Shown here piece after piece: positions 1-45,917 of a DNA stretch of 45,917 bases. Every line of letters starts with the position of its first letter. The first letter of the stretch is position 1. The stretch is from an uncultured SAR86 cluster bacterium (GTDB lineage: Bacteria > Pseudomonadota > Gammaproteobacteria > Magnimaribacterales > AG-339-G14). Where the stretch lies: assembly GCA_902514765.1 (NCBI GenBank), contig CABXSA010000005.1:1-45917 (forward strand), written 5' to 3'. The notes under the pieces are model-generated. The model searched no databases. It worked only from the letters and a program-made list of their open reading frames with translations, and was not told the origin of the DNA. The translations under genes and the position numbers were made by a program.

Positions 1-229
1 CTTTTTCTTTGAAATTCGTAAGAAGCTTAATTTTAGAATTATTTAAATGAAGAATGATGTCTTCTGGGGAATTTAGCTTTTCTTTTAAATTTAAATATCC
101 TATAAGTCTATATATAAGGCCGCTATCAAGAACATTCCAACCTAATTTTTCTGCAAGAGAAAATGCGAGCGTTCCTTTTCCTACTCCGCTAGGACCGTCT
201 ATGGTAATAATATTTTTAAACTCTTTCAA
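1..229 (-). CDS. cmk: Cytidylate kinase, partial (3' end lies outside the window); probable TTG start overlapping the end of aroA
   Basis: Minus-strand translation [47 protein letters not shown]... carries the P-loop and start of CMP kinase; placed directly downstream of aroA. Confidence 0.85.
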
Positions 230-1523
230 AGTTACATCCTAGCTTTTTTCCTAGATCTATAAATTCAGGAAATGAGGTATTGATACTCTCTGGAGAAGAA
301 ATTTCAATCGAAGAGCTGCTATTTAAACCCGCAATAGCAAAGGACATTGCGATTCGGTGATCATAATATGTTTCGGCTAAAAAATGTGGCGTCTTAAAGT
401 CTTGACCTCTTCCCTCAATGCAAAATTTGTTGCCACTAAAGAAGTTTTTTATTTTCATTTTGTTTAATCCTTCCTGCATGGCTTTTAGCCTGTCACTTTC
501 TTTGTGTTTGAGTTCCTGTATGTTATCAAAACTAGATGTACCCTCAGCAAAGGAACTGGCTATGAATAATATAGGTAACTCGTCAATTAAATTTGGGACA
601 TCTTCTGATGTAACTTCGCAGGCAATTAACGGGGAACTTTTGACTTTCATATCGGCGACTGGTTCTTTTCCGAATAGAGAGTTATTAAATACTTTGATAT
701 TTGCACCCATTTCAACCAACTTATTCAAAAGAGCAATTCTAGAAGGATTTAACCCTACGTCTTTAAGAGTAATTTCAGAATTTTTTGAAATTAAAGAGGC
801 AACTATATAAAAAGCTGAAGACGAGAAGTCTCCAGGAATTTGGATATTTTGTGCATTGAAGTTCTTTGTTTTTTCTAAAGTTGTTTCGGTTTTGGAATAA
901 GAAATATTTGCTCCAAAATATTCAAACATTCTTTCTGTATGATCTCTTGATACTGATTTTTCAGTTATTTTTGTTTTGCCATCTGCTCCTAAACCAGCAA
1001 ACAAAATTGCAGATTTTACCTGTGCGCTTGCTATTTGCATCTCATAGTTTATTCCCTTAATTTTTTTTGTTGGAATAATATTAATTGGCAAAGTATCCAT
1101 CTGTGAACCAGAAATATTTGCTCCCATTTCTACCAAAGGATCTAATATTCTTTTCATTGGTCTTTTAGAAAGCGATTCGTCACCTGATAAGCTTGAAGAA
1201 AAATCTTGAGATGACAGTAAACCTGACATTAATCTCAATCCTGTTCCAGAATTTCCAAAATAAAGTTGGCTATCTGATTTTTGTAAACCTTTAAAGCCCT
1301 TACCCTCTACAAAATAACAGTCGCTTTCTTTATAAATATTAATACCTAACTGCCTTAAAGAATTTAAAGTATTCATTACATCTTCACTTTCCTGAAGATT
1401 GGCAATCTTTGAAATCCCCTCTGATATAGATGCGCATATCAATGCCCTGTGGGAGATTGATTTATCTCCAGGAATTCTAATTTTTCCATTTAGATTCATG
1501 GACGGTTTTGAAATGAGTTTCAT
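216..1523 (-). CDS. aroA: 3-phosphoshikimate 1-carboxyvinyltransferase (EPSP synthase)
   Basis: ORF 435 aa; [29 protein letters not shown] and [10 protein letters not shown] motifs. Confidence 0.96.
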
Positions 1524-2383
1524 CTATTTAAAGATTCTTTAGTTTTTTTAATTTTTTTTAGGTGTGCTTCTAACTTATTTCCTTCGTCTTTAAGAATAAA
1601 GTTTTTAATTTTATCAAGTTCCTTTTCAATATCCTTTATATCCTTCAATATATTCTTCTTGTTTAAAGAAAAAATATTTTCCCACATTTGAGGATCACTT
1701 TCTGCAATCCTGGTGAAATCTTTTAATCCACCACCTATAAATTTTTTATATTCAGATGCTTTTCTTTTTGAAAAAAGAGCGATCAAGCTGAATGCAATGA
1801 TATGAGGGAGGTGACTGGTTAAAGAAAAAATTTTGTCATGTAGTTTTGGATTTAGATTATGAGTTTTTGACCCTAACTCAAACCAAAATTCTTTGCATTT
1901 TTGTAAAGTAGGAATGGTTAATCCTTTATGCTTGGAAATTATTGAAATTTTATCTTTAAATAGGTCTTCACTTGAATTTAAGAATCCGCTTTTTTCAGAC
2001 CCTGCAATCGGATGGGATAAAATAAATTTTGCTTCAAGTTTGTTCTTTTTAATTTTATTGAGTAAAGACTTTTTTACACTAGTGCAGTCAGTAATAAAGT
2101 CAGCTTTATAAAAAAAATCTAGATATTTATCAAAATTACTAAGAATAACTTTAGGAGCTAGAGCAACTATTACAAAAAGTTTTTTTGTGCTATCAATCTT
2201 TTCGGAACTACCAATTATAATTTTTGATTTTTTTGCATAATTTAAATGGGATTTATTCTTTTCAATAGCTAGAACCTCAAAGCCATTTTTTGACAATCTT
2301 TTTGCTATAGAACCTCCAATCAAACCAAGACCAATAATTAAAAACTGAATCTTTTTTTTATTTTTTAGAAAGGTCTTTTTCAT
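1520..2383 (-). CDS. tyrA: Prephenate dehydrogenase
   Basis: GLGLIGGSIAKRL nucleotide-binding motif, HPIAGSEKSG motif; located in an aromatic amino-acid operon. Confidence 0.88.
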   Translation of the reverse strand: MKKTFLKNKKKIQFLIIGLGLIGGSIAKRLSKNGFEVLAIEKNKSHLNYAKKSKIIIGSSEKIDSTKKLFVIVALAPKVILSNFDKYLDFFYKADFITDCTSVKKSLLNKIKKNKLEAKFILSHPIAGSEKSGFLNSSEDLFKDKISIISKHKGLTIPTLQKCKEFWFELGSKTHNLNPKLHDKIFSLTSHLPHIIAFSLIALFSKRKASEYKKFIGGGLKDFTRIAESDPQMWENIFSLNKKNILKDIKDIEKELDKIKNFILKDEGNKLEAHLKKIKKTKESLNR

Positions 2384-3485
2384 AATCCTCTAATACTTGG
2401 AGAAAAAAATCCATCTCGTCTTCTGTACCAATGGAAACTCTCAAATGCCGAGGCATTTCGTATACTTTTAATGATCTGAGGATAACTCCCTTTTCTAAAA
2501 AGTATTGAAAAGCAACATCAGAGTCTTGCTTGGCATCAAAAGAAATAAAATTTCCCCAAGATTCGATAAAGTTGTAATCAAGATTAGTGAAGGCTTTTTT
2601 TACTCTGTCCATACCGGAAGAATTAATTTTTACAGATTTATTAATGTGTTCTTGATCAGAGAGAGCAACTTTTCCTAAATCTAAGGCAAGTGAATTTGCA
2701 TTAAAAGGCTGTCTGACTCTATTAAGATAGTCAGACAACTCAGGATTTGAAACGCAAAAGCCTAATCTTAATGCTGCCAATCCATGAGCTTTAGAAAAGC
2801 TTCTTGAGATCACTAAATTAGGATGATCATCAACTAATGAAAAAGGAATATCAAACTCTGAACCTTCTATATATTCGTAATAAGCTTGATCAAGAAAGAC
2901 CAAAATATCGTCAGGTAAATTATCCAAAAAATCATTAATCTCTAGAAGAGTTTTTGCTGTTCCGGTAGGATTATTTGGAGAGGCTATAAAAACAACTTTT
3001 GTATTGTCGTCTATTAGATCGATCATTAATTCCAAATCATGACCCCAATTTTTTGCTTTAGATTTTACTGGAAAAGCTCCAGTTGCTTTTATAGCTAATG
3101 GGTAAATGGCAAAACCATGTTGTGAATAAATTGCTTTTTTTCCTTCTCCCAAAAAACACCTAGAGACGAACTCAATTAAATCATTAGAGCCATTACCTAT
3201 TGTTATTTGTTTTGGATCAACACTATATTTTTTTGATATAGCTTTCTTTAATTCGTAAGCGTTTCCATCAGGGTATCGGTTTAATTCGGATGAAAAGCTA
3301 TTAATTTTTCCTTGAAGCAAATCTAAAGCCTTTGGGCTTGGTCCTAAAGGATTTTCATTACTGGCAAGTTTGATCATTTTTTTTAGACCTAATTTCTTTT
3401 GAGTATGTTCCAAAGGTAATCCTGGTTCGTAGGGTTTTAGTCCAAGAACACCCTGATTAAGATTTTCTAGAAATGAATTCTTCAT
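2358..3485 (-). CDS. hisC: Histidinol-phosphate / aromatic aminotransferase
   Basis: KLASNENPLGPSPKA, PNNPTGT, RSFSKAHGLAALRLG PLP-binding motifs. Confidence 0.92.
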   Translation of the reverse strand: MKNSFLENLNQGVLGLKPYEPGLPLEHTQKKLGLKKMIKLASNENPLGPSPKALDLLQGKINSFSSELNRYPDGNAYELKKAISKKYSVDPKQITIGNGSNDLIEFVSRCFLGEGKKAIYSQHGFAIYPLAIKATGAFPVKSKAKNWGHDLELMIDLIDDNTKVVFIASPNNPTGTAKTLLEINDFLDNLPDDILVFLDQAYYEYIEGSEFDIPFSLVDDHPNLVISRSFSKAHGLAALRLGFCVSNPELSDYLNRVRQPFNANSLALDLGKVALSDQEHINKSVKINSSGMDRVKKAFTNLDYNFIESWGNFISFDAKQDSDVAFQYFLEKGVILRSLKVYEMPRHLRVSIGTEDEMDFFLQVLEDYEKDLSKK

Positions 3486-3488
3486 AGA

Positions 3489-4577
3489 TTAATATGCCGC
3501 TGGATAGGAACCTAAGACTTTTAGGTCATAACTAACTTTTTGAAGTTCTCTAAATAATTTTAAGACATTTTTATCTGAAGCATGTCCATAGAACTCTAAA
3601 AAGAAAGAATATTGCCATTTATTTTTCTTAACCGGCCTAGATAAGATATTTGTAAGATTGATTTTATTCTTATTTAGTATCTGTAGAACTTTTAACAAGG
3701 CTCCCTGTTCGTTATTTAAACTTAAGCTTATCGACGTTTTATCGTCAGAAGTTTTCTCTGGAAATTCATTTCCAATTACCAAGAACCTAGTTGTATTAGT
3801 TAGTTGATCTTGAATTTTTTCTTTCAGTAGATTTAAAGAATAAATTTCAGATAAATTTTCTGGTCCAATAGACCCTTTTCCAGATTTATTCTTAATCAAC
3901 TGAGCGGCTTTAGCAGAACTTTCTGTTTCAACTATTTTTACTTTAGGAAGATTTCTACCTAACCAATTACGACATTGAGCAAGAGCCTGAGGATGTCCAT
4001 AAACGGTATTGATTTTCTTTATGTTTTTTTCAGATGAAATAAGGCAATGTTCTATAGACAATTCCAATTCTGAACAAATTTTTAAATTGCTTTCTATGAG
4101 ATTATCTAAAGATTGATTCACCATGCCTTCTATTGAATTTTCAAAAGGTAACATTCCGTAGGAATTTTTATCTTTTGCTACTTCTTTAAAAATATCTTGA
4201 ATATTTTCTGTTTCTACCTTTTCAACAGAACTTCCAAAATGCGATGCTGTTGCAATTTCTGAAAAAGTACCTTTAGGACCCAAATAATAAACTTTTATTT
4301 TTTTTTCAAGGGTAAAGCATGCTGAGATAATTTCTTTAAAAATAAATTTAATTTTTTCGGCGGGAATAGAACTTTTATTTTTCTTTTGTAGAGTCTTAAT
4401 TAAACTTGCCTCTCTATCTGGTCTATAAAATGTCTTATCACCTGATTTCTTTTTTATTTTTCCAGCATTTATAACAAGCTTGGATCTGTCATGGATGAGA
4501 TTGAGAAGCTTTTGGTCAATTTGATCAATTTCTTTTCTATTGTCGGTTAAATTATCCGGTAGATTTTTTTCAGCCAT
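3489..4577 (-). CDS. pheA: Bifunctional chorismate mutase / prephenate dehydratase
   Basis: N-terminal chorismate mutase (RKEIDQIDQKLLNLIHDRSKL), YLGPKGTFSE and PFENSIEGMVNQSLD prephenate dehydratase motifs, C-terminal ACT domain. Start set to ATG 4577 instead of the upstream TTG at 4589. Confidence 0.93.
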   Translation of the reverse strand: MAEKNLPDNLTDNRKEIDQIDQKLLNLIHDRSKLVINAGKIKKKSGDKTFYRPDREASLIKTLQKKNKSSIPAEKIKFIFKEIISACFTLEKKIKVYYLGPKGTFSEIATASHFGSSVEKVETENIQDIFKEVAKDKNSYGMLPFENSIEGMVNQSLDNLIESNLKICSELELSIEHCLISSEKNIKKINTVYGHPQALAQCRNWLGRNLPKVKIVETESSAKAAQLIKNKSGKGSIGPENLSEIYSLNLLKEKIQDQLTNTTRFLVIGNEFPEKTSDDKTSISLSLNNEQGALLKVLQILNKNKINLTNILSRPVKKNKWQYSFFLEFYGHASDKNVLKLFRELQKVSYDLKVLGSYPAAY

Positions 4578-5652
4578 TATTTTTTTCAAATTCTTTCATA
4601 AAATCTATCAAAGCATCCACTCCCTCTTCAGGAACTCCGTTGTAAATACTTGCCCTCATACCACCAACAGCCCTATGACCAGCAAGATTTAATAATCCAT
4701 TACCTTCAGAATCTTCCAAAAATTTACTGTTTAAAGAGTCTTCTTCCAACAGAAATGGAACATTCATTATAGATCTAGATTCTTTGTCAACATCATTTTT
4801 ATAAAAATCGCTTTGGTCTATGAAAGAATAAAGTTTGTTAGCTTTTGACTCATTAACATTCTTTTGGTTCGTAAGGCCCCCATTCTTTTTTAACCATTTA
4901 AAAACCATGCCCGATAAGTACCAGGCAAATGTAGGTGGGGTGTTATACATTGAGTCCGAATCAGCATAAGTCTTATATTGCATCATAGCTGGCAAACTGT
5001 CTTTTTCCTCTAAGAGATCTTTTTTTATAATAATAATAGCTAATCCAGAGGGGCCTATATTTTTTTGAGCTCCTGCGTAAAGCATACTGAATTTTGTAAC
5101 ATCAAGAGGCTCAGAAAGAATACAAGATGAGCAATCTGCAATAAGACTTTTCTTCGGAAGATTATCTAAGTTCCTTAGACAAACTCCATCGATCGTTTCA
5201 TTCAATACAAGATGAGTAAAAATAGAATCAGGATGGATTTTCCATGTATCGGGTTTTGGGTATTTTTTATAAGATAAATCTGCTGAAGATGCAGAAATTT
5301 CTACCTGTCCAAATTTCTTTGCTTCTTTAATTGCTTTCTTAGACCACTGCCCAACATCGAGATAACTGCATAAAGCTTGATTATTCTCTAAGAAATTCAT
5401 TGGAATCATTGAAAATTGCAGAGAAGCACCTCCTTGTATAAAGAGAACGTCGTAGTCATCATTTATTTCCAGTAAATCAATAAAATCCTGTTTTGCAGTT
5501 TCAGCAATCTCAACAAACTCTTTACTTCTATGACTCATTTCCATGACGGATAGACCTTTCCCTTGCCAGTCAGGTATTTCTGCTTTTAACTGATCCAAAA
5601 CCTCATTTGGAAGGGCTGCAGGTCCTGCACAAAAGTTGTAATTTCTAGACAT
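4570..5652 (-). CDS. serC: Phosphoserine aminotransferase
   Basis: NFCAGPAALP, MEMSHRSKEF, GGASLQFSMIPMN, YAGAQKNIGPSGL motifs. Confidence 0.97.
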   Translation of the reverse strand: MSRNYNFCAGPAALPNEVLDQLKAEIPDWQGKGLSVMEMSHRSKEFVEIAETAKQDFIDLLEINDDYDVLFIQGGASLQFSMIPMNFLENNQALCSYLDVGQWSKKAIKEAKKFGQVEISASSADLSYKKYPKPDTWKIHPDSIFTHLVLNETIDGVCLRNLDNLPKKSLIADCSSCILSEPLDVTKFSMLYAGAQKNIGPSGLAIIIIKKDLLEEKDSLPAMMQYKTYADSDSMYNTPPTFAWYLSGMVFKWLKKNGGLTNQKNVNESKANKLYSFIDQSDFYKNDVDKESRSIMNVPFLLEEDSLNSKFLEDSEGNGLLNLAGHRAVGGMRASIYNGVPEEGVDALIDFMKEFEKNNG

Positions 5653-5663
5653 AGATAAATTAT

Positions 5664-8186
5664 TTACGAATCAATAGCTAATGCAAGTCCATTTAAGGCC
5701 TCATCATCTTTAAGCTTGATAACTCTAACTCCTTGAGTATTTCTACCGATCAAACTAATTTCTGATACCTTGGTCCTCACAAGCATTCCTTTGTTAGTGA
5801 TGAGAATAACTTCGTCCATTTCGCTTACTTCCTTAGCAGAAATTAAGCTCCCATTTCTATCGGAAGTTTGCATGGCTATAACGCCTTTAGCTCCTCTTTT
5901 GGTTTTTCTAAAATCATTAACTTTTGATCTTTTCCCATACCCATTTTCTGAAACGGTTAATATCTCAGATTCTTTAGAAGGTTTTAATAAAGAAATTACT
6001 TTTTGGTCTACGTCTAAAGTAATGCCTTTTACTCCTCGAGTGTCTCTACCCATAGATCTAGCATCTACCTCATTAAAAAATACTGCCTTTCCTGCATTAG
6101 AAACAACCATTAAATCAGCACTGCCATCGGTCAAAAGAGTTCCGACAAGTTCGTCATTATCGTCAAGTTTTATTGCTCGCTTGCCATTCTTTCTAGGTTT
6201 CTTAAATTCTGATAGGGGAGTTTTTTTAACTATCCCATTTTGGGTAGCCATGAATACATAGGCTTCACCCTCAAAAGACTCTACATCTAAAAGGCTAGTA
6301 ACTCTTTCCGATTCATCCAAATCTATTAAATTTACAAGAGGTCTTCCTTTTGCTGTTCTAGAGGCTTGTGGAATTTCATAAACTTTAAGCCAATAAACTT
6401 TTCCTAGGTTTGAAAAACATAAAAGAGTTCTGTGAGTATTGGCAACTATTAATTGTTCAACAAAATCCTCATCTTTAACTGATGCCGCTGTTTTACCCAT
6501 GCCGCCTCTTCTTTGGGATTGATATACCTCAAGAGGTTGGGTTTTTGCATATCCCATATTCGAAATGGTAACAACCATATCTTCAGGTTTGATTAAATCT
6601 TCAGTGGAAAGATCTAATTTATCTTCGATAGGAGTTTTTCTTTCGTCGCCAAATTCTTCTTTAACAGATAACAGCTCTTCTTCAATTACTTCTTGTAATC
6701 TTAAAGGATTTTCTAGAATTTCATTCAAAGCAGCAATGTCTCGAAGAACCTCTTCATACTCTTTAATTAAATTATCTTGTTCTAAGCCTGTAAGTCTTTG
6801 TAGTCTTAAATCGAGAATAGCTTGAGCTTGTTTTGAAGAAAGTTTGTAGCTCGAACCTGAAAGACCAAAGTCTTCAAATATATCCTCAGGACGAGTATCA
6901 ATTGAACCTGCTTTTTTTAATAAATTATTTATCAAAGTAGATTTCCATTTTTTAGCTAGCAGCTTACTTTTAGCTTCATTAGGATCTTTGGATTTTTTTA
7001 TTAAATCAATTATTTGATCAATGTTTGATAGGGCAATTGTTAAGCCTTCTAAAATATGACCTCTATCTTTTGACTTTGCTAAATCAAAAGCTGTTCTTCT
7101 TGAGACAACAGACCGTCTGTGACTTAAGAATATTTCAAGAAGCTCCTTTAAATTTAAAACTTTTGGAACTCGGTCGACAATAGCGACATTGTTTATGCCA
7201 AAAGAGGTTTCTAGTTGAGACTGAGCATATAAATTATTCAAAATTACTTCAGGATTTTGACCAATTTTGAGATCTACTACTATTCTGACCCCTTCTCTGT
7301 CCGATTCATCTCGAATTTCAGATATACCTTCAATCTTTTTGTCTTTTGAAAGGTCTGCAATTTTTTCTACCAAGTTGGCTTTATTTACCTGATAGGGAAT
7401 TTCAGAAATTATTAATCTACTTTTTTCATTTTTCCCATTTTCAATTTCTACTTTTGCTCTCAGAACAACTTTTCCTCTTCCGGTCTTGGCAGCTTCAATA
7501 GCGCCCGCCTTTCCATTTATGATTCCTCCTGTTGGAAAGTCAGGTCCAGGAATTATAGCTACCAATTCATCAATGGATATTTCTGGATTTTTTAAAATTG
7601 CTAAAGCTCCATCAATTGTTTCACTCAAATTGTGGGGAAGAATGTTGGTGGCTAATCCTACAGCTATACCAGAAGATCCATTAACCAATAAATTAGGATA
7701 TGATGCTGGGAGTACTTCTGGAATTAATTCCGTTCCGTCGTAATTCTCAACATAATTGACAGTTTCCTTGTTTATATCGTTTAGAAGAGCATTGCTAATT
7801 TTAGCCATCCGGGCTTCGGTATATCTCATGGCTGCTGCGCCATCACCGTCCATAGAACCAAAATTTCCCTGACCGTCAACTAAGGGGTAACGTAGGCTAA
7901 ATTCTTGAGCCATTCTAACCACTGTTTGATAGATTGCTGAGTCTCCATGAGGGTGATATTTACCCATCACCTCCCCAACAATTCTTGCAGATTTCAAATG
8001 GGGTCTATTCCATTCGTTATTTAGCCTGAACATAGCATAAAGAGTTCTTCTGTGAACAGGTTTTAAACCATCTCTTGCGTCAGGCAAAGCTCTTCCAACG
8101 ATTACACTCATTGCGTAATCCATATAAGAACTCTTTAATTCATCCGTAATATTTACGGGAATTACATCTTCAGTTATGTCATCCAT
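5664..8186 (-). CDS. gyrA: DNA gyrase subunit A
   Basis: 840 aa; [51 protein letters not shown], GyrA box QRRGGMGK. Confidence 0.98.
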
Positions 8187-8215
8187 AGAGAAAAGTTAAT
8201 GAAAAACTAATGAAA

Positions 8216-8244
8216 TTTATATTAAAAAATAGTGGCTCATTCAA
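8216..8244 (-). promoter_or_regulatory. Putative sigma70-type promoter for gyrA
   Basis: Minus strand TTGAAT - 17 bp - TATAAA, about 30 bp upstream of the gyrA ATG (8186). Confidence 0.45.
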
Positions 8245-8294
8245 AACCATTATTTTAACATTTTATGGGTGTTTTAGCTCTTAAAAATGGGTCC

Positions 8295-9698
8295 TTAAGT
8301 TTTAAATTCAGAGACCAAAGTTGAGATGGATTCTTTAGCATCTCCAAACAACATTCTTGAATTTTCTTTGAGGAAAAGTGGGTTATCTATGCCTGCGAAA
8401 CCTGCAGCCATACTTCTCTTTAAAACGAATACCGTCTTTGCTCTGTCGACTTCAATCACTGGCATTCCGTATATAGGGCTTCCTTCATTTTCCCTTGCAT
8501 CCGGATTTACAACATCATTTGCCCCAATGACTATGCACACATCAACAGTATCCATTAAGGGGTTTACATCATCTGGTTCAGCTAAAACATCATAGGAAAC
8601 ATTTGCCTCAGCAAGAAGAACATTCATGTGTCCAGGCATTCTGCCAGCAACAGGATGAATGGCATATTTGACTTCGCAACCGTTATCTTCAAGTAACTCG
8701 CCTAATTCCCTTACAACATGTTGTGCTTGAGAGACTGCCATTCCATAACCAGGAACAACTAAAACAGAATTTGCAGCTTCTAGAATTAGATAAGCATCCT
8801 CAGCTGTAATAGGTTTAACCTCTCCTTGAATTTGCCCACTTCCTTCCGAAGATGAAGAAGCAGCACCAAAACCACCAAACAGAACATTTGATAGAGATCT
8901 GTTCATTGCCTTACACATGATATTAGTAAGAATAAGTCCACTTGCTCCAACCAAAGCACCAGCAACTATAAGTACGTTGTTATTAATTACAAAACCTGCT
9001 GAGGAAGCTGCAAGCCCAGAGTAACTATTTAACAAAGCAATGACTACTGGCATATCAGCTCCGCCAATTGGTGCAGTTAAAAGCACGCCCAATATCAAAG
9101 TCACGCCAATAAGAATAAAGAGAATAGTCTGAGAGGAAATATTCAATAAGCCTGTTGATATGATTAATTCAAGAACTAAGAGCAAGGCAACCAATAATAA
9201 AGCTGATAAAACAAATCTTTGGCCAAACAGGATAAGCGGCTTACCGGAAATAATTTCGGATAACTTACCAAAAGCTACAAGACTTCCTGAGAATGTTATT
9301 CCGCCTATTAGAACAGTAAATGAAATTGCGATTATCTGAATAAGAGTCGAACTGGATGGGTTAACAAATTCAGCAACACCAACCAGAAGACTAGCAATTC
9401 CTCCAAAACCATTGAACAAAGCGACTAATTCTGGCATTGAGGTCATTTTGACGAGCGAAGAAGCCAAAACTCCAACAATCAAACCACCAATAAGAGCTAC
9501 TAATAAATACTCATAAGCAATGATTTCGTTTTGAGCCAGGGTAACTAAGATTGCAATCAACATCCCTGATGCAGAAACAAGATTTCCTCTTTGAGCAGTC
9601 TCTGGTGAGCTCAACATTTTTAAACCAAAAATAAATAAAATTGAAGCAAAAATGTAAGCTAAATTTACAAAAATTGAAGATTGAAAAAAAGCGATCAT
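8295..9698 (-). CDS. pntB: NAD(P) transhydrogenase subunit beta
   Basis: Membrane domain plus C-terminal NADP domain with VPGYGMAVSQAQHVVRELGELLEDNGCEVKYAIHPVAGRMPGHMNVLLAEA. Confidence 0.96.
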   Translation of the reverse strand: MIAFFQSSIFVNLAYIFASILFIFGLKMLSSPETAQRGNLVSASGMLIAILVTLAQNEIIAYEYLLVALIGGLIVGVLASSLVKMTSMPELVALFNGFGGIASLLVGVAEFVNPSSSTLIQIIAISFTVLIGGITFSGSLVAFGKLSEIISGKPLILFGQRFVLSALLLVALLLVLELIISTGLLNISSQTILFILIGVTLILGVLLTAPIGGADMPVVIALLNSYSGLAASSAGFVINNNVLIVAGALVGASGLILTNIMCKAMNRSLSNVLFGGFGAASSSSEGSGQIQGEVKPITAEDAYLILEAANSVLVVPGYGMAVSQAQHVVRELGELLEDNGCEVKYAIHPVAGRMPGHMNVLLAEANVSYDVLAEPDDVNPLMDTVDVCIVIGANDVVNPDARENEGSPIYGMPVIEVDRAKTVFVLKRSMAAGFAGIDNPLFLKENSRMLFGDAKESISTLVSEFKT

Positions 9699-9982
9699 TT
9701 TTTCTTAAACATTTTTAACATTCTGTTGGTTACCAAATAACCTCCAACAACATTTATAGAAGCAAAGAAAACAGCAAAAGTACCCACTAATACTGATGAA
9801 AAAGTACCCTCTCCTCCTGAGGCTAAAAGAGCTCCAACAATAGTAATTCCTGATATCGCATTTGCTCCTGACATCAGAGGAGTATGAAGTGTTGATGGCA
9901 CTTTATTGATTAACTCAAATCCTAAAAATATTGAGAGTACAAGAACAAATAAAAGCAAAACTAATAAAGCTTGGGATTCCAT
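9695..9982 (-). CDS. pntAB: NAD(P) transhydrogenase subunit alpha part 2 (membrane segment)
   Basis: 95 aa; VPSTLHTPLMSGANAISGITIVGAL motif; 4-bp overlap with pntB. Confidence 0.93.
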   Translation of the reverse strand: MESQALLVLLLFVLVLSIFLGFELINKVPSTLHTPLMSGANAISGITIVGALLASGGEGTFSSVLVGTFAVFFASINVVGGYLVTNRMLKMFKKK

Positions 9983-11110
9983 TTAGTTCATTATCTCCTT
10001 TATAGTTTTGTTTATATATTCATTTTCATGAGAAACAAGGCAAATTGATAGAATTTCGTCTTTAATATCAAGGTTTAGTTTTTTCTCTTCTTCATTCCAA
10101 AACTCATCAATCAAATTGAATACATTTGAAGAATAAACTTGGCTTGAGTGGAAAGGAAGTTCGCCAGGGAGATTAGTATTACCAACTATTCTTACGCCAT
10201 TTAAATTAACGGTTTCATTTGGGACAGATCCTTCAACATTACCTCCCGTTCCAACAGCCATATCTACAATTACTGAACCTTGGCTCATGGCAGAAACCAT
10301 TTCACTTGTAACAAGTGTGGGAGCCGGCCTACCAAAGACTTGTGCAGTGGTGATTACGATATCGGAAGAAGCACAAACTTTTTTCATCCCTTCTCTTTGC
10401 GTTTCTATTTGTTCTGGAGTTAATTCTTTTGCATATCCCTGTTCAGTCTCTCCTGTTTCTCCAATATCTATTTTTACAAAACGAGCTCCCAATGATTTAA
10501 CTTGTTCTTCTACCACAGGTCGAGTGTCAAAAGCTTCAACCTTTGCACCTAATCTTTTCGCCGTTGCAATTGCTTGGAGTCCAGCGACTCCTACGCCAAT
10601 TATAAATACTTTTGAAGGGGAGATTGTACCTGCAGCAGTCATCATCATCGGTAATGCTTTTTGGAGCTCTTGAGAGGCAATTATGACTGCAGAGTATCCA
10701 GCCAAATTTGCTTGTGAGCTTAAGGCATCCATCTTTTGAGCTCTTGTGATTCTGGGAACAAGTTCCATGCTGACAGCTGATATGTTTTTTTCTTTTATTT
10801 TTTTAACAAGAGATTTTTCGTTAAAAGGGTCAAGAAAACTTACCAATAAGGTACTCTGATTTATTTTATCCAGTTCTTCCTCTGTTAGATTTCTAACACT
10901 ACAAATTATTTCGGCTAAAGCAAAACCTTCGTCACGGTTTAATGTTTTTACCCCAAGATCTTCGAATCCTTTATCGCTGGTTCCAAGGTGTTCAGCATAA
11001 GATTTTTCTATTGAAACATTCAAGCCTTTATCTAAGAATTTTTTAGCAGATTCCAAGGTTAAAGAAACTCTAGTCTCAACTTCAGGTTCTTTAGGAAAAA
11101 AAATATTCAT
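9983..11110 (-). CDS. pntAA: NAD(P) transhydrogenase subunit alpha part 1 (NAD-binding)
   Basis: AlaDH/PNT domain; SSQANLAGYSAVI, GVGVAGLQAIATAKRLGAKVEAFDTRP, DMAVGTGGNVE. Confidence 0.95.
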   Translation of the reverse strand: MNIFFPKEPEVETRVSLTLESAKKFLDKGLNVSIEKSYAEHLGTSDKGFEDLGVKTLNRDEGFALAEIICSVRNLTEEELDKINQSTLLVSFLDPFNEKSLVKKIKEKNISAVSMELVPRITRAQKMDALSSQANLAGYSAVIIASQELQKALPMMMTAAGTISPSKVFIIGVGVAGLQAIATAKRLGAKVEAFDTRPVVEEQVKSLGARFVKIDIGETGETEQGYAKELTPEQIETQREGMKKVCASSDIVITTAQVFGRPAPTLVTSEMVSAMSQGSVIVDMAVGTGGNVEGSVPNETVNLNGVRIVGNTNLPGELPFHSSQVYSSNVFNLIDEFWNEEEKKLNLDIKDEILSICLVSHENEYINKTIKEIMN

Positions 11111-11147
11111 ATAAGTTTCTTAGACTTTAATTTGAAATGCAGTATAA

Positions 11148-11166
11148 ATCTAACATAATGTTAGAT
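11148..11166. promoter_or_regulatory. 19-bp dyad (ATCTAACAT-A-ATGTTAGAT), candidate operator between divergent pntAA and ubiG
   Basis: Perfect 9-bp inverted repeat around a single central base, ending 2 bp before the ubiG ATG (11169). Confidence 0.5.
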
Positions 11167-11168
11167 AA

Positions 11169-11861
11169 ATGAATATCGACCCAAAAGAAAAAGAAAAATT
11201 TAATAAAATAGCTGAAGAATGGTGGGACCCTTCTGGAAAGTTTGCTCCTTTACACAAAATCAATCCTCTTAGAGCTAACTATATTTCTGAAAGAACTGAA
11301 ATAAAAAATAAGCAAATTCTTGATGTTGCCTGTGGTGGCGGTTTGTTAGCAGAAGCACTTTCAATTAAAGGAGGTAATCTATCTGGAGTTGATATATCTG
11401 ATGTTGCAATTCATACAGCTAAAAATCATGCAAACAAAGAGAATATTGATATCAACTATATTTTGGGAGAAGCAGAAAATTTGCTTCCTGAAAAAAACGA
11501 ACATTTTGATGTTGTAACCTGTCTCGAAGCTATTGAACATGTTCCTGATCCAAATCAACTAGTAAAAACATGTTCAGATCTTTGCAAAAAAAATGGTGAT
11601 ATTTTCTTTTCAACCATAAATAGAAATCCAAAGTCATTTCTTTTTGCGATTGTAGGAGCTGAATATATTTTGAACTTGTTGCCCAAAGGAACTCATGAAT
11701 ATGAAAAATTTATTAAGCCATCTGAGCTCATACAAATGATGGAGAATAATGGCCTTACAATCAAAGAATTAACTGGTATGAGTTACAACCCCCTAACTAA
11801 AAATTATTGGTTAGGAAAAAATATTGATGTTAATTATCTGATTCATGCAAAAAAAATATAA
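11169..11861 (+). CDS. ubiG: Ubiquinone biosynthesis 3-O-methyltransferase
   Basis: EEWWDPSGKFAPLHKINPLRANYI, LDVACGGGLLAEALS, STINRNPKSFLFAIVGAEYILNLLPKGTHEYEKFI. Confidence 0.96.
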   Translation: MNIDPKEKEKFNKIAEEWWDPSGKFAPLHKINPLRANYISERTEIKNKQILDVACGGGLLAEALSIKGGNLSGVDISDVAIHTAKNHANKENIDINYILGEAENLLPEKNEHFDVVTCLEAIEHVPDPNQLVKTCSDLCKKNGDIFFSTINRNPKSFLFAIVGAEYILNLLPKGTHEYEKFIKPSELIQMMENNGLTIKELTGMSYNPLTKNYWLGKNIDVNYLIHAKKI

Positions 11862-12498
11862 ATGTTTTCTATTTGATCTAGATGGCACTCTTTTAGATAC
11901 AGCACCGGAATTTTTAACTTGTCTGAACGCATTATTAAAGAAAAATAAAAAGAAGTCAGTCAGTTATGATTTTATTAGAAATAGAGTCTCTGATGGTGTT
12001 GGTAGGTTGATTCAAGATAGCTTCATTATTGATGAAAACCATCCTGAATTTGAGAAATTAAGAAATGATCTCTTAGATGAATATCATAAGAACTATCTTC
12101 TTTCTAAAACTTTTCCTGGTGTTGATGATTTTCTTTGTCAATTATCCAAAAATAAGATTGATTGGATGATTGTAACTAATAAGCCAAAAAGGTTCTTTCA
12201 AGAAATTTGCGAAAAGTTTGAATGGCATAAATATGCAAAGGCAATGATTTCCCCTGAAGACGTAAATGGTAAAAGAAAGCCAGATCCTGCAAGCTTAGAT
12301 GCAGCTTTAGCAAAAACATTTATAAAAAAAGAGCAATCTATTTACATTGGAGATAACTGGCGAGATATAGAAGCAGCAAATAATTCAGGAATAGATTCAG
12401 CACTTGCTTTATACGGTTACATCGATGAAAGAGATACTTCTCTTTTAAAGCCAACCTCAAAAATAAATCAAATAGAAGATTTAATTAAATTTATTTAG
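11845..12498 (+). CDS. HAD-family phosphatase (Gph-like; possibly MupP by synteny with ubiG)
   Basis: FLFDLDGTLLDTAPEF, VTNKPKRF, KPDPASL, YIGDNWRDIEAANNSGI HAD motifs; start overlaps the ubiG 3' end. Confidence 0.85.
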   Translation: MQKKYKCFLFDLDGTLLDTAPEFLTCLNALLKKNKKKSVSYDFIRNRVSDGVGRLIQDSFIIDENHPEFEKLRNDLLDEYHKNYLLSKTFPGVDDFLCQLSKNKIDWMIVTNKPKRFFQEICEKFEWHKYAKAMISPEDVNGKRKPDPASLDAALAKTFIKKEQSIYIGDNWRDIEAANNSGIDSALALYGYIDERDTSLLKPTSKINQIEDLIKFI

Positions 12499-13199
12499 CC
12501 TAAAACCTCGTCAGGACTTATTCTTCTGAATTTTCCTTCCTTGAGTTCTTTTGATAAAAACAGCTTTCCTAGTCTCACTCTCTTTAGTCTAGATACTTCA
12601 TGCCCTATTGAACTCCATAATTTTCTTACAGATCTATTTTTGCCAGACATGATGACCAAAGCAAACCATGTATGAGATGAGGTTTCTTTACCCTTAACAA
12701 GATCAGAAAAAAATACTTTTTCTTTATCAATTTTAATACCAGATAATAATTTTTTTAAATCTGTATCCAAAGGCTTACCTCGAACTCTAACAATGTATTC
12801 TCTTTCAATTTCATTAGAAGGATGAATTATTTCATTTGCTAATTTTCCGTCATTTGTAATTAATATTAGCCCGCTGGTATTTATATCCAATCTTCCTACG
12901 GATATCCATTTTCCTGATTTTGGTTTAGGTAAATTCTCAAATATAGTTTTTTTAGATGAGGTATGGGAGCATTCTTCCCCAACTGGTTTGTTATACATTA
13001 ATAGTTCAGATGAAACTCTCTCAGTAATATTGAATTCTTTGCCATCTATATAAACTTTATCCTGACTAGAAATCTTGTCTCCCAACTTAGCAGGTATATT
13101 GTTGATGAATACTCTACCTTCTTTAATAAGTCCTTCAACTTTTCTTCTTGATGAGTATCCGTTTTGAGCTAATATTTTTTGAATCCTTTCCTTAGACAA
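12495..13199 (-). CDS. rluB: 23S rRNA pseudouridine synthase (RluB/RsuA family)
   Basis: S4 domain ERIQKILAQNGYSSRRKVEGLIKEGRV; YNKPVGEECSH; VGRLDINTSGLILITNDG; next to scpB. Confidence 0.88.
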   Translation of the reverse strand: MSKERIQKILAQNGYSSRRKVEGLIKEGRVFINNIPAKLGDKISSQDKVYIDGKEFNITERVSSELLMYNKPVGEECSHTSSKKTIFENLPKPKSGKWISVGRLDINTSGLILITNDGKLANEIIHPSNEIEREYIVRVRGKPLDTDLKKLLSGIKIDKEKVFFSDLVKGKETSSHTWFALVIMSGKNRSVRKLWSSIGHEVSRLKRVRLGKLFLSKELKEGKFRRISPDEVLG

Positions 13200-13205
13200 C
13201 TGCTT

Positions 13206-13781
13206 CTATTCTGAATTACTTGGGGAAGGTTCATTTAAAAGAGATATTTGGGCTTCCTCAGGAATATTTTGAATTTCTGGTAATTCTGGTAAATCGGAAA
13301 GTTTAGATAGATTTAAATCATCTAAAAAGTCTTTTGTTGTTGAAAATAATGCTGGTCGTCCGGGAACGTCTCTGTGTCCTACAACTTTGATCCAAGATCT
13401 ATCTAAAAGAGTTCTAATGATTTGACTACTAACAGAAACTCCTCTTACCTCTTCAATTTCCCCTCTGGTAATAGGTTGTTTATAGGCTATCAAAGCTAAA
13501 GTTTCCAAAAGAGCACGAGAATATTTTTGAGGTTTGGCTTCCCATAATTTTGCCACCCAAGAAGAATACTCTTGTCTTATTCTAAGGCGATAGCCACTAG
13601 CAACTTTTACTAATTCAATTGAATTTTCAGAATATTTTTCCTCAATGGATTTCAAAGCTTTTTTAATTTCAATCGATGTCGGAAGACTTCTTTTATCAAA
13701 GGCAGACAATATTTCTTTTTCACTTAAAGGTCTTGAAGAAGAAAAAAGTAAGGCCTCAATAATTAAAGATAAATTATCCAT
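13206..13781 (-). CDS. scpB: Segregation and condensation protein B
   Basis: MDNLSLIIEALLFSSSRPLSEKEI..., LLETLALIAYKQPITRGEIEEVRGVSVSSQIIRTLLDRSWIKVVGHRDVPGRPALFSTT. Start trimmed from the ORF-track start (13826) to ATG 13781. Confidence 0.93.
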   Translation of the reverse strand: MDNLSLIIEALLFSSSRPLSEKEILSAFDKRSLPTSIEIKKALKSIEEKYSENSIELVKVASGYRLRIRQEYSSWVAKLWEAKPQKYSRALLETLALIAYKQPITRGEIEEVRGVSVSSQIIRTLLDRSWIKVVGHRDVPGRPALFSTTKDFLDDLNLSKLSDLPELPEIQNIPEEAQISLLNEPSPSNSE

Positions 13782-13785
13782 ACTT

Positions 13786-14601
13786 TTAATGCACCTTTTC
13801 CTTCGCTTTGACATGAATGGGGCCAAAAGAATCGGATTGAACCAACTGAATCATAGAGTCTTTTACTAATTCTAAAACAGCTAAAAAGGTAACAATCAAG
13901 CCAAGCTTTCCATCGGCCTTCTTGTAAAGATTATAAAATTCCAAAAAGTTTTCGCTTACCAGCAGTTCTAAGACATTGGACATTTTTTCTCTAGTAGAAA
14001 GTTTTTCAAATTCGATAATATGACTACCTCTAAGTTTTTGTTTTTCTAATAACTCATAAAAAATATTTGATAACTTATCCAACTCTAAAGTTGGCAGAGC
14101 CTCTTTAGATTCAAACTCGGGAAGAGCAGTACTTGCAGGAAAAAAATCTCTATTTATTCTCGGCATTGATTCAATTTTCATAGATGCCGTTTTGAAACGC
14201 TCGTATTCTTGAAGCCTTTTAATAAGTTCTGCTCTTGGGTCATCTTCTAATTCATCTTCAGCCGTTTCAACTGGTAACATCATTCTGGACTTAATTTCAG
14301 TTAAATATGCTGCCATCAGAAGATACTCGCCAGCTAGATCAAACTGCAATTTTTCCATTAATTCAATGTACTCAACGTACTGATTTGTGATTTCAGCGAC
14401 ATTGATATCAAGTATGTCTAAATTTTGTTTTCTTATGAAATAAAGAAGAAGGTCCAAAGGACCTTCAAATGATTCAAGAAATATTTTTAAAGCATTTGGT
14501 GGGATATAGAGGTCGTCGTGAGGAAGTAATATTTCCTCGCCGTTAACCGTAGCTAGATTAAACTCCGATTGCCTCGGGTTTTTTTCCTGCTCTTTTTTCA
14601 T
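13786..14601 (-). CDS. scpA: Segregation and condensation protein A
   Basis: FEGPLDLLLYFIRKQNLDILDINVAEITNQYVEYI, AGEYLLMAAYLTEIKSRMMLP kleisin motifs. Confidence 0.94.
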   Translation of the reverse strand: MKKEQEKNPRQSEFNLATVNGEEILLPHDDLYIPPNALKIFLESFEGPLDLLLYFIRKQNLDILDINVAEITNQYVEYIELMEKLQFDLAGEYLLMAAYLTEIKSRMMLPVETAEDELEDDPRAELIKRLQEYERFKTASMKIESMPRINRDFFPASTALPEFESKEALPTLELDKLSNIFYELLEKQKLRGSHIIEFEKLSTREKMSNVLELLVSENFLEFYNLYKKADGKLGLIVTFLAVLELVKDSMIQLVQSDSFGPIHVKAKEKVH

Positions 14602-14638
14602 AATATGATAGGCAATTATAGTTTAAAAAGCCTTAATT

Positions 14639-14654
14639 ACACAAAATATTGTGT
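14639..14654. other. Small perfect inverted repeat (ACACAA-AATA-TTGTGT) in the nadE-scpA intergenic gap; possible weak transcript-end hairpin
   Basis: 6-bp stem, 4-nt loop; T-rich sequence follows on both strands. Confidence 0.3.
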
Positions 14655-14672
14655 TTTAAAGCTAAAAATTGT

Positions 14673-16286
14673 CTATATATTGTTTTTCCAGAAGTTAGTA
14701 ATTGGATACCTTCTGTCTTTTCCAAAATTTCTAGCCGAGATCTTAATTCCAAGGGGAACTTGCCTTCTTTTATACTCATTGAAATTGATTAAATCTATAA
14801 CCTTTTGAACATCGTCTGAGTTAAAACCTGAGTCTATAATTTCTTTTTTAGTTTTGTCGTCTTCAACATATGCTTCAATAATGGGGTCAAGCAAATCATA
14901 AGTTGGAAGTGAATCACTATCTTTTTGATCCTCTGATAACTCTGCGCTAGGCTCTCTATCAATTATTCTTTGTGGAATGGCTTTACTGAGAGAATTTCTG
15001 TACCTGGCCAAATCATATACGGTTGTTTTGTAAACATCTCTGAGAACAGAAAATCCTCCCGCAGTATCACCATATAAAGTTGAATAACCTACAGCTGCTT
15101 CACTTTTATTTCCTGTTGTTAGAACTAGATAGCCCAAATTGTTGGAAAGAGCCATAAGTGTAACTCCTCTGCATCTTGATTGAAGATTTTCTTCAGTTTT
15201 ATCAAATTCTTTATGTTCTAACTTATCATCCAAAGAATTTTTAAATGCCGTAAACATCTCGGATATGGGAATTACCTCATGAGTAAAGCCAAGATTATCT
15301 GCTAGCTGTTGAGCATCTTCAACGCTAATGTCTGCAGTATATTTAAAAGGCATCATAACTGTATTGACCTTATCGGGTCCTAATGCATCAGATGCTATTG
15401 CAGCAGTTAACGCTGAATCAATCCCTCCAGATGAACCAATTAATATTCCTTTAAAATTATTTTTTTGAACATAATCTTGAGTACCAAGAACCAACGCTTT
15501 GTAAATATCTGAAATATCCCCTACCTTGCTTAATTTTTCTCCTTTTAAACTTGTTGAAATATTACTGTTGTCTATTTCAATCACGGTTTGATCTATTTCG
15601 AAACTTTTTAAACGCTTTACGGAATCTTTTGAATCAATAATCAGAGAACTTCCATCAAATACAAGTTCGTCCTGTCCACCCACCTGATTAACGTAAATTA
15701 TTGGTTTTTTAAATTTAGCAAAATAATTGCAAAGCATTTCTTCCCGAAGATTTTTTTTATCTATTGTGAAAGGCGATGCACTTAAATTTATGAGTAAATC
15801 TATGTCTTGGTTGCATATTTCTGTTGTTAAATCTTCGTTCCAAATATCTTCACAAATAGAAATTCCAAACTTAAGGCCTCCATCCTCAAAAACTTCATGA
15901 GATTCTCCTTTTGAAAAATATCTTTTTTCGTCAAATTCTTTGTAATTAGGAAGAATTTGCTTTTTATAATTTTTAACAATTTTTCCATTTTGATAAAAAA
16001 TTGCCGAGTTAAAGATATTTTCTCCCTCGCGAGATGGACATCCAATAATTATTGATATTTCTTTTGATAACTGTTCAAGCTCAAGAGAACATCTCTCGCT
16101 TTCTAGAAGAAAATCTTCCCTTAGTAGTAAATCCTCAGGTGGATAACCTGTTAAAAACATTTCAGAAAATACTATGAGATCCAAGTCTTTTGCTACAGCT
16201 CCGTCAATATATGACTTTGCAAGGTCTAAATTTCCTTGAATATCACCAACTTTTGGGTTTTCTTGAACTAATTTTATTTTATACAT
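14673..16286 (-). CDS. nadE: Glutamine-dependent NAD+ synthetase
   Basis: N-terminal nitrilase domain (SEMFLTGYPPEDLLLR, NYKEFDEKRYF, GISICEDIW) and synthetase domain (GSSGGIDSALTAAIA, TGNKSEAAVGYSTLYGD). Confidence 0.96.
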   Translation of the reverse strand: MYKIKLVQENPKVGDIQGNLDLAKSYIDGAVAKDLDLIVFSEMFLTGYPPEDLLLREDFLLESERCSLELEQLSKEISIIIGCPSREGENIFNSAIFYQNGKIVKNYKKQILPNYKEFDEKRYFSKGESHEVFEDGGLKFGISICEDIWNEDLTTEICNQDIDLLINLSASPFTIDKKNLREEMLCNYFAKFKKPIIYVNQVGGQDELVFDGSSLIIDSKDSVKRLKSFEIDQTVIEIDNSNISTSLKGEKLSKVGDISDIYKALVLGTQDYVQKNNFKGILIGSSGGIDSALTAAIASDALGPDKVNTVMMPFKYTADISVEDAQQLADNLGFTHEVIPISEMFTAFKNSLDDKLEHKEFDKTEENLQSRCRGVTLMALSNNLGYLVLTTGNKSEAAVGYSTLYGDTAGGFSVLRDVYKTTVYDLARYRNSLSKAIPQRIIDREPSAELSEDQKDSDSLPTYDLLDPIIEAYVEDDKTKKEIIDSGFNSDDVQKVIDLINFNEYKRRQVPLGIKISARNFGKDRRYPITNFWKNNI

Positions 16287-16338
16287 TAGTTAATTTAAGC
16301 TTTAATTTAAATTTAGAAGAGATAAAATCAACGGTCAA

Positions 16339-17409
16339 ATGAAATATTTAACGGATAATACCAGAATAACAGGCTTGATGGAGGTGTCTCCTCCTGTGGA
16401 AGTTATTGAAAAGCTTCCAATTTCAGAAAAGGTTTCGGAACTGGTTTTCAATTCCAGAAATGAAATCTCAGATATTCTTCACGGAAAAGAAGATAGATTG
16501 GTTGTAGTTGTTGGTCCATGTTCAATCCATGATCCTAAAGCTGCGATTGAGTATGCTAAAAAACTCAAAACCCTAGAAAATGACTTAAATGATCAGCTCA
16601 AAATAGTTATGAGAGTTTATTTTGAAAAACCCAGAACGACTGTTGGTTGGAAAGGTCTTATTAATGACCCAAATCTAGATAATAGTTATGACGTAAATAA
16701 AGGTCTCAAGGTAGCTAGAAAGCTTTTATTAAAAATTAATGAATTGGGTTTGCCTGCGGGAACTGAATTTTTGGATATGATTACTCCACAATATATTTCA
16801 GACTTAATTTCTTGGGGTGCAATTGGAGCTAGAACTACCGAAAGCCAAATACATAGAGAGTTAGCTTCAGGTTTATCTTGTCCGGTTGGATTTAAAAATT
16901 CTACTAACGGTTCTATTCAGGTTGCCTTGGATGCAATCGGCTCCTCTTCAAACAGCCATATTTTTCTTTCCATCACGAAAGAAGGAAGATCTGCTATTTT
17001 CAATTCTTCTGGAAATAAAGATTGTCATGTGATTTTAAGAGGTGGAGAGGCTCCAAATTATTCAAAAAATGACATAAAAAGAGTCAATGAGGATTTAAAA
17101 AATTCTAATATTACTCAAAAAATCATGGTTGATATGTCACACGGAAATAGTCAAAAACAATTCAAAAAGCAACTCATAGTGAACAAAGATATTTCAGATC
17201 AAATTGCATCAGGAGATCAAAGTATTTTTGGAGTTATGATTGAAAGTAACCTGGAAGAAGGAAACCAAAAAATAGATTCACTTAAAAACCTTAAATATGG
17301 CCAAAGCGTTACTGATGCCTGTGTAAGTTGGAAAGATACCGAAGTGATGTTAAAGCTCTTAGCTAAAGCCGTTGATGCCAGGAGAGAAAAACTTAAGCGC
17401 TCTGCCTAA
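16339..17409 (+). CDS. 3-deoxy-7-phosphoheptulonate (DAHP) synthase, class I
   Basis: VVVGPCSIHDPKAAIEYA, MRVYFEKPRTTVGWKGLINDP, GARTTESQIHRELASGLSCPVGFKN, DMSHGNSQKQ. Paralogue (aroF/G/H) cannot be assigned by eye. Confidence 0.95.
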   Translation: MKYLTDNTRITGLMEVSPPVEVIEKLPISEKVSELVFNSRNEISDILHGKEDRLVVVVGPCSIHDPKAAIEYAKKLKTLENDLNDQLKIVMRVYFEKPRTTVGWKGLINDPNLDNSYDVNKGLKVARKLLLKINELGLPAGTEFLDMITPQYISDLISWGAIGARTTESQIHRELASGLSCPVGFKNSTNGSIQVALDAIGSSSNSHIFLSITKEGRSAIFNSSGNKDCHVILRGGEAPNYSKNDIKRVNEDLKNSNITQKIMVDMSHGNSQKQFKKQLIVNKDISDQIASGDQSIFGVMIESNLEEGNQKIDSLKNLKYGQSVTDACVSWKDTEVMLKLLAKAVDARREKLKRSA

Positions 17410-17413
17410 GTTT

Positions 17414-18370
17414 ATGTCAAAAAAATCAAACATATTAAGCTTTGACAAAGAAATCGCTTCTAGCATTGGTCTAAAAGAAGCAATTGTTCTTCAATTACTT
17501 AATACCAGTACAAAGCTCAGTTTACATTTATTATTAAACAAACTTTCATTTATTGAAGAAAAAGATATACAAAATGTTCTTAAAAAACTTCTTAAACTTA
17601 AATTAATAGAAGAGTCATCGAAAGAGACTTTTTGTCTTAAATTTAAAGGTGAAGAAATTATCCCGGAGAGAAAGCAAAATATTTCTAAAAGATATATCCC
17701 TTCTAATAATATTTTGAAAGAAGCTAAAAGCCTTGGTGTTTCTGAAGACTTCATTAAAACTAAACTTCCTGAGTTCAAAATTTACTGGTCCGATCGAAAA
17801 GATAAAAGCTTCTCTTGGGACTATAAATTTCTTAAATACCTCTTAAAAGAATGGAGAAGCGAAGAAGAAAAATTGAATAAGGCATCCAAAAAGAGACCAA
17901 TTGAAAAAAATTGGAAGCCTTCAAAAGAAGCATTACAAATATTAAAACATGCCGAAATAGAAGAAAAATTTATCATTGACGCCTTGCCAGAATTTATTTT
18001 GTATTGGAGCGATAGAAATACAGCATCAGATTCATGGAATAGTAAATTTCTAAATCATATTAAAAATCAGTGGGTCAGATATCAAAATTTAATTTCTTTA
18101 GTTAGGAAACCAACTAGAATGAGTAAAGATTGGAAACCTTCAGGAGATTGTTATGATGTTTTGAGTTTAGCCAAAATAAATAAGAGTTTTGCTTTGTCTC
18201 AAATACCAGAATTTAAATTATATTGGTTGGAGACAAAAGAAATGCGTAATTGCTGGAACTCTAAGTTTATCCAACATGTTAAATTTAAATGGAAAGCTAA
18301 ACATGGGAATACAAAAAATGTATTATCAAGACTAAAAGATGATGAGTGGGCAGTTAACTTCAAAAATTAA
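17414..18370 (+). CDS. Protein with three tandem DnaT-like C-terminal domains (putative primosomal / ssDNA-binding protein)
   Basis: Three homologous segments: RYIPSNNIL..LPEFKIYWSDR..SWDYKFLKYLLKEW; NWKPSKEAL..LPEFILYWSDR..SWNSKFLNHIKNQW; DWKPSGDCY..IPEFKLYWLET..CWNSKFIQHVKFKW, resembling the DnaT domain. Start trimmed from 17372 to ATG 17414. Confidence 0.78.
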   Translation: MSKKSNILSFDKEIASSIGLKEAIVLQLLNTSTKLSLHLLLNKLSFIEEKDIQNVLKKLLKLKLIEESSKETFCLKFKGEEIIPERKQNISKRYIPSNNILKEAKSLGVSEDFIKTKLPEFKIYWSDRKDKSFSWDYKFLKYLLKEWRSEEEKLNKASKKRPIEKNWKPSKEALQILKHAEIEEKFIIDALPEFILYWSDRNTASDSWNSKFLNHIKNQWVRYQNLISLVRKPTRMSKDWKPSGDCYDVLSLAKINKSFALSQIPEFKLYWLETKEMRNCWNSKFIQHVKFKWKAKHGNTKNVLSRLKDDEWAVNFKN

Positions 18371-18941
18371 AATACCTCAAAGCCAAGTAGAGCTAATTAA
18401 TCTCATTTTTGCAGAGTTAGAAATCACTTTTCATAATCAATTTCATAAAGCATTTCCTGATGAGGAAACCTTATCCTTAGCTAAGCAACTTTGGCTCGCA
18501 AAGCTAAAAAAATATCAAAATGAGATAGTATTCAGAGCAATAGATAAAATTATAGAGACTTCAAAATATTTGCCATCTCTTAGCGCAGTTTTAAATCAAA
18601 TTAAAGAATTAAAACTTCTTGAACAAAATATCCCCTCTTCAAATGCTGCTTATGTTGAAGCAAGTTCTCTGGGAGAGACAAATCCATTGGATTTTAATTG
18701 GTCTCATCCATTTGTTTATCATGCTGGTGCAAAAATAGGCTGGTATAGGTTAAAAACAGAGTCTGAGTTTGATATTAAAAAGGAATTCTTAGAGGCCTAT
18801 GAGGAAGTAATAGAAGAAAGTGAATTTAAGGAAAGTCTGCTCCTTTTACCTGAAATCAAAAAAGGGTTTAATGAAGAAAAGCCCCTTTCAAGTGATTTAC
18901 AAAAATTAAGGCTGGAGAAGATAAAAAAGAAATATTTGTAG
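18339..18941 (+). CDS. Lambda replication protein P-like protein (putative replicative helicase loader)
   Basis: LIFAELEITFHNQFHKAFPDEETLSLAKQLWLAKLKKY..LPSLSAVLNQIKE and HPFVYHAGAKIGWYRLKTES resemble the replication protein P family; overlaps the DnaT-like gene. Confidence 0.6.
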   Translation: MMSGQLTSKIKIPQSQVELINLIFAELEITFHNQFHKAFPDEETLSLAKQLWLAKLKKYQNEIVFRAIDKIIETSKYLPSLSAVLNQIKELKLLEQNIPSSNAAYVEASSLGETNPLDFNWSHPFVYHAGAKIGWYRLKTESEFDIKKEFLEAYEEVIEESEFKESLLLLPEIKKGFNEEKPLSSDLQKLRLEKIKKKYL

Positions 18942-18952
18942 ATTTTCCTTGA

Positions 18953-18958
18953 TATAAT
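18953..18958 (+). promoter_or_regulatory. Possible -10 element (TATAAT) upstream of the RND membrane-fusion gene
   Basis: Exact TATAAT 38 bp upstream of the ATG at 18996; no convincing -35. Confidence 0.25.
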
Positions 18959-18995
18959 CGCCCCTCGCCTCTATATAAAGTTGAGGGATTATTTA

Positions 18996-20051
18996 ATGAG
19001 TATCGTTTCAAAGTTTCTTAGCAGATCCAACTTAGAATGGGCGTCTATTTTCATTGGTTTTGCAATAATTTGGATGGTTTCTGGTCTATTCGTTCAAGAA
19101 CCGGCTCCTAAGGCATTGATTGAAAAAAAAGATGCAGTAGTTAGGGTTATTGATCAAAAAGCAGAGAATTTCTCTAAAGAAATTGTAGTCAAAGGTTTTA
19201 CAAAAGCTGATAAAAAAGTATTAGTCAAATCAGAAACCTCAGGGAAAATTATCGATTTACCAATTGCCCAAGGTACTTTTGTTAAAAAAGGGGATGTTAT
19301 CTGTTCTTTGTTTGTTGCCGAAAGACAAGCAAATTTTGATAAAGCATTGCTTGATTTTAATTCAGCACAAAAACTTTACGAAGAAGAGCTTTATTCATCA
19401 AAGCAACTGCAAAATGCAAAATCAAATTATGAAAGAGCTAAACTTGAATTAGACTATGCAAGCATAAAAGCGCCATTTGATGGTGTAGTAGATAAAATTG
19501 ATTTGGATGTTGGAGATTTTCTAAGTCGCGGCTCTACCTGCGCTACCCTTTTGGATTTAGATCCTATGATGGTAACAGGTGATATTTCTGAATCTGAACT
19601 TTTAGATTTAACAAAAGATAGCGGCGTTAAAGTTGTAACCAATGATGGTCAAGAGTTTCAAGGACAAATTACTTTTATCTCTTCTTCAGCAGATGAGATG
19701 ATGCATACTTTTGACATTGAGATTTCTATCCCCAATCCACTTGGAAAGATCAAAGATGGACAAACAGCTGAAGTGGTAATCTTTGCTACTCCTGAGCCAG
19801 CTCATATAGTTCCACTTTCAATTCTAAGATTAGATGAGGCAGGTGATATTGGTGTCAGAGTCGTCAACAAAGATAGTCTTGTTGAGTTTTATAAAGTGGA
19901 AATCATTCAAGATACAGAAAAAGGAGTTTGGGTGACTGGTCTACCTTTCAATTCAAGAATCATTACTGTCGGTCAGGACTATGTAAATAACAATGAAAAG
20001 GTTGATATCGCGATTGACTATAGACTGAATACTGATGAAAACATTAATTGA
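18996..20051 (+). CDS. RND efflux system, periplasmic adaptor (membrane fusion) subunit
   Basis: SETSGKIIDLPIAQGTFVKKGDVICSL lipoyl-type motif, APFDGVVDKIDLDVGDFLSRGSTCATLLDLDPMMVTGDISESEL. Start set at ATG 18996, not TTG 18981. Confidence 0.9.
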   Translation: MSIVSKFLSRSNLEWASIFIGFAIIWMVSGLFVQEPAPKALIEKKDAVVRVIDQKAENFSKEIVVKGFTKADKKVLVKSETSGKIIDLPIAQGTFVKKGDVICSLFVAERQANFDKALLDFNSAQKLYEEELYSSKQLQNAKSNYERAKLELDYASIKAPFDGVVDKIDLDVGDFLSRGSTCATLLDLDPMMVTGDISESELLDLTKDSGVKVVTNDGQEFQGQITFISSSADEMMHTFDIEISIPNPLGKIKDGQTAEVVIFATPEPAHIVPLSILRLDEAGDIGVRVVNKDSLVEFYKVEIIQDTEKGVWVTGLPFNSRIITVGQDYVNNNEKVDIAIDYRLNTDENIN

Positions 20052-23000
20052 TTTTTTTGTAGATCGCTACAAGGCTACATTTACCTTCTTAACCTTCATA
20101 TTAGTCTGGGGATTTACTTCGATCATACAAATACCGGCTTCAGCCTATTCAGACATTAATATTCCATATGTATTTGTCTCTACTTATTACGATGGTGTCT
20201 CTGCTCAGGATGCTGAAAGGCTTGTTACTAGGCCATTAGAGCAAAAGTTAAAGACCGTCGATGAATTAGTAGATCTTCAATCTTACAGCAGACAAAACAT
20301 GTCTTATATTATTTTAGAATTTCCAGTTGAGTATTCAAAAGATGAAGCTGTTAAAGATGTTAGGAACCTGATTGATGAAACTAAGCAAGATTTACCATCA
20401 GAATCAGAAGATCCTGTGGTAAAAGAATTCACTTTGGATGAGTATCCAATATTGGATATAAACTTAATTTCTGGTTCTGCAAGTCAGCGAGAACTTTTGG
20501 CTTTTGCTAGAGAGCTTCAAACTGCAGTAGAGGCTATTCCAGATGTTTTAGAGGCACAGTTAAGAGGAGTTCCTGATGACTTATTAGAGGCCTTAATAGA
20601 TAAAACCAAACTTGAAAGCTATAACGTCTCTCCAAGAGATCTGTACAATGCCATTGGAGATGCTAATCGGGCAATCCCTGCGGGAGACTTAAGATCATCG
20701 ACCGGTAAGTTTTCTGTATTAGTCCCTTCTGTTTTTGAGAATGTTACAGATGTTGAGAATATCCCAATCATAGAAAACAATGGAAAGGTCATTACTCTTA
20801 AGGATTTAGTTTCTTTAAAAAGGACATTCAAGGATAAAGACTCCTTTTCGAGGGTAAACGGGAAAGATTCCGTCACCCTTTCTGTCATGAAAAGACAAGA
20901 TGCCAAAGAAGTAGTTGCTGCAGCGAAAGTAAATTACGTTCTAGACCAATTTCGTCCTAATTTACCTAATGGGGTAGAAATAGTGATTACCCAAGATAGG
21001 ACTGGTTGGTCTTCTATGATGGTTGGAGAACTAGGTGGCAACATTCTTACAGCTTTGATTTTAGTAATGACCATTGTTGTTGGAACCATGGGCTTGAGGT
21101 CATCAACCATGGTTGCGGGTGCAATCCCTACCTGCTTTCTTTTCGCTTCAATTTTTTTAGCTGCGATAGATTACAGTTTTAATTTTATGGTGTGTTTCGG
21201 GTTATTGATATCCCTGGGAATGTTAATTGATGGCTGTGTTGTGGTGGTTGAATATGCTGATAGGAAAATGGCCGAGGGATATGACAGAATTGAAGCCTAT
21301 AAATTTTCTGCTAAGAGAATGTTTTGGCCTGTAACAATTTCTATCGGAACTACTTTATCAATCTTTGTTCCAATGTTTTTTATGCCAGGAATTTCAGGTC
21401 AATTTTTAAGGCCAATGATTACGACATTGTTTATTGTTTTATTGGGATCAATTCTGTACGCATTAATATTCACTCCGGCAATTGGATCTAGATTTGGCAA
21501 TTTAGGAATTAGAAAGTCTAAAACTTTACAGAATGCTGACATTCTTGAGCATGGAGATCCCACTGAAATAAATGGCATGACAGGAACTTATGCCAGAGCT
21601 CTTGCTAAAGTTATCGCGTCTCCCGGAAAGTTTATAGTTTTTGTTGTTTTAACCGTTGCAACAATTTTTATGTTGTATGCGCAGCATGCCCCTGGAAGCA
21701 GATTCTTCATTGAAGAAGAGCCAATGGAAATGGAAGTAAAAATTGAGGGTCGTGGAAGTTTTGGTGAATCTGAGAAATTGGGTTTTTTAAAAGAAATAGA
21801 AGATATTGTCTTAAGTATTCCTGGTCCAAGTTCTATTTCTTTGAATATGAATGGCGTAGGTGACCCCAGAGATAGAGGTAATTCTGATGAAATAGGAACT
21901 ATTTTCATAGAAATGCCTTTTGAAAAAGACCTTCGGCGCTCTGGCTGGGATGTATATGATGATCTTATAGAAAAAACCAAAGATATTCCGGGACTCATAG
22001 TAAACGCAAAAATAAGAGAGAATGGTCCGCCAACTGACTCCCCAATAGAGATAGAAATATTTGGTAAAGATTTTGACATGGTAACGGATGCAACTATAGC
22101 CTTAACAAAATACATGAAAGATTCTGTTCCGGGTGCAAAAAATATTTATAACACCATTCCAACAAATCTTTTGAAATGGACCATTAAAATCGATAAAGAA
22201 AGAGCAAAGCAATTTGGCGTGGCAACTCAAGATATTGGAGCTGCAATTCAATTCATGACTGCCGGAGTAAAAGTAGGAGAATATAGACCTGAAGATTTGG
22301 ACGAAGAAGTTGACATAAGAGTTAGATTTCCGGCCAACCAGAGACGATTGGACCAATTCAACGAGCTAACCGTAAATACTAGATTTGGACAGGCTCCATT
22401 AAGCAGTTTTGTAGAGGTCGTTCCAGCATATATTCCACCTTCTATAAGAAGAGTATCTGGGGAAAGAGCATTCACGGTAGCAGCCGAATATGCAAAAGGT
22501 GCACTAGTAGAAGATGTCATTCCAAAAATTGAACAGTGGATTGCAGATAATAATGAGTATGAAAGATTGCAATTTAGATTTGGCGGACAACAAGCAGAAG
22601 CTGATGCTAACTCAGCTTTCTTTCTTTTTGCTTTTATTGTTGGCATATTTTTAATGTCCATTTTATTGATGGTTCAGCTCAATAGCTTTTATCAAGTTTT
22701 CATAATTGTTTCTGCTGTTATTTTATCCACAGCTGGAGTTCAATTAGGCTTGTTAGTCACACAACAAATATCAAGCGCCTTATTTACCAGTTTAGGAGTA
22801 ATAGCCTTAGCTGGAATTGTTGTGAACAATAATATTGTTCTGGTTGATACATACAACGTTATTTCTAAAGAAAATCCTGATCTATCGAGAGACCAGATTG
22901 TGATTCGTACTGCAGCCCAAAGACTAAGGCCTATAATTCTAACAACAGCAACAACCGTTATTGGTTTATTGCCTTTAGCTTCCGGAATTGGAATTGATTT

Positions 23001-23199
23001 TTACCAAAGAAATATCGAATTGGGTGGAAGAGTTTCCGAGTGGTGGCAACCCATGTCCTTTGCTGTCGTTTGGGGCTTAACCTTTGCTTCAGTATTAACC
23101 TTGTTCTTAACTCCTTGTTGGCTTATGCTACCCGAAGCTATAAGAAAAACACTCAGAAACATAAAAAACACATTCTTAAAAACTGCCAGTGAACGATAA
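20035..23199 (+). CDS. RND efflux transporter permease (AcrB/HAE1 type)
   Basis: 1054 aa; VSTYYDGVSAQDAERLVTRPLE, LLISLGMLIDGCVVVVEYADRKMAEG, GVIALAGIVVNNNIVLVDTYN, ILTTATTVIGLLPLA. Confidence 0.95.
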   Translation: MKTLIDFFVDRYKATFTFLTFILVWGFTSIIQIPASAYSDINIPYVFVSTYYDGVSAQDAERLVTRPLEQKLKTVDELVDLQSYSRQNMSYIILEFPVEYSKDEAVKDVRNLIDETKQDLPSESEDPVVKEFTLDEYPILDINLISGSASQRELLAFARELQTAVEAIPDVLEAQLRGVPDDLLEALIDKTKLESYNVSPRDLYNAIGDANRAIPAGDLRSSTGKFSVLVPSVFENVTDVENIPIIENNGKVITLKDLVSLKRTFKDKDSFSRVNGKDSVTLSVMKRQDAKEVVAAAKVNYVLDQFRPNLPNGVEIVITQDRTGWSSMMVGELGGNILTALILVMTIVVGTMGLRSSTMVAGAIPTCFLFASIFLAAIDYSFNFMVCFGLLISLGMLIDGCVVVVEYADRKMAEGYDRIEAYKFSAKRMFWPVTISIGTTLSIFVPMFFMPGISGQFLRPMITTLFIVLLGSILYALIFTPAIGSRFGNLGIRKSKTLQNADILEHGDPTEINGMTGTYARALAKVIASPGKFIVFVVLTVATIFMLYAQHAPGSRFFIEEEPMEMEVKIEGRGSFGESEKLGFLKEIEDIVLSIPGPSSISLNMNGVGDPRDRGNSDEIGTIFIEMPFEKDLRRSGWDVYDDLIEKTKDIPGLIVNAKIRENGPPTDSPIEIEIFGKDFDMVTDATIALTKYMKDSVPGAKNIYNTIPTNLLKWTIKIDKERAKQFGVATQDIGAAIQFMTAGVKVGEYRPEDLDEEVDIRVRFPANQRRLDQFNELTVNTRFGQAPLSSFVEVVPAYIPPSIRRVSGERAFTVAAEYAKGALVEDVIPKIEQWIADNNEYERLQFRFGGQQAEADANSAFFLFAFIVGIFLMSILLMVQLNSFYQVFIIVSAVILSTAGVQLGLLVTQQISSALFTSLGVIALAGIVVNNNIVLVDTYNVISKENPDLSRDQIVIRTAAQRLRPIILTTATTVIGLLPLASGIGIDFYQRNIELGGRVSEWWQPMSFAVVWGLTFASVLTLFLTPCWLMLPEAIRKTLRNIKNTFLKTASER

Positions 23200-23431
23200 A
23201 TCTAAAGAAAAGAGTCTAGATTTTGAAAAATCTCTTACAAAACTAGAAAGTATTATTGAACAGCTTGAAGATGGTGAGTTGCCTCTGAATGAATCAATAA
23301 AGACTTTTGAAGAAGGAGTTAAATTAACTAAACACTGTCAGGAACTTCTCACCAAAGCTGAATTGAAAATTCAAAAGCTTTTAGAAAAAGATGATGGCAC
23401 GCTTGATCTAGAAGATTTTGATGATAAATAA
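23189..23431 (+). CDS. xseB: Exodeoxyribonuclease VII small subunit
   Basis: DFEKSLTKLESIIEQLEDGELPLNESIKTFEEGVKLTKHCQELLTKAELKI. Confidence 0.95.
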   Translation: MNDKSKEKSLDFEKSLTKLESIIEQLEDGELPLNESIKTFEEGVKLTKHCQELLTKAELKIQKLLEKDDGTLDLEDFDDK

Positions 23432-24338
23432 TCTAGAAAGTTTAAATATAAAAGACCTACCCTTTTTAAACAAAAATTTAAAAAGAATAGATAAAGCGAT
23501 TCTTCAGTCTCTTCCTCCTAAAAACCTTTCCAAAATTTCTAAGGCTATTCATTATTCTGTCCTAAACGGAGGTAAAAGAATAAGGCCTCAGCTTGTTTTA
23601 TTAATGGCTGAAACTTTGGAGGTGGATGTTAGTAAAAAAACCATTGATTTGATGGCAGCCTCAGGAGAGTTAATTCATTGTTATTCCCTCATACATGATG
23701 ATCTACCATCTATGGATGACGACGATTTCCGAAGAGGTAAGCTTTCTTGTCATAAAAAATTTGATGAAGCAACAGCTATCCTAGCGGGTGATGCAATTCA
23801 ACCTCTCGCTCTTGAGGTTTTAACAACGATAAAGGATGGACGATTAATGCCTGAACAAAAACTTCAAATAATTAATCTTTTTGCAAAAGCTTGCGGGCCA
23901 AAAGGCATGGTAGAAGGACAAAGTAGAGATATAGATGCAGAAGGAAGAAATATTAATATTGATGCTTTAGATAAAATTCATTATCTAAAAACAGGAAAAC
24001 TTATAGAGGCTTGCGTAGAATCGATTTGTATCCTAAAAAAAGATTTACCTAAAAAACATTTAAAAGCTTTTTTGGATTTTGCAAAAAAGTTTGGCTTAGC
24101 TTTTCAAATCAAGGATGATATTTTGGATGTCCTTGGAGATGAAAATACAATTGGTAAGCCTATAAATTCGGATTCTAAACTTAAAAAAGCTACTTATCCG
24201 TCAATCATCGGATTAGAAGCTTCTCAATTGAGGGCAGAAAAATTATGCTCAGAAGCTTTAAAAATATTGAATAGGCTCCCCTATAATACTGATAATTTAA
24301 TTAAGCTCTCGAAATTCATTATCTTGAGAAACAAATGA
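23421..24338 (+). CDS. ispA: Polyprenyl (farnesyl) diphosphate synthase
   Basis: GGKRIRPQLVLLMAE, LIHDDLPSMDDDDFRRGKLSCHKKF, FQIKDDILDVLGD Asp-rich motifs; between xseB and dxs. Confidence 0.94.
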   Translation: MINNLESLNIKDLPFLNKNLKRIDKAILQSLPPKNLSKISKAIHYSVLNGGKRIRPQLVLLMAETLEVDVSKKTIDLMAASGELIHCYSLIHDDLPSMDDDDFRRGKLSCHKKFDEATAILAGDAIQPLALEVLTTIKDGRLMPEQKLQIINLFAKACGPKGMVEGQSRDIDAEGRNINIDALDKIHYLKTGKLIEACVESICILKKDLPKKHLKAFLDFAKKFGLAFQIKDDILDVLGDENTIGKPINSDSKLKKATYPSIIGLEASQLRAEKLCSEALKILNRLPYNTDNLIKLSKFIILRNK

Positions 24339-26230
24339 CCAAAACTTATTTTGAAATTCCATCCTCTTGTCCCAACACTCCTTTGCTTGATGAAATAAAT
24401 TATCCTGCTGATTTAAGAGATCTTTCAAAAAAAGAACTCAATCAGCTTGCTGATGAACTAAGAGAATTCCTAATATATTCGGTTGCACAAAGTGGAGGTC
24501 ATTTTGGAGCTGGTCTTGGAGTGATAGAACTCACCATTGCATTACATTATGTATTTAATACGCCTGAAGATAATTTAATCTGGGACGTAGGTCATCAAAC
24601 TTATCCTCACAAAATTTTAACTGGAAGAAAAAAAGACATGCATACAATTAGATCAAAAGGAGGTTTGCATCCCTTCACCAACATTGAGGAGAGTGAATAT
24701 GACTCTTTTGGAGCAGGGCATTCAAGTACTTCTATTAGTGCAGCACTAGGAATGTCCGTCGCTAGTCCTGAAAAAAAACACGTAGCCATAATCGGTGATG
24801 GTGCAATGACAGCAGGCATGGCTTATGAAGCGCTTGCTCATGCAGGTTCTTTAGATTCAAATATTTTAGTTATATTGAATGACAACAATATGTCAATTTC
24901 TAGAAATGTTGGGGGCTTCTCTAATTACTTAGCAAGGATTTGGGCGAGTAAACTTTATTCATCTATAAGAGAGGGAGGCAAAACAGCTTTAAGATTTATC
25001 CCATCTGCCAAGAGTTTTGCTAAAAGAGCAGAAACCCATTTTAAAGGTATGTTAGCTCCCGGTACTCTTTTTGAAGAGTTAGGATTTAACTATATAGGTC
25101 CAATGGATGGTCATAATTTAGATGAAGCTATAAAAACCCTTAACAACCTTAAGGATTTGAAAGGGCCAAAACTTCTTCACCTAATTACACAAAAAGGAAA
25201 AGGTTTTGAACCCGCTGAGGAAAAGCCAATAACCTTTCATGCCCTAAATAAAATTGAGCCTGAAAATAAGAAGTCCAATGGAACAAAATATTCTGCTGTT
25301 TTTGGAGAATGGCTTTGTAACAAAGTAGAAACCGGAGATAAAAACTTATTTGCCATAACTCCGGCTATGTCTGAAGGTTCTGGTATGAATGAGTTTGCAG
25401 AAAAATATCCAGAAAAATTTTTTGATGTTGCAATTGCTGAACAACATAGTATGACTTTTGCTGCTGGTCTGGCTAAAGAAGGTAAAAAACCTATTCTGGC
25501 AATTTACTCTACTTTTCTGCAAAGAGCCTATGATCAACTTATTCACGACGTTACTCTACAAGATTTAGATGTAACCTTAGCCATTGATCGAGCTGGGTTC
25601 GTCGGAGGAGATGGAGCTACTCATGCAGGGATCTTTGATGTTTCATTCCTTAGATGTATACCGAATATGATAATCATGAACCCCTCTGATGAAGCAGAGT
25701 GTTGGAAAATGCTTTCCACTGGATATAACTACCAAGGTCCAGCAGCAATACGTTATCCAAGAGGTGAGGGGCCAGGAGCAGAAATTTTAAAAAACTTTGA
25801 TTGCCTTGAAATAGGAAAAGCTAGGATAATTAATGACCTAGATTCAGAAATTGCCATTTTCTCTTTTGGAAACGTACTGGATTTATCATTGGATATTGCG
25901 GATGAATTGAACTGCTGTTTAATAGATATGAGATTTATAAAACCTCTTGATGAAGAACTCATAGAAAAATATGCTAAGAAATGCAAACATCTGATTTCCA
26001 TAGAGGAAAACGTAATCTCAGGTGGAGCAGGTTCAGCAGTAAATGAGTTTCTATCGACAATAGGCTTTTCAGAAAAACTAAAAATATTTGGTATTCCGGA
26101 CGAATTTCCAATAGTGGGTAGTCAATCTGACCAAAGAGAAGCAGCAGGATTAACTAAAAAAGAAATAATTAGGAAACTTTCTTTGGAATTGAACTTAGAA
26201 GAACTCAATAAAAAAATTTCCACCCAGTAA
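24335..26230 (+). CDS. dxs: 1-deoxy-D-xylulose-5-phosphate synthase
   Basis: SGGHFGAGLGVIELTIALHYVFNTPEDNLIWDVGHQTYPHKILTGR, AIIGDGAMTAGMAYEALAHAG, AIAEQHSMTFAAGLA. Confidence 0.97.
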   Translation: MTKTYFEIPSSCPNTPLLDEINYPADLRDLSKKELNQLADELREFLIYSVAQSGGHFGAGLGVIELTIALHYVFNTPEDNLIWDVGHQTYPHKILTGRKKDMHTIRSKGGLHPFTNIEESEYDSFGAGHSSTSISAALGMSVASPEKKHVAIIGDGAMTAGMAYEALAHAGSLDSNILVILNDNNMSISRNVGGFSNYLARIWASKLYSSIREGGKTALRFIPSAKSFAKRAETHFKGMLAPGTLFEELGFNYIGPMDGHNLDEAIKTLNNLKDLKGPKLLHLITQKGKGFEPAEEKPITFHALNKIEPENKKSNGTKYSAVFGEWLCNKVETGDKNLFAITPAMSEGSGMNEFAEKYPEKFFDVAIAEQHSMTFAAGLAKEGKKPILAIYSTFLQRAYDQLIHDVTLQDLDVTLAIDRAGFVGGDGATHAGIFDVSFLRCIPNMIIMNPSDEAECWKMLSTGYNYQGPAAIRYPRGEGPGAEILKNFDCLEIGKARIINDLDSEIAIFSFGNVLDLSLDIADELNCCLIDMRFIKPLDEELIEKYAKKCKHLISIEENVISGGAGSAVNEFLSTIGFSEKLKIFGIPDEFPIVGSQSDQREAAGLTKKEIIRKLSLELNLEELNKKISTQ

Positions 26231-26719
26231 AGTCAAGCCAGCAAAAACTCCGGCAATTAAGTCGTCTAAAACGACTCCAAATCCTGACTTAAATTTTTGA
26301 TCTATATAAGAAATTGGATGAGGTTTAAAAATATCAAAAAACCTAAAAAAAAATATTAAAATTATTGCAGCAATAAAACTTTCTTTTTCCCACTTATCCA
26401 AAGCAAAGTCATAAACCCCCAACAAAGGCAAGAATAAAAAGGCCATCCAAGCTCCTGCCACTTCATCGATTACGATAGTTTTATGATCTTTTTCAGATAA
26501 TCCTTTAGTTGCAAGGTTGCATGCAATGATAGCTACAACTGTTAGTCCCAAAAATACTAGAAAAAAAAGAAAATAACTTAATTGCACATATACGAGCAAA
26601 CAAAATAATATGAATGCTGCAATTGAGCCCCAAGTCCCTGGAGCTTTAGGTAACAACCCTACTCCAAAAAAAGTAACTATCAAGTGAGAAATTTTATTTA
26701 AATTTGGGAATTCATTCAT
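26195..26719 (-). CDS. pgpA: Phosphatidylglycerophosphatase A
   Basis: FFGVGLLPKAPGTWGS, VIDEVAGAWMAF, FRFFDIFKPHPI, GVVLDDLIAGVFAG. Confidence 0.94.
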   Translation of the reverse strand: MNEFPNLNKISHLIVTFFGVGLLPKAPGTWGSIAAFILFCLLVYVQLSYFLFFLVFLGLTVVAIIACNLATKGLSEKDHKTIVIDEVAGAWMAFLFLPLLGVYDFALDKWEKESFIAAIILIFFFRFFDIFKPHPISYIDQKFKSGFGVVLDDLIAGVFAGLTLLGGNFFIEFF

Positions 26720-27666
26720 TTTTTAAAATGGTTATAACCTTTTTGTTTTAAATATACCCTTTTTTCTTCATTATAGATTTTGATTCCTTTTGACTTGGTG
26801 ATTTTTCCAATATTATTGATTTTAATCTTTAGGTTTTTAGCTAAGTCGTCGATTTTTTTTTCTCTTCTTTGTGGCACAGTAAAGCAGAGTTCATAATCAT
26901 CGCCCCAAGTGAGTGCCTCTTCTAAAGATCCAGCATGAGGAATTGATGCAATATTAATTTCAGCTCCTTTATTGCTTTGATTGCAAATGTGACCTAAATC
27001 ACTCAACAAGCCATCTGAAATATCTATGCAACTGGTTGCGATATTTTGCAAATTTTTACCAAGCAAAGTATGCACCTTGGGCTTTAAAAATTTTTTAAGA
27101 TATTTTTTTTCATCTTTAGATAAGTTCTTTTTTTTAGATCTTAAAACTTTCAATCCTAGTCTAGCTTCTCCTAAGGAACCGCTGGTAAATATCAAGTCAT
27201 CTTCTTGTGCACCTTCTCGCGAAAGGAAATCTTTTTTATCTACTTCACCACAAACTCCAACCGAGACTGAGCATTCTTTTCCTTTGATTAAGTCTCCCCC
27301 AATAACAGGTACTTTGTAATCCTTAGTAAAAAGCTTTAAACCTTTGGCAAATTTTTTTATCCAATCGAGATCTGTTGTTGGCGATACCAAGGTAATAGAA
27401 AGCCACTTAAGAGTTCCTCCACAAGCAGGAATGTCGCTAGCTGCCACACAACATCCTCTATAAGCAATTAGTTCAGGATCTAATGACTTAGGAAAATGAA
27501 CGTTTGAATTTGAGACATCAGTGGAAAAAATTAGATCAGTTTTTTTGGCAGAAAAAAGTCCTGCATCGTCTCCTGGTCCAATCAAAATACCTGAGGAGTC
27601 GTTGTATCGACTCCCCAAGTTTTTAAAATATTTTTGTAGAATTAAAAATTCATCCGATTCTCTCAT
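26716..27666 (-). CDS. thiL: Thiamine-monophosphate kinase
   Basis: GPGDDAGLF, VSNSNVHFP, GCCVAASDIPACGG, DISDGLLSDLGHIC, WGDDYELCFTVP. Confidence 0.94.
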   Translation of the reverse strand: MRESDEFLILQKYFKNLGSRYNDSSGILIGPGDDAGLFSAKKTDLIFSTDVSNSNVHFPKSLDPELIAYRGCCVAASDIPACGGTLKWLSITLVSPTTDLDWIKKFAKGLKLFTKDYKVPVIGGDLIKGKECSVSVGVCGEVDKKDFLSREGAQEDDLIFTSGSLGEARLGLKVLRSKKKNLSKDEKKYLKKFLKPKVHTLLGKNLQNIATSCIDISDGLLSDLGHICNQSNKGAEINIASIPHAGSLEEALTWGDDYELCFTVPQRREKKIDDLAKNLKIKINNIGKITKSKGIKIYNEEKRVYLKQKGYNHFKK

Positions 27667-27678
27667 ACAGAATCGGAT
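27652..27678 (-). promoter_or_regulatory. 10-bp perfect hairpin with the thiL start codon in its 7-nt loop; candidate translational control element or attenuator
   Basis: Minus strand ATCCGATTCT-GTATGAG-AGAATCGGAT; flanked by AATT/AATT after one mismatch, then TTTTT. Confidence 0.55.
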
Positions 27679-27684
27679 AAATTG

Positions 27685-28878
27685 TTAAGAATTGTAGGCT
27701 TCAAAAAGACCAGTCGCTCCCATACCTCCACCGACACACATGGTGACGATGCCATACTTTCCATCTCTTCTGTTCAACTCTCTGGCTACGTGTCCTACTT
27801 GTCTAGAACCTGTCATGCCGAAGGGATGTCCTATAGAAATAGAGCCACCATTTACATTAAGCTTTTCGGTTGGTAGACCAAGCTTGTCTCTTATATAAAC
27901 AACTTGAGAAGCGAATGCTTCATTAAGCTCCCATAGGTCAATGTCTTCCATCTTCAGGTTGGCAGCTTTTAGAAGCTTAGGTATTGAATAAACAGGGCCA
28001 ATTCCCATTTCATCTGGCTGACAGCCAACTACTGTAAAACCTCTAAAATAAAGTTTTGGAGTTAAGCCCAATTCTTTAGCTTTTTCTTCACTCATAACAA
28101 GAGTGACTGATGCACCATCTGAAAGTTGCGAAGAGTTTCCAGCCGTTACTGAGCCGTTTTCAGGATCAAAAACTGGTTTCAAAGAAGAAAGGCCATCAAT
28201 GGTTGTTTCTGGGCGGTTGCAGTCATCACGATCTACAGTAACTTCAACGTCTTTTTCTTCTCCAGACTCTTTATTTACCAACTTCATAATAGTGTCCATT
28301 GGAACAATTTCATCGTCGTAATAGCCTGCTTCTTGAGCTGCAGCTGTTCGCTGTTGACTGGATAAAGCATATTCGTCTTGAGCTTCTCTAGTCACGTTAT
28401 AACGCTTAGCTACGCATTCTGCAGTTTGTCCCATTGCATGATAGATTCCTGGTACATCAGCTGCCAATTTATCATTTACATACATATGCATATTTGTATT
28501 TCCTTGCGTGGTGGATATTGACTCAACACCACCAGCTATGATGCAGTCTGAAAAACCACTTTGAACTTGAGTCGCAGCCATAGCGACTGTTTGTAAACCA
28601 GAAGAACAATATCTATTTACAGTTGTTCCTCCTACTTCAATTGGTAATTTAGACAATACTGCAACATTCCTTGCAATATTGTGTCCTTGAGCTCCTTCAG
28701 GAGCACCACAACCAAGAATCATATCCTCTACCATTGAAGGATCTAATCCAGGATTTCTTTCTAGAAGAGCATTAACTAAGTGCGCTGTCATATCATCAGC
28801 ACGTGTTTGATTGAATCCCCCTCTGAAAGATTTAGCTAATCCAGTACGGACGCTATCAACAATTACTACATTTCTCAT
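27685..28878 (-). CDS. Acetyl-CoA acyltransferase (thiolase)
   Basis: VNRYCSSGLQTVAMAA, NGGSISIGHPFGMTGSRQVGH, CVGGGMGATGLFE catalytic motifs. Confidence 0.94.
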   Translation of the reverse strand: MRNVVIVDSVRTGLAKSFRGGFNQTRADDMTAHLVNALLERNPGLDPSMVEDMILGCGAPEGAQGHNIARNVAVLSKLPIEVGGTTVNRYCSSGLQTVAMAATQVQSGFSDCIIAGGVESISTTQGNTNMHMYVNDKLAADVPGIYHAMGQTAECVAKRYNVTREAQDEYALSSQQRTAAAQEAGYYDDEIVPMDTIMKLVNKESGEEKDVEVTVDRDDCNRPETTIDGLSSLKPVFDPENGSVTAGNSSQLSDGASVTLVMSEEKAKELGLTPKLYFRGFTVVGCQPDEMGIGPVYSIPKLLKAANLKMEDIDLWELNEAFASQVVYIRDKLGLPTEKLNVNGGSISIGHPFGMTGSRQVGHVARELNRRDGKYGIVTMCVGGGMGATGLFEAYNS

Positions 28879-28905
28879 AAAATCTCCTATTTTTGTAGAA
28901 CAATG

Positions 28906-28911
28906 ATTATA
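28906..28911 (-). promoter_or_regulatory. Possible -10 element (TATAAT) for the thiolase gene
   Basis: Exact TATAAT on the minus strand between the terminator and an AGGAGAT ribosome-binding site; -35 weak. Confidence 0.35.
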
Positions 28912-28936
28912 AAGAGTAATTTTGTTTATTACTAAT

Positions 28937-28970
28937 AAAAAAAACCCCTACAAAAGCAGGGGTTTTTTTT
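28937..28970 (-). terminator. Rho-independent terminator, A/T-tract symmetric (bidirectional in form), downstream of the TonB-dependent receptor
   Basis: AAAAAAAACCCCTacaaaagcAGGGGTTTTTTTT: GC-rich stem flanked by 8 A and 8 T. Confidence 0.9.
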
Positions 28971-28985
28971 GGTTAAGAGTGATTT

Positions 28986-31900
28986 TTAGAAACCAATTCC
29001 AAAAGTCATTCCAAAAGATCTTGGCTCTCTAACCCATACAGAAGCTGTATGACCTACAGAAGAGTTACCAACAGCGGTTCCAGTAATATTTCTGTCATCG
29101 GTAAGGTTTTGTGCCCAAAATCTTAAGTTCCAGTCACCATCAGTTGGAATCACAGAAAGTGAGAAGTTCCACTCATCCCACGCAGGGATTTTAGATGTTT
29201 CGATATTGAAAATACTTGAGTAGCGCTCACTTTGGTAGTAGTAATCCAATCTAGGAGTAACTTCTAAGTTGTTTGTTTGGAAAGTGTAAGCAAGACCCAT
29301 GGATAATGTCATGTCTGAAAAAGGCATTTCATTTCCAGTTAGGTTTTGTTGCAGACCAGAACTTAGCCACTTACCAGTAGCAGTAGCAGTTCCTAAACAA
29401 ACTTCATTAGCACCAATTGTAAGAGCATTAGCACCGCCTGCTGCTCCAAAATCAGTCATTGCTTTGAATAACTTACAAACACCACCAGTTTGAATAGCTG
29501 CACCAGTACCTCTAATTACTACTGAAGGTAGTAAAGTTCCATCAGGTCCAGCAGTACCAGTAGCATTAGCAACTGGAGAATAAACTTGGATACTTGAAGC
29601 TGTTCCACCACCAGCAGCTGGTAAACATGTGTTTGGTCCACCAACAGAAGTCATAAAGTGACATACACCACCCAAGTTTCCGTATCCTTCGGCAGCGGAG
29701 CTCATTTCGAAAGGAACGACGTTAACAAGATCAAGTGCAGTAATTGCAGTTCCTGATCCACAGTCACTTGCACCATCACAAGTTAATCCAAACGCAATCT
29801 CGTTAGACCCTCTTAAGGCAGCAATTGCGTTTGCTCCTGCTGTAGCTTGAGCAGTTGCATCACCACCGCCTTGAGCAGAAGCTGCGACTGCAGCAGCTTG
29901 ACTTAATTGTACGTCAAGAATTTTTCCGTACATGTAACCAAAGGCATCTTTGTTTAATAAGAATGAGTTAGCAGTTTGGTTTTTAGCCACGTGCCAGTCT
30001 GTGTAACCATCCATACTTCCAGTGGAAGCTTGTTTTCTGTAATGACCGCCTAAGTCATGAGGATTGATCATTGAGAAATTACCCACTTCAGTACTTGAAT
30101 AACTGAACATCATGTTGAAAGTTAAACCTGGAACATCTGGGGGAGCTAATAAAAATTCAAGCTCAGCACCCATAGTTTCTAAAGGCATACCTGTATTAAT
30201 TGCAGTTTCATTCCTAATTACACCAACGTGATAATTAGTGAAGTCATAGTAATAAACTGAAGCGTTAGCAACAATTCCTTCTTCTGGAACTGAAGCTTTC
30301 ACACCGAATTCAAAAGCATCAACTTCTGTGCTTTCAAATGCAAAAGGAGTATTAGGGAATTGCGCCGCATTAAATGGCGGGTTAAATCCACCTCCTTTAA
30401 ATCCAATTGAATAACTTGCATAAAACAAAGTATCGTCATTGATTTGCCAATCCCAAACTAAACGACCCGTTGTTTGAGAGAAATCTTTAATTGGACTTAC
30501 ACCAAAAGAAGTATAGTCGGCGTTATTCGCAGGTAGTGTTCCAAAGATTTGTGCTCCATTTGTGTTACCTAGACCTGTTGCTGTAGGTTGTTGTCCTACT
30601 GTTTGACCGACAGTATTTGCTTGTTTTCCATCAGGTGCTTGAATTCCATTAGAAGTAAAACATGCTGTATTTTCTACACCAGTACTCATATTGTATGATC
30701 CCGGCGTACCGTTTGCCTGAATACCACAAGCATTAGCAGATGCTGTTGCCCATGAGGAAAGCAATGGTACTTTATAAAAAGTGGAATTCACCGAAACCGA
30801 CTTAGTATCTTCATTGTATCTAAAACCAGCAGTCAATTTGTGGTTATCAGCAACATCAAAGTAAAACTCTGTAAAGATTGCAGAAGAATCTAGCTTATAA
30901 GATTCAGTCGTATTATGGAAAAATTCAGTATACAAACCATCAATTCTGGAAACCATATCGTGAGCAACCGCAGCAGCAGTTGTAGTGACACCATTAGCTG
31001 CATACTGTGCAACAGCCGGAGCCATTGTTGCTAAGACAGCGTCTCCCGTAGCAGCTGTAACTGCAGCAGTAGTAGCATCAAGTCCTAAAGTAGACGCACA
31101 ATTCGTTGCGCCTAAAGCTGAACAAGTGATAAGTCCTCTAAAAGTTTGTCTAGTAGAGGTAGATATCGTAGAAGGTAAACTAAGAGCATTTAAAGTAATA
31201 CCAGATGCATAGACATCATAAAAAGAAGAAGTGTCATTGGAGATGTTAATACCACCAATTAAGAAATTAAACATACCATCTAAATCAGATGAATACTTAA
31301 TCTCGTAAACACTTCCTTTAGAGTCCTGTTTAGATGCATCACCAGAAACTGGTAAAATATGATTTCCTCTAACTCCCTCTCCATTTGGACAGAAAATACC
31401 TGCTTTAAACTGCTCTATAGCACATTGAGGTGTAATTTCTGAATTACTGTAACCCAGAGGTAAACCTTCGTTACCTTGAGCGGTTGAGTATATTGGAAGA
31501 TTTTGCACTGCAGCACTCCATCTCACGCCACTTCCTTCACTGGATAGTGAAGATGTATCACGATAAAACTGTCTTCTTTTATTATTGTAAGTGAACGTTA
31601 AAGTACCTTGATCGAAAGCTTCTTCAAAAATTAGCTGAGAATTAGATTCTTGAGCAAAGTGTCTAGGCGCAGCCCATGCATTTGCTTGGAAAAATTCTTG
31701 AGGAATTGTACCGCTATCCTGTGGAAGTCCAGTAGGTGCATAAGTTGCTGATCCGCCAGCAGTACCATTAGTTAAAGTACTGGGTACGTAAAAACCTAAA
31801 GTACCTCCTAATAAGCCTGGAAGAGTAGAACCATTAGACATTGGGTGGATTGGATTAAATGCTTGTTTACCACCCATAACACAACCTTGTACTAGGTTAG

Positions 31901-32684
31901 CACCAGTATCACAAAAGACACCATTTACTTGGGATCGGTTAGATTCCTCATCGAAAGCATTATGAATCAATGTGATCGTAGAAGAGTCTCTAGGTTCCCA
32001 TTGCAAACTAGCACGCCATTGATAAGATCCTCTGTCATCAAATTCACCAGTTGCTTTAGAATATAAATTTTTAGTTACTCCGTCTTTTTCAAAATTTGTA
32101 TAAGCAAGTCTTATACCTAGTTCATCACTGACAGGTACGTTAAAAATTGCCTCAATATTTTGGTAGTTGTCTGACCCTGCCTGAAGTCTAACACTTCCTT
32201 CAAATGCATCTAAGTCAGGTCTAGCAGTAATCAAGTTAATAACACCACCAGTTGAGTTACGACCAAATAGAGTACCTTGAGGTCCACGTAAAACCTCAAT
32301 ACGAGCCATATCTAAAAAGCCTTGCTCATTGGTAGACGTTGCTCCAATAGGCATACCATTGACATGAAGTTCAACACCGGCATCGGAACTTGCAGCTGTA
32401 GCAAAGTTAGCTACCCCACGAATTGAAAATCCACCGCCGTTAAACCCATCTGCGGAATAACCTAGGCCCGGAACTTGAAGTTGTAAATCACTTGCAAATT
32501 CCATTTGACGTTCTTCTAGAATGTCATCGGTAAATGCAGAAACCGCAATAGGAACGTCTTGCAGACTTTGCTCAGTTCTTTGCGCTGTAACGATTACTTC
32601 CTCAATTGTTGCTTGAGCGAATGCAGTAGTAGATAAAAGAGCTCCTACAATAAACGCTAAGCTTAGTTTAAAGAAATTACTCAT
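28986..32684 (-). CDS. TonB-dependent outer-membrane receptor, 1232 aa
   Basis: Signal peptide MSNFFKLSLAFIVGALLSTTAFAQA, TonB-box-like EEVIVTAQR, plug IEVLRGPQGTLFGRNSTGGVINLITARP, C-terminal beta-strand ending GMTFGIGF. Confidence 0.96.
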   Translation of the reverse strand: MSNFFKLSLAFIVGALLSTTAFAQATIEEVIVTAQRTEQSLQDVPIAVSAFTDDILEERQMEFASDLQLQVPGLGYSADGFNGGGFSIRGVANFATAASSDAGVELHVNGMPIGATSTNEQGFLDMARIEVLRGPQGTLFGRNSTGGVINLITARPDLDAFEGSVRLQAGSDNYQNIEAIFNVPVSDELGIRLAYTNFEKDGVTKNLYSKATGEFDDRGSYQWRASLQWEPRDSSTITLIHNAFDEESNRSQVNGVFCDTGANLVQGCVMGGKQAFNPIHPMSNGSTLPGLLGGTLGFYVPSTLTNGTAGGSATYAPTGLPQDSGTIPQEFFQANAWAAPRHFAQESNSQLIFEEAFDQGTLTFTYNNKRRQFYRDTSSLSSEGSGVRWSAAVQNLPIYSTAQGNEGLPLGYSNSEITPQCAIEQFKAGIFCPNGEGVRGNHILPVSGDASKQDSKGSVYEIKYSSDLDGMFNFLIGGINISNDTSSFYDVYASGITLNALSLPSTISTSTRQTFRGLITCSALGATNCASTLGLDATTAAVTAATGDAVLATMAPAVAQYAANGVTTTAAAVAHDMVSRIDGLYTEFFHNTTESYKLDSSAIFTEFYFDVADNHKLTAGFRYNEDTKSVSVNSTFYKVPLLSSWATASANACGIQANGTPGSYNMSTGVENTACFTSNGIQAPDGKQANTVGQTVGQQPTATGLGNTNGAQIFGTLPANNADYTSFGVSPIKDFSQTTGRLVWDWQINDDTLFYASYSIGFKGGGFNPPFNAAQFPNTPFAFESTEVDAFEFGVKASVPEEGIVANASVYYYDFTNYHVGVIRNETAINTGMPLETMGAELEFLLAPPDVPGLTFNMMFSYSSTEVGNFSMINPHDLGGHYRKQASTGSMDGYTDWHVAKNQTANSFLLNKDAFGYMYGKILDVQLSQAAAVAASAQGGGDATAQATAGANAIAALRGSNEIAFGLTCDGASDCGSGTAITALDLVNVVPFEMSSAAEGYGNLGGVCHFMTSVGGPNTCLPAAGGGTASSIQVYSPVANATGTAGPDGTLLPSVVIRGTGAAIQTGGVCKLFKAMTDFGAAGGANALTIGANEVCLGTATATGKWLSSGLQQNLTGNEMPFSDMTLSMGLAYTFQTNNLEVTPRLDYYYQSERYSSIFNIETSKIPAWDEWNFSLSVIPTDGDWNLRFWAQNLTDDRNITGTAVGNSSVGHTASVWVREPRSFGMTFGIGF

Positions 32685-32736
32685 TTAGAATCCTCCCCTA
32701 ATGAGTTAAAAAAATTTTAATGTGAAGAATTCTGAT

Positions 32737-32777
32737 GCTTATAAACAATCTAAGTCTAATAACCTTTACTTATAAGC
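32737..32777 (-). repeat. Inverted repeat (GCTTATAA ... TTATAAGC) in the 5' leader of the TonB receptor
   Basis: Perfect 8-bp arms separated by 25 nt, between the putative promoter and the ATG. Confidence 0.4.
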
Positions 32778-32804
32778 TTAAGATTTCTCCCCCTATAGCA
32801 ATCG

Positions 32805-32832
32805 ATAATACCTAATTTTGTAAGTACTGCAA
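32805..32832 (-). promoter_or_regulatory. Putative promoter for the TonB receptor gene
   Basis: Minus strand TTGCAG - 16 bp - TATTAT; implies a leader of more than 100 nt before a strong GGGGAGGA ribosome-binding site. Confidence 0.3.
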
Positions 32833-32907
32833 CCCTTTAAGGTCAAAAAACAATCATTTAAAGTAAACTAGTTTTATCAATTTATAACCAATTTAAAGCA
32901 AGATGAA

Positions 32908-33561
32908 ATGAATAAAAAAGAGAGGGCGCTATTTATAGAAACTAAATTGAATGAATTATTTCCAAATCCTAAAGCTCCTTTAGATCATTTGAATGCTTTT
33001 ACGTTTCTAATTGCCGTTCTTTTGAGTGCGCAGACTACTGATAAACGAGTTAACGTCGTGACAAAAGAACTATTCAAATTAGCAAAAGATCCAAAGAGTA
33101 TGTTTAATCTTGGAGAAAAAAAGGTCTATGAACACATAAAAACTTGTGGATTAGCTCCAAAAAAAGCTAGAGCAATAATAGAAACTTCTAAAATTTTAAT
33201 CGATAAACATCACGGAAAGGTGCCTAAGGAACTTGATGATCTTAAGGAGTTGCCAGGAGTTGGGCACAAAACAGCTTCTGTTGTGGTGAGTGAGTTTTAT
33301 GGAATACCTGCATTTCCTATAGATACTCATATACATCGTCTTGCACAGCGTTGGGGTCTTTCCAATGGAAAATCAGTAAAACAAACTGAAAAAGATTTAA
33401 AAAATATCTTTGATGAAATGAGTTGGCGTAATTTACATCTGCAGATAATTTTTTATGGGAGAGCATTTTGTACCGCAAGAGGCTGTGACGGAACAGTCTG
33501 TTTTATGTGTAAAAGTTTATATCCTAATAGAAAAAACAAAATTAAGACTTCAAAAGCTTAA
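32908..33561 (+). CDS. nth: Endonuclease III
   Basis: LLSAQTTDKRVN, LKELPGVGHKTASVV helix-hairpin-helix, FPIDTHIHRLAQR. Confidence 0.93.
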   Translation: MNKKERALFIETKLNELFPNPKAPLDHLNAFTFLIAVLLSAQTTDKRVNVVTKELFKLAKDPKSMFNLGEKKVYEHIKTCGLAPKKARAIIETSKILIDKHHGKVPKELDDLKELPGVGHKTASVVVSEFYGIPAFPIDTHIHRLAQRWGLSNGKSVKQTEKDLKNIFDEMSWRNLHLQIIFYGRAFCTARGCDGTVCFMCKSLYPNRKNKIKTSKA

Positions 33562-33579
33562 AATAATTTCTTTCAAGAG

Positions 33580-33585
33580 TATAAT
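33580..33585 (+). promoter_or_regulatory. Possible -10 element (TATAAT) for glyA
   Basis: Exact TATAAT in the nth-glyA gap, with TTAAAA 16 bp upstream. Confidence 0.3.
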
Positions 33586-33606
33586 TAGATTTTTGTTCTC
33601 ATAAAT

Positions 33607-34863
33607 ATGTACGGCAACAATCTATCTATAAAATCCTTTGACGATGATCTTTGGCAAGCTTTGGAACAAGAGCGCGTAAGACAGGAACAGCATATTGAGT
33701 TAATTGCTTCTGAAAACTATGCCTCTCCAAGAATATTAGAAGCTCAAGGTTCTATTCTTACTAACAAATATGCAGAAGGCTATCCAGGCAAAAGATACTA
33801 TGGAGGCTGCGAGTTCGTCGATATTGCAGAGCAATTAGCAATCGATAGAGCAAAGGAATTATTCAACGCAGATTATGCTAATGTTCAACCGCATTCAGGA
33901 GCAAGTGCAAATGCTGCAGTCTTTCTTGCTTTGTTGAATGCAGGTGACAAAATTTTGGGAATGAGCTTGGATCATGGAGGTCATTTAACCCATGGTTCCA
34001 AAGTAAATTTTTCAGGAAAAATTTATGAATCTTATAGTTATGGAATAGATCCTGAAACTGGAGATATTGATTATGCCCAAGTGGAAGCTTTAGCTAAAGA
34101 ACACAAACCGAAACTAATCATATGTGGCTTCTCAGCTTTCTCCGGGATTCTTGATTGGGCCAGGTTTAAGAAAATTGCTAAATCAATAGATGCTTATTTA
34201 TTAGCAGATATTTCTCATGTTTCTGGTTTGGTTGCTGCAGGCTTGTATCCTAACCCCTTCCCTCATGCGGATGTGGTTACAACTACTACTCACAAAACTT
34301 TAGTAGGACCAAGAGGTGGTTTGATTCTAGCCGGTCCAAATGAAGAGCTACAAAAAAAGCTTAACTCTGCACTCTTTCCTGGATCCCAAGGCGGTCCCCT
34401 TATGCACGTTATAGCTGCCAAAGCAGTTTGCTTCAAGGAAGCTATGGAAGATGACTTCAAATCCTATCAGCAACAAATTTTATCGAATGCAAAAGAAATG
34501 AGTAAGCGATTAATGTCTAATGACATAGACATTGTCTCCAATGGAACATCGAATCACATGTTCCTTGTTAACTTGATAAAAAATGAGGTAACTGGAAAAG
34601 AATTGGAAGCGGCTTTGGGAGAAGCATTTATTACTGTCAATAAAAATTCAGTTCCTAATGATCCAAAATCTCCTTTTGTTACTTCAGGAATTAGAGTTGG
34701 AACTCCTGCTGTTACAAGAAGAGGTTTTAAAGAAGAAGAAGTTTCTAAAGTTGCTGACTGGATTTCACAAATTATTCAAAATGTTGATGACAAAAATTTA
34801 ATCGCTGAAATTAAAGATGAAGTTTTAAAACTCTGTAGTAATTTCCCAGTTTACTCCCAGTAA
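33607..34863 (+). CDS. glyA: Serine hydroxymethyltransferase
   Basis: [60 protein letters not shown]. Confidence 0.98.
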
Positions 34864-34866
34864 AAT

Positions 34867-35319
34867 ATGCATTGTCCTTATTGCTCCTTTGAAGAAAGTA
34901 AGGTCATAGATTCTCGTCTTGTAACCGAGGGAAGTGAAATTAGAAGAAGACGTGAATGCCTTAAATGTGGAGAAAGGTGGACTACCTTCGAAGTTGGCGA
35001 ACTAGTTATGCCAAAAATCATTAAACAAGATAAATCTAGAGTTCCTTTTGATGAAACAAAAATAAGAGAAGGTATAGCTAGATCTCTTGAAAAAAGACCG
35101 GTTAGTGATGCGCAATTTCAAACGCTTATTGAAACTATTAAGAAAGAGATTAGAGATTTTGGAGAAAGAGAAATTGAATCTAAACAAGTTGGTGAAACAG
35201 TAATGAGATATCTAAAGAAACTAGATGAAGTTGCTTTTGTCAGATTTGCTTCAGTTTATAGAAGCTTCCAAGATCCTAATGAATTTAGTGAAGAAGTAAA
35301 AAAATTGAGCGATGAATGA
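34867..35319 (+). CDS. nrdR: Transcriptional repressor NrdR
   Basis: MHCPYCSFEESKVIDSRLVTEGSEIRRRRECLKCGERWTTFE zinc ribbon plus ATP-cone. Confidence 0.97.
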   Translation: MHCPYCSFEESKVIDSRLVTEGSEIRRRRECLKCGERWTTFEVGELVMPKIIKQDKSRVPFDETKIREGIARSLEKRPVSDAQFQTLIETIKKEIRDFGEREIESKQVGETVMRYLKKLDEVAFVRFASVYRSFQDPNEFSEEVKKLSDE

Positions 35320-36412
35320 TTCTTACTTTATCTCCAAAGCCATATCTCTTGCTCTTAAAGGAAAATTTAATACTAAGCCCGGAGTAAATGTTGGCGCTAT
35401 TATTGTTAAAAATAATAAGATCATTGGTAAAGGATTTTATGAGGCTTATGGAGGTCCTCACGCAGAGATTAATGCCATAAATCAAGTTAAGAATAAGTAT
35501 AAAAAAAATTATCTTAAGCATCTTTCCCAAAGCGAGATATTCGTTACTCTAGAGCCATGTAGCAAGGAAGGAAAAACAGGCGCTTGTGTAAATGAGCTAA
35601 AAAAATATGATTTCAAAAGAATAATTGTTGGCGCAGAGGATCCTTCCCAAAATGGCTTGAAAAGTTTGCGACGTGCTGGCTTTGAAGTAAGAAATTTAAA
35701 TAGTGAAGAATGTCTGAACATAAATAGAGCCTTTCTTCATAAGGCAAAATTCGAAAAACCTTACGTTAAGGCGAAAATTGCAATATCTAATGACTATAAA
35801 TCTGTCCATCTATCAAAAAATAGAAAATGGATTACTGGGGCTCCGGCTCGTAAGGACGTTCAATTATTGAGAGCTCAGGCAGACATTATCCTTACAGGAT
35901 CTGGAACAATAAATTTTGACAAACCTTCTATGAATGTAAGAGCAAAAAAAATTATTTCTAATAAAAGTTTTATTCAGCCAGCTAGATATGTTTTTTCTAA
36001 TGATCTTTTACTAAATTGGTCGGCTCCTTTTTTTAAATTACCAGGTAAAAAGGTAGTTGTAACTTCAAAGAAAAGCCTCCCAAAAGAGGCAAAGAAAATA
36101 AAAGATATTTCATTAGAAATAGTAAATAAAAAAAATAATTTGTTGAATCCGGAACACTTTATAAAAAAAATATCCAAGAAAAATTTAAATAGTATATTGA
36201 TTGAATCTGGTCCAAAACTTCTCGGCAGTTTTGGAGATAATAATTTAATTGATGAATATATTTTTTATATTTCTAAAGAAAATCTAGGCGATAAAGGTTC
36301 CTACTTTTATGCGGGCAAGAATAAATTTAACTTTTTTGATAACAAGCAATTCGATATAGTTGAAGATATCGAGATTGGAAGAGATAAAAAAATAGTTTTA
36401 AGGAAAAAATAA
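35312..36412 (+). CDS. ribD: Bifunctional pyrimidine deaminase / reductase (riboflavin biosynthesis)
   Basis: GGPHAEINAIN, VTLEPCSKEGKTGAC deaminase motifs, C-terminal reductase domain; between nrdR and ribBA. Confidence 0.93.
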   Translation: MNDSYFISKAISLALKGKFNTKPGVNVGAIIVKNNKIIGKGFYEAYGGPHAEINAINQVKNKYKKNYLKHLSQSEIFVTLEPCSKEGKTGACVNELKKYDFKRIIVGAEDPSQNGLKSLRRAGFEVRNLNSEECLNINRAFLHKAKFEKPYVKAKIAISNDYKSVHLSKNRKWITGAPARKDVQLLRAQADIILTGSGTINFDKPSMNVRAKKIISNKSFIQPARYVFSNDLLLNWSAPFFKLPGKKVVVTSKKSLPKEAKKIKDISLEIVNKKNNLLNPEHFIKKISKKNLNSILIESGPKLLGSFGDNNLIDEYIFYISKENLGDKGSYFYAGKNKFNFFDNKQFDIVEDIEIGRDKKIVLRKK

Positions 36413-36413
36413 A

Positions 36414-37505
36414 ATGGATTTGAATGGCACAAAAGAACTAATTTCAGAAATTAAGAAAGGAAATATGGTGTTATTAATGGATGATGAAGATCGGGAAAAC
36501 GAAGGAGACCTTATTCTAGCTGGAGAAAAAGTTACCGCAGAAAAAATAAATTTCATGGCAAAACACGCAAGAGGATTGATTTGTCTAGCAATGAGCCAAA
36601 ACAAATGTGAATCTTTAAATTTAAATCAAATGGTAAGCGATAACAAAAGCGGTCTTGGAACAGGCTTTACAGTATCTATTGAAGCTGCTTCCGGAATAAC
36701 TACCGGTATTTCAGCTGCCGATCGCGCAAGGACAATTTCTGTTGCTTCAAAAGCCAAAGCTAAGTCCAATGACATTGTTTCTCCCGGACATGTATTTCCT
36801 GTTAGAGCTATACCAGGAGGAGTTTTGTCGCGAACAGGTCATACAGAAGGAAGCACAGACTTATGTAGGTTGGCTGGGCTAACAGAATCAGCTGTAATTT
36901 GTGAGGTAATGAATGAAGACGGAACCATGGCTCGAAAAAAAGCTTTAATGGATTTCAGTAGAAAACATAACCTAAAGATAGGAACGATTGCCGACCTAGT
37001 AAACTATAGAATTTTAAATGAAAAAACCATAGAGAAAATAGATCGAAAAACGGTAAAAACAGAGTATGGAAAGTTTAATCTTATTATGTACAAAGATTTG
37101 ATATTCGGAGAAACTCACCTGGTCCTTCAAAAAGGTAAAATTTCGAAAAATAGCCCTACTCTTGTCAGAGTTCAGCAAAGTAATTTCTTTCACGATCTAT
37201 TAAATGTAAATGAATTTGGTGCTAGATGGTCTGTTTCGGATGCCATGAAAAAAATAAATGAAGAAGGTAAGGGAATTATTCTAATGATTGACGGAGAAAG
37301 AGATAAAGCTACTGAATTTAATGAAATAAATGCCTCAAAGAAAAATAGAAAAAGTATTCCCAATAACGATCCCAGAAGAATTGGTATAGGGTCACAAATC
37401 CTTAGAGACTTGGGAATCAAAAAAATTAAGTTAATGGGTTCTGAAGTTCGATATCCATCCTTATCAGGATTTGATCTAGAAGTTATAGAATACGTAAAAA
37501 AATGA
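36414..37505 (+). CDS. ribBA: 3,4-dihydroxy-2-butanone 4-phosphate synthase fused to a degenerate GTP cyclohydrolase II domain
   Basis: DDEDRENEGDLILAGE, GISAADRARTI, PGGVLSRTGHTEGSTDLCRLAGL; C-terminal RibA-like fold (RIGIGSQILRDLGIKKIKLMG) without Cys ligands. Confidence 0.92.
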   Translation: MDLNGTKELISEIKKGNMVLLMDDEDRENEGDLILAGEKVTAEKINFMAKHARGLICLAMSQNKCESLNLNQMVSDNKSGLGTGFTVSIEAASGITTGISAADRARTISVASKAKAKSNDIVSPGHVFPVRAIPGGVLSRTGHTEGSTDLCRLAGLTESAVICEVMNEDGTMARKKALMDFSRKHNLKIGTIADLVNYRILNEKTIEKIDRKTVKTEYGKFNLIMYKDLIFGETHLVLQKGKISKNSPTLVRVQQSNFFHDLLNVNEFGARWSVSDAMKKINEEGKGIILMIDGERDKATEFNEINASKKNRKSIPNNDPRRIGIGSQILRDLGIKKIKLMGSEVRYPSLSGFDLEVIEYVKK

Positions 37506-37954
37506 AATCTTCGAAAATAGACATTCAAAAACCTACTATAGATTTAAATAAAGTAAAGTTTGCAGTTGTCAGCACCTACTGGAACGAAGAAATTATCAAG
37601 CCAATGCTTGATGATTGCCTTTCGACATTGAGTGAATATAACTTACAAAAAAAATCTTTTATTGTCCCAGGAGCTTACGAACTACCCTTTATAGCCCAAT
37701 CTCTTTGTGATACCTATGATGCAATTATTTTACTTGGTTGCATTATCAAAGGAGAAACACCTCATTTTGAAATTATCTCACAGAGCATAAGTGATAAAGT
37801 TTTAGAGACCTCTCTCAATAAAAATATTCCTATAATTTTTGGTGTGCTTACAACTAACAATGAAAGTGAAGCAAAGGAAAGAGCAGCGTATAAAGGATCA
37901 GAGTTTGCTCTATCAGCTTTAAGTGTATTAGATACATTAAACAAAATTAAGTGA
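37502..37954 (+). CDS. ribH: 6,7-dimethyl-8-ribityllumazine synthase
   Basis: VPGAYELPFIAQ, LLGCIIKGETPHFEIIS, IPIIFGVLTTNNESEAKERA. Confidence 0.96.
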   Translation: MKSSKIDIQKPTIDLNKVKFAVVSTYWNEEIIKPMLDDCLSTLSEYNLQKKSFIVPGAYELPFIAQSLCDTYDAIILLGCIIKGETPHFEIISQSISDKVLETSLNKNIPIIFGVLTTNNESEAKERAAYKGSEFALSALSVLDTLNKIK

Positions 37955-38349
37955 AATCCAATCCATCTCCTACCAAAATACGAGAGTTAGTTATTCAGAC
38001 ACTCTATCAGAAGACTATTTCTGGAGATTCAAATACTAAAGTTTTAAAAGAATTAAAACAGTCACAAAAAAGTTTAAACACTGAAAAAGTCAGTGAAATA
38101 ATAAAAGATATAAAACTATCTGAAGACAAATATTTAGAATCCATCACAAAATTTTCTCATATTCCATCTTCTAGAATTGGAGGAATTGAACTTTCTATTT
38201 TGTATCTTGCATTTCATGAAATTTCTCATTCGAATCTTGACAAACCAATTATCATAAATGAAGCCATCAAACTGGCTAAAAAATTCGGACAAAGTTCTAG
38301 TCACAAATTTATAAATGCAATCTTAGATAAGGCAATAAAGAGTATTTAA
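37951..38349 (+). CDS. nusB: Transcription antitermination factor NusB
   Basis: RELVIQTLYQ, LSILYLAFHEI..KPIIINEAIKLAKKFGQSSSHKFINAILDKA; downstream of ribH. Confidence 0.93.
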   Translation: MKSNPSPTKIRELVIQTLYQKTISGDSNTKVLKELKQSQKSLNTEKVSEIIKDIKLSEDKYLESITKFSHIPSSRIGGIELSILYLAFHEISHSNLDKPIIINEAIKLAKKFGQSSSHKFINAILDKAIKSI

Positions 38350-38350
38350 A

Positions 38351-39625
38351 TTATCTTAGGACAGTGCTTTCACTATCAGGTCCAGTGGAAATAATTTTTA
38401 CAGGTACTTCGCAGATATTTTCAATATATGAAATAAAGTCTTTTGCTTCTTGAGGAAACTTATCAAAATTAGTTAGATTTTTTGTTGGGGATTTCCATCC
38501 AGTTAAAGTCTCGTAAATAGGCTTCACATTATCAAGATCCATACATTCTCCAAATGTTGTATCTGTTTCATCATCGGCGTATGCCTTGCAAACCTTTATC
38601 TCATCAAGGCCATCTAAAACGTCTATTTTTGTAAGACAAAGTCCTTTAATGCTATTTGTTTGAATAATCCTATTCATTAAAACTGCATCAAACCAGCCAC
38701 ATCTTCTTAGTCGGCCTGTTGTAGCACCTACTTCTCCGCCAGTTTTTGCAATATAGTCTCCAAGTTCATCATGAATTTCAGTTGGCATTGGCCCCTCTCC
38801 AACTCTTGTGACGTAGGCTTTAACTACACCCAAAATATTCTGAACATCTAAAGGACCACAGCCTGCTCCTGCGGCAATACCAGAAGGAGAACAATTACTA
38901 GATGTAACGAACGGATAAGTTCCTTGATCGATATCGAGTAAAGCTCCTTGCGCGCCCTCAAACAAAACTGATTTTTCTTTAAAATTTAATTGTTTTATCA
39001 ACATTGAAACATCTGCTAACAATGGTTTTACCTTCTCTCCAAATGCCAAATTTTCGTCAATTAAATTACTCAAGGACAAGGCTTCTTTCCCAAAAAATTT
39101 CTCGATCGAAAAATTATAAAAGTCTAGAGTTTCTTCTAACAAAGGTCTCAATTGTTTTTCATCGAGAGTATCTACAACTCTTATCGCCCTTCTAGCAACC
39201 TTATCTTCATAAGCCGGTCCAATTCCTCTAAGCGTTGTTCCAATGTTTTTTTGGTTATTTGACTTCTCTCTGTAGAGGTCTACTAGCTTGTGGTAGGGTT
39301 GGATCAAAACGCATGCTGGACTAATTTTCAATCTATCTGCAATACCTGAGGTATGTTGACTTATTTCTTCTATTTCTGAGAAAAGTGCGTCATAAGATAT
39401 TACGACACCCCTACCTATCAATGACAAAGAATCTTTATGACAGATTGATGAAGGTAATAAGTGAAGAACAATTTTTTTTCCATTTACAATAAGAGTGTGG
39501 CCTGCATTATGTCCGCCTTGATACCGACAAGCTGCGCCAAAATTTCCTGCCATAAAGTTTACAATTTTACCCTTCCCTTCATCACCCCACTGAAGACCTA
39601 AGATCGCAGTATTTAAAATCGTCAT
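38351..39625 (-). CDS. purA: Adenylosuccinate synthetase
   Basis: LGLQWGDEGKGKIVN, GGHNAGHTL, GIGPAYEDKVARRAIRV, FEGAQGALLDIDQGTYPFVTSSN. Confidence 0.97.
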   Translation of the reverse strand: MTILNTAILGLQWGDEGKGKIVNFMAGNFGAACRYQGGHNAGHTLIVNGKKIVLHLLPSSICHKDSLSLIGRGVVISYDALFSEIEEISQHTSGIADRLKISPACVLIQPYHKLVDLYREKSNNQKNIGTTLRGIGPAYEDKVARRAIRVVDTLDEKQLRPLLEETLDFYNFSIEKFFGKEALSLSNLIDENLAFGEKVKPLLADVSMLIKQLNFKEKSVLFEGAQGALLDIDQGTYPFVTSSNCSPSGIAAGAGCGPLDVQNILGVVKAYVTRVGEGPMPTEIHDELGDYIAKTGGEVGATTGRLRRCGWFDAVLMNRIIQTNSIKGLCLTKIDVLDGLDEIKVCKAYADDETDTTFGECMDLDNVKPIYETLTGWKSPTKNLTNFDKFPQEAKDFISYIENICEVPVKIISTGPDSESTVLR

Positions 39626-40581
39626 TTTTTTTGATTAAGCTTTATGAGCGATGAAACATTGATGTCAAACCCAATTGCTTCTCTAAATAGGTTTTGTTGC
39701 TCAGTTTTATAATGGCCTCCTTTTGCTATCGGAAAACCAAACCCCGAAGCATGTAAAGAAAAAACTAAACCAGAATGATAGTCAAAGCCAGGGAAATCCG
39801 AAAAGTCTAAATGATAGTCAATCGAACTAGGCAAATTTTTTATTATTTGTTTTATTTTTTTAGCGGAGTCTTTGAAAATTTTATTTTTGTGTTCCTTCAA
39901 ATACTTTAAACAATCAACTTTTCCACTTAGCGACATGAGTTTTTTCAACTCAAATAAATTTTTTTTATTAAGCTTTTTTGATATGAAGAATTCCTCAAGG
40001 TCAGTTTCTGATTTAGATGACATAATCTTTTTTAATGTTTTTAACTCTTGCAAAGATAACTTCAAATTAGTTAATAAGTAATCCATTGGTTCAGTTCTGC
40101 CCAGTGAAAGAGTAAGTTTATATCTTCCTGTCTTCTTTAAAGACGAAATCATTAGTCTGACAATATCAATTTCGTCAGAAATGGAAATTCTTCCAAAAAG
40201 CTCTACTCCAGTTTTGTATGCAATTTTTGATTTAGTTAGTGAGTCTTTAGTTTTTCTTAAAGTTTCACCGAAATAACAATATTTTTTTTTGGATTTAACG
40301 CCTAGCTGAAGATCAATTCTTGCTATTTGCTGAGATATGTCCGGTCTGATGGAAATATTTTTTAAATTTTCGTCAGAAAAAGTATATGTAAACTCTCTCA
40401 AAGAATCGTTTGCGCTTCCTCCTATGCTATCTGAAAACTCTATTAAAGAAGGTATGACAAGTTCACAATTATCACTATAAAATTTATTAAGAAGTAGAGT
40501 GCGAAGGTCTTCTAATTCCTTAGCTTTAATGCCTACAAAATCTTCCGTTCCATCTGGAAGACCTAAATTGGAAGTAGACAT
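39622..40581 (-). CDS. hisZ: ATP phosphoribosyltransferase regulatory subunit (HisRS-like)
   Basis: LPDGTEDF, ISIRPDISQQIARID class II tRNA-synthetase-like fold; located between hflC and purA. Confidence 0.85.
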   Translation of the reverse strand: MSTSNLGLPDGTEDFVGIKAKELEDLRTLLLNKFYSDNCELVIPSLIEFSDSIGGSANDSLREFTYTFSDENLKNISIRPDISQQIARIDLQLGVKSKKKYCYFGETLRKTKDSLTKSKIAYKTGVELFGRISISDEIDIVRLMISSLKKTGRYKLTLSLGRTEPMDYLLTNLKLSLQELKTLKKIMSSKSETDLEEFFISKKLNKKNLFELKKLMSLSGKVDCLKYLKEHKNKIFKDSAKKIKQIIKNLPSSIDYHLDFSDFPGFDYHSGLVFSLHASGFGFPIAKGGHYKTEQQNLFREAIGFDINVSSLIKLNQKK

Positions 40582-40587
40582 GGAAAT

Positions 40588-41472
40588 TTATTCTGATTTT
40601 TTGCCTTTAGAACTATCCAAATACTTGAAAAAGTCACTGTCTGGATCAATTAAAAGTACATCGGATTTATTTTCAAAAGTTGATTGATAAGCTTTTAAGC
40701 TTCTAGTGAACTCATAAAATTCTGGATCTTTATTATAAGCATTTGCATAAATTCCTGTTGCTTTAGCATCACCATTTCCTCTTAATTCTTCAGCTGTTTT
40801 GTAAGCTTCAGCAAGAATTATTGTTCTTTCACGATCTGCGTTTGCTCTAATTCCTTCAGCTATTTCGGTTCCTTTTGCTCTAAGTTCCTGAGCAAGCCTT
40901 TCCCTCTCTGTTCTCATTCTATTATAAACAGACTCATTAACTTCTGTTGGTAATTCAATTTTCTTAACTCTTACATCCAAAACTTCAATTCCTAATTCGG
41001 CTCCTGCTACTCTGTTTAAATCATTTGTAAGTATGCTCATCAACTGATCACGTTCTCCTGAGACTACTTCTTGGACAGTTCTTGTACCAAATTGGTTCCT
41101 TAAACCCTCATCAACTCTTTGTGTTAAAAGAGTTCTCATTGCACTTAGTTGCCCTCCGGACGAAGTGATATAAAACTGTTCATTATTTGTAATACGCCAT
41201 TTAACAAAAGCATCTACAATGAGACGTTTTTTTTCCGCAGTAAAATATGGTTGCGGTAGAGCATCAAGTGTAAGCACTCTTGAATCGAATTTTCTTACTG
41301 AATGATAAACAGGAACTTTAAAATGCAAGCCGGGGTTTATTTTAGGGTCTACAATCTCTCCAAATCTAAGCAAAATAGCGGTTTGTTTGTCATTAACGAT
41401 GTAAATTGCATTTGCAAGAATAACTACAGAGATTAAAACTATTATTGCTAAGGTTAAATTTAATGATTTCAT
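40588..41472 (-). CDS. hflC: Membrane protease modulator HflC
   Basis: SPFH protein: IVNDKQTAILLRFGEIVDPKINPGLHFKVP, MRTERERLAQELRAKGTEIAEGIRANADRERTIILAEAY. Confidence 0.95.
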   Translation of the reverse strand: MKSLNLTLAIIVLISVVILANAIYIVNDKQTAILLRFGEIVDPKINPGLHFKVPVYHSVRKFDSRVLTLDALPQPYFTAEKKRLIVDAFVKWRITNNEQFYITSSGGQLSAMRTLLTQRVDEGLRNQFGTRTVQEVVSGERDQLMSILTNDLNRVAGAELGIEVLDVRVKKIELPTEVNESVYNRMRTERERLAQELRAKGTEIAEGIRANADRERTIILAEAYKTAEELRGNGDAKATGIYANAYNKDPEFYEFTRSLKAYQSTFENKSDVLLIDPDSDFFKYLDSSKGKKSE

Positions 41473-41473
41473 C

Positions 41474-42616
41474 TTATCTTCTATCCTGTCTTCTTCTTAG
41501 TTCTTCAATAACTCGATCTGTAATCTCTTGAATATTTGATCCAAGGGTAGTTGACGAAGAAGAAAGTTGATTATCCTCCCTAGAACGTCTATTTGGATCT
41601 AACGATGCAGCTGCAATTTGATCTAAAGGTAGATACAAAATATTGTTGCCTTCTTTGACATCAATCATTACTTTGGTGCTGCTATTCATTACGGATTGTA
41701 CTGCATCAAGGTAGAGTCTTTGTCGGGTTACTTCTGGAGATTTTGTATATTCAACTAAAAGTTGATCGAATCTAGATGCCTCACCTTGAGCTTCAGATAT
41801 AACTTTCTGTTTATAACCTTCAGCATCTTCAACGGCACGTTTAGCCTCACCTCTAGCAATTGGCACTACCTCATTTGCGTATGTTTCGGCCTCATTACGA
41901 AGCCTTACTTCGTCCTCACGAGCTTTAACAACATCATCAAACGCTTCTTTAACTGCTTCTGGCGGTCTTGACTCTCTTATCGAAACAGCAACAACCTCGA
42001 TTCCTGTTTTGTAAGTATTTAGTCTAGTTTGTAGTCTAGATTTAACATCCATTGCAATTTGTTCCCTTCCTACAGTTAAAACACTATCCATTGAAGTACT
42101 TCCAACAACGTGTCTTAATTCTGCTTCAGAAGCTTGTGCCAAGCTATCCTCTGGAGCCGAAGCTTCTAAGAGAAAGAAAACTGGATTAGATCTTTTGTAT
42201 TGAACTGCTACTTCAACGTTTACAATATTTTCGTCTTTTGTAAGCATTGAGGAGTTTGTTGTATGCGTGAACAACTTTTCAGTGTTAACAATGAACCTAT
42301 TATCTATAAAAGGAGGATTCCAATGAATTCCTGGTCCTTTAGTGGAAGAATATTTTCCGAATCTCAAGATCACAGCTTCTTCTTGAGCATCAACTGTATA
42401 GATACCAAAAGCAGAATACAAAAGAACTATTGCAATTAAAACGGAAGGAAGAATTTTTTTAGCTCCTCCGCCACTACTTCCAGAGCCTCCTCCAAACAGA
42501 GAGTTAATTTGAGCTCTAAATTTTTTTATTAGCTCATCGATATCCGGAGGCGGATTATTATTTCTGCCCCATGGGTCTCTTGAGCCATTATTATTTCCCT
42601 GATCATTCCATGACAT
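41474..42616 (-). CDS. hflK: Membrane protease modulator HflK
   Basis: MSWNDQGNNNGSRDPWGRNN Gly/Asn-rich N-terminus, TVDAQEEAVILRFGKYSSTKGPGIHWNPPF. Confidence 0.95.
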   Translation of the reverse strand: MSWNDQGNNNGSRDPWGRNNNPPPDIDELIKKFRAQINSLFGGGSGSSGGGAKKILPSVLIAIVLLYSAFGIYTVDAQEEAVILRFGKYSSTKGPGIHWNPPFIDNRFIVNTEKLFTHTTNSSMLTKDENIVNVEVAVQYKRSNPVFFLLEASAPEDSLAQASEAELRHVVGSTSMDSVLTVGREQIAMDVKSRLQTRLNTYKTGIEVVAVSIRESRPPEAVKEAFDDVVKAREDEVRLRNEAETYANEVVPIARGEAKRAVEDAEGYKQKVISEAQGEASRFDQLLVEYTKSPEVTRQRLYLDAVQSVMNSSTKVMIDVKEGNNILYLPLDQIAAASLDPNRRSREDNQLSSSSTTLGSNIQEITDRVIEELRRRQDRR

Positions 42617-42652
42617 TAGGACATTCTAAGTTGTTAAAAGGAATAATGGAAT

Positions 42653-43561
42653 TCAATTTTTGATGATAGATAGAATCTTCATAACCTTATCATCTTCATC
42701 TGAAAAAAATGTTTTATCTAGATTAAATTTTTTAAGCCAAGTTATTTGTCTTTTAGCTAGCTGATAAGTCGCATTAGTAGCTAACTCAATCATTTCTTCA
42801 TAGGAAATTTTACTGAAAATAAAGTCAACTACTTGTTTGTAACCTACCGTTTCTAGAACTTTTATTCTCTCTCCATCTTTATGTTTCAATATATTTTTTG
42901 TTTCTTCAATAAGACCCAATTCAAGCATTTTCTCAAATCTTTCTTTCAATTCATTTTTAAATGTTTTTTTGCATCTAGGTATAACTGCAAAAGAGTATTT
43001 TTGATAATCCTCAATTACACTCTTCTCGTTCAAGTTCTTCAATTTACTAAAAGTAGTCTTGGAAAAATGATTTACCTCTAATGCTCTCAGTATTCTTTGT
43101 GAGTCAGTGTCTTTTATAGTTTTTGCTGCTTCAGAATCAATTTTTTCGAGTCTTTTATGCATTAATTTCCAACCTTTGTTTTTTGCCTCTTTTTCTAGTT
43201 CCTCTCTAAGCTGCTCGTTCTTTTCTGGTAATTTTGAGATGCCATTCAAAAGAGAATAAAAATACATCATGGATCCGCCAACAAATATAAAGTTCGTTTC
43301 AGAATTAAAAGTCTCATTGGTAACTTCATTTAGAAAATCCTTAACCGAAAAATTTTCTTCAAGATCTAAAATATTTATTAGCCCATGATGAATATCATCT
43401 AAGACTTTTTGATTGGGTTTGCTACTGCCGATATTTGCACCTTTGTATACCTGAACTGAATCAACGCTAATTATTCTAGATGGTAATTGTTTATTTATTT
43501 CTATCGCCAGCTCAGTCTTACCACAATGAGTAGGACCTAAAATAGAAATTGCTTTCTTCAT
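42653..43561 (-). CDS. miaA: tRNA dimethylallyltransferase
   Basis: ILGPTHCGKTELAIEI, ISVDSVQVYKGANIGSSKP, FVGGSMMYFYSLLNGIS. Confidence 0.95.
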   Translation of the reverse strand: MKKAISILGPTHCGKTELAIEINKQLPSRIISVDSVQVYKGANIGSSKPNQKVLDDIHHGLINILDLEENFSVKDFLNEVTNETFNSETNFIFVGGSMMYFYSLLNGISKLPEKNEQLREELEKEAKNKGWKLMHKRLEKIDSEAAKTIKDTDSQRILRALEVNHFSKTTFSKLKNLNEKSVIEDYQKYSFAVIPRCKKTFKNELKERFEKMLELGLIEETKNILKHKDGERIKVLETVGYKQVVDFIFSKISYEEMIELATNATYQLAKRQITWLKKFNLDKTFFSDEDDKVMKILSIIKN

Positions 43562-43610
43562 GTTTTTTTGGTTTTATTTTAGGATATTTAGAGTTTAATG
43601 GGAGATAAAG

Positions 43611-45598
<1,988 letters not shown>

Positions 45599-45656
45599 TT
45601 AAACAAATAAGTAATCACTTTTTATTAGGAAGTAACAAAGATAACCAAAACTAAAG

Positions 45657-45917
45657 TTATAAAGGAAGATATTCAAATACTCTCGAAGATGCTCCTTGTC
45701 TTTCTTTTAAATAACGTTCTGTTTTTTCTAAAATTCTATCTGGGGTTGAAGAAAGTTGCTTTTTCCAGATATCTTTTATTTCCTCAGCTGAATTAGCAAC
45801 TTCTAGTATCTCCATTGTTATAAGATCTTCTGCAATTTCTTGAAAATTATAAAAGCTCTTTCCGGACGAAATCGGAAGGGAAAACTTTACAGCCTCTAAG
45901 AAATTTTGTCCTCCTCG
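45657..45917 (-). CDS. waaA: 3-deoxy-D-manno-octulosonic acid transferase, C-terminal fragment (5' end outside the window)
   Basis: Not in the ORF track. Manual minus-strand translation RGGQNFLEAVKFSLPISSGKSFYNFQEIAEDLITMEI...SSRVFEYLPL* matches the GGHNPLE..G.P...GP...NF.EI motif of KdtA/WaaA. Confidence 0.7.
   Translation of the reverse strand, partial: RGGQNFLEAVKFSLPISSGKSFYNFQEIAEDLITMEILEVANSAEEIKDIWKKQLSSTPDRILEKTERYLKERQGASSRVFEYLPL

Follow-up and report, generated by a model that had tools for sequence, protein, structure and literature searches.

Tandem DnaT domains beside a lambda-P-type loader gene: a probable resident helicase-loading system of SAR86 bacteria

The tandem-DnaT gene and its domains

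The window, that is, the whole stretch of DNA analysed here, comprises 45,917 nucleotides from an uncultured SAR86 cluster bacterium. The open reading frame at positions 17414–18370 of its forward strand encodes a protein of 318 amino acids with several DnaT domains, designated here as the tandem-DnaT protein, and it is followed by a gene for a lambda-P-type helicase loader, designated as P. The features of the locus are as follows.

Features of the locus (positions in the window, strand).
16339–17409 (+): aroG (DAHP synthase), the conserved upstream neighbour in SAR86 and in G141, a gammaproteobacterial genome outside SAR86
17414–18370 (+): tandem-DnaT protein gene, 318 amino acids plus stop, second gene in the order aroG – tandem-DnaT – P – RND
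17447–17638 (+): N-terminal winged helix, residues 12–75 (AlphaFold2 order H-H-H-H-E-E; Foldseek; weak HTH Pfam matches in family members)
17678–17872 (+): DnaT domain 1 (PF17948, 52.7 bits alone), degenerate in several SAR86 clades
17897–18088 (+): DnaT domain 2 (PF17948, 84.6 bits alone)
18116–18313 (+): DnaT domain 3 (PF17948, 80.3 bits alone)
18329–18352 (+): C-terminal peptide RLKDDEWA of the tandem-DnaT protein with a D-x-[SDEH]-W motif (motif counts; lambda O sequence)
18342–18941 (+): gene for a lambda-P-type DnaB helicase loader, 199 amino acids, overlapping the tandem-DnaT gene by 29 nt (phrog_109; fold match)
18909–18938 (+): C-terminal basic helix of P, RLEKIKKKYL (AlphaFold2 helix 184–198 after a low-confidence linker; C-terminal motif score)
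18981–20051 (+): RND efflux membrane-fusion protein, the conserved downstream neighbour in SAR86

The initial annotation of this DNA had described three DnaT-type repeats spaced by about 72 residues (approximately 17690–17875, 17906–18094 and 18125–18304) behind a possible winged-helix N-terminus. A Pfam search assigned each of the three to the DnaT domain, every repeat alone exceeding the cut-off of 25 bits (E = 3.6e-14, 4e-24 and 8.3e-23 for repeats 1–3, and 8.1e-59 for the whole protein). The HMM matches are spaced by 73 residues and lie within ~15 bases of the positions given earlier. In E. coli DnaT, Phe124, Tyr127 and Trp128 contact the bases of ssDNA and Lys143 contacts the backbone (PMC4132743). 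Alignment indicated that the corresponding positions are Phe, Tyr, Trp and Lys in all three repeats of the window; the E. coli ssDNA residues Lys133, Phe135 and Arg146 are not conserved in them, and the loop is shorter with other residues. The tryptophan of domain 1 is gone in 12 of 19 aligned tandem-DnaT proteins.

The AlphaFold2 model of the protein (mean pLDDT 80.7) consists of a winged helix at residues 12–75 and three helical bundles, whose relative placement is unreliable at a pTM of 0.36. In agreement with the winged helix suggested earlier, Foldseek matched the N-terminal part to the winged helices of Zalpha and Rpa2 (probability 1.00, rmsd 1.1–1.3 Å). The same search with the whole model returned winged helices only and no DnaT match, and a sequence search of solved structures gave spurious matches only. 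The PHROG matches are replication initiation proteins. No match of the window protein belonged to the lambda O family, and the 19 relatives gave one weak match of this kind (phrog_678). The window protein is not an orthologue of DnaT, whose N-terminal domain is replaced here by a winged helix. Its named relatives at 66–89% identity are from SAR86 cluster bacteria.

The lambda-P-type neighbour

The ORF at 18342–18941 matched phrog_109 (P-like helicase loader) with an E-value of 5.7e-16 and scored 24.6 bits against the Pfam family Phage_lambda_P (PF06992), just below the cut-off of 26. The three best PDB matches of its predicted structure (pLDDT 83) by Foldseek are the lambda P chains of 9oa1, a DnaB–lambda P complex (probability 1.00, TM 0.54–0.60), and the next is the SPP1 loader G39P. 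The initial annotation was right about the domains, the winged helix and the chromosomal location; it had overlooked this gene and the C-terminal peptides as well as the lack of DciA and DnaC, and its fixed trimer of DnaT domains was not supported (see below).

A shortened P was observed in one genus (g11) of SAR86 family f3, in which the middle of the protein is lost and the N-terminal part and the tail are kept. The example in G050 (L062:6848–7288) has 147 amino acids and retains the C-terminal helix LEKLRKKHKI.

Distribution and gene order in SAR86

SAR86 families are designated f1 (the family of the window) to f4. The DnaT domain was found in 92 of 101 SAR86 genomes, including 38 of the 39 near-complete ones, and the gene is conserved in place. 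It is therefore a resident chromosomal gene, with a domain copy number of two or three set by clade. Three domains are present in f2 and in genera g1 and g3 of f1, and two in f3 and f4; genera g2 and g4 of f1 score two because domain 1 is degenerate.

The gene order aroG – tandem-DnaT – [P] – RND efflux pair is common to all sampled SAR86 families, with P directly 3' of the tandem-DnaT gene in f1 and f3 (53 genomes). The nine genomes without a DnaT domain also have no aroG match at the limit used, so that the entire locus is missing from them. Five of them (G012, G024, G032, G060 and G068; G012 is a single contig) form a subgroup of f4 with no tandem-DnaT gene, and the helicase-loading system may have been lost in these.

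Other helicase loaders

DciA was detected in none of the 101 SAR86 genomes and in 227 of 276 sampled Gammaproteobacteria. DnaC was not found in SAR86 either: an IstB/DnaC-type search gave weak matches only, in frames of ~430–500 amino acids (DnaA-sized) or ~800 amino acids (Lon-sized). Frames of these sizes would be expected to encode DnaA, Lon or related AAA+ proteins and not DnaC.

Outside SAR86, tandem DnaT domains occur in the class sample only in two gammaproteobacterial genomes, G103 and G141. Each encodes a protein with three DnaT domains and a P-like gene downstream, and both are DciA-negative. G141, the one genome representing its order, is GC-rich and 3.2 Mb in size with aroG directly upstream of the tandem-DnaT gene; in G103 the pair is present without an adjoining aroG. 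All six tandem-DnaT genomes of the sample are among the 49 DciA-negative ones (hypergeometric probability 2.4e-5, or 0.005 if they are counted as three lineages). A lambda-O-type gene paired with P, again without DciA, was found in family f91 (G187 and G293). In another DciA-negative genome, G243 (family f145), a single ORF of 385 amino acids (L129:703–1860) combines a region resembling a winged helix with the N-terminal half of a P-type loader.

C-terminal peptides of the two proteins

The motif D-x-[SDEH]-W stands at the C-terminus of 32 of 33 unfused tandem-DnaT proteins and of 8 of 8 phage proteins, versus 4 of 730 other ORFs. It ends the tandem-DnaT proteins of f1, f3, G103 and G141 (the last from its sequence), and the phage tandem-DnaT proteins end in LTDRSWA. 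The C-terminus of lambda O is LTNTDWIYGVDL, which ends in LTNTDW. Possibly the motif is a P-specific binding peptide. Its partner may not be P, because Mu-like phages carry it with no P found adjoining and f2 keeps it without P.

In f3 the C-terminal sequence of P follows the pattern L-x-x-L-[RK]-x-K-[YHL]-x-[ILV], and the P proteins of f1 end in similar basic helices. The C-terminus of lambda P is ...LAKIAEIKAKFGLKGASV. In the lambda P–DnaB structure a lasso sets a helix of P against the linker helix of DnaB, and the last visible segment adjoining that helix was assigned by the authors to the lambda P C-terminus (eLife.41140).

Loss of P in two families

The P profile was negative in all 32 genomes of f2 and f4 tested, including the single-contig genomes G005 and G008. 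A second P elsewhere was rejected on this basis as an explanation of the loss, and a match in G033, 46 positions long at E = 0.05 and containing a stop, was discarded as noise. All tandem-DnaT proteins of f2 and f4 examined end in a basic helix of the P type, ten residues long (e.g. LKELRNKYKI and FKKLKEKHQI). These ends score 13–21 bits with a position matrix derived from the tails of seven f3 P proteins, and none of 552 other C-termini scores above 7.1 bits; L025, a truncated ORF, and a few rows from f2 and f4 were left out of these scores. No sampled internal 10-mer reaches 12 bits, and the unfused tandem-DnaT proteins of f1 and f3 score −2.7 or less. In G103 and G141, where P is present, the tandem-DnaT proteins lack a P-type tail. 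The matrix fails on the tail of lambda P, the best 10-mer of which (3.0 bits) lies elsewhere in the protein. The link to the lambda P tail is therefore weaker, and is based on position, similarity by eye (LAKIAEIKAKFGL) and the fold match.

In a tree of AroG, RND and ScpA, f4 groups with f3 (support 99–100) and f2 stands apart. A single clade of f2 and f4 with one loss of P was rejected by the AU test (p about 4e-4). The simplest history suggested by these sequences would be that P was lost twice independently and that its C-terminal helix remained each time on the tandem-DnaT partner. Such a pair of losses would be a natural experiment indicating the smallest part required for DnaB recruitment, and the SAR86 families would appear to represent unusual evolutionary steps on the way to a loader of one protein.

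Proposed function

SAR86 is among the commonest bacteria of the surface ocean. Our literature search found no paper that treats it together with DnaT, or together with DnaA and replication initiation. For helicase loading in bacteria without DnaC, DnaI or DciA, this locus gives a concrete candidate. Because DciA is absent, DnaC was not found and a P-type loader adjoins the tandem-DnaT gene, we consider it likely that the locus is the resident SAR86 system that places DnaB on ssDNA, in the role held elsewhere by DciA or DnaC. We infer both its role in initiation and every binding event given below. The pair is a variation on known replication modules, and DnaT domains, known almost only from replication restart in E. 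coli, serve as modules in phages and chromosomes alike.

In the proposed mechanism, the linked DnaT domains would wrap or coat a short stretch of ssDNA, each domain being expected to hold about two bases by the Phe-Tyr-Trp triad and the lysine, and the winged helix would localise the protein to duplex DNA or to a partner. The tandem-DnaT protein would then hand over to P, possibly via its C-terminal D-x-S/D/E-W peptide. The role of P would be to open or brace the ring of DnaB, and the basic helix at the C-terminus of P would probably dock on the linker-helix region of an adjacent DnaB subunit, as seen in the lambda P–DnaB complex. In f2 and f4, where the body of P is lost, the helix of the same type at the tandem-DnaT end would probably recruit DnaB directly. 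As a tentative reading, a single protein may be the whole DnaB loading factor in these two families, its two or three linked DnaT domains holding ssDNA and the lambda-P-type helix, acquired twice independently at the loss of P, recruiting DnaB. If true, such a helicase-loading system would be unusually small for a bacterium, with the tail of P as the indispensable part.

An unlikely alternative is that the pair acts solely in restart, as E. coli DnaT does together with PriA when forks have collapsed, and that oriC uses DnaA and another, unrecognised route of DnaB loading. The DnaT domain is known from PriA–PriB–DnaT restart (PMC13377028), and the model phage Mu, whose relatives carry tandem-DnaT proteins, needs host PriA and DnaT (PMC3325207). 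PriA was above the cut-off in 36 of 41 SAR86 genomes. However, it was undetected in f1 genera g2 (G003 and G039) and g4 (G035 and G047), and the pair is kept there, also in G003, whose genome is complete in a single contig; this makes it unlikely that the pair serves PriA-dependent restart only. Restart alone would also leave oriC loading with neither DciA nor DnaC found, and the DnaT N-terminal domain with the acidic PriB-binding linker is replaced by the winged helix.

PriA was undetected in exactly those f1 genera in which DnaT domain 1 is degenerate, a coincidence that amounts to one phylogenetic event only. Since the C-terminal domain of E. coli DnaT docks on PriA (PMC13377028), the copy that docks on PriA in the tandem-DnaT protein may be domain 1.

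The initial annotation had interpreted the three domains as a built-in trimer that fixes the stoichiometry of DnaT at three. The clades with exactly three domains (f1 g1 and g3, f2, G103 and G141) are in line with this, as is the clustering of the domains of tandem-DnaT proteins by position in a domain tree. The count per SAR86 genome is three in 42, but it is two in 48 and one in 2; f3, f4 and the Mu-like phages have two domains, and domain 1 is degenerate in several clades. Moreover, the C-terminal domain of E. coli DnaT forms an open filament on ssDNA, with 2 nt per interface and four subunits seen (PMC13377028). We give little credence to the fixed trimer. Because the E. coli domain assembles as an open filament, we rather interpret the three linked domains as the seed of a filament, linked in advance.

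That the protein is a transcription factor or another DNA-binding protein of an aroG–RND operon, outside replication, is very improbable. The winged-helix N-terminus and the metabolic and efflux genes on either side would suit such a function, and yet the downstream gene resembles a lambda-P-type loader in both profile and fold, the PHROG matches are replication initiation proteins, and the pair occurs in G103 without an adjoining aroG. The idea of a recent prophage remnant that serves no function on the chromosome, raised by the domain relatives in phages and by prophage-like single-domain copies in other Gammaproteobacteria (G336 and G166), was rejected as next to impossible, because the place of the gene is constant in all sampled SAR86 families, its frames are intact across the order and no phage genes are nearby.

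Comparison with known systems

As a likely resident DnaB-loading pair, the SAR86 genes are comparable to both phage O/P and E. coli dnaT–dnaC; as in E. coli, a putative holder of ssDNA is followed by a candidate DnaB loader, which is of a different type. The likeness to E. coli extends to the domain itself, which scores above the cut-off and keeps the Phe124/Tyr127/Trp128/Lys143 positions, and to the position of dnaT directly upstream of dnaC. E. coli DnaT has one C-terminal DnaT domain after an N-terminal oligomerisation domain and the PriB-binding linker, whereas the SAR86 protein has two or three in tandem after a winged helix, and the E. coli partner is the AAA+ protein DnaC instead of a lambda-P-type loader.

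Lambda shares with SAR86 the gene for a DNA-binding initiator overlapping that for the downstream P loader, the fold and C-terminal basic helix of P, and the similar initiator ends (LTNTDW in O, RLKDDEWA in SAR86). It differs in that the SAR86 protein has tandem DnaT domains and not the C-terminal domain of lambda O, and in that its gene is a resident chromosomal one. DopC/DopE, reportedly defined by Brezellec and co-workers in 2017, are said to be a domesticated lambda O/P pair on the chromosomes of bacteria without DnaC/DnaI and DciA. By this definition, the SAR86 pair is similarly resident in genomes without DciA and DnaC/DnaI, but its upstream partner is not of the lambda O type and P is gone in two families. 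The pair in family f91, of lambda-O-type and P, resembles DopC/DopE.

Tandem DnaT domains are not unique to the SAR86 chromosome. Mu-like phage contigs in IMG/VR (L141–L147) encode proteins of 166–214 amino acids with two DnaT domains, beside GemA and Mor. They share the tandem domains and, in the LTDRSWA end, the tryptophan motif with the SAR86 protein; unlike it, they have two domains and no winged helix, and no P was found adjoining. For a direct phage ancestor, tblastn against phages gave weak matches to the DnaT domain only and none for P, and a scan of IMG/VR for P gave one distant match. A DnaT-domain protein is also encoded near a LexA-family regulator on plasmid pC of Spartinivicinus ruber (L123), possibly a phage-plasmid. 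On another viral contig (L140:2862–3659), a lambda-O-like C-terminal domain (FYKHYP...TYLNQERW) is joined to two DnaT domains and the end LTDRSWAE.
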